Assembly (NCBI RefSeq): GCF_009789675.1
Contig: NZ_CP046913.1
Coordinates: 2,790,001-2,854,000 of the forward strand
Direction: 5' to 3'
Length of the DNA: 64,000 nucleotides
Origin: Paraburkholderia acidisoli
Lineage (GTDB): Bacteria; Pseudomonadota; Gammaproteobacteria; Burkholderiales; Burkholderiaceae
Positions within the stretch are counted from its first letter, which is position 1. Each line of letters begins with the position of its first letter. The notes beneath the pieces were generated by a model, which did not search any database, was not told the DNA's origin, and saw only the letters and a program-made list of their open reading frames with translations. The position numbers and the translations under genes were made by a program. Shown here in pieces: positions 1 through 64,000 of the stretch.

Positions 1-75
1 CATCCGGAATCGATTCTCTCGGAGCACGGCCACGCGCTGTTCGAGAACTTCCTGAAGCAGACCCAACGCGCGTAA
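1..75 (+). CDS. trpG: Anthranilate synthase component II, C-terminal end (partial)
   Basis: The window opens inside a gene whose last 24 codons end HPESILSEHGHALFENFL and a stop at 73-75. This matches the C-terminus of the glutamine amidotransferase subunit of anthranilate synthase, where an HPES element belongs to the amidotransferase active-site region. It supplies ammonia to TrpE in the first step of tryptophan synthesis. It lies 15 bp before trpD on the same strand, as expected for a trpE-G-D-C order. The rest of the gene is outside the window. Confidence 0.85.
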   Translation, partial: HPESILSEHGHALFENFLKQTQRA

Positions 76-90
76 CCCGGAGCCACGATC

Positions 91-1122
91 ATGATTACCC
101 CGCAAGAAGCGCTGCAACGCACGATCGAGCACCGCGAAATCTTCCACGACGAGATGCTGCATCTCATGCGCATGATCATGCGCGGCGAACTCTCGCCGGT
201 GATGTCGGCGGCCATCATCACGGGCCTGCGCGTGAAGAAGGAAACCATCGGCGAGATCGCGGCGGCCGCGACCGTGATGCGCGAGTTCGCCAATCACGTC
301 GACGTGAAGGACAACTCGAATTTCATCGACATCGTCGGCACCGGCGGCGACGGTTCGCATACGTTCAACATCTCCACCGCGTCGATGTTCGTGGTCGCGG
401 CGGCGGGCGCGAAGGTCGCCAAGCACGGCAATCGCGGCGTGTCCAGCAAGTCGGGCAGCGCGGACGTACTCGAGGCGCTCGGTGTGAACATCGACCTGCA
501 GCCGGAACAGGTGGCCGCGTCGATCGCCGAAACCGGCATGGGCTTCATGTTCGCGCCCAACCATCATCCGGCGATGAAGAACATCGCGGCCGTGCGCCGC
601 GAACTGGGCGTGCGCACCATCTTCAATATTCTCGGCCCGCTCACGAATCCGGCCGGCGCGCCCAATCAGCTGATGGGCGTGTTCCACCCCGACCTCGTCG
701 GCATTCAGGTGCGCGTGATGCAGCGTCTGGGCGCGAAGCACGTGTGCGTGGTGTACGGCAAGGACGGCATGGACGAGGTCTCGCTCGGCGCGGCCACGCT
801 TGTCGGCGAACTCAAGGACGGCGAGATTCGCGAGTACGAGATTCACCCCGAAGACTTCGGCATGCAGATGGTCTCGAACCGCTCGCTCAAGGTCGAGAAC
901 GCCGAAGAGTCGAAAGCGATGCTGCTCGGCGCGCTCTCGAACGAAGCCGGCACGGCGCGCGAGATCGTCGCGCTCAACGCGGGTACGGCGCTCTACTCGG
1001 CCAACGTGGCGAACTCGATCGCGGAAGGCATTGCCCTTGCGCGCGATACGCTCGCCAGCGGCCGCGCACGCGCCAAGGTCGACGAACTGGTACGCTTCAC
1101 GCAGCAATTCAAGCGCGCTTGA
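91..1122 (+). CDS. trpD: Anthranilate phosphoribosyltransferase
   Basis: This 343-residue protein transfers the phosphoribosyl group of PRPP to anthranilate, the second step of tryptophan synthesis, in the cytosol. The PRPP-binding glycine-rich loop [14 protein letters not shown] is at residues 83-96 and the conserved [18 protein letters not shown] block at 111-128. Length is normal for the family. The ATG at 91 follows a GGAG ribosome-binding site. It sits between trpG and trpC on the same strand and is surely co-transcribed with them. Nothing is unusual. Confidence 0.98.
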
Positions 1123-1166
1123 GACTCACCGCGCACGCTGATCGATCACCGTTTTAAGCACACACC

Positions 1167-1952
1167 ATGAGCGACATCCTCGAAAAAATCATTGCCGTGA
1201 AGCGCGAAGAAGTGCGCGTGGCGCTGCAAAGCGCGCCGCTCGAAGAACTGCGCCTGCAAGCGGCCACGCGCGATCTGCGCGACTTCGTCGGCGCGATTCG
1301 CGCGAAGCACGCCAACGGCCAGGCGGCCGTGATCGCCGAAGTCAAGAAGGCCAGCCCGTCGAAGGGCGTGCTGCGCGAGCACTTCGAACCGGCCGGGATC
1401 GCGCGTTCGTACGCCGAAGGCGGCGCGGCCTGCCTTTCCGTGCTCACCGACGTGCAGTTCTTCCAGGGCAGCGCCGCGTATCTGGAAGCCGCGCGCGCCG
1501 CGTGCAGCCTGCCCGTGATCCGCAAGGACTTCATCGTCGATCCGTATCAGGTGGTGGAAGCGCGCGCGATGGGCGCCGACGCGATCCTGCTGATTGCCGC
1601 CGCGCTCGAGCCGGGCCACATGCGCGACCTCGAAGCGCTCGCGCATTCGCTCGGCCTCGCGGTGCTCGTGGAAGTGCACGACCGCGAAGAGCTGAAGCAC
1701 GCGCTCACGCTCAAGACGCCGCTCATCGGCATCAATAACCGCAATCTGCGCACCTTCGAAACGACGCTGCAAACCACCATCGGCATGCTCGACGAGGTGC
1801 CGGAAGACCGTATCGTCGTGACGGAATCGGGCATTCTCTCGCGCGACGACGTCGAGAAGATGCGCGCGCTGGCCGTGCACACGTTCCTCGTGGGCGAGGC
1901 GTTCATGCGCGCCGAACAGCCGGGCGCGGAACTCGCCCGCATGTTCTTCTGA
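1167..1952 (+). CDS. trpC: Indole-3-glycerol-phosphate synthase
   Basis: This 261-residue TIM-barrel enzyme makes indole-3-glycerol phosphate from CdRP. The substrate-binding and catalytic lysine segment [11 protein letters not shown] is at residues 57-67, [10 protein letters not shown] at 119-128 and the INNRNL strand at about 189-194. It is monofunctional: there is no fused TrpF domain, unlike E. coli. It starts 44 bp after trpD, and the next gene follows after only 8 bp, so trpG-trpD-trpC and the CYTH gene look like one operon. Confidence 0.98.
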
Positions 1953-1960
1953 GCCGCGCC

Positions 1961-2587
1961 ATGGCAATCGAACGCGAAATCAAGCTCGCGCTGCCGCGCG
2001 ATCAGGTGGAGGCGGCGCTGCGCTGGCTGGAAACGCGCGCCGGCACGCCGGGCCGCGCCGTGCATCTGGAGAACATTTACTTCGACACGCCGGCGCTCGC
2101 GCTCGCGCGCGCCAAAAGCGCGTTGCGGCTGCGCCGCACGCCGGACGGCTGGCTGCAGACGTTCAAGAGCGTGGGCGCGGCGAAAAACGGCTTGCACGAG
2201 CGGCACGAGTGGGAAATGCCGGTGGCGGGCGAGGCGCTGGAGATCGACGCGCTGCTGCGAGAGTGCGACGAAGCCGGGGTATCGACGGCGCTTGCGGGCG
2301 CGGCCAGCAACCTGATTCCGCTGTTTCGCACCGATTTCACGCGCACGCTGTGGACGCTCGACGTGGCGGGCGCCCAGGTCGAGGCGGCGATCGATCGGGG
2401 CGAAGTCGTGGCCGACGTGGATGACAAAACGCGTCGCACGCCGATCTGCGAAATCGAACTCGAACTGAAGGACGGCGACGAAACCGCGCTGCACACGCTC
2501 GCGGCGGAACTCGCGCAGGCGCTGCCCGGACTCGCGCCCGACGACGTGAGCAAGGCGCAACGCGGCTATCGGTTGCGCGAGGGTTGA
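1961..2587 (+). CDS. CYTH domain protein (inorganic triphosphatase-like)
   Basis: This 208-residue protein begins with EREIK (E4, E6, K8), the ExExK signature of CYTH/triphosphate tunnel enzymes. Arginine and lysine strands typical of the tunnel follow (LRLRRTPDGWLQTFKS) and then the acidic strand ICEIELELKDGD. Members such as E. coli YgiF hydrolyse inorganic triphosphate; others bind polyphosphate or act on thiamine triphosphate. YgiF carries an additional CHAD domain, absent here. It starts 8 bp after trpC, so it is probably co-transcribed, with no clear link to tryptophan metabolism. The exact substrate is not shown by sequence. Confidence 0.85.
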   Translation: MAIEREIKLALPRDQVEAALRWLETRAGTPGRAVHLENIYFDTPALALARAKSALRLRRTPDGWLQTFKSVGAAKNGLHERHEWEMPVAGEALEIDALLRECDEAGVSTALAGAASNLIPLFRTDFTRTLWTLDVAGAQVEAAIDRGEVVADVDDKTRRTPICEIELELKDGDETALHTLAAELAQALPGLAPDDVSKAQRGYRLREG

Positions 2588-2817
2588 GCGGGGTTTGAGC
2601 GACGGTCATGCGGATGACGGCGCGGCGGTGGGCGATGACGCCTGCGGTATGGCATCGCCGCGGTGTGCGGTGTGCGCCGCTCGTCGCGGGTCGCGCGCCG
2701 CTAACCACGCGCCGCCTCGCGCGGAAAACCGCTGTTAGTTGCAACACACACCCGGCAACGCCTGAAACGCCCGCCGTGGATTGAATCGCCAGGCGTTTGC
2801 TGCGACACTTGCCGCCC

Positions 2818-3840
2818 ATGACCATCACGAAATCCCCGCGCGCCCGCATGCCGGTGCAGGCGTCGCTGTTCGAGGACGAGCTTGCCGCCGACACCGCGCA
2901 GGCCACGCTCGACGCGCCGGATGCGCCGGAAGTCGATCCGCGCCAGATCACGATTTTTTCGCTGTTCGACGCGGGCGATTATCCCGTGCCCGCCTCGCCT
3001 GCCCACGCGCCTGCGTTCGTGCAGGACATCGCCAGCGAATCCGCTCACGCTATGCCGAAAACCTCGCCCGCCGCTTCGTCTGCTGCTTCGTCGGCCGCTT
3101 CATCGGCCGAAAAAGCCGCGCCCGCCGAACGCCTCGAAGCCCAGTTCGACGCGCTGCCCGCCGCCTGGCGCGACCTGCTCGCGCCGTTCATCGCGAGCGA
3201 CGCCTACGCGCCGCTGTGCCGTTTCGTCGACGAAGCACGCGCGGCTGGCAAAACGGTGTATCCCGCCGATGTGTTCCGCGCGCTGCGCCTCACCTCGCCC
3301 GACGACGTCAAGGTGGTGATTCTCGGCCAGGACCCGTATCACGGCGAAGATCGCGGCATGCCGCAAGCGCACGGTCTCGCGTTTTCGGTGCCGCCCGCGG
3401 TGCGTCCGCCGCCCTCGCTGCGCAACATCTTCAAGGAGATCGCGGCAAGTCTCGGCATTGCGGCGCCCGCGCACGGCTGCCTCGACGCGTGGGCGCGTCA
3501 GGGCGTGCTGCTGCTCAACACGGTGCTGACGGTCGAGCGCGCCAACGCCGCGAGCCACGCGAAACGCGGTTGGGAACGCTGCACCGACACGCTGATCCGC
3601 GAACTCGCCGCGCGCCACGAGCATCTCGTGTTCATGCTGTGGGGCGCGCATGCGCAGAACAAGCGCGCGCTCCTCTCGGGCGCGCATTGCGTGCTGGAGG
3701 CGCCGCATCCGTCGCCGCTCTCCGCGCATCGCGGCTTTCTCGGCTGCGGACATTTCGCGCAGGCGAACGACTATCTGAAGGCGCACGACCGCGCGCCGAT
3801 CGACTGGCGCCTGCCCGAAGAAGGCGTCGTGCTCGCCTGA
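2818..3840 (+). CDS. ung: Uracil-DNA glycosylase with long N-terminal extension
   Basis: This family 1 uracil-DNA glycosylase removes uracil from DNA for base-excision repair. The water-activating loop GQDPYH is at residues 170-175 and the DNA-intercalation loop [11 protein letters not shown] begins at H297. The ATG at 2818 gives 340 residues; an in-frame TTG at 2797 is less likely. The catalytic domain fills the C-terminal two thirds. The first 110 or so residues are an extension absent from the 229-residue E. coli enzyme. The extension holds QASLF at 14-18, QITIFSLF at 43-50 and a low-complexity Ala/Ser stretch. The first matches the bacterial sliding-clamp motif QL(S/D)LF closely, which suggests tethering to the beta clamp. 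Confidence 0.96.
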
Positions 3841-3914
3841 CCGGCGTCGCCGCATCGCCGCATCGCCGCATTCGCTTCGCGCTCGCGCTCGTGCGATCCA
3901 CGCGCGCCCAAACA

Positions 3915-3946
3915 AAAACGCCACGAAATCGCTTTCGTGGCGTTTT
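3915..3946. terminator. Bidirectional rho-independent terminator
   Basis: A perfect 14-bp stem (AAAACGCCACGAAA with its complement) closes on a TCGC loop, and both ends run into A/T tracts. It lies between the convergent ung (+) and azoR (-) genes and can end both transcripts. Confidence 0.9.
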
Positions 3947-4020
3947 GCTTTGGCGGCGCATCAAACCACCGCTATCGGTCGAGGTATCGACCCGACATCG
4001 ACCGGAAATCGGCGAAAAAC

Positions 4021-4617
4021 TTACGCCACGGCGATCGCTTCGCGGGCGCTCGCGAGTGCGGCGCTGGCTGCGTCCGGGCCCATGTTGAGGCCTTCGGCGT
4101 AGATGAAGTTCACGTCCGTCATGCCGAGGAAGCCGAGGAACGACTTGAGGTACGGCGTCTGGCTGTCGTGCGGCGTGCCTTGATACTTGCCGCCGCGTGC
4201 CGAGACCACGAACACCTTCTTGCCCGTCACGAGGCCTTCGGGGCCGTTCGCGCCGTAGCGGAAGGTGATGCCGGCGCGCGCGATCCAGTCGAAGTACGTC
4301 TTGAGCTGCGACGAGATGCCGAAGTTGTAGAGCGGTGCGCCGATCACGACGATGTCGGCGGCTTGCAGTTCGGCGATCAGCGCTTCGCTGCGCGCGGCGA
4401 TGGCTTGCTGCTCCGGCGTGCGCTGCTCGGCCGGCGTGAAGAACGCGCCCAGCACGGCGTCGTCGAGGTGCGGCAGCGGGTCGGCTTGCAGGTTGCGCGT
4501 GACGACTTGCGCGCCCGGATTCGATTGTTGCAGACGCTCCGTCAATTCGTTGACGAGCAGCGTCGACTGGGCGCCTTGCGAACGGGCGGCGGAATTGATT
4601 TGCAGGATCGTGGTCAT
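4021..4617 (-). CDS. azoR: FMN-dependent NADH-azoreductase
   Basis: This 198-residue flavodoxin-fold protein resembles AzoR, which reduces azo and quinone substrates with NAD(P)H. Visible features are the N-terminal phosphate-binding segment [13 protein letters not shown], the flavin-contacting [23 protein letters not shown] and the downstream SARGGKY region. The start ATG at 4617 is chosen because GGAG lies just upstream and homology begins there; upstream in-frame codons look non-coding. It is a single gene between two terminators. The natural role is usually quinone detoxification. Confidence 0.95.
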
Positions 4618-4746
4618 GGTGGCTCCTTCGGGTCTCAGTGGCGCAAGGTTTTGCGCGAGTGAGGGCATTGTGTTTTTTTGTTGCGCCCCGAAAAAGGCCC
4701 CCGCCGATGACGGATTGTTGCAACGGTAGAACAATCGCGGGCATGA

Positions 4747-4792
4747 AAAACGGCGCGGGCCCGACGAAGTGATCGTCGGCCCGCGCCGTTTT
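4747..4792 (-). terminator. Rho-independent terminator of the M61 peptidase gene
   Basis: A 20-bp stem with a single bulged base and an AGTGA loop ends, on the minus strand, in TTTTT. It lies about 95 bp beyond the M61 peptidase stop codon and upstream of azoR, so it separates the two leftward genes. Confidence 0.85.
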
Positions 4793-4887
4793 GTGTGGAT
4801 TCGCGCGTTTTTTGCGCCGAAACCGTACTTTTCGCGCCGGTGCGTCGCACTTAGGCCGTTTTTATGCCGCGCATGCGCCGCTGTCGC

Positions 4888-6705
4888 TCACGCCGCCAGC
4901 CAGCGCTCGCGCATCGCGCGCGCGGGCGAGCGCGGGCTGGCGCGGCCCTCGGTGCGTTTTTCCGCGGCGGCCACGAGTTTGTAACGCGCGATGTCGGGGG
5001 CGTCGAGCGTCAGGCGCGCGACGCGCAGTTCGTCGCGGCGGAACGCGTGGACTTCGACCTTCGCGCCCGGCTGGTAGCGCGAGAGCAGCGCATCGACATT
5101 CGCGCCGGTCACGCGCAGACCGTCGATGGCGACCAGCGCGTCGCCGGCCGAGAGCCCCGCCTTCTGCGCCGCGCCGCCTTCGTAGACGACCGCCAGCGTG
5201 GCTTCCGCGCCGCCGCGCAAGCGCGCGCCCAGCGACGGTTTCGCGCCGCGCTCCGGTTCGCCTTCGAGCGTGACGCCGAACGGCTCGAACAGCGCCGCGA
5301 GCGGCAAGTCGCGCGTCCCGCGCACGGCGTCGGCGAACAGCGCGCCGAGTTCGACGCCGGTGGCCTCGGCGATCAGCGCTTCGACGTCGTCCTCGCCCAC
5401 GCCCACCGGTTTGCCGCGATAGAAGTCGCGGCCGTAGCGCTGCCACAAAAGGCGCATCACGTCGTCGAGCGACTTGCGGCCGCTGGTTTGCGCGCGAATC
5501 GACAGATCGAACGCGAGCGCGACCAGCGAGCCCTTCGTGTAATAGCTGACGATGGCGTTGGCCGCGTTTTCGTCCTGGCGGTAGTACTTCACCCATGCGT
5601 CGAACGAGCTTTCGGCCACGCTCTGCTTCAGGCGCCCCGCGCCGCGCAGCACGCCGCCGATGGTCTTGCCGAGCAGGCCGAAGTAGTCGTCGGCGGAAAT
5701 CAGACCGCTGCGCACGAGCACCAGATCGTCGTAATACGACGTGAAGCCCTCGAACAGCCACAGCAGCGAGGTGTAGTCCTCGCGCGCGAGGTCGTAAGGC
5801 GCGAACGCGGCGGGCTTGATGCGCTTCACGTTCCACGTATGGAAGTACTCGTGGCTGCACAGGCCGAGATAGGTGCGATAGCCGTCCGTGGTTTCGGGCT
5901 TGCCCTTCACCGGCAGATCGGTGCGATTGCAGATGAGCGCCGTGGACGCGCGATGCTCGAGGCCGCCGTAACCGTCGCTCACGGCCTGCGTCATGAACAC
6001 GTAGCGCTCCATGGGCGCGCGCTTGGTGCGCGGCTCGAACAGCGCGATCTGCGCCTCGCAGATCTTCTTGAGGTCGGCGGCAAGGCGTTCCATGTCGAGC
6101 CCGACCACGCGGCCCGCGATCACGATGTCGTGCGGCACGCCGTGCGCCTTGAAGCTCGCGAGCGTGAAGTCGCCGAGCGTGACCGGATGATCGATCAGCT
6201 CGTCGTAGCTCGCGGCCGCGTATTCGCCGAAGCCGTAGCGCTTGGTGCCGCGCGCCTCGGCGAGCGCCGTGCCCACGCGCCAGTGGCGGTAGGCGTGGCC
6301 GTCCGGCCGCTGGATGTCGACCACGTGTTGCGCGTCTTCATGACCGGGCACCGCGAGAAATACGCTCGTGCCGTTGAAGAACCCCGTGGTGTCGTCGAGA
6401 TGCGCGGCGCGCACCGAAAGATCCCACGCGTAGATCTCGTAGCGCAGCGTGAGCGCGCCTTTCACGGGCGCGGCCTGCCACGAATGCTTGTCGGTTTTCG
6501 TCACGCGCACCTTGCGGCCCGCGTCGTTGAACGCGCGCAGCGTGACGATGTTGCGCGCGAACTCGCGCACCATGTAGCTGCCCGGAATCCACACGGGCAA
6601 CATGAAGCACTGGCCTTCGGGCGACGGATCGTCGACGGTGAGCGTCACTTCGAACAGATGCGCGGCGGGATTCTTCGGGACGATGGTGTATCGGATCGGC
6701 TTCAT
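4888..6705 (-). CDS. M61 family glycyl-type aminopeptidase with PDZ domain
   Basis: This 605-residue zinc metallopeptidase carries the M61 zinc motif HEYFH at residues 285-289. The following WNVKRIKP and WLFEGFTSYY segments supply the third ligand region. The N-terminal third is the beta-rich M61 domain (IPGSYMVREFARN). A PDZ-like domain near the C-terminus reads AGLSAGDALVAIDGLRV. The start at 6705 is where family similarity begins; an in-frame ATG at 6741 adds twelve low-complexity residues. No signal peptide is visible, so the location is uncertain. M61 enzymes favour N-terminal glycine or alanine. Confidence 0.92.
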   Translation of the reverse strand: MKPIRYTIVPKNPAAHLFEVTLTVDDPSPEGQCFMLPVWIPGSYMVREFARNIVTLRAFNDAGRKVRVTKTDKHSWQAAPVKGALTLRYEIYAWDLSVRAAHLDDTTGFFNGTSVFLAVPGHEDAQHVVDIQRPDGHAYRHWRVGTALAEARGTKRYGFGEYAAASYDELIDHPVTLGDFTLASFKAHGVPHDIVIAGRVVGLDMERLAADLKKICEAQIALFEPRTKRAPMERYVFMTQAVSDGYGGLEHRASTALICNRTDLPVKGKPETTDGYRTYLGLCSHEYFHTWNVKRIKPAAFAPYDLAREDYTSLLWLFEGFTSYYDDLVLVRSGLISADDYFGLLGKTIGGVLRGAGRLKQSVAESSFDAWVKYYRQDENAANAIVSYYTKGSLVALAFDLSIRAQTSGRKSLDDVMRLLWQRYGRDFYRGKPVGVGEDDVEALIAEATGVELGALFADAVRGTRDLPLAALFEPFGVTLEGEPERGAKPSLGARLRGGAEATLAVVYEGGAAQKAGLSAGDALVAIDGLRVTGANVDALLSRYQPGAKVEVHAFRRDELRVARLTLDAPDIARYKLVAAAEKRTEGRASPRSPARAMRERWLAA

Positions 6706-6891
6706 CGGCGGCAAGGGTGAGGGAGTCGGTCGGCGCGTCAAACGTCACGCAAACTCACGGCGGGTGGCGCGTGAAGGCGACGGCGCGCGGTGCACATTGG
6801 TTGGATCGGCGTGAATGGGCCTGCTTTCGCGCCGATCACACACCATGACGCGGTGCGTTGCACGTGACGGCTGGCGAATCTGCATCGCCGC

Positions 6892-6939
6892 AAACGGCCA
6901 CACAAACGGTCACGCGAACAGCCAGGCGAACGGCAAACG
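6892..6939. repeat. Four imperfect 12-bp tandem units
   Basis: The spacer between the M61 peptidase start and dsbC holds four consecutive 12-bp units related to AAACGGCCACGC. There is no gene in this roughly 290-bp spacer other than the dsbC terminator that follows. Confidence 0.6.
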
Positions 6940-6956
6940 CGCCGCTCAAAATAACA

Positions 6957-6976
6957 CCGGCCGCAACAGCGGCCGG
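6957..6976 (-). terminator. Terminator of dsbC
   Basis: A perfect 8-bp GC stem (CCGGCCGC with its complement, AACA loop) lies 16 bp beyond the dsbC stop. On the minus strand it is followed by the U-rich TGTTATTTTGAG. Confidence 0.8.
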
Positions 6977-6992
6977 CGAACTCGGGCGAGGC

Positions 6993-7736
6993 TCAGTGCG
7001 CGCTGCTCAGCGCTTTTTCGAGCCGGTCGCCGCTGACCGCGCCCGGCAGGCGCGTGCCGTCGGCGAGGATCACGGTGGGCGTGCCGTTCACGTTCATCTT
7101 CTGGCCGAGCGCGAGATTGCTGTCGATGGCGGCCGTGTCGCAGGTGCCCGCGGCCGTGGGCGCCTTGCGGTCCAGCATCCACGATTCCCACGCCTTCGCG
7201 CGGTCGGTCGAACACCAGATCTGCTTGGCCTTCGCGGTGGAGTCCGGCGAGAGCACCGGATAGAGGAAGGTGTAGACCGTCACGTTGTCGATCGACTTGA
7301 GCGTGCTTTCGAGCTGATGGCAGTACGGGCAGTTCGGGTCGGAGAACACGACCATCTTGCGGCTGCCGTTGCCCTTCACGACCTTCACGGCGTTCGCGAG
7401 CGGCAGGCTCGCGAAGTCGACCTTGTTCAGCTCGTCCATGCGCGCCTGGGTGAGGTTGCGATGGTTTTTGGCGTCGATGAGGTCGCCGTTGAACACGTAG
7501 TCGCCGTTGGCGTCGCTATAGAGCAGCTGGGTGCCGATGTTCACCTCGTAGAGGCCGGCCATGGGCGTCTTGGTGATGCCCTTGATATCGCCGGCGTCGA
7601 TGCCGAGGCGCGACACCAGCGCGGACTTGATCTTGTCGGTGGTCTGGTCGGCCTGGGCCGAGCAGCCGAGCGCCGAGGCGGCCACCGCCACGACGAGCGC
7701 GGCGAGGCGCGTGGTGAAGTGCGTACGCGTTTGCAT
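6993..7736 (-). CDS. dsbC: Periplasmic thiol:disulfide isomerase DsbC
   Basis: This 247-residue protein starts with an export signal (MQTRTHFTTRLAALVVAVAA), with a likely signal peptidase I site after SAQA. The N-terminal DsbC dimerisation domain follows (LGIDAGDIKGITKTPMAGLYEV). The thioredoxin-like domain has the redox motif CPYC at residues 136-139 and the cis-proline loop NGTPT. DsbC corrects wrong disulfides in the periplasm. The start at 7736 is preferred over an in-frame ATG 9 bp upstream because an AGGA sequence is correctly spaced. It is a single gene with its own terminator. Confidence 0.95.
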   Translation of the reverse strand: MQTRTHFTTRLAALVVAVAASALGCSAQADQTTDKIKSALVSRLGIDAGDIKGITKTPMAGLYEVNIGTQLLYSDANGDYVFNGDLIDAKNHRNLTQARMDELNKVDFASLPLANAVKVVKGNGSRKMVVFSDPNCPYCHQLESTLKSIDNVTVYTFLYPVLSPDSTAKAKQIWCSTDRAKAWESWMLDRKAPTAAGTCDTAAIDSNLALGQKMNVNGTPTVILADGTRLPGAVSGDRLEKALSSAH

Positions 7737-7989
7737 GGGATGCATTCCTGATTCGGGCGCCGCATGATGGCGGCGCGCAGAGTTCCGCGAGAACCGCCCG
7801 GCCCGCGCGCGCCCGACAAACGGAGGGCGCGAGGTCGGCGGTAAAAGTTCGCGGGGCGAATACGTACATTCTAAGCTGCGTGGCGCTTCCAGTGCCCTTC
7901 GGGCTTCCATCGCGCCGCAGAACGGCGCTCGCGCGGCGCCGCGCTGGGAACCTGAGCGCCCTTTCCTGCCGATACCGCGCGGCCCCCGC

Positions 7990-9162
7990 TCAGCCGAGCG
8001 CCGATGCCACCAGCCAGCGTTTGAGCAGCGGCTGCCCGCCGACCAGCGCCATGCCGGTGTTGCGCACCGCGCGCGCGAGCATGCCGGGGAACGCGAATAC
8101 GCGCTGCAACCCGTCCGTGGCCACGACGAGCTTCTGGATGTCCTCGCGGCGGCCGCGTTCGTAGCGGCGCAGCAGCACCATGTCGCCGAGATCGCGGAAC
8201 GCTTCCTTCTGCGTGATCACGTCGACGAGCGCCGCCACGTCGCGCAGACCGAGGTTCACGCCCTGACCGGCAAGCGGGTGAATCAGATGCGCGGCGTCGC
8301 CGACCAGCGCCACGCGCGGCGCCACGAGCCGGTCGACGGTTTGCAGCGCGAGCGGAAAGCCCTGCGCCGCCGTCACGCATTCGAGCGCGCCGTGCTGCCC
8401 CTGGGTCGCGCGCTCGACTTCGGCCGCGAGTTGCTCGGGCGCGAGTTTCAGCAACGCTTCGGCATGCTGCGCTTCGGCCGACCATACCAGCGACACGTGC
8501 TGATCGGGCAGCGGCAGCAAGGCAATGATCTCGCCCTCGCGGAACCACTGGTACGCGGTTTCGCCGTGCGGCCGCTGCGCGCGGAAATTCGCCACCACGC
8601 CGGTTTGGCGGTAATCGCGCCGCACCACCTGCGAGCCGATCTGCGCGCGCACCCACGAATGCGCGCCGTCCGCGCCCACGGCCAGATCGGCCTGGATCAC
8701 GCGGCCGTTGGCGAGACCGATGACGGCCGCGTCAGCGTTCACGTCGAGCGTTTGGGCGCGCGTGTCGAGCCACGTGAGGTTGGGCTGGAACTTGAGCGCG
8801 GCGTCGAGCGAGCGCTCGACCAGCGACGATTCGGCGATCCACGCGAGTTGCGCCACCGAAGCCTGATACGCGGAAAAATGCAGCTCGGCCGCGGCGTCGC
8901 CGAACACGCGCATGTCGTAGACGGGCGTGAGCCGCGCGGCATCGACGGCCTGCCAGACCCGCAGCCGCTCGAACAGCGCCTGGGAGCTGCGCGAGAACGC
9001 GTAGACGCGCGCATCGAATACGGCGCCGGCGGGCAGCGGCGCGCAGGGCTGCGCGAGCAACGCGACGCGCAGGCCGCCCTGGGTCAGCGCGAGCGCCGCC
9101 GACTTGCCGACGAGCCCGCCGCCGATCACGGCGACATCAAAGGTCTGGTGGGTTGCATTCAT
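7990..9162 (-). CDS. UbiH/UbiF/VisC/Coq6-family FAD monooxygenase
   Basis: This 390-residue flavoprotein monooxygenase carries the dinucleotide-binding GGGLVG at residues 14-19, the central family motif region DLAVGADGAHSWVR and the FAD ribose-binding segment LVGDAAHLIHPLAGQGVNLGLRD. Family members hydroxylate the ubiquinone ring in aerobic quinone synthesis. Which ring position this one acts on (UbiH, UbiF or UbiI type) cannot be told from sequence alone. The start at 9162 fits the family N-terminus. A consensus TATAAT lies only 6 bp before the ATG, so the mRNA may be leaderless. Confidence 0.92.
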   Translation of the reverse strand: MNATHQTFDVAVIGGGLVGKSAALALTQGGLRVALLAQPCAPLPAGAVFDARVYAFSRSSQALFERLRVWQAVDAARLTPVYDMRVFGDAAAELHFSAYQASVAQLAWIAESSLVERSLDAALKFQPNLTWLDTRAQTLDVNADAAVIGLANGRVIQADLAVGADGAHSWVRAQIGSQVVRRDYRQTGVVANFRAQRPHGETAYQWFREGEIIALLPLPDQHVSLVWSAEAQHAEALLKLAPEQLAAEVERATQGQHGALECVTAAQGFPLALQTVDRLVAPRVALVGDAAHLIHPLAGQGVNLGLRDVAALVDVITQKEAFRDLGDMVLLRRYERGRREDIQKLVVATDGLQRVFAFPGMLARAVRNTGMALVGGQPLLKRWLVASALG

Positions 9163-9168
9163 GCGCGC

Positions 9169-9174
9169 ATTATA
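9169..9174 (-). promoter_or_regulatory. Consensus -10 box abutting the ubiquinone hydroxylase start
   Basis: TATAAT on the minus strand ends 6 bp before the ATG at 9162, placing the expected transcription start at or next to the A of the ATG. No convincing -35 element is seen at 16-18 bp. Confidence 0.5.
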
Positions 9175-9533
9175 GCCGCGGGGGGTGCGCGGGCACGGCC
9201 GGACGGGCCGGATCCGCGCAGCCGGCGCCGCGCTGCGGCAAGCGGGCGCAGCCGGCCGCGGCGGCCTTGCCGCGCCTGCCCGGCGCGCCGCCGGACCCGC
9301 CACGGAACCCTTCCCGCAAAAGGTCGTCGAACCCGCCGTCGAGCCGACCGGCCGACGAGGTTACAATTGCGGTTTTCGCGATTCGCGCGGCGCCCGGCGC
9401 CGTGACGCGCATCGCGCCCCCTACGTGTTGCCAGCGCCGCCCCGCGCTTTGTTCGAAGATGGCGAGGCCACCGGTTCCCGACGCCTCGCGCGCGGCCAGC
9501 TTCACGTCGCCACCCTGACATGCAGAGAATTTC

Positions 9534-10628
9534 ATGAGCCTCAAATGCGGCATCGTCGGCCTGCCCAACGTCGGCAAGTCCACCCTCTTCAACGCGCTGA
9601 CCAAAGCCGGCATCGCGGCTGAAAACTATCCGTTCTGCACGATCGAGCCGAACGTCGGCGTCGTGGAAGTGCCGGATCCGCGTCTGAAGGCGCTCTCCGA
9701 GATCGTCAAGCCCGAGCGCATCGTGCCGGCCGTGGTCGAGTTCGTCGACATCGCGGGTCTGGTCGCGGGCGCGAGCAAGGGCGAAGGTCTCGGCAACCAG
9801 TTCCTCGCCAACATCCGCGAAACCGACGCCATCACGCACGTCGTGCGCTGCTTCGAAGACGAGAACGTGATTCACGTCGCGGGCAAGGTCGATCCGCTCG
9901 CCGACATCGAAGTCATCAACACCGAACTCGCGCTGGCCGACCTCAGCACCGTCGAAAAGGCGCTGTCGCGTTACACGAAGGCGGCCAAGTCGGGTAACGA
10001 CAAGGAAGCCGCGAAGCTCGTCGCCGTGATGGAAAAAGTGCGCGCGCAACTCGACCAGGCCAAGCCCGTGCGCGCGCTCGACCTGAACGAAGACGAGCAG
10101 GCGCTCCTCAAGCCGTTCTGCCTGATCACGGCGAAAAAGACGATGTACGTCGCGAACGTGAAGGACGACGGCTTCGAGAACAACCCGTACCTCGACGCCG
10201 TGCGCAAGCACGCCGAAGCCGAAGGCGCGCCGGTCGTGGCCGTGTGCGCCGCGATCGAAGCCGAGATCGCCGACCTCGACGACGAAGACAAGGTCGCCTT
10301 CCTCGCCGACATGGGCATGCAAGAGCCGGGCCTCGACCGCGTGATCCGTGCGGGCTTCAAGCTGCTCGGCCTGCAAACGTACTTCACGGCGGGCGTGAAG
10401 GAAGTGCGCGCGTGGACGATCCACGTGGGCGATACGGCCCCGCAGGCGGCCGGCGCGATCCACACGGACTTCGAGCGCGGCTTCATCCGCGCGCAGACCA
10501 TCGCGTTCGACGACTATGTGCAGTACAAGGGCGAAACCGGCGCGAAGGAAGCGGGCAAGATGCGCGCCGAAGGCAAGGAATACGTCGTGCACGACGGCGA
10601 CGTGATGAACTTCCTGTTCAACGTCTAA
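9534..10628 (+). CDS. ychF: Redox-regulated ATPase/GTPase YchF (Obg family)
   Basis: This 364-residue P-loop protein starts [17 protein letters not shown]; the G1 loop is GLPNVGKST at residues 9-17. [19 protein letters not shown] supplies G3. The C-terminal TGS domain ([18 protein letters not shown], then GFIRAQTI) ends [15 protein letters not shown], typical of YchF. Members prefer ATP, bind the ribosome and influence catalase and stress responses. A TACAAT box at 9362-9367 may be its -10 element, implying a leader of about 160 nt. The gene is followed by a strong terminator. Confidence 0.97.
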
Positions 10629-10649
10629 GCCGCACCTGAGGCATCATGA

Positions 10650-10675
10650 AAGCCCGCTTCCGAGCGGGCTTTTTT
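10650..10675 (+). terminator. Terminator of ychF
   Basis: A perfect 9-bp stem AAGCCCGCT with a TCCG loop is followed by TTTTTT, 22 bp after the ychF stop. Confidence 0.93.
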
Positions 10676-10748
10676 ACGTCTGCCGCCTCCGGACTGCGGG
10701 CTGCGGCGAACCGGCAGCATGAAAACAACGACACGAGAGATAACAACA

Positions 10749-11084
10749 ATGACGGGACCTTCTGCACGTTCTGCACCTTCTGCACGTTCACGCACCGCAC
10801 GTTCTATGGGTGCGGCGCTGCTTGCGCTCTGCCTGATCGCACCGGCATCCGCTTTCGCCTACCAGCCCCCGGCCAGCACCTACACCACGCCGGACGAATC
10901 CGACCTCGACAATCACCACGGCTACGTGAATCGCGACGGCCAGGCCGTCCACTCGCCCGCGCACACGCGCTCGGGCCGCGTGCCAGAAGGCGCGAGCGCG
11001 CAATGCCGCGACGGCACCTACAGCTTCAGCCGCCATCACAGCGGCACCTGCTCGCGCCACGGCGGCGTCGCGCAGTGGCTCTGA
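10749..11084 (+). CDS. Small exported DUF3761-like protein
   Basis: This protein of about 111 residues has a hydrophobic signal segment (MGAALLALCLIAPASAFA) and a short mature part ending CRDGTYSFSRHHSGTCSRHG. That ending is the cysteine-containing DUF3761 signature, of unknown function. The start is uncertain: the ATG at 10749 has a weak GAGAG upstream and gives a basic Ser/Ala/Arg leader encoded by 9-bp repeats. The ATG at 10806 would give a bare signal without positive charges. The mature protein is probably periplasmic or secreted. It stands alone between two terminated genes. Confidence 0.75.
   Translation: MTGPSARSAPSARSRTARSMGAALLALCLIAPASAFAYQPPASTYTTPDESDLDNHHGYVNRDGQAVHSPAHTRSGRVPEGASAQCRDGTYSFSRHHSGTCSRHGGVAQWL
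10760..10786 (+). repeat. Three 9-bp tandem repeats in the DUF3761 leader
   Basis: TTCTGCAC(G/C) is repeated three times in frame, encoding Ser-Ala-Arg / Ser-Ala-Pro / Ser-Ala-Arg just before the hydrophobic signal core. Confidence 0.75.
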
Positions 11085-11153
11085 CGCGACCCCGGCGCGG
11101 CACAGGACAAGGCGCCGATAGACAGACGCGATCCCCCCGCCGCCCGCGCCCCG

Positions 11154-11159
11154 TACAAT
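11154..11159 (+). promoter_or_regulatory. Probable -10 box for ettA
   Basis: TACAAT lies about 130 bp upstream of the ettA start. The -35 region is not recognisable. Similar TACAAT-G/C-rich contexts precede ychF. Confidence 0.35.
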
Positions 11160-11289
11160 AGCGGTTTGCGCAGTCCCGCATTTGCAGTTTCGACGCGGCA
11201 TCCCCAGCATCGCTGGACGCCATCGCCGCGTTTCCAGGCTGAATACCGCCCCTTTTGCTCCCGCTTTTTCAGACTCCAAAGACACTCTC

Positions 11290-12954
<1,665 letters not shown>

Positions 12955-12997
12955 GCAAACCTCCGCGCCGCTTGCATGACTTGCACGGCGCGCAGCG

Positions 12998-13034
12998 AAC
13001 GGCGGCCCCTCTCGCGAGCGGCCGCCGTTTTTTC
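12998..13034 (+). terminator. Terminator of ettA
   Basis: A 10-bp perfect stem AACGGCGGCC with its complement is followed by TTTTTT, 44 bp after the ettA stop. Confidence 0.88.
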
Positions 13035-13140
13035 ATACGCGCATTTCATACGCGCACGCCCGGCATGCCGGTTGCTCGAATGCGGTACGCTTCGGGCTCT
13101 TTCACCTCGGTCTCACTCTCCCTTTTGCGGGACTCAGCGC

Positions 13141-14301
13141 ATGGCCACGTCGATCCGAAACCGGGTTCTGCTCATCGCGGCGATCGTCGTCGCCCTCATC
13201 GTGCTGGCCGCGCTCGGCACGCTCTACGTGCTCCAGCGCGAGGCCAAAGCCGCCATCGAACGCACGCTCGCGCCCATCGGCACGGCGTCGTCCATCCATG
13301 TGGCCTGGAACCTGTCTTCCGTCGAACTCACCGATCTGAGCCTGAAGCCGCCGCGCGACTGGCCAACCGCCGACACGCTGCACGCCGGGCGCCTGACCAT
13401 CGTGCCGGACCTGCGCGCGCTGCTCGCGCATCGCGTGCATATTCGCGAACTCGTCGTGCGCGATTTCACGATGACGGTGCTGCGCCGCGCCGACGGCTCG
13501 ATCCAGATCCTGCCGAACCTGCGCGACGAGATGCAGAAAGCCGCCAACCCGGCCTCGAGCCCGGGCGCCGCGAGTGACAGCGGCGTGCCGGGCGAGAAGG
13601 TCATCGACCATATCGGTTTCGAGAACGGCGCGTTCGACTTCTACGACCGCACGGTGAGCAATCCGCCGTGGCGCGTGACGGTGACTCACGCGCAGGCGAG
13701 CGTCGACAACGTGCATCTGCCCGCGCTCGACGAACCCACGCGCGTCTCGGTCGCGGGCGACGTGAGCGGTCCGGCGCATACGGGCCACGTGAGCTTCGAC
13801 GGCTGGATCCGCATCGCGAGCAAGGACTCGCAAACGCACACCGTGCTGCGTGGCGTGGACGTGCGCACCGTCGATCCGTATCTGCTGAAAAAGGCCGGCG
13901 CGAAGGCCAACGTCACGGGCGGCACGGTCGATCTCGATCTCACCGCGAGCGTGCGCAGCTATCACATTCACGCGCCGGGCACGATCACGCTGCACGACCT
14001 GCAACTGGCCGAAAGCGACGATCCGCTCGACTCATTTCTCTCGATCCCCACGCGTGCCGCCGTTGCCGCGCTCAAATCGCACAAAGGCAACATCACGCTG
14101 CACTTCGTGCTCGACGGCAATCTGCACGACCCGAAGTTCAAGCTCAACGAGAATCTGTTGACAGAGTTGCGCGCGGGCTTCGCGCAGGCGCTCGGGGTGA
14201 GCGCGGAAGGCGTGGCGAAAGGCGCCGGACAAACCGCGAAGGGCCTCGCCGACGCGCTGCGCGGTCTGCTCGGACAGCCCGCGGCGCCGGCTTCGCCGTA
14301 A
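13141..14301 (+). CDS. DUF748/AsmA-like inner-membrane-anchored protein
   Basis: This 386-residue protein has one N-terminal membrane segment (VLLIAAIVVALIVLAALGTLYVL) and a long beta-rich periplasmic part. Repeated strand patterns such as VHIRELVVRDFTMTVLRRADGSIQILP, and FDFYDRTVSNPPW, are typical of DUF748/AsmA-like proteins. This superfamily is implicated in moving lipid between membranes or in outer-membrane maintenance. It follows the ettA terminator and has no obvious operon partner. The specific function is unknown. Confidence 0.8.
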   Translation: MATSIRNRVLLIAAIVVALIVLAALGTLYVLQREAKAAIERTLAPIGTASSIHVAWNLSSVELTDLSLKPPRDWPTADTLHAGRLTIVPDLRALLAHRVHIRELVVRDFTMTVLRRADGSIQILPNLRDEMQKAANPASSPGAASDSGVPGEKVIDHIGFENGAFDFYDRTVSNPPWRVTVTHAQASVDNVHLPALDEPTRVSVAGDVSGPAHTGHVSFDGWIRIASKDSQTHTVLRGVDVRTVDPYLLKKAGAKANVTGGTVDLDLTASVRSYHIHAPGTITLHDLQLAESDDPLDSFLSIPTRAAVAALKSHKGNITLHFVLDGNLHDPKFKLNENLLTELRAGFAQALGVSAEGVAKGAGQTAKGLADALRGLLGQPAAPASP

Positions 14302-14336
14302 CGCGTTGAAATGAGGAAAGCGGTGAAGACCGCGCG

Positions 14337-14960
14337 CTAGACCGGCAGCCCGAGTTCGCGCAGGCGCGCGTCGGTCTGGGCGTTGTTCGTGTGATGCACG
14401 GCGTGCCAGCCGAGCGCGGCGGCCGCGGCAACATTGCGCGGGTTATCGTCGATGAAGGCGAGTTCCCCGGGCTGCACGCCGGGCAGTTGCGCCTCGATAC
14501 GGCGGAACATCTCGTGATAGATCGCCGCGTCGGGCTTCACGAGTCGCACGCGCCCGGACACCACCACGTCGCGGCAGCGGCGCAGAATGCCGAAGCGCTC
14601 CCACGCCCACGGAAACGTCTCCGCCGACCAGTTCGTGAGCCCGAACAGCGGCACGCCCGCCGCCTCGAGCCGCTCGAACGTCGCCACGCCGCCTTCGAGC
14701 AGGCCCGGCACCATCTCGTGCCAACGGTCGTAGAACGCGCGGATCAGCGCCTCGTGCGCGGGGAATTCCGCCACGAGCCGTTGCGTGCCCTCGGCGATCG
14801 GCTCGCCGCCGTCCTGGCGGATCACCCAGTCCATCGTGCAGACGTTCGCGAAAAACCAGCGGCGTTCGTCGTCGTCGGGAATCAGCTTGCGATAGAGGTA
14901 CTCGGGGCTCCAGTCCACCAGCACGTTGCCGAAATCGAACACCACTGCCTTGATCGCCAT
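14337..14960 (-). CDS. HAD-superfamily phosphatase (YihX-like)
   Basis: This 207-residue HAD subfamily IA hydrolase begins MAIKAVVFDFGNVLVDW, whose D9 is the nucleophile of the DxDx(V/T)-type motif I (here DFGNV). Motif II lies in LFGLTNWS, the motif III lysine in RLVKPD and motif IV is FIDDNPRNV. These enzymes remove phosphate from small sugar phosphates. E. coli YihX acts on alpha-glucose-1-phosphate; the substrate here is not certain. It lies 64 bp downstream of the pepP-like start in the opposite reading sense of hemA, convergent with the DUF748 gene. Confidence 0.88.
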   Translation of the reverse strand: MAIKAVVFDFGNVLVDWSPEYLYRKLIPDDDERRWFFANVCTMDWVIRQDGGEPIAEGTQRLVAEFPAHEALIRAFYDRWHEMVPGLLEGGVATFERLEAAGVPLFGLTNWSAETFPWAWERFGILRRCRDVVVSGRVRLVKPDAAIYHEMFRRIEAQLPGVQPGELAFIDDNPRNVAAAAALGWHAVHHTNNAQTDARLRELGLPV

Positions 14961-14980
14961 GCGCGTCCTGCTCCTCGTTT

Positions 14981-15012
14981 TGATCGACGTCGATCGACGT
15001 TTTGATCGACGT
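14981..15012. repeat. Three 10-bp (T/C)GATCGACGT copies
   Basis: Three copies of GATCGACGT lie in the spacer between the HAD and aminopeptidase P genes. They create the perfect 12-bp palindrome ATCGACGTCGAT at 14983-14994. Confidence 0.6.
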
Positions 15013-15024
15013 GGGTGATGAACC

Positions 15025-16839
15025 TCAGATCGGCTGCGTGCGGGCCTCGAGCCACGCCAGCGCCGCGCCGCTCACGTGCGGGGCCACGCGCACGCGCACC
15101 GTCTGGTGATACGCGTTGAGCCACTCGCGTTCGTCCGCGCGCAGCAACGCAAGGTCGATGCAGCGCGTGTCGATCGGGCACAGCGTGAGCGTTTCGAACT
15201 GGAGGAATTCGCCGAATCCGGTGGTTTGCGCGCTCTGGTTCATGACGAGATTCTCGATGCGCACGCCCCACTGGCCCGGCCGGTAGATGCCCGGCTCGAT
15301 CGACGTGATCATGCCCGGCTCCATGGCCGTCCACGGCTCGGCGGGCGCGTAGTGCGAGATCACCTGCGGCCCTTCGTGCACGTTCAGGAAGTAGCCCACG
15401 CCGTGGCCCGTGCCGTGACCGTAGTCGACGCCCGCTTCCCAGATAGGCGCGCGCGCGATGGCGTCGAGCATCGGTGAACGCACGCCGCGCGGAAACTGCG
15501 CGCGCGAGAGCGCCATCATGCCCTTGAGCACGAGCGTGAAGTCGCGCTTCTGTTCGGCGCTGGGCGTGCCCACGGGCACCACGCGCGTGATGTCGGTCGT
15601 GCCGCTCACGTACTGGCCGCCCGAGTCGATCAGCAGCAAACCATTGCCTTCGATCAGGCTGTGCGACTCGGGCATGGCGCGGTAATGCGGCATCGCGCCG
15701 TTCGCGTTGAAGCCCGCGATGGTCGCGAACGAGAGCGACTTGAAGCCGGGGCGGCGCGCGCGCGCGGCGCTCAGTTTTTCGTCGATGGTGAGTTCGGTGA
15801 GGGTTTCGCGCCCGAGCGCGCCTTCGAACCACGCGAAGAATTCGGCGAGCGCCGCGCCGTCCTGCTCCATGGTCGCGCGCACGTGTTCGGCTTCGGCGGC
15901 CGTTTTGCGCGACTTGAAGAACGTGCTCGGATTGATCGATTCGACCAGCTTCACCGCCTTCGAGACGGCCTGCAGCAAGCCGAACGTCACGCGGCGCGGG
16001 TCGACCAGCAGCGCGGCCTGCTCCGGCAGCGCGGCGAGCGCCTCGGCGGCCCGCGCGTAGGGCGCGACGCGCACGCCGTCGTTCGCGAGCGACTGCGCGA
16101 GGGCGGCGCTCACCTTGCCGTCGGCGACGAACAGCGTGGCGTCGTCCGGGCCGATCAGCGCGTGCGCGACGAACACGGGGTTGTAGTTGACGTCGGCGCC
16201 GCGCAGGTTGAAGAGCCACGCGAGGTCGTCGAGCGTGGACACGAAATGCCACTGCGCGCCGTGGGTCGCCATGGTTTCGCGCAGTTGCGCGAGCTTGCTG
16301 GCGCGGCTCGCGTCCGCGTGCGGCGCGACGTGCTCGTAAACAGGTTCGAGCGGCAGCGAGGGGCGGCCCTGCCAGACGTCGTCGAGCAGATCGAGGTCGG
16401 TGCGCAGCGCCACGCCGCGCGCGGTCAACGCGTTCGCGAGCGCGCGCGCCGAGGCCACGCCGAGCACCGCGCCGTCCACGGCCACGGCGCCGCCCGCGGG
16501 CACATGCTGCGCGAGCCAGTCGATATGCGGCGCGGTCTGCTGGCCGCCCGTCATCTTCATGAGCTGGATGCCGGTGCCCGCGAGCTGGTTCTCGGCCTGC
16601 ACCCAGTAGCGGCTATCGACCCACACGCCCGCGAAATCCTTCGTCACGACCAGCGTGCCCACCGAGCCCGTGAAGCCCGAGAGCCATTCGCGGCCCTGCC
16701 AGCGGCGCGGCAGATATTCGGAGAGATGCGGGTCGGCGGACGGCACGAGGGCCGCGTCCACGCCGGCGTGCGCCATGGCGGCGCGCAGCGCGGCGATGCG
16801 TTCGGGAATCGTGGACGTTTCGGGGAGTCGGGCGTTCAT
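15025..16839 (-). CDS. pepP: Xaa-Pro aminopeptidase (M24B, aminopeptidase P)
   Basis: This 604-residue metallopeptidase has the long three-domain architecture: two creatinase-type N-terminal domains and a C-terminal pita-bread catalytic domain. Metal ligands are visible as the two Asp in LLLIDSGGQYVSGTTDITR, His in GHGTGHGVGYFLNVHEGP, Glu in SIEPGIY and Glu in GVRIENLV. It releases N-terminal residues preceding proline. Its length matches the larger eukaryote-like XPNPEP1 form rather than the 440-residue E. coli PepP, so the symbol is functional rather than exact. AGGTGAAA lies just before the ATG. Confidence 0.93.
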   Translation of the reverse strand: MNARLPETSTIPERIAALRAAMAHAGVDAALVPSADPHLSEYLPRRWQGREWLSGFTGSVGTLVVTKDFAGVWVDSRYWVQAENQLAGTGIQLMKMTGGQQTAPHIDWLAQHVPAGGAVAVDGAVLGVASARALANALTARGVALRTDLDLLDDVWQGRPSLPLEPVYEHVAPHADASRASKLAQLRETMATHGAQWHFVSTLDDLAWLFNLRGADVNYNPVFVAHALIGPDDATLFVADGKVSAALAQSLANDGVRVAPYARAAEALAALPEQAALLVDPRRVTFGLLQAVSKAVKLVESINPSTFFKSRKTAAEAEHVRATMEQDGAALAEFFAWFEGALGRETLTELTIDEKLSAARARRPGFKSLSFATIAGFNANGAMPHYRAMPESHSLIEGNGLLLIDSGGQYVSGTTDITRVVPVGTPSAEQKRDFTLVLKGMMALSRAQFPRGVRSPMLDAIARAPIWEAGVDYGHGTGHGVGYFLNVHEGPQVISHYAPAEPWTAMEPGMITSIEPGIYRPGQWGVRIENLVMNQSAQTTGFGEFLQFETLTLCPIDTRCIDLALLRADEREWLNAYHQTVRVRVAPHVSGAALAWLEARTQPI

Positions 16840-16947
16840 GAGGTTTCACCTGCTAGAGAGATCGGATGCGGGGACATGAGCGATGCCGTCGTTGCCATCG
16901 TGCGACTGATTCGATTGATGCGGATGATGCGCCGGCGCGGCCGGCGT

Positions 16948-17214
16948 CTAGGTCCGCGCCGGGCGGCGAGCGCGCAGCGCGACGGCCGCCATCACGAACA
17001 CGAGCGCGAGCGCCGTGCACAGCGGCCATTCGAGCAGTTCGCCGTCGTAGAAGCCGCCCGTGACGCGCCCCGCGACCTTCGCGAGCACCGCGCCCAGCAC
17101 GCCGGCTGCGAGCGCCACCACGAGACCGCCGCGCGCGGCCCGCCGCATGGGATGCAGCCACCACCCCGCACAGCCTACGACGAGTCCGAGAAAGATGACG
17201 CCGGGCCAGCCCAT
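16948..17214 (-). CDS. Small three-helix membrane protein
   Basis: This 88-residue hydrophobic protein shows three probable membrane helices: GVIFLGLVVGCAGWWL, GGLVVALAAGVLGAVLAKVAG and LCTALALVFVMAAVALRA. The helices are joined by basic loops. The layout recalls GlsB/YeaQ/YmgE (transglycosylase-associated) stress proteins, but the family glycine pattern is weak and the assignment is tentative. It is transcribed away from the atypical response regulator, with a 198-bp shared upstream region containing a GTCCTAT inverted repeat. Confidence 0.6.
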   Translation of the reverse strand: MGWPGVIFLGLVVGCAGWWLHPMRRAARGGLVVALAAGVLGAVLAKVAGRVTGGFYDGELLEWPLCTALALVFVMAAVALRARRPART

Positions 17215-17223
17215 CAGCGACGC

Positions 17224-17256
17224 GTCCTATAGATTTTCAGAAAAGTCCGATAGGAC
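17224..17256. promoter_or_regulatory. Inverted repeat GTCCTAT...ATAGGAC in a divergent promoter region
   Basis: GTCCTAT at 17224-17230 faces ATAGGAC at 17250-17256, with TTTTC/GAAAA pairing nested inside. A third GTCCTAT lies at 17295-17301. The site lies between the small membrane protein (-) and the response regulator (+), and could be an operator for the regulator. Confidence 0.4.
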
Positions 17257-17412
17257 CGTCGAAAGGCGGGAGATAGCATTTGAGGCTCAGTTACGTCCTA
17301 TTTTCAATGGAAAAAACGGTCGGCTTGGCGCTTCCCGCGTAGCGGTTGAGTGTAGGGGTCGGGATGGTGCAAGGCAAGCGCGCGTCCGACCCGCCGCAGC
17401 CGCACGCCCCCT

Positions 17413-18171
17413 ATGCGAATCGCTCTTGTCGAACCGGATGCCCGTCAGGCAGAAACCGTCGTCCGTCTGCTCATTGCAGGCGGCCATGCATGCCAGCATT
17501 TCACGCATGGCGAAGCGCTCTTCGAAACGCTCGACGACGAAACCTTCGATCTCCTGATCGCCGCGTGGTGGTGCGGCGAGTCGGGCGCCGACGAACTCAT
17601 CCCCAAAGTCCGCAAATGTCTGCCGGGCCTGCCCGCCATCGTGCTCATGGTGTCGCCGCATGAAAGCGAGATCGTCACGAGCCTGCAAGCCGGCGCCGAC
17701 GACTGCATCGCCAAGCCCGTGCGCGGCCCGGAAATGCTCGCCCGTATCGACGCCCTGCTGCGCCGCGCCGGCGTGCGCCGCCCGCGCAATCGCGCGCGCC
17801 ACGGCTTCGGCGACTACCTGTTCGACTCCGCGCGCTACGAGGTGTCGTTCCGGGGTCAGACCGCCACGCTCACGCCCAAGGAATTCCGGTTCGCGCTGCT
17901 GTTATTCACGAATGCATCGCGCCCCGTTTCCCGCGCGCGCATTCTCGAAACCGTGTGGAATTTGAACCGCGACGTTCGGTCGCGCACGCTCGATACGCAC
18001 GCGTCGCGGCTCCGCAGCAAATTGCAGCTCGGGCCCGAGCACGGCTGGCGTTTGACCACGTTGTACGGGTTCGGCTACCAGCTCGAACGCCTGTCAGATT
18101 CACCGTCTGATCCGGGACACAAAACTTCGGAATCTGCCGTGGCCAATGTAAGAAGCGAGGAAAAGTTATAA
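17413..18171 (+). CDS. Atypical OmpR/PhoB-type response regulator lacking the phosphoacceptor
   Basis: This 252-residue protein has an N-terminal receiver-like domain and a C-terminal winged-helix DNA-binding domain (LTPKEFRFALLLFTNASRPVSRARIL, then RLRSKLQL and LTTLYGFGYQL). The phosphoacceptor Asp is replaced: the strand FDLLIAAWWCGES has Ala51 where OmpR-type proteins have Asp. One residue of the acidic pair is also lost (ALVEPD). The conserved Lys (AKP) remains. It probably works without phosphorylation, as atypical regulators do. No histidine kinase is adjacent. The stop overlaps the -10 box of hemA, which starts 27 bp later. Confidence 0.88.
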   Translation: MRIALVEPDARQAETVVRLLIAGGHACQHFTHGEALFETLDDETFDLLIAAWWCGESGADELIPKVRKCLPGLPAIVLMVSPHESEIVTSLQAGADDCIAKPVRGPEMLARIDALLRRAGVRRPRNRARHGFGDYLFDSARYEVSFRGQTATLTPKEFRFALLLFTNASRPVSRARILETVWNLNRDVRSRTLDTHASRLRSKLQLGPEHGWRLTTLYGFGYQLERLSDSPSDPGHKTSESAVANVRSEEKL

Positions 18172-18172
18172 T
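18167..18172 (+). promoter_or_regulatory. -10 box for hemA overlapping the upstream stop codon
   Basis: TATAAT overlaps the TAA stop of the response regulator and lies 26 bp before the hemA ATG. It suggests hemA has its own start site in addition to read-through. The -35 is poor. Confidence 0.5.
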
Positions 18173-18198
18173 ATCCGCCTAAATCTTCGCCCCATGGT

Positions 18199-19578
18199 AT
18201 GCAGCTTCTAACGATCGGAATCAATCACCACACCGCGCCCGTCGCCTTGCGCGAACGCGTGGCGTTTCCGCTCGAACAGATCAAGCCCGCGCTCGCCCTG
18301 TTCAAGGAAGCGTGGTCCGGCAAGCGCTCGCTGAGCGCGCCGGAAGCCGCCATTCTCTCCACCTGCAACCGCACCGAGCTGTATTGCGCGACCGACGCGC
18401 AAGGCTCGCGCGAAGCCGCCGTGAGCTGGCTCTCCCAGTACCACGGCATTCGCGCCGAGGAACTCGCGCCGCACGTCTACACGCTGCCGCAGTCCGAAGC
18501 CGTGCGTCATGCGTTCCGGGTGGCCTCGGGGCTCGATTCCATGGTGCTGGGCGAAACCCAGATCGTCGGCCAGATGAAGGACGCCGTGCGCACCGCGACC
18601 GAAGCGGGCGCACTGGGCACCTACCTGAACCAGCTGTTCCAGCGCACCTTCGCCGTGGCGAAGGAAGTGCGCACCTCGACCGAGATCGGCGCGCAGTCGG
18701 TGTCGATGGCGGCCGCGGCCGTGCGGCTCGCGCAGCGCATCTTCGACAAGATCGCCAACCAGCGCGTGCTGTTCATCGGCGCGGGCGAAATGATCGAGCT
18801 GTGCGCCGCGCACTTCGCGGCCCAGCAGCCGCGCGAACTCGTGGTCGCGAACCGCACCGCCGAACGCGGCCGCTATGTGGCGGAACGGTTTGGCGGCAAG
18901 TCGATTCCGCTCTCCGACCTGCCCACGCGCATGCACGAGTTCGACATCATCGTCTCGTGCACGGCCTCCACGCTGCCCATCATCGGGCTCGGCGCCGTCG
19001 AGCGCGCGGTGAAGGCGCGCCGTCACCGCCCCATTTTCATGGTCGACCTCGCGGTGCCGCGCGACATCGAGCCCGAAGTCGGCCAGCTCGAAGACGTGTT
19101 CCTGTATACCGTCGACGACCTCGGCACGATCGTGCGAGAAGGCAATGCCTCGCGTCAGGCGGCCGTGGCGCAGGCGGAAACCATCATCGAGTCGCGCGTC
19201 GAGAACTTCATGCAGTGGCTCGACTCGCGCAGCATCGTGCCGGTCATCCGCCATATGCATACGCAGGCCGACGCGCTGCGCCGCGCCGAACTCGACCGTG
19301 CGCGCAAGATGCTCGCGCGCGGCGACGATCCCGCCGCCGTGCTCGAAGCGCTCTCGCAGTCGCTCACCAACAAGCTGATCCACGGTCCCACGCACGCGCT
19401 CAACACCACGCGCGGCGAGAACCGCGACTCGCTCATCGAACTGATGGGCGGCTTTTACCGCCACGGCCAGCCCGCCAAAGGCAAGGCCGACGACGACACC
19501 GACGCCGCTTCCCCGCGCGCGTCGAATCCTGCAGAATCCTCCGATTCGTCTGATTCGTCCGGCTCGTCCGATCTTTAG
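18199..19578 (+). CDS. hemA: Glutamyl-tRNA reductase
   Basis: This 459-residue enzyme reduces glutamyl-tRNA to glutamate-1-semialdehyde, the first step of C5 tetrapyrrole synthesis. The catalytic cysteine is C56 in [12 protein letters not shown]. The NADPH domain shows [16 protein letters not shown], and [16 protein letters not shown] is present. The C-terminal dimerisation helices run to about residue 425. The last 30 residues are a Ser/Asp-rich tail ([13 protein letters not shown]) beyond the usual end. It heads a co-directional series hemA-prfA-prmC-grxD. Confidence 0.98.
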
Positions 19579-19780
19579 CGGCGCTCGCCTTCGGGCTCGG
19601 CGTCCGGCATGCCGCCTGCGCGCGGCGCACGACCGGCCGCGACACCCGCCGCACCGCGCACCCGCGCCAGTCCGTTAGTGATTCCTGCCAGCGGGTTCCG
19701 CTAGCCAGTCCGGCCGCCGTTTGGCACCACCGGCATCCTCTCTTTCGCAGTCCTTTCCGGAGCCCGCTCCGCACCGCCCG

Positions 19781-20863
19781 ATGAAAACGAGCATGCAATC
19801 GAAGCTCGACCAGCTGACGACACGCCTGGCCGAGCTCAATGACCTGTTGAGCCGCCCCGACGTGACGTCGAACCGCGACCAGTACCGCAAGCTCACGCGC
19901 GAGCACGCGGAACTCGGTCCCGTGGTCGAGCAGTACGCGCAGTGGCGTCAGGCGCGCGACGACGAAGCGGCGGCGAAAGATCTGCTCAGCGATGCGTCGA
20001 TGCGCGATTTCGCCGAAGAGGAAGTGAAGGCGTCGCGCGAGCGCATGGCGCAGCTCGCGCACGAATTGCAGATGATGCTGCTGCCGAAGGACCCCAACGA
20101 CGACCGCAACGTGTACCTCGAAATTCGCGCGGGCACGGGCGGCGACGAGTCGGCGCTGTTCGCGGGCGACCTGCTGCGCATGTATCTGCGCTATGCGGAA
20201 CGCAATCGTTGGCAGATCGAAATGATGTCGGCGAGCGAGTCGGATCTCGGCGGCTACCGCGAAGTGATCGTGCGCATTGCGGGCGAAGCGGCGTATTCGA
20301 AGCTCAAGTTCGAGTCTGGCGGCCATCGCGTGCAGCGCGTGCCCGCGACGGAAACGCAGGGCCGCATCCACACGTCGGCGTGCACGGTCGCGGTGATGCC
20401 GGAAGCCGACGAGATCGGCGAAGTCGAGATCAATCCCGCCGATCTGCGCATCGACACGTTCCGCGCGTCCGGCGCGGGCGGTCAGCACATCAACAAGACC
20501 GACTCGGCCGTGCGCGTGACGCACTTGCCGACCGGCATTGTCGTGGAATGCCAGGACGACCGCTCGCAGCACAAGAACAAGGATCGCGCGCTCAAGGTGC
20601 TGGCCGCGCGCATCAAGGACAAGCAGGAGCAGGAAGCGCACGCGAAGGAAGCGGCCACGCGCAAGAGTCTGGTGGGCTCGGGCGACCGGTCGGAGCGCAT
20701 TCGCACCTACAACTTCCCGCAAGGGCGGCTCACCGACCACCGCATCAACCTCACGCTGTACCGGCTCGAAGCGCTGATGGACGGCGATCTCGACGAGTTG
20801 ATCGGCGCGCTGGTGTCCGAGCATCAGGCCGAGCAACTGGCCTCGCTCGGCGACGCCGACTAA
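19781..20863 (+). CDS. prfA: Peptide chain release factor 1
   Basis: This 360-residue class I release factor recognises UAA and UAG stop codons. The catalytic GGQ lies in [18 protein letters not shown]. The stop-codon-reading tripeptide region (for RF1, PAT-type) is PATETQGR, following the RVQRV strand. The start [12 protein letters not shown] is chosen by homology, although an in-frame ATG lies 12 bp downstream. The methyltransferase that modifies the GGQ glutamine (prmC) follows directly, a functional pairing seen in many bacteria. Confidence 0.98.
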
Positions 20864-20900
20864 GCAAGCCGACTGCAAGCCGACCAAGAGAGCCGACCCC

Positions 20901-21758
20901 GTGAGCGAACCCGCCCTCACCGCCGAAGTCTTGTTGCGCGCCTCGCCGCTGCCCGCGCTCGAAGCGCGCGTGCTGCTCATGCACGTGCTCGGCTGGCGCC
21001 GCACGCAGCTCATCACGCGCGGCGACGAACCGCTCGATGCCGCGCAGGTCGCTCGCTACCGCGCGCTGGAAACGCGCCGCGCCGCGGGCGAACCCGTCGC
21101 GCAGCTCGTGGGCGCGCGCGAGTTCTTCGGTCTCGACTTCGACGTGACGCCCGACGTGCTGATCCCGCGCCCCGAAACCGAGCTGCTGGTGGAAACGGCG
21201 CTGGCCGCGCTCGAAGGCGTCGCGCAGCCGCGCGTGCTCGATCTCGGCACCGGCAGCGGCGCGATTGCCGTGGCGATCGCCTCGGCGCGGCCCGACGCGC
21301 GCGTGTGCGCCGTGGACCGCTCGGCCGCCGCGCTCGCCGTGGCCGCGCGCAATGCGCAAAAACTGCTCGACGCGCAACGCCCCGGCGGCGCGCTCGCGTT
21401 CGCCGAAGGCAGCTGGTACGACGCGCTGGGTTCGGCGCAAGCCGCGCCGCGCTTCCACGCGATCGTGAGCAACCCGCCCTATATCGCGAACGGCGACCCG
21501 CATCTCGACCAGGGCGACCTGCGCTTCGAGCCGCGCGGCGCGCTCACCGACGAAGCCGACGGTCTCGACGCCCTGCGCGCGATCGTGGCCGGCGCGCCCG
21601 CGTATCTCGTGCCGGGCGGCGTCCTGTGGATGGAGCACGGCTACGATCAGGCTGCCGCGGTGCGCGCGCTGCTGACAAACGCCGGTTTCGCCGATGTGCG
21701 CTCGGAGCGCGATCTGGCGGGCATCGAGCGTATCAGCGGCGGGCGACTCGCGCAGTAG
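20901..21758 (+). CDS. prmC: Release factor glutamine N5-methyltransferase
   Basis: This 285-residue class I SAM methyltransferase modifies the glutamine of the GGQ motif in RF1 and RF2. SAM-binding motif I is [15 protein letters not shown], and the glutamine-binding NPPY starts at N191. The N-terminal helical domain recognises the release factor. The start is GTG at 20901, preceded by an AGAG-type ribosome site. It lies 37 bp after prfA, its substrate gene. Confidence 0.96.
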
Positions 21759-21876
21759 CGTCGCGAGTCGGCCGCTTCGGCGGCTCGGGAGCGCCCGGCC
21801 CGCGCAGGCGAAATCCGCTATCATTTCATCCTGCAATCCAACGTATTCCGCATCAATTCAAATCGCAAGGTCAGTC

Positions 21877-22188
21877 ATGGACACCCAACAACGCATCAAG
21901 CAGATCGTCGACGAAAACGCCGTCGTCCTCTTCATGAAGGGCAACGCGCAGTTCCCGATGTGCGGCTTCTCCGGTCGCGCGGTGCAAATCCTGAAAGCCT
22001 GCGGCGTCGATCAGTTCAAGACCGTCAACGTGCTCGAGGACGACGAAGTCCGCCAGGGCATCAAGGAATTCTCGAACTGGCCGACCATTCCGCAGCTCTA
22101 TGTGAAGGGCGAATTCGTCGGCGGCTCGGACATCATGATGGAGATGTACCAGAACGGCGAACTGCAGCAGCTGTTCACCGCGGCTTGA
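21877..22188 (+). CDS. grxD: Monothiol glutaredoxin (CGFS type)
   Basis: This 103-residue protein has the monothiol active site CGFS starting at C29, with the glutathione-binding segments [12 protein letters not shown] and [19 protein letters not shown]. Such proteins carry or transfer [2Fe-2S] clusters, often with BolA partners; a BolA homologue is encoded at 61196-61435. A TATCAT box at 21819-21824 may be its -10. It ends the hemA-prfA-prmC group. Confidence 0.96.
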
Positions 22189-22270
22189 GGGTGTTTCGGC
22201 GTTCCGGCCCGCGCTGCGTAAGCGCGTGAGCGCAGGCCGGACGCGCCGCTCAATGCGGTGCCGATGCGGT

Positions 22271-22322
22271 GCTTCATGGTCGTGCTTCGTGGCCGCGCTT
22301 CGTGGCCGCGCTTCACGGCCGC
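22271..22322. repeat. Four 13-bp tandem repeats
   Basis: Four consecutive copies related to GCTTCGTGGCCGC fill 22271-22322. Copies two and three are identical. They lie in the 210-bp spacer between grxD and ubiX. Confidence 0.85.
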
Positions 22323-22398
22323 GCCGCACCGCTCATTCACCTGTCTGCCGTTGCGCGCCTCGCGCGTCATCCGCGTTTTTCCCCGCCCGCTTATCTTC

Positions 22399-23019
22399 GT
22401 GAACCACATTGCCGCCACCCCGAACGCCACGGCGAACCCGCCGCGCCGGCTGATCGTCGCGATCACGGGCGCCACGGGCGCGATCTACGGCGTGCGCATG
22501 CTCGACATGCTGCGGCGCGTGGGCGGCGTAGAAACGCATCTGCTGGTTTCGGCGGCGGGCTGGCTCAACATCCAGCACGAACTGGCGCTGGGCAAAGACG
22601 ATCTGCACGCGCGCGCCGACGTCGTGCATGCGGTGCGCGATGTGGGCGCCACGATCGCCTCGGGCTCGTTCGCGACCGACGGCATGATCGTCGCGCCCTG
22701 CTCGATGAAGACGCTCGCGAGCGTCGCGCACGGTCTCTCCGACAACCTCATCGCGCGCGCCGCCGACGTCACGCTCAAGGAGCGCCGCCGCCTCGTGCTG
22801 CTGGTGCGCGAAACGCCGTTCAACCTCGCGCATCTGCGCAACATGACGGCCGTGACGGAAATGGGCGGCGTGATCTTCCCGCCGCTGCCCGCGTTCTATA
22901 ACCAGCCCGCCTCGATCGACGACATGGTCGATCACACCGTCGCGCGCGTGCTCGACCTGTTCGCGCTCGGCCCCGCGCTCGCGCGGGCATGGCAAGGGCT
23001 CGGCGGCGCAGCCGAATAA
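22399..23019 (+). CDS. ubiX: Flavin prenyltransferase UbiX
   Basis: This protein of about 206 residues is similar to UbiX, which joins a dimethylallyl group to FMN to make prenylated FMN for UbiD-type decarboxylases. The FMN-binding N-terminus is VAITGATGAIYGVRML. IASGSFATDGMIVAPCSMKTLA and the C-terminal PPLPAFYNQPASIDDMVDHTV are typical. The GTG at 22399 is the best-placed start by homology. The frame stays open upstream into the tandem repeats but is non-coding in style there. No clear ribosome site is visible, so the start is uncertain. Confidence 0.92.
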   Translation: MNHIAATPNATANPPRRLIVAITGATGAIYGVRMLDMLRRVGGVETHLLVSAAGWLNIQHELALGKDDLHARADVVHAVRDVGATIASGSFATDGMIVAPCSMKTLASVAHGLSDNLIARAADVTLKERRRLVLLVRETPFNLAHLRNMTAVTEMGGVIFPPLPAFYNQPASIDDMVDHTVARVLDLFALGPALARAWQGLGGAAE

Positions 23020-23167
23020 CGGCCCGATTTCGCCTCGCCGATTATCAACATCGGCGACACAATCAATTCCGTTTCGCCTCGTTTAATTCCCCGCGGTGGG
23101 GTCTTATATTGATCGCAATCCCGTTATTTTTCGCGCGCCGAATTTAAAACCCGCGCGCCCCACGATC

Positions 23168-23962
23168 ATGACCGACCGTACACCCACCCTGTTCATTTCC
23201 CACGGCGCGCCCACGCTGCCGATCGACCCGTCGATGCCGCGCGAAGGTTTCGTTTCGCTCGCGGACCACCTGCCGCGCCCGCAATCGATCCTGATGCTCT
23301 CGGCGCACTGGTACACGCAGCGCCCGGCGGTGAGCATCGCCACGCAGCCCGAAACGATTCACGACTTCTACGGCTTTCCGCGCGCGCTCTACGAGATCCA
23401 GTATCCGGCGCCCGGCGCGCCCGAAACGGCGCAACGCGCGGCGGCACTGCTGCGCGCGCAAGGCGTGCAGGTCGACGAGGAAGCGCACGGCCTCGACCAC
23501 GGTGCGTGGGTGCCCATGCTGCTGATGTTCCCGAACGCCGACGTGCCCGTTGCGCAGCTCTCGATCCAGCCGCGCGCCGACGCCGCGCATCATTTCGCGC
23601 TCGGCCGCGCGCTGCGTGCGTTGCGCGACGAAGGCGTGATGGTGGTCGGTTCGGGCCAGATCACCCACAATCTGCGCGCCGCCGACTTCTCGGCGCGCCC
23701 CGAAGACGCCGATCCGCGCGTGACCGAGTTCACCGACTGGTTCGAGAATCACCTGGCCGCGCGTGATATCGACGCCTTGCTCGACTATCGCAAGCGCGCC
23801 CCGCACGCCGAGTACATGCACCCGACCGACGAGCATCTGCTGCCCGTGTTCGCCGCGCTCGGCGCCGCCGACGACGACTACACGCTCGGCGTGCAATCGC
23901 TCGGCACCTACCAGCGCGCGCTGGCCATGACGAACTACGTGTTCGGGAGCGCCGTGCAGTAA
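23168..23962 (+). CDS. Class III extradiol dioxygenase (DODA/YgiD family)
   Basis: This 264-residue non-haem enzyme of the 4,5-DOPA extradiol dioxygenase family shows the conserved LFISHGAPT start, then LMLSAHWYT, GLDHGAWVPM and VVGSGQITHNLR. These contain the histidine metal ligands. E. coli YgiD cleaves DOPA to betalamic acid. The native substrate here is unknown but is likely a catechol. The start at 23168 is set by homology. It has a shared terminator with the convergent permease. Confidence 0.9.
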   Translation: MTDRTPTLFISHGAPTLPIDPSMPREGFVSLADHLPRPQSILMLSAHWYTQRPAVSIATQPETIHDFYGFPRALYEIQYPAPGAPETAQRAAALLRAQGVQVDEEAHGLDHGAWVPMLLMFPNADVPVAQLSIQPRADAAHHFALGRALRALRDEGVMVVGSGQITHNLRAADFSARPEDADPRVTEFTDWFENHLAARDIDALLDYRKRAPHAEYMHPTDEHLLPVFAALGAADDDYTLGVQSLGTYQRALAMTNYVFGSAVQ

Positions 23963-23996
23963 TCATCGGCGTAATCATCGGCGCAATCATCTGCGC
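23961..23996. repeat. Three 12-bp tandem repeats after the dioxygenase
   Basis: AATCATCGGCG(T/C) is repeated three times beginning at the dioxygenase stop codon, with a single G-to-T change in the last copy. Confidence 0.75.
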
Positions 23997-24010
23997 AATC
24001 GCCAGACGCA

Positions 24011-24046
24011 AAAAAGCCCGCCTGAATCGCTTCGGGCGGGCTTTTT
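24011..24046. terminator. Bidirectional terminator
   Basis: A long stem (AAAAAGCCCGCC pairing with its complement, extended by GAA/TTC) ends in T tracts in both directions. It lies between the convergent dioxygenase and permease genes. Confidence 0.92.
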
Positions 24047-24090
24047 CCCGACGCGCCGCGCTTGACGGCGCGGCACGCAGATTCGAACGC

Positions 24091-25686
24091 TTAGTGCGAA
24101 CCGATGCCTTCGAGCACTTCGTCGTGTTCGTTGCGCTCTTCGAGGTACGGCGTACGGTAACCCGTATGCACGCCCCAGTAATAGAACACGAGCGAGAACA
24201 GCGCGACGACCAGCATGTCCCAGCCGTAGGGAATCAGGTCGCTGCCGCCGAACTGCTTGCTGCCGATCAGCGAGAGCACCGCCATCACCGGCAGGTAGGC
24301 AACCAGCCACCAGGCGGCCTTCAGGTCCGCGCCCCAGCCAGCGAAACCCTGCTTGGCCTGGAAGTAGAAGTACACCGGCAGCGCCACGACCATCAGCAGG
24401 ATGATTTCGCCGGTCAGCGGCCACTTCGCCCAGTACAGGATGAGCGAGGCGCACACGAACGCGAACGGCGCGATCACCTTCATGAACGGCACGGTGAGCG
24501 GACGCTCGATGTCCGTGGCGGCGCGCTTGAGCGCCATCAGGCTGATCGGGCCGGTCAGGTACGAAATGACCGTGGCGACCGAGATCACCGCCGCGAGCGA
24601 GCTCCAGCCGCGGAAGAAGAACATGAAGATGAACGAGACGAGCAGGTTGAACCACATCGCCTGGCGCGGCACGCCGTAGAACGGGTGCACGTTGCCGAAC
24701 ATGGCCGGCATCGTGTTGTTGCGCTCCATCGCGTAGATCATGCGCGAGGTCGTGGCCATGTAGGTCGTGCCGGTGCCGCTCGGGCTCACGAAGGCGTCGA
24801 CGTACAGCAGGATCGCGAGCCAGTTCAGGTTCAGCGCGATCGCGAGTTCCGCGAACGGCGACTTGAAGTTGAACGTGTTCCAGCCCTTCGCGACGTCAGC
24901 CGGCGAGACCGCGCCAATGTAGGCGACCTGCAGCAGCACGTAGATCACGAGTGCGCAGAGGATCGAGCCGATCACCGCGAACGGCACGCTCTTCGACGGA
25001 TTGCGCGCTTCGCCCGCGAGGTTGATCGGGCTCTGGAAGCCGTTGAACGCGAACACGATGCCGCTCGTGGCGACCGCCGTGAACACCGCCGACCAGCCGT
25101 AGGGCGCGAACGTGCTCGACTCGCCGAAGTTCTCGTGGTGGAAGCCCGTGCTCATCAGGCCGATGATCGTGAGACCCGGAATGATGAACTTGAAGATCGT
25201 GATCGCGCTGTTGGCGCGCGCGAACAGCTTCACGCCCCAATAGTTCAGCATGAAGTACACGATCACGAGCAGCGCGGACAGTCCTAACCCGGAATGGGTT
25301 AATGACCCGTCGACGAATAACGCATGCGCCCAGTCGTAGGGCCACGTGCTCATATATTGAATGGAAGCTTCGGCTTCGATCGGGATCACCGAAACGATGG
25401 CGATCCAGTTCGCCCACGCGCTGATGAAACCCACCAGTGCGCCGTGCGAATAACGCGCGTAACGCACCATGCCGCCCGATTCCGGGAACATGGCGCCGAG
25501 TTCGGCGTAGGTGAGGGCAATGGCCAGAATGACCACGGCGCCGATGATCCACGCGCAGACGGCGGCGGGACCGGCGATTTTCGCGGCCTTCCATGCGCCG
25601 AACAGCCAGCCCGAACCGATGATCGACCCGAGGCCGGTGAACATCAGCGCAAACGGGCCGATGTTCCGTTGAATAGAACTTTTCAC
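24091..25686 (-). CDS. APC-superfamily amino acid permease
   Basis: This 531-residue integral membrane protein has about 12 or more hydrophobic helices. Its first helix carries the unwound substrate-binding glycine motif GLGSIIGSGWLFG. Downstream, AFNGFQSPINLAGEARNPSK is the conserved APC loop. The short C-terminus is hydrophilic (EERNEHDEVLEGIGSH). It is an amino acid/proton symporter or exchanger of unknown specificity. The start is GTG at 25686 with AGGAGA seven bases upstream. It is a single gene. Confidence 0.92.
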   Translation of the reverse strand: MKSSIQRNIGPFALMFTGLGSIIGSGWLFGAWKAAKIAGPAAVCAWIIGAVVILAIALTYAELGAMFPESGGMVRYARYSHGALVGFISAWANWIAIVSVIPIEAEASIQYMSTWPYDWAHALFVDGSLTHSGLGLSALLVIVYFMLNYWGVKLFARANSAITIFKFIIPGLTIIGLMSTGFHHENFGESSTFAPYGWSAVFTAVATSGIVFAFNGFQSPINLAGEARNPSKSVPFAVIGSILCALVIYVLLQVAYIGAVSPADVAKGWNTFNFKSPFAELAIALNLNWLAILLYVDAFVSPSGTGTTYMATTSRMIYAMERNNTMPAMFGNVHPFYGVPRQAMWFNLLVSFIFMFFFRGWSSLAAVISVATVISYLTGPISLMALKRAATDIERPLTVPFMKVIAPFAFVCASLILYWAKWPLTGEIILLMVVALPVYFYFQAKQGFAGWGADLKAAWWLVAYLPVMAVLSLIGSKQFGGSDLIPYGWDMLVVALFSLVFYYWGVHTGYRTPYLEERNEHDEVLEGIGSH

Positions 25687-25948
25687 GTCTTCTCCTGTTT
25701 CAAGAGCAGCTCGACACCACGATATCCCGTCTGTTTTGCGGGCGGGTTTCCCTGTGGCAGTCGCACCTCCACACGATGGATTGCGCCTGTAGGCGCAACT
25801 TGTCGCGCGGCGCGTAGTTTAACGGTTGCACCGCGCGAAGGTCTCAAAAAAGTGCAGCCTAATACAAAAAAATCATTTGCTTATCAAGCTTTGTAAGGTT
25901 TTGTTTCGACCCTGCGCTAAAAAACTATGGACTTACCCTTATAGCTAG

Positions 25949-25977
25949 TTGACCTTCCTCGCAATTAGCCGTATAAA
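25949..25977 (+). promoter_or_regulatory. Sigma-70 promoter of the cold-shock gene
   Basis: TTGACC, a 17-bp spacer, and TATAAA lie in a notably AT-rich 434-bp intergenic stretch. Start of transcription near 25984 gives a leader of about 135 nt before the cold-shock ATG, like the long structured leaders of cspA genes. The stretch contains no other gene. Confidence 0.7.
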
Positions 25978-26120
25978 GTTCGGGCAGGATTTCAAGCGGC
26001 GAGTGTGAATAGGTCTTTCGTAGTTCGCCCATCAACGGTACTCCGGTTGGTCCCATACCCCTTCCTTGATTTTCATGCACCTCTCGGGCTTCGGCCTTCA
26101 TTCATTTTTAGGAAAGTAAT

Positions 26121-26324
26121 ATGGAAACCGGTACCGTCAAGTGGTTCAATGACGCTAAGGGCTTTGGCTTTATCACCCCCGACGGCGGCGGCGAAGATCT
26201 GTTCGCGCACTTCTCGGAAATCAAGGTCGACGGCTTCAAGACGCTGCAAGAGAACCAAAAGGTTCAATTCGAAGTCCGTACGGGCCCGAAGGGCAAGCAA
26301 GCTGCCAACATCAAGCCGGTCTAA
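26121..26324 (+). CDS. Cold-shock protein (CspA family)
   Basis: This 67-residue protein consists of one cold-shock OB-fold domain. RNP1 is KGFGFI at residues 13-18 and the RNP2-like DLFAHF follows. It binds single-stranded RNA/DNA and melts structured mRNA. The AGGAAAGT ribosome site lies just before the ATG. The long AT-rich leader suggests temperature-dependent translation. It is isolated, with its own promoter and terminator. Confidence 0.97.
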
Positions 26325-26379
26325 GACCTGAGCTTGTAGGCACTCCCGGCAAAACACGTTTCTGCCGGCAAGCTTACCG

Positions 26380-26416
26380 AAAAACCCCACGCTTCTCCTT
26401 GAAGGTGGGGTTTTTT
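26380..26416 (+). terminator. Terminator of the cold-shock gene
   Basis: AAAACCCCAC pairs with GTGGGGTTTT, extended by CTTC/GAAG, and is followed by TTTTTT. A smaller CCGGCA/TGCCGG hairpin lies just upstream at about 26346-26369. Confidence 0.88.
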
Positions 26417-26534
26417 ATCGTCTGGCGATTTTACGCAGATCGTAGAAACCACCTGCGCGGGCCGCGCAATGCGGGCCAGCCAGGCGAAGTCAAACCGCCA
26501 AACTCATTGGCCCGGCGCATTTGCGCCGGCACCT

Positions 26535-27794
26535 TCAGCCGAACAAACGCTGTGCGTGAATACCCAAGCCCGTTGCCACGCTGGCGAGCCGGTCGCCGAA
26601 CACCGCCTGCGAGCCGGGGAACGCCTCGGCGAGCGCCTGGGTCAGGAACACGAGGCCGGTCGAGCCGCCCGTGAAATAGAGCGCGCTCACTTCGCCGGGC
26701 GCCACGCCCGCGACCTGCACCGTATCGCGCGCGGCCTGCACGATGCGGCGCGTTTCCTCGTGCCCCGCCTCGACCAGTTGCGCGTCGTCGAACGCGAGGC
26801 GCAGGTCGGCTTCCACCGCTTCGAGATCGATCATCGTTTCGCCGCCCGCCGAGACGCCGATCTTCGCCTCCTCCGCGCGCGCCATCAGCGCATGACCGAG
26901 GCGCTGCTCCACCACGCGGATCAACCGGTCGTGCTGACGCGTGTTGGGGTAAAGGTGGCGCATCAGCTTGAGGTCGGCGGTGCGCTTGGGCGTGTAGATC
27001 GTGTTGATGAGGTGCCAGGTCGCGAGATCGAAATAAATGCGATTGGGCACTTCGCGGCCTTCCGGGTCGAGCGAGCGGTAACCCAGTTCGCTGAGGATGC
27101 TCGTGAGCTCCACGCGGCGGTCGAAGTCCGTGCCCGCGACGTGCACGCCGTGATGCGCGAGCACGTCGTCCTTACGCTCGAGGCGCGTCATGCGATCGGG
27201 CCCCACGCGCACGAGCGAGAAGTCCGAGGTGCCGCCGCCGATGTCGGCCACGAGCACGAGCCCTTCCTTCGTCAGACGCGATTCGTAGTCGAATGCCGCC
27301 GCGATTGGCTCGTACTGGAACTCGATCTCGCGAAAGCCCACGCCGCGCGCGGCGGCTTCGAGCTGATCCTGCGCGAGACGGTCGGCGCGCGGGTCTTCGT
27401 CGACGAAAAACACCGGGCGGCCCAGCACGGCGTGCGTGATCGGCGCACCCGCGCAACGCTCGGCGCTGCGCTTCAGGTGTTCGAGGAAGATCGCGATGAT
27501 GTCCGTGTAGCGGATCGCGCTACCGTCGCCGAGATCGGTAGTGGTTTCCGCCAGCGACGAACCGAGAATGCTCTTCATCGAGCGCATCAGCCGCCCGTCG
27601 AAGCCGTCGATATAGGACGCGAGCGCGGAGCGGCCGAACTCGCGCGTGTGTTCGTCGACGTTGAAAAACACCGCCGTCGGCAAGGTCGTGTGAGCGCCTT
27701 CCACCGGCGCGAGGCGCATGGCGTCGCCGGCTGCGGCGGGCAGCGCCACCGCTGAATTGGACGTTCCGAAGTCAATCGCGCAAAAGCTGGTCAT
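26535..27794 (-). CDS. yegD: Hsp70-family chaperone-like ATPase (YegD-like)
   Basis: This 419-residue protein has only the Hsp70/actin ATPase fold. The phosphate-1 loop is FCAIDFGTSNSAVALP, phosphate-2 is LVADIGGGTSDFSLVRVG and the adenosine motif is LYFTGGSTGLVFL. There is no DnaK-type substrate-binding domain, matching E. coli YegD. The start ATG at 27794 is taken by homology; the ten upstream codons are not conserved in style. The function of the YegD group is not settled. Confidence 0.88.
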   Translation of the reverse strand: MTSFCAIDFGTSNSAVALPAAAGDAMRLAPVEGAHTTLPTAVFFNVDEHTREFGRSALASYIDGFDGRLMRSMKSILGSSLAETTTDLGDGSAIRYTDIIAIFLEHLKRSAERCAGAPITHAVLGRPVFFVDEDPRADRLAQDQLEAAARGVGFREIEFQYEPIAAAFDYESRLTKEGLVLVADIGGGTSDFSLVRVGPDRMTRLERKDDVLAHHGVHVAGTDFDRRVELTSILSELGYRSLDPEGREVPNRIYFDLATWHLINTIYTPKRTADLKLMRHLYPNTRQHDRLIRVVEQRLGHALMARAEEAKIGVSAGGETMIDLEAVEADLRLAFDDAQLVEAGHEETRRIVQAARDTVQVAGVAPGEVSALYFTGGSTGLVFLTQALAEAFPGSQAVFGDRLASVATGLGIHAQRLFG

Positions 27795-28166
27795 GGCAAA
27801 GGCGCGTCGCAGGGAACTGCGCACGCTCGAAAGGAAGGACGGGGGAGGACGGGCTTTGTATCACGAAAGCGCCGCGCCGGGCAACCGCAAGGCGCCGCCG
27901 GCCCCCGGATGCGCGAAGCACGCGGCGTGCCGCGCAAGGTGTGGCCAGTGCGCGGGCGGCGGCCCGCACGCGTGACGCCGTGCGCGCCGGTGCGATGACA
28001 GAATGATCGGCTTTCACGCATGCGCGATGCGACCCCGATGCCCGCATCGGCAGGCCGTCTCGCGTGCGTGGACGGCGCGCCATCAACGAAAAACGCGCGG
28101 ACCTTGCCGCGCGTTGGGGTTCGCATGCGCGAGTGACGCTAAGCGCGGCCGCTCGACGCAACGACA
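27795..28166. other. Spacer without a gene
   Basis: These 372 bp lie between the YegD-like gene start and the nitroreductase stop. Apart from the nitroreductase terminator I see no conserved gene. Short open frames here are GC-rich shadows with Arg/Ala-rich products. A promoter for the YegD-like gene should lie here but is not clear. Confidence 0.6.
28092..28115 (-). terminator. Terminator of the nitroreductase gene
   Basis: A 9-bp perfect stem AACGCGCGG with a 6-nt loop is followed on the minus strand by TTTTT, about 50 bp beyond the nitroreductase stop. Confidence 0.8.
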
Positions 28167-28769
28167 TCAGCCCTTGAAAGGCTGCTTCCAGGCGTTCTCG
28201 AAAGCGATTTCGCCGACGTTCGCGCGCGCGCGTTCCGCTTTCTCGCGGTCGCGCAGCACGGGTTCGAGCTTGTCCATGTCGCCGTAGTGGCCGATCGAGA
28301 TGATCGCGAGCGGCTCCACGTCGTTCGGCAGGGCGAATTCGGTGCGGAAGGCGTTCACGTCGAAACCGCTCATCTGGTGCGCGGCGAGACCGAGTGCATG
28401 CGCCTGCAAGACGAGCGACATGGCCGCCGCGCCCGCGTCGTATTGCGCGGTGCGGTTCACGTCGCCCTTCGCGGTGAGCGTCTGGGCCGTGACGGCGATC
28501 AGCACCGGTGCGGGCGCGTTCCACTGCTGGTTGAACGGCACGAGCGTGTTGAAGGCGCGCTTGAACGCGGCTTCGTCGGCCGAGCGGTCGAACACGATGA
28601 AGCGCCACGGCTGCAGGTTATAGCCCGACGGCGCCCAGCGCGCCGCCTCGATCACCGCGTGCAGCGCCTCGCGGCTCACGGGTTCGCTCGAATACGCGCG
28701 CGGGCTCCAGCGGCCGGCGATCAGTTCATGGATGGGCACAGCGGTTGGTGCGGGTTTGTGCTTCGTCAT
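28167..28769 (-). CDS. Nitroreductase-family flavoprotein
   Basis: This 200-residue FMN-dependent NAD(P)H oxidoreductase of the nitroreductase fold shows RWSPRAYSSEPV near the start, ARWAPSGYNLQPWRF as the FMN-binding loop and the C-terminal IISIGHYGD. Members reduce nitroaromatics, quinones or flavins. The natural substrate cannot be told. It is a single gene with its own terminator. It lies downstream of, and in the same direction as, the MFS transporter, with a 222-bp gap holding tandem repeats. Confidence 0.92.
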   Translation of the reverse strand: MTKHKPAPTAVPIHELIAGRWSPRAYSSEPVSREALHAVIEAARWAPSGYNLQPWRFIVFDRSADEAAFKRAFNTLVPFNQQWNAPAPVLIAVTAQTLTAKGDVNRTAQYDAGAAAMSLVLQAHALGLAAHQMSGFDVNAFRTEFALPNDVEPLAIISIGHYGDMDKLEPVLRDREKAERARANVGEIAFENAWKQPFKG

Positions 28770-28886
28770 GCCTCTGATGTCCTTGGTTGGCGGGCGCGTC
28801 GCCCGGGGGACACTAGCATAACCGCAGCCCGTGAAAAGCGCTCAACACGGGGGACGGCGTCGATGCGGCACGGTGCGTGGTTCGCG

Positions 28887-28934
28887 CGTCGTGCGCTCCG
28901 TCGTGCGCTCCGTCGGGCGCTCAATCGGGCGGCT
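28887..28934. repeat. Four 12-bp tandem repeats
   Basis: CGTCGTGCGCTC occurs twice exactly, then once with one change, then once more diverged, in the spacer between the nitroreductase and the MFS gene. Confidence 0.8.
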
Positions 28935-28991
28935 GGCCGGGTGCCGAGGCCGGCGAGATGCGATCCGGTTGCCGCCCGCTCGCCCGGCCAC

Positions 28992-30278
28992 TCAAGCCGC
29001 CGGCTGCACCCCCACGGCGCGCGGACGCCGATTGATACGCAGCACGAGCAGCGCCGCCACGAGACACAAACCACCCGAGATCATCGACGCCACCGTGTAG
29101 GTGCCGAGGCTCGAACGCAGCAGGCCCGCGCCATACGCGGCGAAGGCCGCGCCCAGTTGATGCCCCGCCACGACCCAGCCGAACACGATGGGCGCGCGCT
29201 CCTTGCCGTAGACGTCGGTGGCGAGACGCACGGTGGGCGGCACGGTCGCGATCCAGTCGAGGCCGTAGAACACCGCGAAGACCGGCAGACCGAAAAAGTC
29301 GATGCCGAACGCGTGCGGCAGATAGATGAGCGAGAGGCCGCGCAGCCCGTAGTACCAGAACAGCAGCACGCGGCTGTTGAAGCGGTCCGAGAGCCAGCCC
29401 GAGAGCGTGGTGCCGAACAGGTCGAAGATGCCCATCGTCGCGAGCAGCGAGGCGCCCTGCACTTCGGTCATGCCGTAATCGCCGCACATGGCGATCAGGT
29501 GCGTGCCCACGTAGCCGTTGGTGCTGGCGCCGCAAATGAAGAAGCTGAAGAACAGGAGCCAGAAGTCGCGGGTCTTGCTCGCCGAAAACAGTGCGTCGAA
29601 GGCGATCTTGAGCGGATTTTGCTGCGGCGCGGGCGGCGCGACCGGGGCATCGTGCGCCTCGCCGAACGGGCGCAGGCTCAGGTTCGCGGGCCGCTCGGGC
29701 AACAGGAGGATCACCGGCAGCACCACGACGGCGAGCGCCGCGGCCACCACGAACACGACCGGCTGCCAGCCGTATTTTTCGGCGATGGCGGCGAGGAACG
29801 GCAGGAACACGAGCTGCCCCGTGGCCGAACTCGCGGTGAGGATGCCCATCGCGAGGCCGCGATGCGTGGTGAACCAGCGCGTGACGATGGTGGCCGAGAG
29901 CGACAGCGCGGCCACGCCCGTGGCGCCGCCGACCATCACGCCCCACACGAGGATCATCTGCCACGGATGCGTCATCATCGACGAGAGCGCGACGCCCGCC
30001 GCCATCGTCACGAGCGCCGTGAGCAGCGTGGGCCGCACGCCGAAGCGCTGCATGGCCGCCGCCGCGAACGGGCCCATCAAGCCATAGAGCGCGATATTCA
30101 CGGAGATCGCGAGCGAAATGGTCGCGCGGCTCCAGCCGAACTGGTGTTCGAGCGGAATCATCATCACGCTCGGCGTGGCGCGCGTGCCGGCCGCCGCCAG
30201 CAGCACGAAGAAGACCACCGCCACGACGACCCAGCCGTAATGGAAGCGCCCACCCAACCGTCTTGCTGCCCAGTTCAT
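28992..30278 (-). CDS. MFS transporter
   Basis: This 428-residue protein has about 12 hydrophobic segments, starting GWVVVAVVFFVLLAAAG after a short basic cytosolic end. The MFS loop 2-3 region is FAAAAMQRFGVRPTL and a central hydrophilic loop contains RPFGEAHDAPVAPPAP. It resembles oxalate/formate- or monocarboxylate-type MFS carriers, but the substrate is unknown. The ATG at 30278 follows CAGGAGCAGAG. It is divergent from a TetR gene with twin operators between, so it is very likely repressed by that TetR and may act as an efflux pump. Confidence 0.92.
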   Translation of the reverse strand: MNWAARRLGGRFHYGWVVVAVVFFVLLAAAGTRATPSVMMIPLEHQFGWSRATISLAISVNIALYGLMGPFAAAAMQRFGVRPTLLTALVTMAAGVALSSMMTHPWQMILVWGVMVGGATGVAALSLSATIVTRWFTTHRGLAMGILTASSATGQLVFLPFLAAIAEKYGWQPVVFVVAAALAVVVLPVILLLPERPANLSLRPFGEAHDAPVAPPAPQQNPLKIAFDALFSASKTRDFWLLFFSFFICGASTNGYVGTHLIAMCGDYGMTEVQGASLLATMGIFDLFGTTLSGWLSDRFNSRVLLFWYYGLRGLSLIYLPHAFGIDFFGLPVFAVFYGLDWIATVPPTVRLATDVYGKERAPIVFGWVVAGHQLGAAFAAYGAGLLRSSLGTYTVASMISGGLCLVAALLVLRINRRPRAVGVQPAA

Positions 30279-30391
30279 CTCTGCTCCTGATTGGCTCTGT
30301 TTCGACCGATCGCGATAGGCGCCGCCGCGCAACGTCGAAGACGCCGCCGACCACGCGCTCGATCGGGTTTCGCCGGAATTTTCGCCGGATT

Positions 30392-30441
30392 GTTACCGAT
30401 CGGTCACAAATGTGTTGCGATAGTAGTGACCGCTCGGTAAC
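30392..30441. promoter_or_regulatory. Twin TetR operators
   Basis: GTTACCGATCGGTCAC at 30392-30407 and its inverted near-copy GTGACCGCTCGGTAAC at 30426-30441 flank the divergent promoters. Each half contains a 10-bp palindrome (ACCGATCGGT, ACCGCTCGGT). Centres are 34 bp apart. Confidence 0.82.
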
Positions 30442-30449
30442 ATTGTCAA
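30420..30449 (-). promoter_or_regulatory. Promoter of the MFS gene, overlapped by an operator
   Basis: On the minus strand, TTGACA (30449-30444), an 18-bp spacer and TACTAT (30425-30420) form a good promoter. The operator at 30426-30441 fits exactly into the spacer, so bound repressor would block RNA polymerase. Confidence 0.7.
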
Positions 30450-30476
30450 GCAATCCCCTCATCGCGAGATGTGCTT

Positions 30477-31112
30477 ATGAACCACAAACGTCACGACGAT
30501 ACGCCCGCACCCGCCGCCAAACGGGCGCACACCGCCGGCGCGAGCGCGCGCGAACTGCTGCTGCGCGCCGCCGACGACCTGTTCTATCTCGAAGGCGTGC
30601 GCGCCGTCGGCATCGAGGCCGTGGTCGAGCGCGCGGGCGTCAACAAGATGAGCCTGTACCGCCAGTTCGCGTCGAAAGACGATCTCGTGGTCGCGTATCT
30701 GGAACGCTACGACGCGCGCTTCTTCGTGCGTTTCGACGAGAGTCTGGCAAAACATCCGGGCAAGCCGGCAAAACAGCTGCTGCAATATTTCGAAGATCTG
30801 GCGCAGCGCGCCTCGCAGCCGGGCTACCGCGGTTGCCCGTTCGTGAACGTGGCGACCGAATTCCCCGACGCTTCGCATCCCGCGCGGCTCAGCGTGAGCG
30901 CGCACAAGTCGAAGCTGATGGCGCGGCTTACCGCCCTTGCACAGGAGGCCGGCGCCGACGACCCGGCCGCGCTCGCCGATCAATTGGCGCTGTTGATCGA
31001 AGGCATTTACGCCGCGAGCCAGACCTACGGCCCCGGTTGCGGGCGCATTGCCGCCGCGCCGCGCACGGCGCGGGTGTTGATCGAATCGGCGTGCCCGGCG
31101 GTGGCCGTTTGA
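30477..31112 (+). CDS. TetR-family transcriptional repressor
   Basis: This protein of about 211 residues has an N-terminal TetR helix-turn-helix domain (LRAADDLFYLEGVRAVGIEAVVERAGVNKMSLYRQFASKDDLVVAYL). The helical C-terminal domain senses an unknown ligand; CPFVNVATEF is typical of a YcdC/TetR_C-like subgroup. The ATG at 30477 is preferred to an in-frame GTG at 30471. It lies divergent from the MFS gene, and the twin operators suggest it represses both genes. Confidence 0.93.
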   Translation: MNHKRHDDTPAPAAKRAHTAGASARELLLRAADDLFYLEGVRAVGIEAVVERAGVNKMSLYRQFASKDDLVVAYLERYDARFFVRFDESLAKHPGKPAKQLLQYFEDLAQRASQPGYRGCPFVNVATEFPDASHPARLSVSAHKSKLMARLTALAQEAGADDPAALADQLALLIEGIYAASQTYGPGCGRIAAAPRTARVLIESACPAVAV

Positions 31113-31206
31113 TCTCGGTGCTCCCGTCGACATCGGACTGAAAAGCCGGGAATCTGCCGAACGCGCCTGCGACAGCCGCGCCGGCCGGCGATCGCCCGCG
31201 CGCCGG

Positions 31207-31212
31207 TAAAAT
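31207..31212 (+). promoter_or_regulatory. -10-like box abutting the DUF1415 start
   Basis: TAAAAT ends 6 bp before the ATG at 31219, the same geometry as at the ubiquinone hydroxylase gene. No ribosome-binding site fits between. The -35 is not recognisable. Confidence 0.4.
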
Positions 31213-31218
31213 AGCGCG

Positions 31219-31827
31219 ATGACCGACGACGCCACCTCTGACGCCAACTCTGACGCCACCGCCCCCGCATCCGGCGCCCCGCCCGGGCACGCCGCCATTC
31301 TCGACGCGACGCGCCACTGGCTCACGCGCGCCGTGATCGGCCTGAACCTGTGCCCGTTCGCGAAGAGCGTGCACGTGAAGCAGCAGATTCGTTACGCGAT
31401 TTGCGAGGCGCGCGATCTGGAAGGTGTCCTGATCGATCTCGAACGCGAACTGCAATTTCTCGCCGAGGCCAACCCCGATACGCTCGACACGACCCTGCTG
31501 ATCGTGCCTCACGCGCTCGCGGATTTCGCCGATTTCAACGACGCGACCTGGTTTGCCGAACGGCTCGTGCAGCAATTGCGCCTGGAGGGCACGCTTCAGG
31601 TCGCGAGCTTTCATCCGCAGTTTCAGTTCGAGGGCACCGAGCCGGACGAGATCGAGAACTACACGAACCGCGCGCCGTATCCAATCCTGCATCTGCTGCG
31701 CGAGGCGAGCATCGAGCGCGCCGTGGCGGCCTTCCCCGACGCCGCCGACATCTACGAACGCAATCAGGAAACCTTGCGCAAGCTCGGCTTCGACGGCTGG
31801 CGCGAGTGGATGGCGCAGCGCGACTGA
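31219..31827 (+). CDS. DUF1415 family protein
   Basis: This 202-residue protein matches the DUF1415 pattern: RHWLTRAVIGLNLCPFAKSV near the start, then LLIVPHALADFADFND and ASFHPQFQFEGTEPDEIENYTNRAPYPILHLLRE. It is conserved in proteobacteria; the function is unknown. The conserved Cys in NLCPFAK and the His in SFHPQF suggest a metal or redox site, which is inference. It is convergent with the next gene. Confidence 0.9.
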   Translation: MTDDATSDANSDATAPASGAPPGHAAILDATRHWLTRAVIGLNLCPFAKSVHVKQQIRYAICEARDLEGVLIDLERELQFLAEANPDTLDTTLLIVPHALADFADFNDATWFAERLVQQLRLEGTLQVASFHPQFQFEGTEPDEIENYTNRAPYPILHLLREASIERAVAAFPDAADIYERNQETLRKLGFDGWREWMAQRD

Positions 31828-31888
31828 CGCCGCGCGCGCCATCTGCCGCCTGCCGCTTTCCGCGTTTCGATTACCGCCTCGCGCGCTT

Positions 31889-32761
31889 TTACGCTTCCGA
31901 AGTCACCGCTTCGGAGGCGTCCTCGCCGGCTTCATCCACGAAAAACCGCTCGCGCATTTCGGCCAGCCCGAACGTGTCGAGAATCTCGTTGAGCCGCGCG
32001 GCCGGGCGCTTGCGCGGCAGATCCTTGTACTGGGCGATGATGAGTTCGTTCTTCATCGAGTGCTCCCAGCCCACCAGTTCCGTCACGCTCACCTGATAGC
32101 CGTGCGCCTCCAGTTGCAGGCAGCGCAGCACGTTGGTGATCTGGCTCCCAAATTCGCGCGTATGCAGCGGGTGGCGCCAGATTTCCGTGAGCGCCTGCCC
32201 GAGCGACTTGCCCTTGTTCCGGCGCAGCACGCCCGCCACTTCCGCCTGACAGCACGGCACCACGACGATAAAGCGCGCCTGCTTCTTGAGCGCGAAGCGA
32301 ATGGCGTCGTCGGTGGCGGTGTCGCAGGCGTGCAGCGCCGTGACCACGTCGACCTGCGGCGGCAGTTGCGACGAGGTAATCGATTCGGCCACCGAAAGAT
32401 TCAGGAACGACATGCCGCCGCCGAAACCGAGGCGCGTGGCGAGTTCCTGCGAGCGCGCCACGAGTTCGTCGCGCGTCTCAATGCCGAAGATATGTGACCT
32501 GTCGCGCTGATCCTTGAAGAACAGGTCGTAGAGAATGAAGCCCAGATAAGACTTGCCGGCGCCGTGATCGACGAGCGTGACGTCGCGGCCGTCCTCTTTC
32601 AGTTCTTTGAGAAGGGGCTCGATGAACTGGAACAGGTGATAGACCTGCTTGAGCTTGCGGCGGCTATCCTGGTTCATCTTGCCGTCGCGCGTGAGGATAT
32701 GCAGCTCTTTGAGCAGTTCGATCGACTGGTTCGGGCGGACTTCGTAGTTCTTGCTGGACAT
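31889..32761 (-). CDS. Class I SAM-dependent methyltransferase (Methyltransf_32-like)
   Basis: This 290-residue protein has a SAM-binding motif I VTLVDHGAGKSYLGFIL, an acidic motif II (FGIETRDEL) and the characteristic TALHACDTATDDAIRFAL and VVVPCCQAEVAG. This pattern is shared with the METTL25/Rrp8-like methyltransferase_32 family, some of which modify rRNA or ribosomal protein. The target here is unknown. The C-terminal HSMKNELIIAQY resembles RNA-modifying relatives. It stands alone. Confidence 0.82.
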   Translation of the reverse strand: MSSKNYEVRPNQSIELLKELHILTRDGKMNQDSRRKLKQVYHLFQFIEPLLKELKEDGRDVTLVDHGAGKSYLGFILYDLFFKDQRDRSHIFGIETRDELVARSQELATRLGFGGGMSFLNLSVAESITSSQLPPQVDVVTALHACDTATDDAIRFALKKQARFIVVVPCCQAEVAGVLRRNKGKSLGQALTEIWRHPLHTREFGSQITNVLRCLQLEAHGYQVSVTELVGWEHSMKNELIIAQYKDLPRKRPAARLNEILDTFGLAEMRERFFVDEAGEDASEAVTSEA

Positions 32762-33134
32762 CGGCGTATTCAGGGGAGCAATGGCACATGTCGCGAAACG
32801 TGCGACAGATGACAGAAGGGACTGCGTCTATCTGTCATTTTACGGAAAAAGCTGGACGAGGCCGTCGAACCGAAAAGAGCGGCTGTTGTCGTACTAACGT
32901 CCGCCACGCTGACCCACGTGCGGACGGCAGGGAGGGGTTGATTAGAAGAGACACGAGGATTTTTTGTCCCCGATGCCCAGAAAGGACCAAACAAGTGGCG
33001 CGACCGACCGGCTATGTCCCGGTTGAGCGCGTAATGGGAGGTCGCACCGGGATCGCCGGTTGCGATGAATCAGGCCGGCGTAGCTTTGCTACGCAACAGC
33101 GTGCGACGCGGCACGGCCTTGCATGGGGCATGCA
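32762..33134. other. Spacer without a recognisable gene
   Basis: These 373 bp lie between two divergently oriented genes. A 116-codon frame crosses it, but its product is Arg/Gly-rich and ends inside the next gene. I see no tRNA or terminator. It probably holds promoters for both neighbours. Confidence 0.5.
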
Positions 33135-33455
33135 ATGAATACGATACCCGACGGAAATGCAGAGCAGAAATTCCAGGAACTGCTGACGAAACTGGTCCAG
33201 GTTCCCGACTGGACGGAAAAGCAGCAACTGGAACTGGAAATGGCGCGCGACATCTCGCTGGAGATGCTGCGCGTAGCGGAAACCATGCGCGACGGCGCGG
33301 CCGATCTCGAAACCTGCCTGATCTTGCTGAAGTACGCCAAGGTGCTCGATTTCGTGATGTCGGCGCTCGCCTCGCGACGCGACATCAAACCGCAAACCTT
33401 GCGCGTGATCTTCAAGCTCGCCGGCCTCAAGGTCGACGAGGCCTACCCAGGGTAG
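33135..33455 (+). CDS. Hypothetical small helical protein
   Basis: I do not recognise this 106-residue protein. It reads as mostly amphipathic helix (EKQQLELEMARDISLEMLRVAETMRDGAADLETCLILLKYAKVL when read in parts), has no signal peptide or membrane segment, and has chromosome-like codon use. The ATG at 33135 is preferred to one 12 bp upstream. It has no clear operon partner. It is probably real because the composition is normal for a globular protein. Confidence 0.6.
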   Translation: MNTIPDGNAEQKFQELLTKLVQVPDWTEKQQLELEMARDISLEMLRVAETMRDGAADLETCLILLKYAKVLDFVMSALASRRDIKPQTLRVIFKLAGLKVDEAYPG

Positions 33456-33681
33456 CGCGCGGATCATTCCGCCGATCAACCGATCCACCGCCTCGCTTCT
33501 TTCACTGGCTGGACCCGGCAGCGTTCGATCTCGCTCGCCGAAGCTCGACTCCCGCCGTCTCGTCATCCTGCACGAGCCGCGCGGGAAGCTCGAACCACGG
33601 GCCGTCATGGCAACCTGCTTGCCAGCGGCCCGCTTCTACGCTTGCCTTCCACACCGTCCCGCCGCGCCCTCCCTGATCGCC

Positions 33682-34833
33682 CTACTCTGCCCGCGCCTTG
33701 AGCCGCCACAGCGACGTGATTTCCGCCGCGCGCGCGCGATGCAACGGATCGCCGGGGTCCGTGGCCTTGGGATGACGCGGACGAATGTCCTCGCGCCCCA
33801 CCACCTCCAGCCCCGCCTCCACGATCCAGCCGACCAGCGCTTCGCGGGTGCGCAGCCCGAGATGTTCCGCGAAGTCGGACAGAATCAGCCAGCCCTCGCC
33901 GCCCGGCTCGAGATGATCCTTCAGGCCGTCCAGAAAGCCGCGCAGCATGCGGCTCTCAGGATCGAACACGGCATATTCGATGGGCGATGCGGGCCGCGCC
34001 GGCACCCATGGCGGGTTGCAGACCACGAGCGGCGCCCGGCCCGGCGGGAACAAGTCCGCTTCCTGTACCTCGACCTGCGACGCATAACCCAGCCGCGCGA
34101 CGTTTTCCTTCGCGCACGCCAGCGCGCGCGCGTCCTGATCCGTGCCGATCACGCGCTTCACGCCGCGCGATGCGAGCACCGCCGAGAGCACGCCCGTGCC
34201 CGTGCCGATGTCGAACGCCAGTTCCTCCGAGGGCAACGGCGTGCGCGCGACGAGATCCACGTATTCGCCCCGCACCGGCGAGAACACGCCGTAGTACGGA
34301 TGAATGACCGCACCGCCGAGCGCCGCGACAGGGACGCCCTTCTTGCGCCATTCGTGCGCGCCGATCAGCCCGAGAATCTCGCGCAACGACGCCACCGAAG
34401 GCTCGCCGTCCGGCGCGCCCCACGCTTCTTCGCAGGCGGCCCGTACGTCAGGCGCCCGGCGCAGCTCGATGCCGAAATCGCCTTCGAGCGGGATCAGCAC
34501 CATGCCGAGCGTGCGCGCCCGCTGCGACTGCGCCTGCCGGTGCAAATGGAAGGCTTCGGCAGGCGAGGCCGCCGCTTTGGGCGCCGCGCCGCCTTTGCGC
34601 GGCTTGCGTTCGGCGCGGCGAGCCATGGCCTGCAGCAGCTGGCGCGCGTTCTGGTAGTCGCCGCGCCACAGCAACGCGGTGCCTTCGCAGGCGAGCCGGT
34701 AAGCCGTGTCGGCGGTTGTGGTGTCGTCGGCGATGACGACGCGCTTCGGCGCGGGCACGCCCGCTTCGGAGCGCCAGCGCACGGTGCGCGGGCCTTCGGT
34801 GTCGGGCCAGGTGAGTGTGGATTGGTCGGTCAT
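33682..34833 (-). CDS. Class I SAM-dependent methyltransferase with NPPW motif
   Basis: This 383-residue protein has SAM motif I LAFDIGTGTGVLSAVLAS, motif II VIGTDQDARAL and NPPW in LVVCNPPWVPARP. It is a (D/N)PP(Y/W) enzyme that methylates an amide or exocyclic amino group, as PrmC and RsmC/RlmG types do. The first 140 residues form a separate domain with an Arg/Lys-rich stretch (RRAERKPRKGGAAPK). The target is not known; ribosomal RNA or protein are the likeliest. Confidence 0.82.
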   Translation of the reverse strand: MTDQSTLTWPDTEGPRTVRWRSEAGVPAPKRVVIADDTTTADTAYRLACEGTALLWRGDYQNARQLLQAMARRAERKPRKGGAAPKAAASPAEAFHLHRQAQSQRARTLGMVLIPLEGDFGIELRRAPDVRAACEEAWGAPDGEPSVASLREILGLIGAHEWRKKGVPVAALGGAVIHPYYGVFSPVRGEYVDLVARTPLPSEELAFDIGTGTGVLSAVLASRGVKRVIGTDQDARALACAKENVARLGYASQVEVQEADLFPPGRAPLVVCNPPWVPARPASPIEYAVFDPESRMLRGFLDGLKDHLEPGGEGWLILSDFAEHLGLRTREALVGWIVEAGLEVVGREDIRPRHPKATDPGDPLHRARAAEITSLWRLKARAE

Positions 34834-35189
34834 GGTCGATTGAGTGCGGCGGCTTTCCGTTAGCGGGCGCGAGCCTGTCGTGCCGGGCGGCCCGCCTGGG
34901 CGGCGCCACGTGGGCGCCCTCGCTTTAGCGGCGCGCCATCATATAGCAGAGCAGTGCCGCGCGGTCCGCTGCGTTGCGTTGCAGGGTGCTGAGGGCGATC
35001 ATCGCGCAGCCGCCAACGCGCGTCGAGCCGGCCAAACGGCATAGGACGAATCCACGCGCGAACGGCGTTGCGAAGGCTCGCCGGGCCGCCTGTAGAATGT
35101 CCCGCCGAATTTCGCTTTATACGCTCCGGCTTCGCTTCACGTTACGTTTCCCGTTTCGTTTTCCGCCGCCGACGCGCCACCACGCCGCC
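34834..35189. other. Spacer upstream of the Eco57I-type methyltransferase
   Basis: This 356-bp divergent spacer has no gene I can support. The methyltransferase frame stays open upstream to 34974, but the sequence there is not protein-like. TAGAAT at 35092-35097 could be a -10 box about 95 bp before the ATG at 35190. Confidence 0.5.
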
Positions 35190-37799
35190 ATGTCCGACAC
35201 GCTCACGCCGATCCGCCCACGCAAGCCGCGCACGCAGCGCGCCCGCGCGGCGCTCGACGGCGGCTTCTACGCCGGGCTGCTGCACCTCGCGGGCTTGCGC
35301 GAAAGCGTAACGGGCACGCGGCGCGGCATCGAGCGGCACGAACCGTCCGCGCGCGTAAGCGGCACGCTGATCGAACTCGCGCTCGAGCGCATTGCTGCGC
35401 AGACGCCATCGCCAGCCGCGACATCGCTCGACGAGGCGCAACGGTTCGCGCTCGCGCTGCGTATAGGCATCGCGTGGCTCAGCCGGCTCGTTTTGCTCAA
35501 AGTGCTCGAAACGCGTTGCGTCGCGCTGCACGACGACAACCCCGCCTGTGCGTTCCTGAATGCGCGCACGCTCGGCTCGTTTCGCGATCTCGGCGCGCTT
35601 TGCGAAGCCGTATTCGGTCACGGCGATGGCAATCGCGATGGCAACCGCGACGCGCGCTTCGCTCATCTGCCGCGCCTCGGCGCCGCGCTGATCGACACCG
35701 GCCTCGACGCGCGCCTTATCGACATGAGCACGCTCGACGACGCCGCCAGCTTGCCGCGCTGCGCGCACGACACCGCTGGCGAAACGCCCCTGCTCGCCGG
35801 TTTGCTCGACTTTTTCGCGGCGTTCGACTTCTCGACCGGTGTCGCGCACGTCGCGTCGTCGGCGCGGCCGTGCATCGACGCCGCCGCGCTCGGCCTCGTC
35901 TTCGAAAAGCTCAACGGCTATCGCGACGGCGCGTGGTACACGCCCGCCAGCGTCGCGATGGAACTCGCGCGCGCGGCCGTCACGCGCGCGGTGCTCAGCG
36001 CATTCAATCGTGCGCTGGGCAAGCAGTACGACAGCGTCGATCAACTAAACGCTCGACTGAACGCTCAGCGATCCGAAGCGATTTTCGATCGCGACGCCGC
36101 GCGCGCCATCTTCGACGCGATCCGCGTGTGCGATCCCGCCGTGGGCTCGGGGCACCTGCTGGTATCCGCGCTCAACGAATTGCTCGCGCTCAAGGCGCGA
36201 TTCGGCCTGCTCGAAGGGCTCGGCGACAGCGCGCTCACGATCGTGGCGGACCGGCTTCGCGTCACGCGCGCGAACGGCGAGCCGCTTTGCGCGCGGCGCG
36301 ATCGCGAGGCGTTGCGCACGCTCGACGCGATGCTGTACCGCGAGAAACGCCGCCTCATCGAACAGTCGCTGTTCGGCGTGGATATCGACGCCGACTCCGT
36401 GGGCATGGCGCGCGTGCGGCTCGCGATCGAACTGCTCGAACACGCCGATTTCACCGAGCGCTTGCCCGAGCTCGCGGCGAATCTCAAGCAAGGCAATGCG
36501 GCGTTGAGCGATGTCGATGTTGCGAACGCCGCCGATACCGCGGCGCCTGCGCACGACGACCGCGGCATCGCGTTCTCGTGGCGCCGCGCCTTTCCCGCGC
36601 TGTTCACGCAAAACGGGCACGCGGCGGGCGCGAACGGCTTCGACGCCGTGATCGCCAATCCGCCCTATATCGATTCCGAGCGCATGATCAACGCCGGGCA
36701 GAAGCCGCTGCGCGACGCGCTCGCGCGGCGCTGGCCGAGCGCGAAAGGCAACTGGGATCTCTACGTCGTCTTCATGGAACTGGGTCTCGCGCTGCTGAAA
36801 CCGGGCGGCGCGATGGCGTACCTCACGCCCGACAAATGGCTCGCGAAACCGTTCGGCGAGGCGTTTCGCGCGCGGCATCTGCGCAAGATCGAGCGCATCG
36901 TCGCGCTGGGGCGCGGCGTGTTCGACGAGGCGCGCGTCGACGCCATCGTGACGATCTTTCGCGCGGAGGATCTCGATACGCTGAGCACCGCGCGGCTCGA
37001 CGGCACGACGCTTGCCGAACTCACGCGCGTGAACAAGACGGCGCTCGCCGCGCCGTGGACGCTCGACGCGCTGCTCTCGCCGCATTACGCGTTCGCGCGG
37101 CGCCTCGCGCTCGCGCATCCGGCGCTCGGCACGCTGCTCGGTTGCGAGAATGCCTGCGCGACCGCCGACGCGTATCGCCTCGCGCCGCTCATCGAAGAAG
37201 CCGAAGAGAACGTCGATTTCGCGCGCCACTATCGCGTGGTGAACACGGGCACGCTCGCGCATTACGTGTCGCGCTGGGGCGCGAAACCGATGACTTATCT
37301 GGGCCGGCAATATCGGGCGCCGGTCGTCGATCGCGCGCGCTTCGCCGCGACCTTCGCGAACGGCTATCGCGCGAAAGCGGACGCGAAGAAGGTGATCGTC
37401 AAAGGGCTCACGCGGCTCGACGCGGCGCTCGATCTCGCCGGCGACACGATCCCCGGCAAGACCACGCTGATCCTGCGCAGCCACGACGAGGCCGTGCTCA
37501 AGTTCGCGGCCGCGCTGCTCAACTGCCCGCTCTCGGGATTCCTGATTCGCGCGCAGTACGGTGCCTCGAGCTACAACGGCGGCGTGGCGTTCACGAAGGC
37601 GATGATCGACGCGTTGCCCGCGCCCGGCGATCCCGCGTTACGCGCGCGCATCGTGGCGCTCGTCGACCGTTTGCTGGCGTTCGCGCGCGCGCATGAGCCA
37701 GCGTGCGCGCAGGCGATCGCCCGCGAAATCGACATGGCGATCTATGTGGCGTTCGGGCTGACGGCAGCGGAGATCGACGTGGTGGAGAAGCGGGGGTGA
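35190..37799 (+). CDS. Large Eco57I-type DNA adenine-N6 methyltransferase (orphan, possible type IIG)
   Basis: This 869-residue protein has the type IIG/Eco57I methylase layout. An N-terminal helical region (about 1-300) precedes SAM motif I CDPAVGSGHLLVSALNE (about 313-329). The catalytic NPPY is at residues 490-493. GNWDLYVVFMELGLALLKPGG and YLTPDKW follow, and a TaqI-like target-recognition region runs from about 600 to the end. No PD-(D/E)xK nuclease motif is evident, and no restriction, specificity or BREX-type partner gene is adjacent. It may therefore be an orphan or nuclease-lost type IIG enzyme. Composition matches the chromosome. It ends 80 bp before the left border of the mobile element. 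Confidence 0.85.
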   Translation: MSDTLTPIRPRKPRTQRARAALDGGFYAGLLHLAGLRESVTGTRRGIERHEPSARVSGTLIELALERIAAQTPSPAATSLDEAQRFALALRIGIAWLSRLVLLKVLETRCVALHDDNPACAFLNARTLGSFRDLGALCEAVFGHGDGNRDGNRDARFAHLPRLGAALIDTGLDARLIDMSTLDDAASLPRCAHDTAGETPLLAGLLDFFAAFDFSTGVAHVASSARPCIDAAALGLVFEKLNGYRDGAWYTPASVAMELARAAVTRAVLSAFNRALGKQYDSVDQLNARLNAQRSEAIFDRDAARAIFDAIRVCDPAVGSGHLLVSALNELLALKARFGLLEGLGDSALTIVADRLRVTRANGEPLCARRDREALRTLDAMLYREKRRLIEQSLFGVDIDADSVGMARVRLAIELLEHADFTERLPELAANLKQGNAALSDVDVANAADTAAPAHDDRGIAFSWRRAFPALFTQNGHAAGANGFDAVIANPPYIDSERMINAGQKPLRDALARRWPSAKGNWDLYVVFMELGLALLKPGGAMAYLTPDKWLAKPFGEAFRARHLRKIERIVALGRGVFDEARVDAIVTIFRAEDLDTLSTARLDGTTLAELTRVNKTALAAPWTLDALLSPHYAFARRLALAHPALGTLLGCENACATADAYRLAPLIEEAEENVDFARHYRVVNTGTLAHYVSRWGAKPMTYLGRQYRAPVVDRARFAATFANGYRAKADAKKVIVKGLTRLDAALDLAGDTIPGKTTLILRSHDEAVLKFAAALLNCPLSGFLIRAQYGASSYNGGVAFTKAMIDALPAPGDPALRARIVALVDRLLAFARAHEPACAQAIAREIDMAIYVAFGLTAAEIDVVEKRG

Positions 37800-37835
37800 G
37801 GCGGCGGGCGTAATGGATTTCTAGGCCGCAAAACG

Positions 37836-37870
37836 AAAAAGGGTTACCGCAGGAATGCGATAACCCTTCT
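37836..37870 (-). terminator. Terminator, probably the original tRNA-Thr terminator
   Basis: AAGGGTTA pairs with TAACCCTT and, inside it, CGC with GCG. On the minus strand the stem ends in TTTTT. It lies 9 bp beyond the duplicated tRNA 3' end, the place where the tRNA terminator would be without the inserted element. Confidence 0.75.
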
Positions 37871-37878
37871 CGAATGTT

Positions 37879-37895
37879 TGGTGCCGGCTGCAGGA
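37879..37895 (-). repeat. Left attachment site (duplicated tRNA 3' end)
   Basis: Seventeen bases identical to the 3' end (including CCA) of tRNA-Thr at 42635-42651, in the same orientation. Similarity weakens beyond it (ATCAA against CTCGAA). Confidence 0.88.
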
Positions 37896-37954
37896 ATCAA
37901 ATTTTGCCCTGCAATCGCCGTCAGGTAAAGCTCTGAAGGAATCTACAATGATTT

Positions 37955-37974
37955 GTACCAACAAAAATACCAAC
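37955..37974. promoter_or_regulatory. Candidate left integrase arm-type sites
   Basis: GTACCAAC (37955-37962) and ATACCAAC (37967-37974) are repeated 12 bp apart just inside the left border. The same octamer GTACCAAC occurs near the right border at 42481-42488. Confidence 0.45.
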
Positions 37975-38146
37975 AAAAAAAATTGTTGTTTATTTGCTTT
38001 AGACGCTAGGCCGGCATTTGACAACGTGGGCTTGCTCACAGTTTTCGCTATCCCACCGCATTTAGAATCGCCGTCCATAGACCAAGGTCAACGAAGCTAG
38101 CTAACAACGGCTTCGCGCCGACAGATAACGACAACGGAGATCATCC

Positions 38147-38578
38147 ATGAACAAAATCCTTCTTGCACTTTTCTGCTTCGCCAGCGTCGCGCCAGTCGCC
38201 CACGCGCAAGATTCCCAAAAGCCAGAAGTCGCGTTTGCAAATACCCTCTTCGGTATCGCGCACCAGTGTCAGTTTCAATACGGTCTGGACCGTAGCCTAC
38301 AGGACCAAGCACGATCATATGGACAAGCCGCGCCCGATGCGACCGAGTCACTTGTCTCGTGCTATCGGGCGGGCAAGACTGATGGCAAAGCGGCGTTCGA
38401 TGCAATAACAAGCCGACCGCACAACGCACAGATTAAGGCTGATATCAAAATGGCCTATGCAAGCTGGCTAACTTGGATGGACGCAATTGGCCGAGCCAAT
38501 GAAGAGGAGTCGCCGCCCGCGCAACGCGACTTCGAAAAGTCAGCGAACATTTTGAAAGTCGATGTGGAAACCGACTAG
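38147..38578 (+). CDS. Exported small protein of unknown function (element cargo)
   Basis: I do not recognise this 143-residue protein. It begins with a clear signal peptide, MNKILLALFCFASVAPVAHA, cleaved before QDSQK, so the mature 123-residue protein is periplasmic or secreted. Two cysteines (in AHQCQFQYG and LVSCYRAGK) could form a disulfide. The rest looks helical. GGAG lies before the ATG. It is the only rightward gene in the element and its codon use is less GC-rich than the chromosome. As cargo next to a reverse transcriptase it may be unrelated, a surface-exclusion factor or an immunity factor; these are only guesses. Confidence 0.75.
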   Translation: MNKILLALFCFASVAPVAHAQDSQKPEVAFANTLFGIAHQCQFQYGLDRSLQDQARSYGQAAPDATESLVSCYRAGKTDGKAAFDAITSRPHNAQIKADIKMAYASWLTWMDAIGRANEEESPPAQRDFEKSANILKVDVETD

Positions 38579-38783
38579 CTGGCGGCCCGCATTCTCCGTG
38601 AGAACGCACCTCCAGAGACACGCCGATTCGAAACAAAATTGAAACTTGCTGCAAATCGCTTCCATCGCTCAGGGCCTTCGTCAGCAACGGATTACTTGTC
38701 GCGAAGGACACCCTGAGTGAATGCCTACCTACGCACCGGAGTTAACAAAGTTCACTCGCCCGCGAGGCATGCGACTCACAAAG

Positions 38784-40124
38784 CTATCCAAATGCTCTTG
38801 CAACGAGATCGTTGACGGCATCTGTAAGCGGCTGGATGCCCACACCTCGTCTCTGTGCGAGTTGAAGCGCTGATTGAAGCACGGCTGCTCGGTCATCCGT
38901 TGGCATCGCAATAATGAAGCCACGTAGCGCTCTGCTTGCTCGTGACAACGACCTATCGTTGTTGCGCTTGTCACTCGCCAGCCAAGCGTCAAATTTCTTG
39001 AAGAACGCATCTAGAGTTGACTCGGAAACGGTCAAGCGCACATGCCGGCGCTCGCCATACTGGTTGTCGGATGTTTCAAAATTGACCCCGAGGTAGTCAA
39101 ACCCTCCCGCGCACGTTACCTCTCCTCTTTCGATTGAACCAAGCTGCAGCGGCCCAACTGGATGCTCTACCAAATTGGATCGGTAGCGGGAGACTTTGGC
39201 ATCGACATCCTCAGGCGAATACCCCAAAATCAACGCGTTATCGGCGTATGGGAATACGTCTTCTATCCCCGCGAATGCACTTTCGAGGAGATAGTATGCA
39301 ATGAGGGGCGACGAGGCCGCTCCTTGAAGCAGAGCCAGCGGGCGACGGGCAGCAACGCTACACGACGCTATAGAGGGCGGAGCACCGTTGCTTTGAGCCC
39401 GTGCCCAGTCCTCAGGTCGCATACACACCGTGTTTTCCAGAACCTGCCGTGTCAGCGGCAGAATCTGGGTGGCTCGGCGTAAGTCCACAGAATCGAAAAA
39501 CGCTTTTACATCCACACTCGCGTAATGGCTGATCGCGGGATCGCCTAGTGCTTCCCTAACCTCGTATAGGCCAGGCACGCGGCCCCCGTCGTTCAGCATC
39601 TGCTTCCACAACCGCGCCGCAATAAGCGGCTCCAGCGCCTGCTTAACCAACACGTGCCGCGCGCGCATGCTTGGCCCGAACCTCCAAGTCAGACGCTTCG
39701 CCCCGTCAGCTTTTGGAACGTATTTCGGTACGCGGGATTCCGCAGAGGGCCAACCCGGATGCAGCTTGCGCCTTAGCTCTTCGCCGCGCCCGTCCCAGTG
39801 GCTGACGAAGCTGTGCTCCCAATTTGAGCCGCGAGGTTCGCCTTGACTGAATACCTGGCGAAGTGCCAACAATTGGGTGTCATCGGAGGCCAGATAACGC
39901 CCTACCGCAACACACAACTGTTTCAAGCCTCGACCGTCCCGCGCGAGCAATGCGGCTTTCTCAATGTCGCCGCGTAGCACGCGCTGGTGAAAAAGAGCCT
40001 CACGCCTCCATTTCCGATAGCCAGGCGGCAGCTTATGCGCTGGCCGGGGGGCGCTTCGCGATGCCGCAACAAACAAATGCGCGGAGGACGTAGATCGCGC
40101 AAACCTTGCCTGAATTTTCGCCAT
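38784..40124 (-). CDS. Divergent reverse transcriptase with YADN active site
   Basis: This 446-residue protein shows the ordered RT blocks. VPKADGAKRLTWRFGPSMRARHVLVKQAL, read in parts, covers RT motifs 1-2 (about 133-164). Motif A is YASVDVKAFFDSVD with D205, motif B is QGAASSPLIAYYLL (267-280), and motif C is FPYADNALILG, with Y293-A-D295-N296 in place of YADD. FDYLGVNF (342-349) is motif D/E. No maturase, endonuclease or Cas1 domain is evident, so it is neither a typical group II intron protein nor a CRISPR RT. It follows the AlpA-like gene by 2 bp and is translated with it. No retron msr-msd-like RNA was recognised. It may belong to the unassigned or defence-associated RTs. Confidence 0.85.
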   Translation of the reverse strand: MAKIQARFARSTSSAHLFVAASRSAPRPAHKLPPGYRKWRREALFHQRVLRGDIEKAALLARDGRGLKQLCVAVGRYLASDDTQLLALRQVFSQGEPRGSNWEHSFVSHWDGRGEELRRKLHPGWPSAESRVPKYVPKADGAKRLTWRFGPSMRARHVLVKQALEPLIAARLWKQMLNDGGRVPGLYEVREALGDPAISHYASVDVKAFFDSVDLRRATQILPLTRQVLENTVCMRPEDWARAQSNGAPPSIASCSVAARRPLALLQGAASSPLIAYYLLESAFAGIEDVFPYADNALILGYSPEDVDAKVSRYRSNLVEHPVGPLQLGSIERGEVTCAGGFDYLGVNFETSDNQYGERRHVRLTVSESTLDAFFKKFDAWLASDKRNNDRSLSRASRALRGFIIAMPTDDRAAVLQSALQLAQRRGVGIQPLTDAVNDLVARAFG

Positions 40125-40126
40125 GA

Positions 40127-40327
40127 TTATTCGCCCGCGTACGGAGGGCGTGACTCCATCCAAGCATCAATTTCCGATGCACGCCAAGCGACTGCCCGCA
40201 CGCCAATGCGGACCGGTCCTGGAAAGCAGCCGTCTTTTACCAGACGGTAAACGGTGGCGCGTGACAGGCCCACGCGTGCCATAACAATAGGCAAGCGCAA
40301 CAAGCGTTCTGCAGAAGGTTGAGTCAT
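40127..40327 (-). CDS. AlpA-like/MerR-type helix-turn-helix regulator
   Basis: This 66-residue DNA-binding protein has the AlpA pattern. RLLRLPIVMARVGLSRATVYRLVKDG, read in parts, is the helix-turn-helix, followed by FPGPVRIGVRAVAWRASEIDAWM. Such proteins act as excisionase or as regulators in P4-like elements. GAGG lies before the ATG at 40327. A good promoter with an inverted repeat lies directly upstream, and the RT gene follows after 2 bp, so it may control its own operon, including the RT. Confidence 0.9.
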   Translation of the reverse strand: MTQPSAERLLRLPIVMARVGLSRATVYRLVKDGCFPGPVRIGVRAVAWRASEIDAWMESRPPYAGE

Positions 40328-40345
40328 CTTGACGCCTCGTGACTG

Positions 40346-40395
40346 TTTATAAGACGGGTCAATAGTGCGTCAATGTGCAAGCCTAGCGTTAGGCT
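40346..40395 (-). promoter_or_regulatory. Promoter and inverted repeat of the regulator-RT operon
   Basis: On the minus strand TTGACG (40373-40368), a 16-bp spacer and TATAAA (40351-40346) form a strong sigma-70-type promoter. The perfect inverted repeat AGCCTA-GCGT-TAGGCT (40380-40395) sits 6 bp upstream of the -35 and is a candidate operator. The leader would be only about a dozen bases. Confidence 0.72.
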
Positions 40396-41254
40396 AAACC
40401 CCCCACCTGAAATAAGGGCGGGCTTTTGCCTCTATTCGGTTCCACTGTTCGTCCCACGGTTGCCGCCGACGATGCCGCCCGTAACTCCTGCGCGCAGTCC
40501 TTACGGCTCGAATAACGACGCTAGGATCGCCTAACGGATCAGGGAGAATGCCCTCCAATAGGTCGTTAAAATCCTTGATAGCTCGCACCTGCGGCACCTG
40601 CCCATAGGTCAGCCACCACGCCCGAATCAAGGCCATCGCACAGATACGAGGAAACGACATCGGGCGCCCGTTTTGTCCGTGCGCAGCAGCTTCTTTACTC
40701 GCAAATGCCCCGAGCAGCGTTTCAGGCCCGCTCTTTCGTGTCCGCCTTGATCCAATGCGCTTCGGGTCGGTAGCGACTTCGCTTGGGAGCGGAATTTCGG
40801 TCAATAGCTCGATCCAATGCTTCACGTTTTGCGCGAGTATGGAATTTGAGTATTCGCTTTGGTACGCAACCGCTTGCAATTTGTGCAAGGAGGCTATCGT
40901 GGAGTTGAATTGTTTCTGTAGGGGATCGAGCGCGCTAGCATTCCCCGATTGGACGGCCTGAAGGCGCGAAGCCAGCAAAACGACAAAATGGCGGGCTAGT
41001 TGCTCTGAATTGCGAACGCGTGCTCGCGCGCGTCGAATGCGCCTATGTTGGTTCCGGCAACCTGGGGCGGCGCGCTCCTCTTCATTTCGCTCGCGCGCCC
41101 ATTTCTCGAAGTGAAGTGCTTGCCAATCCGGTCTCTCGGACGAAAAGCTGCGCAAGCTCACTTGTGCGGAGGTGCCGTAGCTCAAGAGATGATCGGGCAA
41201 CGAGCACATCGTCACACCCGCTGCGTCGCCTGTTTTGTTTGCAACGCGTTTCAA
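40394..41254 (-). CDS. Unrecognised 286-residue element protein
   Basis: No family is recognised. The protein is soluble and basic, with an Arg-rich segment (RRIRRARARVRN, about 70-80), a helical middle (SALDPLQKQFNSTIASLHKL) and a basic tail (RTARRSYGRHRRRQPWDEQW) that could bind nucleic acid. Its ATG overlaps the integrase stop in ATGA, so the two are translated together. Its own stop lies in the inverted repeat before the regulator-RT promoter. It could be a replication or excision accessory of the element or a partner of the reverse transcriptase; sequence alone does not decide. Confidence 0.75.
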   Translation of the reverse strand: MKRVANKTGDAAGVTMCSLPDHLLSYGTSAQVSLRSFSSERPDWQALHFEKWARERNEEERAAPGCRNQHRRIRRARARVRNSEQLARHFVVLLASRLQAVQSGNASALDPLQKQFNSTIASLHKLQAVAYQSEYSNSILAQNVKHWIELLTEIPLPSEVATDPKRIGSRRTRKSGPETLLGAFASKEAAAHGQNGRPMSFPRICAMALIRAWWLTYGQVPQVRAIKDFNDLLEGILPDPLGDPSVVIRAVRTARRSYGRHRRRQPWDEQWNRIEAKARPYFRWGV

Positions 41255-42474
41255 AGTGCTGCCGCCCTTGCTGCCGATCCCGCCGACGTGCGCGCTTTGT
41301 GCTCCAATCCATCCAGCAAATCAGCCCATGCTTGCATCATCCTGCGCCGCTCCGGCAGATATTGCGCTCGATTGTAGCTATCACGCACCTTGTCTTTTGG
41401 ACGATGCGCAAGCTGACGCTCGATATGATCCGCGTTGAAACCGCGCTCATTCAAGATTGTCGATGCCGTTGTACGGAAACCGTGACCGGTCACGCGCCCG
41501 TGATATCCCATTCGATAGAGCGCGAAAAGAATCGTATTTTCGCTTATGGGGCTAGTCGCCTTTGTTCTTCCGGGGAAAACCAAACCCTCCCCACCAGTCA
41601 GCGCATGGAGGCGGCGCAACACCGAAACGGCCTGAGTCGAAAGCGGAACAATATGCCCTTCGCGCATTTTCATCCGCTCCGCTGGAATACGCCATTCCCC
41701 AGCGGCAAAGTCAATCTCTGCCCAAGTTGCCCCGCGTAATTCGCCAGTTCTGACGAAAGTGAGCATCAGGAGTCGGATCGCAAGGCCGGTTTGCTCTTCG
41801 CCGTCATAGCTCGAAAGCCTGCCCAGGAACTCGGGTAGCTCGCTTTCTTTAAATGCCTTGTAGTGAGTAACGGGCACGGTCGTAAGCTGCCCGCTGAGCC
41901 GTGCCGCTGGATTTACTTCGACCAAGCCGCCAGCGCATGCGAAGTCAAACACAGCAACGCATCGCTGCAGCACGCGGTGAGCAATCTCGTGCGCGCCCCT
42001 AGCTTCTACCTTTCGAATTGCAGCCAAGATATCGCTTCGCGAGATTGCACCCACGGCTTTTGTCCCGAACGCAGGAAAAAGGTCACGCTCCATAGAACTA
42101 AGGATTTTCGCGCCGTGATTATCTGACCACTTCAGCTTTCTCGTGTTGTGCCACTGGCGGGCCACAACTTCGAAGGTATTTTGCTGAGCGGCTAGCCGGC
42201 GTTGATCTACGTCCGCGCGATGGGACACGGGATCAATGCCCGCCTTGACAAGTTTTTTTGCCGAATCTCGACTCTCGCGCGCTTCCGCCAGCGTCACTTC
42301 TGGATAAACGCCAATGGCAAAAGTCTTCTGGCGGCCTGCCAATCGGTAAGCTAGACGCCAGTATTTCGCGCCAGTTGGCAACACATACAAGTACATGCCT
42401 CCAGAGTCGGAGACCTTGTAGGGTTTTTCGCGCGCCTTGAGGCCGCGAACGGCAGCGTCTGTCAGGAGGGGCAT
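41251..42474 (-). CDS. int: P4-type tyrosine integrase
   Basis: This 407-residue site-specific recombinase has an N-terminal arm-binding DUF4102-type domain (MPLLTDAAVRGLKAREKPYK, then SDSGGMYLYVLPTGAKYWR). A central core-binding domain and a catalytic domain follow. Catalytic residues are Arg in LTFVRTGELRG, His and Arg in GHGFRTTAS, His in QLAHRPKD and Tyr in RAQYLPERR. It integrates into and excises from the tRNA-Thr 3' end. The ATG at 42474 fits the family start; an in-frame ATG at 42498 adds eight residues. Neither has a strong ribosome site. All catalytic residues are present, so the element may still be mobile. Confidence 0.93.
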   Translation of the reverse strand: MPLLTDAAVRGLKAREKPYKVSDSGGMYLYVLPTGAKYWRLAYRLAGRQKTFAIGVYPEVTLAEARESRDSAKKLVKAGIDPVSHRADVDQRRLAAQQNTFEVVARQWHNTRKLKWSDNHGAKILSSMERDLFPAFGTKAVGAISRSDILAAIRKVEARGAHEIAHRVLQRCVAVFDFACAGGLVEVNPAARLSGQLTTVPVTHYKAFKESELPEFLGRLSSYDGEEQTGLAIRLLMLTFVRTGELRGATWAEIDFAAGEWRIPAERMKMREGHIVPLSTQAVSVLRRLHALTGGEGLVFPGRTKATSPISENTILFALYRMGYHGRVTGHGFRTTASTILNERGFNADHIERQLAHRPKDKVRDSYNRAQYLPERRRMMQAWADLLDGLEHKARTSAGSAARAAAL

Positions 42475-42480
42475 AGGCCG

Positions 42481-42516
42481 GTACCAACACTCGATCATGC
42501 GGTGCCAACGAATATA
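42481..42516 (-). promoter_or_regulatory. Right candidate arm sites overlapping the integrase promoter
   Basis: GTACCAAC (42481-42488) and GTGCCAAC (42502-42509) lie just before the integrase start. TATATT on the minus strand (42516-42511) is a possible -10 box adjoining the second site, so integrase binding could repress its own gene. Confidence 0.42.
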
Positions 42517-42568
42517 CCATCACCTTCCTGAGATTTTCTGGAGTATCCTAAGACAGCTTGAGATGAAA

Positions 42569-42602
42569 AAAAGCCCGCAAACCGTTGCCGGCGCGGGCTT
42601 TT
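42569..42602 (-). terminator. Terminator downstream of tRNA-Thr (carried by the element)
   Basis: AAAAGCCCGC pairs with GCGGGCTTTT. On the minus strand it is followed by more T residues, 33 bp beyond the tRNA 3' end. It lies inside the element and would replace the terminator displaced to 37836-37870. Confidence 0.85.
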
Positions 42603-42634
42603 GAGACGACTTGCGATATTGCGAGACTTGAATG

Positions 42635-42710
<76 letters not shown>

Positions 42711-42728
42711 GTAGCCCGCTATTCTACC

Positions 42729-43220
42729 TTACTTCACGATCTTGAGGTGACCCTTGCCGCCGCCCTTGTTACCGCCGTCGTCGTCCTTGTCGGTGGTGCG
42801 TGCGGCGCTCGGCGCAACGGGTTCGACCGCCGGTTCGTCGTGCGCTTCCTGCGCGCCAACGTCTTCGTGATCTTCGGAATTGAGCACGTCGTCGGCGTCA
42901 CCGGGCGGCGCTTCAACGGGGAACGCCATGCCCTGGCCGTTCTCGCGCGCGTAGATCGCGAGCACGTTCGGCACCGGCACCTCGATGCGATGCGACTTGC
43001 CCGAGAAGCGCGCGTGAAACTCGATCATCTCGTTGCCCATCTGCAACTGGCTCGTGGCCTCGAAGCTGATGTTCAGGACGATCTCGCCGTCGCGCACGAA
43101 CTGGCGCGGCACGCGCGTGCGGTTGTCGACCCGCACCGCGATGTGCGGCGTGAAGCCGTTGTCCGTGCACCATTCGTACAGCGCACGCAGCAGATACGGC
43201 TTGGTGGAAATTTCTTGCAT
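42729..43220 (-). CDS. sspB: ClpXP adaptor, stringent starvation protein B
   Basis: This 163-residue adaptor binds ssrA-tagged proteins and delivers them to ClpXP. The folded N-terminal domain (STKPYLLRALYEWCTDNGFTPHI) runs to about residue 110. A long acidic, flexible linker ends in the ClpX-docking peptide HLKIVK at the C-terminus. The ATG at 43220 follows AAGGA; a TTG codon just upstream is not needed. It lies 79 bp after sspA, the usual pairing. Confidence 0.96.
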   Translation of the reverse strand: MQEISTKPYLLRALYEWCTDNGFTPHIAVRVDNRTRVPRQFVRDGEIVLNISFEATSQLQMGNEMIEFHARFSGKSHRIEVPVPNVLAIYARENGQGMAFPVEAPPGDADDVLNSEDHEDVGAQEAHDEPAVEPVAPSAARTTDKDDDGGNKGGGKGHLKIVK

Positions 43221-43299
43221 CAACGATCCTTTCGCGAGGCGGCGCCCACATCCACGCCGTGCACGCCGCCCCTGTGACCCGAAACCACCGGGGAACAGC

Positions 43300-43911
43300 T
43301 TAGCGGCGCATGACCTTTTCGGACGGCGTGAGCGCTTCGATGTAGGCCGGACGGCTGAAGATGCGCTCGGCGTACTTCATGAGCGGCGCGGCGTTCTTCG
43401 AGAGTTCGATGCCGTAGTGGTCGAGGCGCCACAGGAGCGGCGCGATCGCGACGTCGAGCATCGAGAACTCTTCGCCCAGCATGTACTTGTTCTTCAGGAA
43501 GATCGGCGCGAGCTGCGTGAGGCGGTCGCGGATCGCGAGGCGCGCCTTCTCGTGGTTCTTCTCGGCGGCCTTGCCCTTCTCGTTTTCGAGCGTACTCACG
43601 TGCACGAACAGTTCTTTCTCGAAGTTGAGCAGGAACAGGCGGGCGCGCGCGCGCTGCACCGGGTCCGCCGGCATCAGCTGCGGGTGCGGGAAGCGCTCGT
43701 CGATGTACTCATTGATGATGTTCGACTCGTACAGAATCAGGTCGCGTTCGACCAGAATCGGCACCTGACCGTACGGATTCATCACGGCGATGTCTTCCGG
43801 TTTGTTGAACAGGTCGACGTCGCGGATTTCGAAGTCCATGCCCTTTTCGAACAACACCAGCCGGCAGCGCTGGGAGAACGGGCAGGTAGTGCCGGAGTAC
43901 AGAACCATCAT
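43300..43911 (-). CDS. sspA: Stringent starvation protein A (GST fold)
   Basis: This 203-residue protein has a glutathione S-transferase fold. The thioredoxin-like part begins VLYSGTTCPFSQRCRLVLFEKG, continues to GQVPILVERDLILYESNIINEYI, and a helical C-terminal domain follows. SspA binds RNA polymerase and affects stress and stationary-phase transcription. The pairing with sspB and the position after petABC are typical for beta-proteobacteria. A terminator separates it from petC. Confidence 0.95.
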   Translation of the reverse strand: MMVLYSGTTCPFSQRCRLVLFEKGMDFEIRDVDLFNKPEDIAVMNPYGQVPILVERDLILYESNIINEYIDERFPHPQLMPADPVQRARARLFLLNFEKELFVHVSTLENEKGKAAEKNHEKARLAIRDRLTQLAPIFLKNKYMLGEEFSMLDVAIAPLLWRLDHYGIELSKNAAPLMKYAERIFSRPAYIEALTPSEKVMRR

Positions 43912-43953
43912 GATTTACATTTCCTCAATAAACCCAAAAGGCCAGCAGGCGAA

Positions 43954-43986
43954 AAACCGCCTGACGGCTGAACCGTCAGACGGTTT
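43954..43986 (-). terminator. Terminator of the petABC operon
   Basis: A 14-bp stem with one mismatch (AAACCGCCTGACGG with CCGTCAGACGGTTT, CTGAA loop) is followed on the minus strand by TTTTT. It lies between the petC stop and sspA. Confidence 0.85.
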
Positions 43987-44020
43987 CTCGTCGCACCGCC
44001 CCACGTCGGTCAGGACGTGA

Positions 44021-44806
44021 TTATTTGATATCTTTCCAGTACGCGGCGTTCAATCGCCACGCGAAAAAGCTCAGGATGCCGAGGAACAAAAGCACCCACA
44101 CGCCAAGCTGCTTGCGGGTTTTCTGCTCCGGCTCCGACATCCAGCCGAGGTATGCCACCAGGTCGGCCACGTCAGCATCATAATCCACCGGTGAAAGCTT
44201 CCCCGGCGTGACGACCTGATACCCCGCGAAGCGACGAACCTTTTCCCCGCTTTCCTCGTCCGTCGTTTCCTCGAACTTCGCCGTGCGCACGCCCTGCAAC
44301 TGCCACAGCACATGGGGCATGCTCACATTCTCAAACACCAGATTGTTCCAGCCGGTCGGCCGCGTGTCGTCACGGTAGAAGCTGCGCAGGTACGTGTACA
44401 GCCAGTCGCGCCCGCGCGCCCGCGCTTCGACGGAGAGGTCCGGCGGCGCCACGCCGAACCACGACTTCGCGTCGTCCGGGCGCATTGCGATGGACATCGT
44501 GTTGCCGACCTTGTCGGTCGTGAACAGCAGATTATCTTCGATTTGCTTCTGCGGAATGCCGAGATCCTGCAGGCGGCTGTACCGCATCAGGCTCGCACTA
44601 TGGCAGTTCAGGCAATAGTTTACAAACAATTGGGCGCCGTGCTGCAGCGAAGCAAGATTTTCGCCGTTATCGGGAGCGCGGTCGAGCGGAATGTTTTCCT
44701 GCGCAGCTACGGATCCGACCCCAAACGTGAAAATCAGCGCCAGCGCGGCCATGGCGCGGCGCACGCTCGCCCGCGCGAGCGTCGAAAACTGAGAGTGTCC
44801 CGTCAT
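44021..44806 (-). CDS. petC: Cytochrome c1 of the bc1 complex
   Basis: This 261-residue membrane-bound haem protein accepts electrons from the Rieske centre. It has a signal segment (RRAMAALALIFTFGVGSVAAQE), the haem-binding CLNCH, the axial Met in SMPHVLW, and one C-terminal membrane helix (LGVWVLLFLGILSFFAWRL) with a basic end. It is the last gene of petA-petB-petC. Confidence 0.96.
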   Translation of the reverse strand: MTGHSQFSTLARASVRRAMAALALIFTFGVGSVAAQENIPLDRAPDNGENLASLQHGAQLFVNYCLNCHSASLMRYSRLQDLGIPQKQIEDNLLFTTDKVGNTMSIAMRPDDAKSWFGVAPPDLSVEARARGRDWLYTYLRSFYRDDTRPTGWNNLVFENVSMPHVLWQLQGVRTAKFEETTDEESGEKVRRFAGYQVVTPGKLSPVDYDADVADLVAYLGWMSEPEQKTRKQLGVWVLLFLGILSFFAWRLNAAYWKDIK

Positions 44807-44824
44807 GTCTTCCTCGCTCGTCGA

Positions 44825-46222
44825 TTAATGGGGCTTGAAGCGCACGCGCTCGGGCGGCTGCTTGAAGGTGCCAAGCGGCGTCCAGAACGGCATGCCGAGG
44901 AAGAAAGCGAAGTAGACGAGCGCGCACACCTGCGCGATCAGTGTGGCCGCGGGCGAAGGCGGTTTCGTGCCGAGGAAGGCGAGCGTGAGGAACGCGAACA
45001 CGAAGATGCCGAGAAACACCTTGTGGAACAGCGGCCGGTAGCGGATCGACTTCACCGGCGCGCGGTCGAGCCACGGCAGGAAGAACAGCGAGACCACGGC
45101 CGTGCCCATCACCACCACGCCCCAGAACTTCGACTCCGTGAACGCCATCGCCAGAATCACGAGCACCGCCAGCACCGGCAGCCCGACGCGCCACTTGCCG
45201 CGCGCGCGCCAGAGCGCGTACAGGCCGAGCAGCGCGATCACGATCATCAGCACGATCTTGAACGGGTCGGTGGTCGCGCGCAGCATCGCGTAGAACGCCG
45301 TGAAGTACCAGACCGGCGCGATCTCGGGCGGCGTCTGCAGCGGGTTGGCCGGCACGAAGTTGTTCGACTCCAGGAAGTAGCCGCCCATTTCCGGCGCGAA
45401 GAACACGATCGCCGCGAAGATCATCAGGAAGATGCACACGCCCATGAAGTCGTGCACGGAGTAATAGGGATGGAACGGAATGCCGTCGAGCGGAATGCCG
45501 TTCGCGTCCTTCTTCTCCTTGATCTCAATGCCGTCCGGGTTGTTCGAGCCGACTTCGTGCAGTGCGACGATATGCGCCACCACCAGCCCGATCAGCACGA
45601 GCGGGATCGCGATCACGTGGAACGCGAAGAAGCGGTTGAGCGTGACGTCGGAGACCACGTAGTCGCCGCGAATCCACAGCGACAGGTCCGGGCCGATAAA
45701 CGGAATCGCCGAGAAGAGATTCACGATCACCTGCGCGCCCCAGAACGACATTTGCCCCCACGGCAGCAGATAGCCGAAGAACGCCTCGGCCATCAGGCAC
45801 AGGAAGATCGCGCAGCCGAAGATCCACACGAGTTCGCGCGGCTTGCGGTACGAGCCGTACATCAGCCCGCGGAACATGTGCAGATACACGACCACGAAGA
45901 ACATCGAGGCGCCCGTGGAGTGCATGTAGCGGATCAGCCAGCCCCACGGCACCTCGCGCATGATGTACTCGACCGACGCGAACGCGAGCGTCGAGTCGGG
46001 CTTGTAGTTCATCGTGAGAAAGATGCCGGTGACGATCTGGTTCACCAGCACGAGCAGCGCGAGCGAGCCGAAGAAGTACCAGAAGTTGAAGTTCTTCGGC
46101 GCGTAGTACTCGGAAACGTGCGCCTTCCATGTCGCGGTCAGCGGAAAGCGCTTGTCGATCCAGCCCTGCAGACCGGAGCCGCTGGACGTTTCCACCACTT
46201 CCTTGTCGGTTCCCGTCGCCAT
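44825..46222 (-). CDS. petB: Cytochrome b of the bc1 complex
   Basis: This 465-residue quinol-oxidising subunit has about eight to nine membrane helices. Visible are the haem-ligand histidine region RYMHSTGASMFFVVVYLHMFRG (in parts), GYLLPWGQMSFW, the Qo-site PEW-like PVWYF element (EIAPVWYFTAF) and VAHIVALHEVG. The start overlaps the petA stop by one base (TGATG), so the two are translationally coupled. It works with petA and petC in aerobic respiration. Confidence 0.97.
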   Translation of the reverse strand: MATGTDKEVVETSSGSGLQGWIDKRFPLTATWKAHVSEYYAPKNFNFWYFFGSLALLVLVNQIVTGIFLTMNYKPDSTLAFASVEYIMREVPWGWLIRYMHSTGASMFFVVVYLHMFRGLMYGSYRKPRELVWIFGCAIFLCLMAEAFFGYLLPWGQMSFWGAQVIVNLFSAIPFIGPDLSLWIRGDYVVSDVTLNRFFAFHVIAIPLVLIGLVVAHIVALHEVGSNNPDGIEIKEKKDANGIPLDGIPFHPYYSVHDFMGVCIFLMIFAAIVFFAPEMGGYFLESNNFVPANPLQTPPEIAPVWYFTAFYAMLRATTDPFKIVLMIVIALLGLYALWRARGKWRVGLPVLAVLVILAMAFTESKFWGVVVMGTAVVSLFFLPWLDRAPVKSIRYRPLFHKVFLGIFVFAFLTLAFLGTKPPSPAATLIAQVCALVYFAFFLGMPFWTPLGTFKQPPERVRFKPH

Positions 46223-46842
46223 CACGCTTCTCCTTTTTCGTCCTTGCCGATCACGATCTGCGTCGGGGACGTGAACATGTACGGAGGAATGTCGAGGTTC
46301 TGCGGTGCGGGCTTGTTCTTGAACACGCGCCCGGCGAGATCGTAGGTGGAACCGTGGCAGGGGCAGAGGAAGCCGCCCGGCCAGTCGTCGGGCAGATTCG
46401 GCTGCGGACCTTCCTGGAAACGCGCCGTGGGCGTGCAGCCCAGATGCGTGCACACCGCCACGGCCACCAGGATGTTCTGGTGCTCGGCGCGCGAGCGGAA
46501 TTCGTTCTTGCAGTACTCCGGCATCGGCATCGAAAACGGATGCTCGGAGTGGGGATCGGCCAGTTCGGGGTCGGCCTTCTTGCAGTCGGCCAGCATGCGC
46601 TCGGTGCGGTTGAGGATCCACACCGGCTTGCCGCGCCACGCCACCGTCATGAGCGTGCCGGGCTGCAGATTGGTGATGTCGACTGCGACGGGCGCGCCAG
46701 CGGCGCGTGCTTTTTCGGATGGTGCAAACGAGCCTACGAACGGTACGACGGTGGCCACGCCTCCGATGCCACCCGCTACGGACGTCGCAATCAGCCAGGT
46801 TCGGCGGCTGCCATCGACGCGGTCATTCTCTTTATCTCGCAT
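46222..46842 (-). CDS. petA: Rieske iron-sulfur protein of the bc1 complex
   Basis: This 206-residue protein has a twin-arginine-type N-terminus (GSRRTWLIATS) and one membrane anchor. The [2Fe-2S] ligands are in CTHLGC and CPCHGS. It moves electrons from quinol to cytochrome c1. TAT export fits the tatABC genes present at 49300-50997. The ATG at 46842 is preferred to the in-frame GTG just before it. It is the first gene of the petABC operon. Confidence 0.96.
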   Translation of the reverse strand: MRDKENDRVDGSRRTWLIATSVAGGIGGVATVVPFVGSFAPSEKARAAGAPVAVDITNLQPGTLMTVAWRGKPVWILNRTERMLADCKKADPELADPHSEHPFSMPMPEYCKNEFRSRAEHQNILVAVAVCTHLGCTPTARFQEGPQPNLPDDWPGGFLCPCHGSTYDLAGRVFKNKPAPQNLDIPPYMFTSPTQIVIGKDEKGEA

Positions 46843-47147
46843 CACATCGCCCCACTTCTGAGTTGGATTTTTCCGTCACGCCAGCTTACCCGCGATACTG
46901 CCGAACGCTAGTTTGCGCGAATGGAGTTGGCATTTACAAGGGGCGATCTCGAAAAAGCGACCGAAGTCATTGATATCTCGGGGTTTTCCCGATGGAATCA
47001 GGGCCACTTTCTTTTGAATTTGTAAATGCCTCGCGAATAAAATCATGCTGCATCACGGCAATTCGCGCTTATTTGCCGCAGCTGTTTTTGTGCGAAGTTT
47101 GCCGGGATCTCGTTATTCGCATCGACGAAAAAATCTTCTGCACCGGT
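46843..47147. other. AT-richer spacer with an 11-bp inverted repeat
   Basis: These 305 bp between petA and the NIF3 gene contain no gene. GGCATTTACAA (46929-46939) and its exact reverse complement TTGTAAATGCC (47021-47031) are 81 bp apart. The petABC promoter should lie here. The perfect palindrome CCGGTTTAAACCGG (47143-47156) covers the NIF3 stop codon. Confidence 0.6.
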
Positions 47148-47894
47148 TTAAACCGGATTGTCGATGTCGATGAAAAGATGCTCCACGCCGAACGCCTCCG
47201 CCACGTGATTGCCCACGGCCTGCACGCCGTAGCGTTCGGTCGCGTGATGGCCGGCCGAGAGAAACGCCACACCGCTTTCCGCCGACGTATGCGTGATCGG
47301 CTCGGAGATCTCGCCGGTGAGGAACACGTCGGCGCCCGCTTCGATCGCCGCGTCGAAATAGCCTTGCGCGGCGCCCGTGCACCACGCCACGCGGCGCAGT
47401 TCCCAGTCGGCGTCGCCTAGCACGAGCGGCGTGCGGCCGAGTGTCTGCTCGACCTGCGCGGCGAAGTGCGCGAGCGTGATGGGCATGGGCAGCGTGGTCA
47501 TCCAGCCGAGATCCTGCTCGCCGAAGCGCTGGTCGCCGATCCAGCCGAGCTTCGCGCCCAATTGCGCGTTGTTGCCGAACTCGGGATGCGCGTCGAGCGG
47601 CAGGTGATACGCGAACAGATTCAGGTCGTTCGCGAGCAGCGTTCTGAGCCGGCGGTACTTGCGGCCCGTGATCTGCGGCGCCTCGTTCTTCCAGAAATAG
47701 CCGTGGTGAACGAGCACGGCGTCGGCGCCCCACTCGAGCGCGGCCTCGAGAAAGGCGAGCGAGGCGGTCACGCCGGTCGCGATCTTCTCCACGCGCCGCC
47801 GCCCTTCCACCTGCAGGCCGTTCGGGCAGTAGTCCTTGAACCGCGCGGATTCGAGAAGATTGTTCAGATACAATTCAAGTTCGATCCGATCCAT
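47148..47894 (-). CDS. NIF3/YbgI family metal-binding protein
   Basis: This 248-residue protein of the NIF3 family (also annotated GTP cyclohydrolase 1 type 2 homologue) has the di-metal motif [10 protein letters not shown] and the closing [33 protein letters not shown]. The enzymatic role is not established. The ATG at 47894 has AGAGG about 7 bp upstream. It is divergent from the DegS-like gene with only 21 bp between start codons. Confidence 0.92.
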
Positions 47895-47915
47895 ATAAAC
47901 CTCTAATCTCTTCAG

Positions 47916-49142
47916 ATGCTTAGACGCTTTTGGCTGTTCTTTGCCCAGGCGGTAACGGTGCTGCTGGCGTTGATGTTCATCGTCGCCACGCTCAAACCGC
48001 AGTGGCTGCAACACCAGGGGCAGTTCGGCAAGCAGCTCGCCGAGCCGATCGTCGCGCTCAGGGAAGTCGCCCCCGGCATGGGTGGCAGCCCCGCACAAGG
48101 CTCCTATGCGGACGCCGCCCAGAAAGCGATGCCCGCGGTCGTCAACGTGTTCTCGAGCAAGGATGGGTCGCTGCCGCCCGATCCGCGCCAGAACGATCCG
48201 CTGTTCCGCTACTTCTTCGGCGACCGCAACAATAACAACAACAATCGCAAGCAGCAGGATCAACCCGCGGCGAACCTCGGGTCGGGCGTCATTGTCAGTC
48301 CGGACGGTTACATTCTAACGAACCAGCACGTGATCGACGGCGCGGACCAGATCGAAATCGCCCTGTCCGACGGTCGCACCACGAACGCGAAGGTGATCGG
48401 CATCGACCCGGAAACCGACCTCGCGGTGCTCAAGATCAACCTGCCTAACCTGCCCACCATCACGCTGGGCCGGATGGATCAGGCGCGCGTGGGCGACGTC
48501 GTGCTGGCCATCGGCAACCCGTTCGGCGTGGGCCAGACGGTCACCATGGGCATCATCAGCGCGCTCGGGCGCAACCATCTCGGCATCAATACGTTCGAGA
48601 ACTTCATTCAGACCGACGCGCCGATCAATCCGGGCAACTCGGGCGGCGCGCTCGTGGACGTGAACGGCAACCTGCTCGGCATCAACACGGCCATCTATTC
48701 GCGCTCGGGCGGCTCGCTCGGCATCGGCTTCGCGATTCCGGTCTCCACGGCGCGCAGCGTGCTCGAAAGCATCATCACCACGGGCTCGGTCACGCGCGGC
48801 TGGATCGGCGTGGAACCGCAGGACGTGACGCCGGAAATCGCCGAATCGTTCGGTCTGAACCAGAAGTCGGGCGCGATCGTCGCGGGCGTGCTGCAAGGCG
48901 GTCCGGCGGACAAGGCGGGCATCAAGCCCGGCGACATCCTCACGACCGTCAACGGCGAGGCCATCACCGACACCACGCGCCTCCTCAACGTGATCGCGCA
49001 GATCAAGCCGGGCACCGAAGCGAAGATCCACGTGGTGCGCAAGAACAAGGACATGGACCTCGACGTGATGATCGGCAAGCGCCCGCCGCCGCCGAAGCAT
49101 CCGGAGCAGGAAGACGGCGAAGGCGACGACGACGGCGGTTGA
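47916..49142 (+). CDS. Membrane-anchored DegS/HtrA-type serine protease
   Basis: This 408-residue protease of the HtrA family has an N-terminal membrane anchor ([22 protein letters not shown]), a trypsin-like domain and one PDZ domain. The triad is His in TNQHVIDGA, Asp in [10 protein letters not shown] and Ser in [10 protein letters not shown]; the PDZ begins near [22 protein letters not shown]. One PDZ and a retained anchor favour a DegS/AlgW-like stress sensor over DegP. An Asn-rich insert (RNNNNNNRK) precedes the protease domain. The C-terminus is acidic. No RseA homologue is nearby. Confidence 0.93.
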
Positions 49143-49194
49143 AGCACGCCAACGCGCCACGTCGGCGACGGCTTTTCAACGAGCGTCGACAAAC

Positions 49195-49230
49195 AAAAGG
49201 CCGCGAACCTCAACGGGTTCGCGGCCTTTT
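49195..49230. terminator. Bidirectional terminator
   Basis: A 15-bp perfect stem AAAAGGCCGCGAACC with its complement lies between the convergent protease and tatC genes and runs into T tracts both ways. Confidence 0.92.
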
Positions 49231-49299
49231 ATCGGCTCAGTATAGCGGCTCAGGACCGCGGCGCCAGTTCGGCGCGGGTTCGGCACAGGTTCAAGCGGC

Positions 49300-50079
49300 T
49301 CAACTCGCCGCGTGTTCCTCGTCGGCGATATTCTTCTCGCCCGTGCCGATAAAGATGCGCGCCGCGATGATGCCCGCTTCGTACAGCACGATGAGCGGCA
49401 GCGCGAGGATCAGTTGCGAGAACACGTCGGGCGGCGTGACCACGGCCGCAACCACGAACGCGCCGACGATCACGTAAGGCCGGATCGACTTGAGCTTCTT
49501 CACCGTGACCACGCCCATGCGCACCAGCAGCACCACGACGATCGGCACCTCGAACGTCACGCCGAACGCGATGAACATGGTGAGCACGAAGCTCAGGTAA
49601 TTGTCGATATCGGTGGTCATCTCCGCGCCGAGCGGCGCGTTGTAGTGCGCCATCACGCGGAAAATGGTGGGGAACACCACGAAATACGCGAACGCCATGC
49701 CGCACAGGAACAGCGTGTAGCTGCTCGCCACCAGCGGCACGACCAGCTTCTTTTCATGCTGGTAGAGCCCCGGCGCGACGAACGCCCAGATCTGGTACAG
49801 CACGACCGGCAGCGCGATCACGAACGCCACGAGCATCGTCACTTTCATGGGCACGAAGAACGAGCCGGTCACGTCGGTGACGATCATCTTGCCGTCCTTC
49901 GGCAAGTTGTTCATGAGCGGCCGCGCCAGCAGCCGGAAGATGTCGGGCGCCCAGTACACGAGCCCCACGAACACGACGATCACGGCAATGCCCGCGCGAA
50001 TGATGCGGTCCCGCAGTTCGACGAGATGGGAGATGAAGGTCTCTTCCGAGCCTTCCTGATTTTGCTGGGGGTCGCTCAC
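49300..50079 (-). CDS. tatC: Twin-arginine translocase subunit TatC
   Basis: This 259-residue protein has six membrane helices and is the receptor for twin-arginine signal peptides. EETFISHLVELRDRIIRA at the start, FVAPGLYQHEKK in the loop and FGVTFEVPIVVVLL are typical. It is the last gene of tatA-tatB-tatC. The Rieske protein encoded nearby is a likely client. Confidence 0.97.
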   Translation of the reverse strand: MSDPQQNQEGSEETFISHLVELRDRIIRAGIAVIVVFVGLVYWAPDIFRLLARPLMNNLPKDGKMIVTDVTGSFFVPMKVTMLVAFVIALPVVLYQIWAFVAPGLYQHEKKLVVPLVASSYTLFLCGMAFAYFVVFPTIFRVMAHYNAPLGAEMTTDIDNYLSFVLTMFIAFGVTFEVPIVVVLLVRMGVVTVKKLKSIRPYVIVGAFVVAAVVTPPDVFSQLILALPLIVLYEAGIIAARIFIGTGEKNIADEEHAAS

Positions 50080-50142
50080 ACCGGCCCTCGATTGGAATTG
50101 GACGTGCGCTGATTGGGACCCATGCGAAAGCGTCGCACGGTG

Positions 50143-50721
50143 TCAGAAGAAGCGCGTGGGCCGGCGCAGGCTGGCCGGCGTATGCTGCGCGACGCGCGCC
50201 GCGCCCGACTGCACGCGCGTGCGGCGCACGGTGGCGCGCTTGTACCAGACGGGCGTGGCGGTCTGCTTGACGCGCCAGTTCTTGCGTTTGGACGACGACA
50301 CCGCGCTGCCCGCGTCGCCGGAACGCCACGACGGGGTATCGAGAGAACTCCCGGCGGAACTCGCGGCGGCCGCTTCGAGGCTCGCCGCTTCCGGGCCCGC
50401 CAGCGCGCCGCCGGCAATGCTCGGCGACACCGAGGTGCCCGCGTTCCACGCGTCGTTCAGTTCGGTTTCGTGCTGGCGCAGGTTGTCGTGCACGTTCTTC
50501 TCGACGTTCTGCGCCGCGGACTCGAATTCGGTCCGCATGCGGCGCAGTTCGTCGAGCTCGATCTCGCGCGTGACTTCCGCCTTGACGTCGTTGATGTAGC
50601 GCTGCGCGCGCCCGAACAGCGCGCCGGCCGTGCGTGCGACGCGCGGCAACCGCTCCGGCCCGAGCACGACGAGCGCGACGACGCCGATCAGCGCCATCTT
50701 GGTGAGACCCAGATCGAGCAT
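50143..50721 (-). CDS. tatB: Twin-arginine translocase subunit TatB
   Basis: This 192-residue protein has one N-terminal helix (MLDLGLTKMALIGVVALVVLG), the hinge GPERLP, then the amphipathic helix RVARTAGALFGRAQRYINDVK and a long variable tail. The Glu in the first helix region typical of TatB is absent, as in many homologues. It lies between tatA and tatC and forms the receptor complex with TatC. Confidence 0.95.
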   Translation of the reverse strand: MLDLGLTKMALIGVVALVVLGPERLPRVARTAGALFGRAQRYINDVKAEVTREIELDELRRMRTEFESAAQNVEKNVHDNLRQHETELNDAWNAGTSVSPSIAGGALAGPEAASLEAAAASSAGSSLDTPSWRSGDAGSAVSSSKRKNWRVKQTATPVWYKRATVRRTRVQSGAARVAQHTPASLRRPTRFF

Positions 50722-50757
50722 GAATCAGCCTTGAAGGGAAAAAACGACGGCCCGCGC

Positions 50758-50997
50758 TTAGCGGTAGTCGTTCGAGCGCGGGGTCTTGTCCTTCGCTTCG
50801 ACGTCGACCGTGCCGTTGGGCGGCAATTCGCGCTTCTGCGCGTCGGCGGCCGGCGTTTCGCTCTCGCGCATGCCTTCCTTGAAACCCTTCACCGCGCCGC
50901 CCAGATCGCCGCCGATATTGCGCAGCTTCTTGGTGCCGAACACGAGGGCCACGATCAACAACACAATCAGCCAGTGCCAAATGCTCAACGAACCCAT
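50758..50997 (-). CDS. tatA: Twin-arginine translocase subunit TatA
   Basis: This 79-residue pore-forming subunit has a short N-terminal helix ([17 protein letters not shown]), the [23 protein letters not shown] amphipathic helix (in parts) and a short charged tail. It is the first gene of the tat operon, 36 bp before tatB. Confidence 0.96.
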
Positions 50998-51117
50998 GAT
51001 TGACTCTCTCCTTGAACCCCGCCGCCGCGCGCAATGCGTGACGGAAAAAATCTTGCCTGAAATGTATGGCGTGTACGTGGCATGCGACCCCGCATCCCAC
51101 GCGTGCTGTTTACCGCT

Positions 51118-51486
51118 TCAGCCCATGCGTTCCCACGGCCGCGGCCCGGCCAGCAGATGCGCGTGCAGGTGATACACCTCCTGCCCGCCGCCGGGACCGG
51201 TGTTGATGACCGTGCGGTAGCCGGTTTCGCCGCCCGTGTACGACACACCCAGCTGTTTCGCGAGCTTCGAAACCAGTACGAGCATTCTACCAAGCAGCGG
51301 CGCGTCGCTTTCCTCGCTGTCGGCGAGCGTGGCGATATGCCGGCGCGGGATCACGAGCACGTGCGTTTCGGCCGCCGGCCGGATGTCGCGGAAGGCGACG
51401 AATTCGTCGTCTTCGTGGACCCGCGTGCTGGGAATCTCGCCGTCGGCGATCTTGCAGAAGAGACAGGTACTGCGATCGTGGCTCAT
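51118..51486 (-). CDS. hinT: HIT-family nucleotide hydrolase (HinT)
   Basis: This 122-residue histidine-triad protein hydrolyses nucleoside phosphoramidates. The HIT motif is HLHAHLLAG near the C-terminus. An N-terminal CLFCKIADGEIPS with a zinc-type CxxC and LVIPRRHIATL are typical. It lies upstream of tatA by 120 bp and after the his and DUF4870 genes, all leftward. Confidence 0.95.
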   Translation of the reverse strand: MSHDRSTCLFCKIADGEIPSTRVHEDDEFVAFRDIRPAAETHVLVIPRRHIATLADSEESDAPLLGRMLVLVSKLAKQLGVSYTGGETGYRTVINTGPGGGQEVYHLHAHLLAGPRPWERMG

Positions 51487-51514
51487 GATGCTCCCGCGAG
51501 CGATTAAACGCCGT

Positions 51515-51907
51515 TCAAAACCAGCTGCGTGGATCGCGCAGCGGCTTGTTATCGTACAAATACAGCCAGCCTTTGATGATACGGTACAACGTCCAGATTG
51601 CGACAGCCCACAATATAGGGATGCCGATCAGCACGAAAATCAGCGCCGCGCCAATCAAATGCCCGGCCAGCCCGAGCCAGAAGGTGCGGATCTGCCACGT
51701 GAAGTGCGGCTCGTAGGGCGTGCCCGCCGCCTCGTCGCGCTTCAGGTAATTGAGGATGATGGCGACCAGCACCGAAACGCCGCCCGTGAGCCAGTACACC
51801 GCATACAGCCCGTAGAGCACGTGCGTGAAGGTGCGCAGGCTGCGCAGCCGTTCGGCGTCGATCGAATGGCGGTACACGGCAGGCGGATAGTCGCGTGGCT
51901 CGGACAT
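51515..51907 (-). CDS. DUF4870-like small membrane protein
   Basis: This 130-residue protein has about three hydrophobic segments (LYAVYWLTGGVSVLVAIIL, TFWLGLAGHLIGAALIFV and LIGIPILWAVAIWTLYRI). The first runs into the sequence NYLKRDEAAGT, which resembles DUF4870/YccF-like proteins. The function is unknown. It is conserved between hisE and hinT in Burkholderiaceae as far as I recall. Confidence 0.8.
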   Translation of the reverse strand: MSEPRDYPPAVYRHSIDAERLRSLRTFTHVLYGLYAVYWLTGGVSVLVAIILNYLKRDEAAGTPYEPHFTWQIRTFWLGLAGHLIGAALIFVLIGIPILWAVAIWTLYRIIKGWLYLYDNKPLRDPRSWF

Positions 51908-51997
51908 GCTGGTCTCTCCGTCGTAATGCGGGACGCCGGAGGCGCCCCGTGCGTGAAGCTTCGCTCGGTTTCCGCTCGGTTTCCGCGCGATCTTCGC

Positions 51998-52366
51998 TCA
52001 GTCGCCGTTCGCTTCGCGCTCGCGGCTCTTGCGCAGCGCCTTTTCCTCGAGCCCCGAAAGCCCCTCGCGGCGCTCCAGTTCCGCCAGCACGTCGGCGGGA
52101 CTCAGGTCGAAATGCGAGAGCGTGACGAGACAGTGGAACCACAGGTCGGCCATCTCGCCCACCAGCGCCTTTTTCTCGCCGCCCTGGCGCAGGTCCTTGG
52201 CCGCGAGCACGACTTCGGTGGCTTCTTCGCCGACCTTCTTGAGCACGGCGTCGTCGCCCTTGTGGAAGAGGCGCGCGACGTAGGAAGCGTCGGGATCGCC
52301 GCCCTTGCGGCTGTCGAGCACGGCCGCGAGTCGCAGCAGCGTGTCGTTCGAGTTCAGTTGCGTCAT
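51998..52366 (-). CDS. hisE: Phosphoribosyl-ATP pyrophosphatase
   Basis: This 122-residue enzyme does the second step of histidine synthesis. [13 protein letters not shown] and [13 protein letters not shown] carry the metal-binding Glu/Asp residues of the all-alpha NTP pyrophosphatase fold. It is separate from HisI, not fused. Its ATG overlaps the hisI stop (ATGA), so the pair is translationally coupled. Confidence 0.97.
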
Positions 52367-52794
52367 TTGTAGATGTGTTCGGGGTCTTTCAGCACGGGAT
52401 CGACGGCGACCCAGCGGCCTTCGTCGACGGTGCCTTCGAATTGCTGGAAAAAGCACGAGTGGCGGCCCGTGTGGCACGCGATGCCCGACACCTGCTCGAT
52501 CTTGAGCAGCACGACGTCTTCGTCGCAGTCGAGGCGAATCTCGCTCACGTGTTGCACGTGGCCGGACTCCTCGCCCTTGAACCACAGGCGCTGGCGCGAA
52601 CGCGAGAAGTACACGGCGCGGCGCGTTTCGACCGTCCTGGCGAGCGCCTCGCGGTTCATCCACGCGAACATCAGCACGTCGCCGGTGGCGGCTTCCTGGG
52701 CGATCGCGGGCACGAGGCCGTTGGCGTCCCAGTTCACCTTGTCGAGCCAGTCGGCCTGGGGCGTGTCGCCCGTTACGGGATCTGCGTTGCTCAT
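52363..52794 (-). CDS. hisI: Phosphoribosyl-AMP cyclohydrolase
   Basis: This 143-residue zinc enzyme does the third step of histidine synthesis. Visible are the substrate and Mg motif [21 protein letters not shown] (in parts), [28 protein letters not shown] with the zinc cysteines, and FAWMNREAL. It lies 3 bp after hisF. Confidence 0.97.
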
Positions 52795-52797
52795 CGA

Positions 52798-53571
52798 TTA
52801 CATCCTCACCGAAATGCCCTGGCCGGCCATGAAGCGCTTCGCCTCGCCGACCGTGTGCTCGCCGTAGTGGAAAATGCTCGCGGCCAGCACGGCGTCCGCG
52901 TGACCCTTGACCACGCCGTCGGCGAGATCCTGCAGGCCGCCCACGCCGCCCGAGGCGATCACGGGGACCGGCACGGCGTCCGACACGGCGCGCGTGAGTT
53001 CGAGGTCGAAGCCGCTCTTGGTGCCGTCGCGGTCCATGCTCGTGAGCAGGATTTCGCCCGCGCCGAACTCGGCCATCTGGCGCGCCCACTCCACCGCGTC
53101 GATGCCCGTGGCCTTGCGTCCGCCATGCGTGAACACTTCCCAGCGCGCGGGTTCGCCCGGCGCCGAACTGCGTTTCGCGTCGATGGCGACCACGATGCAC
53201 TGCGAGCCGTATTTGTCGGCGGAATCGCGCACGAGCTGCGGATTGGCCACCGCCGACGAGTTCATGCCGACCTTGTCCGCGCCCGCGTTGAGCAGGCGCC
53301 GCACGTCGGTGACGGCGCGCACGCCGCCGCCCACGGTGAGCGGAATGAAGACCTGCGCGGCCACCGCCTCGATGATCGGCAGGATCAGGTCGCGCTGGTC
53401 CGAGGTCGCGGTGATGTCGAGGAAGGTCAGCTCGTCGGCGCCCTGTTCGTCGTAGCGGCGCGCGATTTCGACGGGGTCGCCCGCGTCGCGCAGCTCGACG
53501 AAGTTGACGCCCTTGACGACGCGCCCGGCGGTCACGTCGAGACAGGGAATGATGCGTTTGGGTAGAGCCAT
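52798..53571 (-). CDS. hisF: Imidazole glycerol phosphate synthase, cyclase subunit
   Basis: This 257-residue TIM barrel forms imidazole glycerol phosphate and AICAR with ammonia from His[19 protein letters not shown] holds the catalytic Asp near residue 11, and [16 protein letters not shown] the second Asp near residue 130. It is separated from hisA by a terminator-containing spacer but close to hisI and hisE. Confidence 0.98.
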
Positions 53572-53610
53572 GATCTTGCGATGCCTGGTGTGGCCGGTTG
53601 CGGGCCGTTG

Positions 53611-53676
53611 TGGCCTGAGTGCGGCCTTTATGTGACCTGAATTTGACCTGAGTCTGACCGAATCCGGCCTGAGTGT
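53611..53676. repeat. Five to six 11-bp tandem repeats before hisF
   Basis: Units related to TGACCTGAGT(C/G) repeat every 11 bp, close to one helical turn. Copies three and four are the most alike. Confidence 0.65.
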
Positions 53677-53868
53677 GGCCGGGATGGAACGTGTCGCGGG
53701 CGGTGGATTCGCGCGAACCCGAGCCGCGTGAACGACGACTTGCGCGGCCTCGCGCGCCGCCGCGTCCTGTCAGGCGCCATGCATTGTCGCGCGCTTCGCA
53801 CACGCGCGCGCGACACGCCCGACCCGGCGCGCGCGGCATTCGCCAATTCGAACCGCCGCGCCAAAAAC

Positions 53869-53896
53869 AAACGGCCTCCGAGACGGAGGCCGGTTT
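53869..53896 (-). terminator. Terminator-like hairpin directly after hisA
   Basis: GGCCTCCG pairs with CGGAGGCC (flanked by AAAC/GGTTT, one bulge). On the minus strand it is followed by TTTGTTTTT, 7 bp beyond the hisA stop. Confidence 0.78.
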
Positions 53897-53902
53897 GCCG
53901 CG

Positions 53903-54655
53903 TTACGCGTCGTCGGATTCGCGCAGGCTGTCCGCGCGCGTTTGCGCCGAGGCGAAATCGAGGTCGCCCGAGTAGATCGCGCGGCCGCAAATCACGCCTT
54001 CGATGCCTTCGTCCTCGACTTCGCAGAGCGAGTCGATGTCGTTCATGTTCGACAGGCCGCCGCTCGCGATGATCGGAATCTTCACCGCGCGCGCGAGGCG
54101 CACCGTGGCTTCGATGTTGATGCCCTGGAGCATGCCGTCGCGGCCGATGTCGGTGTAGATGATCGATTCGACGCCGTAATCCTCGAACTTGCGCGCGAGA
54201 TCCACGACTTCGTGGCCCGTGAGCTTGCTCCAGCCGTCGGTGGCGACCTTGCCGTCTTTGGCGTCGAGGCCCACGATGATATGGCCCCCGAATGCCGTGC
54301 ACGCTTCCATGAGGAAGCCGGGATTCTTCACGGCGGCGGTGCCGATGATCACGTACGAGAGGCCGTCGTCGAGATAGCGCTCGATGGTGTCGAGGTCGCG
54401 AATGCCGCCGCCCAGTTGCACGGGGATTTCGTCGCCGACTTCGCGGATGATCTCGCGAATCGCGTCTTCGTTCTTCGGCTTGCCGGCGAACGCGCCGTTC
54501 AGATCGACGAGGTGCAGACGGCGCGCGCCGCGCTCGACCCAGTGTCGGGCCATCGCCGCCGGTTCCTCGGAGAAAATCGTCGCCTGGTCCATATCGCCTT
54601 GTTTGAGGCGCACGCAGTGACCGTCTTTGAGATCGATGGCCGGAATCAGCAGCAT
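53903..54655 (-). CDS. hisA: ProFAR isomerase
   Basis: This 250-residue TIM barrel isomerises ProFAR to PRFAR. Catalytic Asp residues are in [19 protein letters not shown] (D8) and [11 protein letters not shown] (about D130). It is similar to HisF, its evolutionary relative. It lies 171 bp after hisH and ends just before a terminator. Confidence 0.98.
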
Positions 54656-54826
54656 AGCTTCGGGTGTATCTGGGAGTGAGGTTGGGAAATGCCGGCGCGG
54701 GTGGAAAAAAGGCCCATCCGACGCCGTTTCGCTAGTTTAGTACAACTCTTTCGGCAGCCTTGCTGCCGCAAATCGAATGCCCGCGCGATCGTTGCGCAGG
54801 CACGCTTGCATGCCTCGCCGCGCGAA

Positions 54827-55468
54827 TCAGGGGTTCCAGTGGACGAAGTTGCGATACACGCGCAAGCCCGCCGCGGCGCTCTTTTCCGGGTGGAATTGGG
54901 TGGCGAAGATGTTATCCCGCGCCACCGCCGAGGTAAAGGCCGCGCCGTACGGCGTCTCGCCGACGGTATGCGACGCGTCCGCCGGCACCACGTAATAGCT
55001 GTGCACGAAGTAGAAGTACGTGTCGTCGGGCACGCCGTCCCACAGCGCATGGGCGCGCGCCTGACGCACGCGGTTCCAGCCCATCTGCGGCACCTTGAAG
55101 CGCGAGCCGTCGTCCTGCAACTGGCCTTGCAGGTCGAAGCGCACGACCTTGCCGGGCAAGAGGCCGAGGCCCGGCGTGTCGCCTTCGGCGCTCCAGTCGA
55201 ACAGCATCTGCTCGCCCACGCACACGCCCATCAGCGGCTTGGTGCGCGAGGCTTCCACCACGGCGTCCTGCAAGCCCGATTCGGCGAGGCTGCGCATGCA
55301 GTCGGGCATCGCGCCCTGCCCCGGCAGCACCACGCGGTCCGCCGCGCGAATCGCCTCGGGACGCTCGACGATGGCCACGTCCGCTTCCGGCGCGGCCTGT
55401 CTCAACGCCTGGGCCACCGAACGCAGGTTGCCCATCCCATAATCCACAATCGCAATTGAAGTTTTCAT
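54827..55468 (-). CDS. hisH: Imidazole glycerol phosphate synthase, glutaminase subunit
   Basis: This 213-residue class I glutamine amidotransferase feeds ammonia to HisF. The nucleophile C83 is in [10 protein letters not shown], and the His/Glu pair is in [10 protein letters not shown]. The start at 55468 matches the family ([14 protein letters not shown]); an ATG at 55489 adds seven residues. It lies 228 bp after hisB. Confidence 0.97.
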
Positions 55469-55639
55469 CTCGAATCCGGCCGCCGGCACCGGCTTATCGA
55501 AGCGACAAGCGCGCGGTGCTGGCCGTGGCCTCAGGCTATGCGGGCGTGCGCCCGCCTTCGTGTGCTCTCAAACCCGTCAATGTACGCGACTCGGCGCACG
55601 CGCGTGGCAAAGCGCGTGCAAAGCGTATTGCGCGCGCGA

Positions 55640-55672
55640 CAACCGGCCGGCAACCGGCCGACAAACGGCCGG
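55640..55672. repeat. Three 11-bp tandem repeats between hisB and hisH
   Basis: CAACCGGCCG(G/A) is repeated three times in the 228-bp gap. I see no gene in the gap. In other Burkholderia, as I recall, a MarC-type membrane protein gene can occupy this place. Confidence 0.7.
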
Positions 55673-55696
55673 GCGTGCGCCGTACTGGCGACTCGC

Positions 55697-56284
55697 TTAC
55701 AGGCTGCCCTTTGTCGACGGAATCTTGCCCGCCTGGCGCTCGTCGAATTCGGCGGCCTGGCGCAGCGCGCGGCCGAACGCCTTGAACACGGTTTCCATCT
55801 GATGGTGGGCGTTCAGGCCACGCAGGTTGTCGATATGGAGCGTGACGCCCGCATGGTTGACGAAGCCGCGGAAGAATTCGATCGACAGGTCGACGTCGAA
55901 CGTGCCAATGCGCGCACGCGTGAACGGCACGTGGAATTCGAGGCCCGGACGGCCCGAGAAGTCCACCACCACGCGCGAGAGGGCTTCGTCGAGCGGCACG
56001 TAGGCGTGACCGTAGCGGCGAATGCCTTTTTTATCGCCGATGGCCTGGGCGACCGCCTGGCCGAGCGTGATGCCGACGTCTTCGACCGTATGGTGGTCGT
56101 CGATATGCGTGTCGCCATGCGCCTCGATTTCCAGGTCGATCAGACCGTGTCGTGCGATCTGGTCGAGCATGTGGTCGAGAAACGGCACGCCGGTCTTGAG
56201 CTTTTGCTCGCCGGTGCCGTCCAGATTGATTTTCACGCTGATTTGCGTTTCGCTGGTGTTGCGAACGACTTGCGCGACGCGCAT
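55697..56284 (-). CDS. hisB: Imidazoleglycerol-phosphate dehydratase
   Basis: This 195-residue manganese enzyme is monofunctional: no HolPase domain is fused, unlike E. coli. The metal-binding motifs are [13 protein letters not shown] near residues 65-77 and GINAHH-like GLNAHHQME later. The start at 56284 gives [14 protein letters not shown], the family start. Confidence 0.97.
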
Positions 56285-56342
56285 GGCAATTTCCTTCAAA
56301 CAACCCGTAACGGAGAGTGGGGAGAACGAAGCGTGCGGTTTT

Positions 56343-57419
56343 TTACTTCAGCACGAGCTTCAGGGCGGCGAGCAGTTGCGCGTTCTCGCTGGGCGTTCCA
56401 ACGGTGAGGCGCACGCAATTCGCCAGCAATGGGTGCATTTTACCCACGTTTTTGATCAGGATCCGCGCGGACAAAAGCGTATCGAACACCGCGGCCGCAT
56501 CCGGCACGCGCACGAGCAGGAAATTCCCCGCGCTGTCGAACACCTGCGCGCCCGGCAATTTCGCCACTTCGGCGGCGAGCGTCGTGCGTTCGGCGCGCAG
56601 TTGCGCGGCCTGCGCGTCGAGCACGTCGACGTGATCGAGCAGGAAATCGGCGGCGGCCTGGGTGAGCACGTTGATGTTGTAGGGCGGCCGCACCTTGTCG
56701 AATTCGTTGAGCCACGCCGCGCGTCCCGCGAGATAGCCGAGTCGAATGCCCGCGAGCCCGAGCTTCGACATGGTGCGCATCACGACCACGTTGTCGAACT
56801 CGCCCGCGCGCGGCATCCAGCTTTGCATCGCGAACGGCTGGTAGGCCTCGTCGATCACCACGAGGCTCTTCGCGGCAGCCGCGGCGGCGATCACGCGCTC
56901 GATGTCGGCGTCGGCGTAGAGCGTGCCGGTGGGATTGTTCGGATACGCGAGCCAGATCACGGCCGGCATGTGTTCGGCGATGGCGGCGAGCGTGGCGTCC
57001 AGGTCCAGCGCGAACCCGGCCGTGAGCGGCACGCCCACGAATTCGAGCTGCGCGAAGGTCGCCGACATCGCGTACATCACGAAGCCCGGCAGCGGCGCGA
57101 GGATCTTCGCGCCCGGCTTCGCGCACGCCGTCGTGATCATGCTGATGATCTCGTCGGAGCCGTTGCCGAGCAGCACGTCGCAGTCGGCGGGCACGTGCAT
57201 CGTGGCCTTGAGTTTGGCGATGAGCGCCTCGGGGCGCGGCGCGGGATAGCGGTTCAGCGCGACCTGCGCGAGGCGCTCGCCGAGCTGCGTGGCGAGCGCG
57301 GGGGGCAGCGCATACGGATTTTCCATGGCGTCGAGCTTCACGAAACCGGAAGCGTCGGGCACGGGATAGCTCGTCATCGCGAGCACGTCGCGACGGATGA
57401 TGTCTTGTGGTGTCGTCAT
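56343..57419 (-). CDS. hisC: Histidinol-phosphate aminotransferase
   Basis: This 358-residue PLP enzyme transaminates imidazole acetol phosphate. The PLP region includes [17 protein letters not shown], and the Schiff-base Lys segment [16 protein letters not shown]. The start at 57419 ([15 protein letters not shown]) fits the family. It lies 58 bp before hisB. Confidence 0.97.
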
Positions 57420-57687
57420 GTTTCGAGGCGGCGCGCCTTGCGTCGCGCCAGCACGGGCGGCTCGGCGTGCCGGTCGCCCTGGGTTTTTGTCGTGGTCTCG
57501 CTCGTGCGCGCGAGGGGCTCGCGCCCCATTCGCTACGCTCTCCGAAGCATCGCGCGCATGGCTTTGCGTCGATGCGGCTTGCCGAAGCGTTGGGTGTTTC
57601 GTGCCCCGGCGATGGCGGTGATTCGCGTCACGTCGCGGGTTACGACGCGACTTGGCGCGTCGCGCCGCGCCGCGAATCACATCGACA

Positions 57688-59007
<1,320 letters not shown>

Positions 59008-59132
59008 GCTGGTATCCATCCGTTACGGTTGTGCGCGGCGCGTTTCGAGATGCGCGGCGCGCGGCTCGGCGCGAGATTACGCCTTGCCGCCGGTGCTGCT
59101 ACTGCGTGTTTTGCTGCGTGTGCTGCGTAGCG

Positions 59133-59828
59133 TTACGCCGACTCGCCGCGCGACGCGCGTTCGAACGCGTCGATGAACGGCCGCAGCGCGGCGCGCTTCA
59201 ACTTGAGCGCCGCCTGATTCACCACGAGGCGCGACGAGATCTGCATGATCTCCTCCACCTCGACCAGATTGTTCGCGCGCAACGTACCGCCCGAGCTGAC
59301 CAGGTCGACGATGGCATCCGCGAGACCGACGAGCGGCGCGAGTTCCATCGAGCCGTACAGCTTGATGAGGTCGACGTGCACGCCCTTGGCCGCGAAATGC
59401 TGACGCGCGCTTTCGGTGTACTTGGTCGCGACGCGCAGGCGCGCGCCCTGGCGCACCGCGCTCGCGTAGTCGAAGCCCGCCTTCACGGCCACCGAAAGAC
59501 GGCAGCGCGCGATGTCGAGATCGATCGGCTGATACAGGCCGCTGCCGCCGTGCTCGAGCAGCACGTCCTTGCCCGCCACGCCGAAGTCGGCCGCGCCGTA
59601 TTCGACATAGGTGGGCACGTCGGTGGCGCGCACGATGATGACGCGCAGATTCGCGTCGGTGGTCGGCAGGATCAGCTTGCGCGAGGTCTCGGGATCTTCC
59701 GACACTTCCACGCCCGCCGCGGCGAGCAGCGGCAGCGTTTCTTCGAAGATGCGGCCTTTCGACAGCGCGAGCGTGAGCGGCGCGCTCACGGCCGCGGCCG
59801 GCGTGGGCTTCGACTCGACCGTGCTCAT
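59133..59828 (-). CDS. hisG: ATP phosphoribosyltransferase, short form
   Basis: This 231-residue enzyme starts histidine synthesis. [18 protein letters not shown], then [32 protein letters not shown] (in parts) hold the PRPP loop. It is the short form, lacking the C-terminal regulatory domain, so it needs the HisZ subunit encoded elsewhere; hisZ is not in the window. Its ATG overlaps the murA stop (ATGA). Confidence 0.97.
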
Positions 59829-61087
59829 GCCGCGCTCCCCTTGATGCGCTTCACGTTCGCGCCGAGCTTCGTGAGCTTGGCTTCCATGCGGTCGTAGCCG
59901 CGATCGAGGTGATAGATGCGGTCGATCAGCGTTTCGCCGTCGGCGCACAGACCCGCGATCACGAGACTCGCCGAAGCGCGCAGATCGGTCGCCATCACCT
60001 TCGCGCCCGAGAGCTTCTCGACGCCCGCGACCAGCGCGGTCTTGCCGTCGATGGTGATGTGCGCGCCCAGGCGGTTCAGTTCCTGCACGTGCATGAAGCG
60101 GTTTTCGAAGATGGTTTCGACGACCTGCGCGGTGCCTTCGGCGATCGTGTTGAGCGCCATGAACTGCGCCTGCATGTCGGTCGGGAACGCCGGGTATTCC
60201 GAGGTGCGCACGTTCACGGCGCGTGCGCGCTCGCTCATGCGCACGCGCATCCAGGTGTCGCCCTCTTCGATCGACACGCCCGCTTCGCGGAGCTTGTCGG
60301 TGACGGCGTCGAGAATGTGCGGACGCACGTTGCGCAACGTGACGTCGCCGCCCGCGGCCGCGACCGCGCACAGGAACGTGCCCGCCTCGATGCGGTCGGG
60401 AATGACCGTGTGCTCGGCGCCGTGCAGCTTGTCCACGCCCTGGATCACGAGGCGGTCCGTGCCGATACCGTCGATCTTCGCGCCCATCGCCACGAGCAGG
60501 TTCGCGAGATCGCCCACTTCCGGCTCGCGCGCGGCGTTCTCGATCACCGTTTCGCCTTCGGCGAGCACGGCGGCCATCAGCAGGTTTTCCGTGCCGGTGA
60601 CCGTGATCATGTCGGTGACGATGCGCGCGCCCTTCAGGCGCTTCGCGCGCGCCTCGATGAAGCCGTGCTCGATGTTGATCTCGGCGCCCATCGCCTGCAG
60701 ACCCTTGATGTGCTGATCGACCGGACGCGCGCCGATCGCGCAGCCGCCCGGCAGCGACACGCGGGCCTCGCCGAAGCGCGCGACCAGCGGCCCGAGCACG
60801 AGAATCGACGCGCGCATCGTCTTCACGAGTTCGTAGGGCGCAACGAGGTTGTTCACGTTCGAGGCGTCGAGCCGCACGCGCGCGCCGTCCTGCTCGGTGC
60901 GCACGCCCATCTGGCCGAGCAGCTTGAGCGTGGTGCGCACGTCCTGGAGGTCGGGAACGTTGTCGAGTTGAACGGGTTCCGCGCTCAGGAGGCCGGCGCA
61001 GAGAATGGGCAACGCGGCATTTTTCGCGCCGGAAACGACCACTTCCCCTGCGAGCCTCTGCCCGCCGACGATGACGAGTTTATCCAT
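59825..61087 (-). CDS. murA: UDP-N-acetylglucosamine 1-carboxyvinyltransferase
   Basis: This 420-residue EPSP-synthase-fold enzyme makes the first committed step of peptidoglycan synthesis in the cytosol. The catalytic C116 lies in [16 protein letters not shown], the fosfomycin-sensitive form. The start at 61087 ([16 protein letters not shown]) fits; upstream codons are not conserved. It is translationally coupled to hisG. Confidence 0.98.
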
Positions 61088-61195
61088 GCCTGAGGTTTCC
61101 TGATCGGTGCAGCCGGCTTGCGGCGTTGCGCCATGTTGAGCGGCGCCGCTGGCTGCGGCGCTTTTGTCCTGGGTAATTCGCACTGAGATTCCAGA

Positions 61196-61435
61196 TTATG
61201 CGTTCTGCCATTCGGCGGGCGTGAGCGTCTTCATGCTGAGCGCGTGGATTTCCTCGCGCATGCGGTCGCCGAGCGCCGCGTAGACGAGCTGATGACGCTG
61301 GATCAGACGCTTGCCTTCGAAGGCGGACGAAACGACGGTCGCGGAGAAGTGCGTGCCGTCGTCGCCCTCGACCTCCAGATGCTCGCACGCGAGCCCGGCC
61401 AGGATGTACTGCTTGAGCTGTTCCGAAGACAACAT
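61196..61435 (-). CDS. BolA/IbaG-family protein
   Basis: This 79-residue BolA-like protein has the class II KH-like fold, with the conserved GDDGTHFSATVVSSAFEGKRLIQRHQLVYAALGD segment (read in parts) and MREEIHALSMKTLTP. The position next to murA is the classic IbaG/YrbA location. It probably works with monothiol glutaredoxin (grxD) in Fe-S handling. Confidence 0.93.
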   Translation of the reverse strand: MLSSEQLKQYILAGLACEHLEVEGDDGTHFSATVVSSAFEGKRLIQRHQLVYAALGDRMREEIHALSMKTLTPAEWQNA

Positions 61436-61510
61436 GATGTATGGCTCCTGCTGATGTCGTGCCTGCGGGTTTGCAAGGTGCGCAGGCTGTAGTCGTTCGC
61501 TGATGCGGGC

Positions 61511-62278
61511 TTAGTGGCGCAGCTTGAAACCGCTCGCGAGCAGACGCATGGCGAGCGTGGCGAGCACCACGAAGAACACCAGCACGATCGAGAGGCTCAC
61601 GAGCGGGTCGATGTCGGCGCGGCCGAAGAACCCATAGCGAAAGCCGTCGATCATGTAGAAGAACGGGTTGAGTCGCGACACCTCGCGCCACACGGGCGGC
61701 AGCGTATGCGTCGAATAAAACACGCCCGAAAGAAACGTGAGCGGCATGATGAGAAAGTTCTGAAACGCCGCGAGCTGGTCGAATTTTTCCGCCCAGATCC
61801 CGGCGATCAGGCCGAGCGTGCCGAGGATCGCCGAACCGAGCACCGCGAACGCCACGATGAAAAGCGGCGCGGCGAAGCTCATCGGAATGAACCAGATCGT
61901 CACGACGAACACGCCCGCGCCAACGGCGAGGCCGCGCACGATCGAGGCGAGCACGTAAGCCCCAAACATCTCCCATGCGGCGAGCGGCGGCAATAGTACG
62001 AATACGAGATTGCCCGTGATCTTCGACTGGATCAGCGAAGACGACGAGTTCGCGAAGGCGTTCTGCAGCACGCTCATCATCACGAGACCCGGAATCAGGA
62101 AGCTCGTGTATTCGACGCCCGGATACACCTCGACATGGCCGCGCAGCGCGTGGCCGAAGATCGTCAGATACAGCAGCGCGGTAATGACCGGCGCGAGCAC
62201 GGTCTGGAAAGCGACTTTCCAGAAACGCAGGACTTCCTTGTAGAACAGCGTGCTGAACCCACCACCCAAGACGCTCAT
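61511..62278 (-). CDS. ABC-2 type transporter permease (YadH-like)
   Basis: This 255-residue protein has six membrane helices with the ABC-2 pattern: GLVMMSVLQNAFANSSSSLIQSK in the middle, and LPPVWREVSRLNPFFYMIDGFRYGFFG near the end. It pairs with the following ATPase by a 4-bp ATGA overlap. The exported substrate is not known; YadGH-type exporters are poorly characterised. Confidence 0.94.
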   Translation of the reverse strand: MSVLGGGFSTLFYKEVLRFWKVAFQTVLAPVITALLYLTIFGHALRGHVEVYPGVEYTSFLIPGLVMMSVLQNAFANSSSSLIQSKITGNLVFVLLPPLAAWEMFGAYVLASIVRGLAVGAGVFVVTIWFIPMSFAAPLFIVAFAVLGSAILGTLGLIAGIWAEKFDQLAAFQNFLIMPLTFLSGVFYSTHTLPPVWREVSRLNPFFYMIDGFRYGFFGRADIDPLVSLSIVLVFFVVLATLAMRLLASGFKLRH

Positions 62279-63201
62279 GCGAGACCCTCGACCACTTCAG
62301 GACCGTTCATCACCTGCAGGAAGACGTCTTCGAGGTCGGCCTTGCGGACCTCGACTTCTTCGAGCTTGCAACCGTTCGCGCGGCACGCCGCGAGAATGCG
62401 TTCGACGTCGTCGTAACTCGCGAGCCGCAGCAGATGCTGCTGACCGTTGACGTTCGACGGATCGACTTCGAGCGCGCGCAGTTCGGCGGGCAGCACGCCT
62501 TCGGAGAAACGCACGAACAGCTGCGTACCCGCGAAACGCTGCAGCAGCGAACTGGTGCGTTCGAGCGCCACCACCTCGCCGCGCCGCAACATGGCGATGC
62601 GGTCGCACAGCTCTTCCGCTTCTTCCAGGTAGTGCGTGGTGAGGACTATGGTGTGGCCTTCGCGGTTCAGGCGCGAGATGAACTTCCAGAGCGTCTGGCG
62701 CAGTTCGACGTCCACGCCGGCGGTCGGCTCGTCGAGCACGATCACGGGCGGACGGTGCACGAGCGCCTGCGCGACCAGCACGCGGCGCTTCATGCCGCCC
62801 GAGAGCGCGCGCATGTTGACGTCGGCTTTCTCGGTGAGGTCGAGATTGGCCATGACTTCGTCGATCCACGCGTCGTTGTTGCGCAGACCGAAGTAGCCGG
62901 ACTGGAGGCGCAGCGTTTCGCGCACCGTGAAAAACGGATCGAACACGAGTTCCTGCGGCACGACGCCGAGATTGCGGCGGGCGTTGCGGTAATCGCTGAC
63001 GACATCGTGGCCGCGCACGGCGATCGAACCCTCGTTGGCGCGCGCGAGACCGGCCAGAATGCTGATGAGCGTCGTTTTGCCCGCGCCGTTCGGGCCGAGC
63101 AGCCCGAAGAACTCGCCGTCTTCGACCGTGAAGCTGACGCCCTTGAGCGCCTGAAGCTCTTTGTAGCGCTTCTTGACGTTACGGATTTCTATGGCTGGCA
63201 T
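62275..63201 (-). CDS. ABC transporter ATP-binding protein (YadG-like)
   Basis: This 308-residue ATPase has the Walker A GPNGAGKTT, signature LSGGMKRR, Walker B VIVLDEP and switch His in TTHYLEEAEEL. A C-terminal extension follows, typical of ABC-2 exporters. It is the first gene of the two-gene exporter; a TATAAT box lies about 185 bp upstream. Confidence 0.96.
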   Translation of the reverse strand: MPAIEIRNVKKRYKELQALKGVSFTVEDGEFFGLLGPNGAGKTTLISILAGLARANEGSIAVRGHDVVSDYRNARRNLGVVPQELVFDPFFTVRETLRLQSGYFGLRNNDAWIDEVMANLDLTEKADVNMRALSGGMKRRVLVAQALVHRPPVIVLDEPTAGVDVELRQTLWKFISRLNREGHTIVLTTHYLEEAEELCDRIAMLRRGEVVALERTSSLLQRFAGTQLFVRFSEGVLPAELRALEVDPSNVNGQQHLLRLASYDDVERILAACRANGCKLEEVEVRKADLEDVFLQVMNGPEVVEGLA

Positions 63202-63518
63202 GACTCAAGCGCCGTTCACTTGGATGACGGCGCGATTTGTGAATGCATCAATGCTGCGGGGAAGACCGGAATTGGGGACGGCTTGCGCGCGATTCCTGCG
63301 AACCGGCGTTGCAAACGTTGCCTGACGCTGTCAAACACGTCCCGGCGACGTCCCGGCGAAACACGCCGCGCCCAAAAAACGGTTGATTATAGGCCAAGTC
63401 GGAAACGCCCACTGACCTGGCAGGGGGAAGGCGCCGGCCCGGCTGCGCGGCATCGTGCCGCTCGAACGCTACGTGTGCATGACGGCGGCACGTACGGCGT
63501 TCGGCCAGGCGACGCGCG
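63202..63518. other. 317-bp spacer between mlaB and the ABC exporter
   Basis: There is no gene. TATAAT on the minus strand at 63391-63386 is the only promoter-like element seen, without a clear -35. Short open frames here are not protein-like. Confidence 0.6.
63386..63391 (-). promoter_or_regulatory. -10 box for the ABC exporter operon
   Basis: Consensus TATAAT on the minus strand in the spacer upstream of the ATPase gene. If used, the leader is about 180 nt. Confidence 0.45.
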
Positions 63519-63791
63519 TCAATGTCGCTCGTGCAGGAGCGTATCGACGCCGTACGCGCGCGCGAGGGACGCGAGCGCGGGAGGCAGGTTGAGCACGGCG
63601 AGCGAGGCACCGCGTTCGCGCGCGGCACGCTGCCACGCGATGAGTACAGCCAAAGCCGACGAGTCGAATTGCGTGAGCGCCGCGCAGTCGACGGCGGTTG
63701 CGCCCGCCGCGATCTGCGCGAAGCCCGTCGAGAGCGCGGCCTTCGCGCTCTCGTGGGTCAGCATGTTGCCGGTGGCGAAGCGTTCGCTCAC
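63519..63791 (-). CDS. mlaB: STAS-domain lipid transport protein MlaB
   Basis: This 90-residue STAS-domain protein is the MlaB component that stabilises the MlaF ATPase of the phospholipid transport system. ATAVDCAALTQFDSSALAVLIAWQRAA (in parts) is the STAS core with the conserved Asp-Ser-Ser. The start is GTG at 63791, overlapping the mlaC stop (GTGA). Confidence 0.88.
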   Translation of the reverse strand: MSERFATGNMLTHESAKAALSTGFAQIAAGATAVDCAALTQFDSSALAVLIAWQRAARERGASLAVLNLPPALASLARAYGVDTLLHERH

Positions 63792-64000
63792 GAGGTCGCC
63801 TTGCCCGAAGCCAGCTGCTGGTTACGCTGCGTGAGGAACTGGATCAGGCCGTCCACGCCGCCTTGCTGGATCTTTTCCTGGAACTGCTGCTGGTACGCCT
63901 GGATCAGCCATGCGCCGAGCACGTTGATGTCATACACGCGCCAGCCTTGCGCCGTCTTGTACAGGCGGTAGTCGAGTTCGATCTGTTGGCCGTTGTTCAG
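63788..64000 (-). CDS. mlaC: Phospholipid-binding periplasmic protein MlaC, C-terminal end (partial)
   Basis: The last 70 codons of a gene entering from the right edge read LNNGQQIELDYRLYKTAQGW, RVYDINVLGAWLIQAYQQQF and so on to the stop at 63790-63788. The W-x-VYD and the helix with YQQQF are typical of MlaC, which ferries phospholipid between the outer and inner membrane. It overlaps mlaB by 4 bp. The rest lies outside the window. Confidence 0.9.
   Translation of the reverse strand: MNNGQQIELDYRLYKTAQGWRVYDINVLGAWLIQAYQQQFQEKIQQGGVDGLIQFLTQRNQQLASGKATS

Follow-up and report, generated by a model that had tools for sequence, protein, structure and literature searches.

Introduction

Published work, as far as the accessible text of the papers goes, separates the roles of the two Asp residues in motif C of reverse transcriptases (RTs) and other polymerases. 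In Ty1 RT, replacement of the second Asp by Asn (D211N) leaves an enzyme that polymerises in vitro with a 223-fold lower kpol, an unaltered Kd for dNTP and a preference for Mn2+; the same change abolishes transposition in vivo, and D211E blocks polymerisation (PMC2148107). Asn is the natural residue at the second Asp position in birnavirus and Mononegavirales polymerases, and both motif C Asp residues of viral polymerases are described as coordinating metal (PMC4634563), at odds with the picture for G2L4. The metal ligands named for DRT3b are D182, I183 and D278 of YVDD (PMC13174585). To obtain dead controls, several studies mutate both Asp residues together (PMC5498913, PMC10415136, PMC13174585), as in HIV-1 D185N/D186N, which is dead with both residues changed (PMC5498913); AbiA D240N is inactive, the accessible text leaving unstated which Asp this is (PMC11077055).

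The RT considered here, P0001, is encoded by Paraburkholderia acidisoli within a stretch of 64,000 nucleotides (the window; contig NZ_CP046913.1, positions 2,790,001 to 2,854,000), and its motif C reads YADN. Ty1 D211N has the same residue change, but it is a laboratory mutant of a yeast retrotransposon RT and no family relative. The group II intron RTs and G2L4, a domesticated group II-like RT, are among the best general matches of P0001 (TIGR04416, 6me0, 9d4s). Motif C of G2L4 is likewise a variant, YIDD, and this enzyme is more active with Mn2+ (PMC12337344). In contrast to these enzymes, P0001 is without an intron RNA, has Asn for the second Asp, combines HPxGPL with the loss of Lys in motif D, and is carried on an AlpA/integrase element. 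The RTs of Cas6-RT-Cas1 proteins provide its best PADLOC match (a Cas-type model) and a structure, 7kft, that is matched by the family profile, yet P0001 has no Cas domain in the genes scanned, and the FADD proteins L003 and L060 branch with the references, apart from it. The UG, Abi and DRT defence RTs (UG17, UG4 and DRT3a models) are stand-alone proteins like P0001, with UG17 the best class-specific model. UG17 RTs usually have a SLATT domain nearby (PMC8934634). P0001, however, scores very low against these models, and neither a SLATT domain in the genes scanned nor an ncRNA was recognised.

In its tRNA insertion, tyrosine integrase, AlpA and accessory genes, the element itself resembles defence-carrying P4-like satellites and islands of the CP4-57 type. 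That said, it is only 4.76 kb long, and no psu/sid/delta, capsid-size, replication or helper-phage packaging genes were recognised in its five ORFs (Pfam, NCBIfam, PHROGs).

The tRNA-Thr Element

The initial annotation placed the RT on a small tRNA-borne element, and the surroundings bear this out. A tyrosine recombinase (integrase) gene (41251..42498, minus strand; Phage_integrase, Phage_int_M and Arm-DNA-bind_3 matches, phrog_1) lies beside its integration target, a tRNA-Thr(tgt) gene (42635..42710, minus strand; ARAGORN and Rfam tRNA). A repeat search identified the 3' end of this tRNA gene (42635..42657) as the proximal att repeat and a 23-bp sequence 91% identical to it (37879..37901) as the distal one, the latter also placed by collinearity with empty sites. 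Between them the gene order is int-ORF285-alpA-RT-ORF143: ORF285 (40394..41254, minus strand; 286 aa counted from TTG), alpA for an AlpA-family regulator/excisionase (40127..40327, minus strand; Phage_AlpA E=4e-20), the RT gene, and ORF143 (38147..38578, plus strand), with a signal-peptide-like N-terminus by eye. Scans against Pfam, NCBIfam and PHROGs gave no family for ORF285 or ORF143.

Empty sites were sought in 58 genomes of the genus with the tRNA side, and 19 loci from other genomes were examined. In five of these (L029, L030, L031, L032 and L034) the window's left flank begins inside the tRNA 3' end, so that the target is unoccupied there; the flank is further off in four (L023, L024, L026 and L028) and was not found in the other ten. 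Just outside the element lies an Eco57I-type (type IIG) restriction-methylase-like gene (34974-37799), which is chromosomal and no part of the cargo, since its 3' part adjoins tRNA-Thr in the five empty-site relatives. GC3 is 0.54-0.61 in the element genes but 0.78-0.89 in three chromosomal genes that flank them; by this measure the element appears foreign to the host genome. Its DNA matched 120 plasmid records, the best 20 of which align over only some 80 bases at the tRNA. In genome G285 a sister integrase occupies the same tRNA-Thr and is followed by other cargo that includes resolvase-like and DNA adenine methylase-like ORFs, named by eye (L062:239-9722); visual inspection of its 31 listed ORFs (120 aa or more) showed no RT.

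Relatives and Distribution of the Asn

Protein searches brought up few relatives. The first gave five besides the query among the 7,996 best candidates scored, a second returned the same six proteins, and a third with a wider alignment added P0007. The closest, P0002 (58% identity), likewise has YADN, so the close homologues are not uniformly YADD, as they would have to be to speak against the initial annotation. P0002 has 281 aa on a JGI contig of 2.5 kb and spans about residues 135-411 of P0001, without roughly its first 134 and last 35 residues; a contig edge, a gene-calling effect or a truncated gene may each account for this. P0001 and P0002 are the two YADN proteins found. P0003-P0006 are 41-44% identical to P0001 and have YADD, and P0007, 29% identical, has YGDD; it is named as a Paraburkholderia caffeinilytica protein and is encoded letter for letter at locus L012 of genome G406, from the same genus. 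Another YGDD relative, L013 of genome G450, carries one in-frame stop.

A second Asn was found much further away. P0008 (L017:7171-8805, genome G1218), from another bacterial family and 22% identical to P0001, has HCDN (codons CAC TGC GAC AAC), having lost the Tyr of motif C too, and its Asn is aligned to N296 of P0001 by both MAFFT and hhalign. The stretch around it also holds a tRNA-Ala(ggc) and an integrase. The remote relatives L019 and L020 have YVDD, and the fragments L002 and L005 do not cover motif C. All 25 reference RTs have DD (the 18 of the tree and 7 others), these being proteins brought in by the searches or the UG17 model and no random sample.

The RT family of P0001 is rare. 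Counting its own genome each time, P0001 matched 4 of 398 genomes of the host family (besides its own, one with a C-terminal fragment and two with RTs of a group II-like kind), 5 of 144 of the genus (G406 and G450 with true relatives, two others with group II-like RTs), 1 of 399 of the order (E<=1e-12) and 2 of 398 of the phylum (E<=1e-10), the second being G1218 with P0008. Further genera yielded 2 of 32 genomes (G062 with the fragment, G048 with a group II-like RT), and none of 58 and none of 60 in two more sets. With P0008 as query, 3 of 119 genomes of its own family matched, G1218 and those with L019 and L020 (E about 1e-14); in its class G1218 alone did so among 230, at an E<=1e-15 that is too strict for relatives like L019 and L020. 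A genome contig scan returned the decayed L002 and the Cas-type L003, the latter an irrelevant match that was named by eye as a Cas6-RT-Cas1-like fusion; L006, L007, L010 and L011, whose YADD RTs branch with the group II-type references, were likewise set aside.

Mobile element collections added little. P0001 had no tblastn match in 50,697 phage records or 72,556 plasmid records, and five scans of viral contigs gave no relative. For P0008 the phage records gave no match and the plasmid records 47, none of which reaches 60% identity; of the best 20 among these 47, 13 carry a group II intron RT annotation, 5 lack a feature and 2 lack any annotation. The L020 RT matched no plasmid record. All told, the members of the group come from the window and two Paraburkholderia relatives, from Ralstonia and from one more distant bacterial family, and no description of an xxDN bacterial RT or of an alpA-RT module was found in open-access PMC text.

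Active Site and Catalysis

The RT gene is an uninterrupted frame of 446 codons on the minus strand (38784..40124; ATG at 40124, stop ending at 38784), open throughout as first described from the ORF list and its translation. Codons 293-296 read TAC GCC GAT AAC (39237..39248, minus strand), and the reported YADN (Y293, A294, D295, N296) is thus correct. Counted from the same ATG, motif A, VDVKAFFDSVDL, covers residues 204-215 with D205 and F210 (39480..39515, minus strand), and motif B, QGAASSPL, covers residues 267-274 (39303..39326, minus strand) with an unusual Leu, L266, in front of it. The further claim that the active site is otherwise intact stands in part: D205, F210, Q267-G268-x-x-x-S272-P273 and FDYLGV of motif E are all present, but motif B is preceded by Leu (LLQG) and the motif D lysine is absent.

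Both departures extend to relatives. The residue before QG is Leu in P0001 and P0002, against Pro or Val in the other relatives and the 18 tree references (motif B of L020 reads LPTG). The motif D lysine, as in GLxLxxxKT, is found in 18 of the 18 tree references and is missing from P0001-P0007, where HPxGPL precedes its site; P0008 has HPVGPL and the lysine. R144, D205, F210, Q267, G268, S272, P273 and D295 are kept throughout P0001-P0008. Membership of the RT superfamily can be read from the catalytic Asp of motif A and the first Asp of motif C, and D205, QGxxxSP and D295 do align with their counterparts in relatives and references; by the stricter mark of YxDD with two Asp residues, P0001 falls outside. 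Judged from these alignments, the active site of the family is unusual beyond motif C, and the loss of the motif D Lys together with the change from Pro to Leu before QG could signal a weakened polymerase.

How such an enzyme might work is suggested by the published mutants. The catalytic metals would still be bound by the motif A Asp and by the first of the two motif C positions, and DNA would be polymerised slowly, with Mn2+ preferred, as in the engineered Ty1 RT D211N; it is from other enzymes that we infer this altered metal use. Slow and tightly gated synthesis would be fitting if the enzyme has to be kept from acting on the cell's ordinary RNA and DNA. The reading favoured here, which we put just short of an even chance, is that P0001 is a selected single-domain RT, carried as cargo of the element and acting as a slow, Mn2+-preferring polymerase in some accessory function. 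It is unlikely, by comparison, that P0001 is a catalytically dead or nearly dead RT fold, kept for binding nucleic acid or protein, where it might regulate together with AlpA, for instance, or act as a structural partner. Such a fold would fit the eroded state of the active site, with N296, with L266 in place of Pro and with no Lys in motif D, and also the HCDN of P0008 with its loss of Tyr as well, but P0001-P0008 all retain the other dNTP-binding residues and with them the metal-binding Asp residues, which would not be expected of a dead enzyme.

Coupling with alpA

The stop codon of alpA lies 2 bp before the RT start codon in the window, and in L012 and L013 the two frames overlap (AAATGA). 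The main block of DNA homology between L012 and L013 begins close to the start of alpA and extends to about the RT stop codon, and alpA-RT is, on the strength of these arrangements, a conserved unit. ORF285 and ORF240, which has the same position in L012, are only weakly alike. A conserved ncRNA was considered and set aside, as the main homology block ends at about the RT stop codon; eight folds of four intergenic stretches gave z values of -2.3 to 0.1.

The 3' side of the RT gene in L012 is occupied by another secreted-looking ORF (231 aa), comparable in this to ORF143. Downstream of this YGDD relative a 19-bp direct repeat (CGTGCAACCGGTTTCAAAA; L012:8618-8636 and 9440-9458) surrounds a 0.8-kb cassette with a signal-peptide-like ORF. 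The remote YVDD RTs lie opposite an integrase gene (L019:1381-2673 and L020:1351-2655), and L020 has an HTH_17 gene upstream; the integrase-RT layout may be more widespread than the family of P0001.

The close linkage with alpA seen in the window and in both L012 and L013, and the presence of an integrase next to the RTs of P0008, L019 and L020 as well, would also be seen if the RT served the mobility or replication of its own element, for example by making DNA from element RNA during AlpA-driven excision, and had no part in defence. This is improbable, about as much so as a dead RT fold. The G285 element, whose integrase is a sister of the window's at the same tRNA-Thr (L035/L062), has other cargo with no RT seen by eye among the ORFs listed, and elements excised by AlpA and a tyrosine recombinase, such as those of the CP4-57 type, are not known to need an RT for this.

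If P0001 is cargo, as favoured above, induction of the element might lead to alpA and the RT being made together, the RT providing an accessory function that would most likely be directed against phages or rival elements. In E. coli, P4-like satellites carry anti-phage cargo next to the integrase, as reported in PMC9122126, and for this reason an accessory defence role is preferred among possible functions. Taken on its own such a role is plausible, though it remains the less probable case.

Constraint and Decay

Sequence comparisons speak for constraint. Over 275 shared columns, 78 are invariant in P0003-P0007, and P0001 keeps 63 of these and P0002 60. The two YADN proteins agree with each other at 68 of the 78 invariant columns, against 94 of the 197 others (Fisher p = 4.5e-10). 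Close to the motifs, the invariant columns changed in both are P266L (motif B) and N296, along with L297, replaced by A or M, and in motif E both E343D and F344Y. In neutral simulations of the P0001 gene, 31 of 300 runs were still free of stops at 90% amino acid identity, 7 at 80%, 3 at 75% and 1 at 60%. Values of dN and dS could be obtained for the YGDD pair L012/L013 alone, one of which carries the stop (0.20 and 0.62 by NG86, 0.22 and 0.49 by YN00), the YADN pair being judged from protein sequences.

The same YADN occurs in P0002, a separate protein with 58% identity, which makes a sequencing error unlikely; its motif and the stop simulation argue in the same way against a pseudogene, though P0002 is itself short. 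A related possibility is that P0001 is a decaying gene caught at an early step of inactivation. Decayed relatives do exist (the stop in L013, the fragments L002 and L005), the family is rare, and P0002, the only other YADN protein found, is short at both ends. We regard such decay as quite improbable all the same, in that the 58%-identical relative carries the same Asn and both the stop-codon simulation and the conservation test speak against drift.

Phylogenetic and Class Placement

The placement of P0001 among RTs was approached with profiles and with a tree of 28 sequences over 360 columns (LG+G4+F), its 18 references being of group II type and Cas type only; retrons, DGRs, Abi and DRT proteins were outside the tree and were judged from profile scores. 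Support was 98 for P0001 with P0002, 91 for P0001-P0006, 100 for P0001-P0007 and a moderate 79 for P0001-P0008, and P0001-P0008 with L019 and L020 are split from the group II-type and Cas references with a support of 100. Branches with YADD and YGDD lie between the two that have Asn, so Asn was either gained twice or is ancestral and was lost twice.

Profile matches are faint throughout. RVT_1 of Pfam matched P0001 below cut-off (E=1.3e-3), the NCBIfam group II RT model TIGR04416 gave 26.6 bits (3.1e-6) against a cut-off of 300, and the best PADLOC matches were with generic RT models, at most 27.8 bits (6e-7, a model of Cas type). The best class-specific UG model, UG17, gave 11.0 bits for P0001 (E=0.034) and 35 bits for P0008, and it scores up to 178.8 bits on unrelated RTs. 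Against PDB, the family profile matched the maturase 6me0 (E=1.3e-4), the Cas6-RT-Cas1 structure 7kft (E=0.0086) and G2L4 9d4s (E=0.18). The profile check called for at the outset thus assigned P0001 to no known class and gave it no annotation as a defence system.

Two negative observations of the initial annotation, the lack of an intron RNA and of a Cas1 fusion, held up. Rfam at E<=1 over 37700-42800 found the tRNA and one match far below gathering on the same tRNA, and a Pfam scan of the RT and five neighbouring genes gave no Cas domain. A group II intron RT was accordingly rejected on the missing intron RNA, the separate position in the tree and the low TIGR04416 score. A CRISPR-associated RT was rejected for want of a Cas1 or Cas6 fusion or neighbour among the same genes, and a retron because alpA ends 2 bp before the RT, which leaves no space for an RNA upstream, and no Rfam retron RNA was found (E<=1). 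A DGR seems less likely, as there was no Rfam match and no repeat pair of at least 16 nt other than att in 37000-43000. That P0001 belongs, as an ordinary though diverged RT, to one of the known classes (group II intron, Cas, retron, DGR, Abi or DRT) is very improbable, the faint group II and Cas-type scores and a tree built without four of these classes weighing less than the lack of an intron RNA, of Cas domains in the scanned genes and of a UG score above 11 bits, and than the separation from group II-type and Cas RTs. From the tree and the profiles together, the group of P0001 appears to be an unassigned RT group that is distantly related to group II-type RTs.

Implications

P0001 is a real and probably functional RT whose motif C is of the xxDN type. 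Since the Asn is shared by relatives, it resembles a retained feature of a rare RT group more than it does damage. A bolder proposal, tentative and rather doubtful, is that a cellular RT lineage works with a one-Asp (xxDN) motif C, in which the Asn, LLQG and a Lys-free motif D would be a re-tuning adaptation (Mn2+, slow or primer-free synthesis) for element-borne defence or signalling, with the same Asn reached in two separate branches.

The finding points to an RT group for which no description was found in open-access PMC text and that is coupled to AlpA on small elements in the window and its two Paraburkholderia relatives. YxDD is treated as essential in RTs, and with a natural xxDN branch to set against natural YADD relatives, the need for the second Asp can be put to a direct test.
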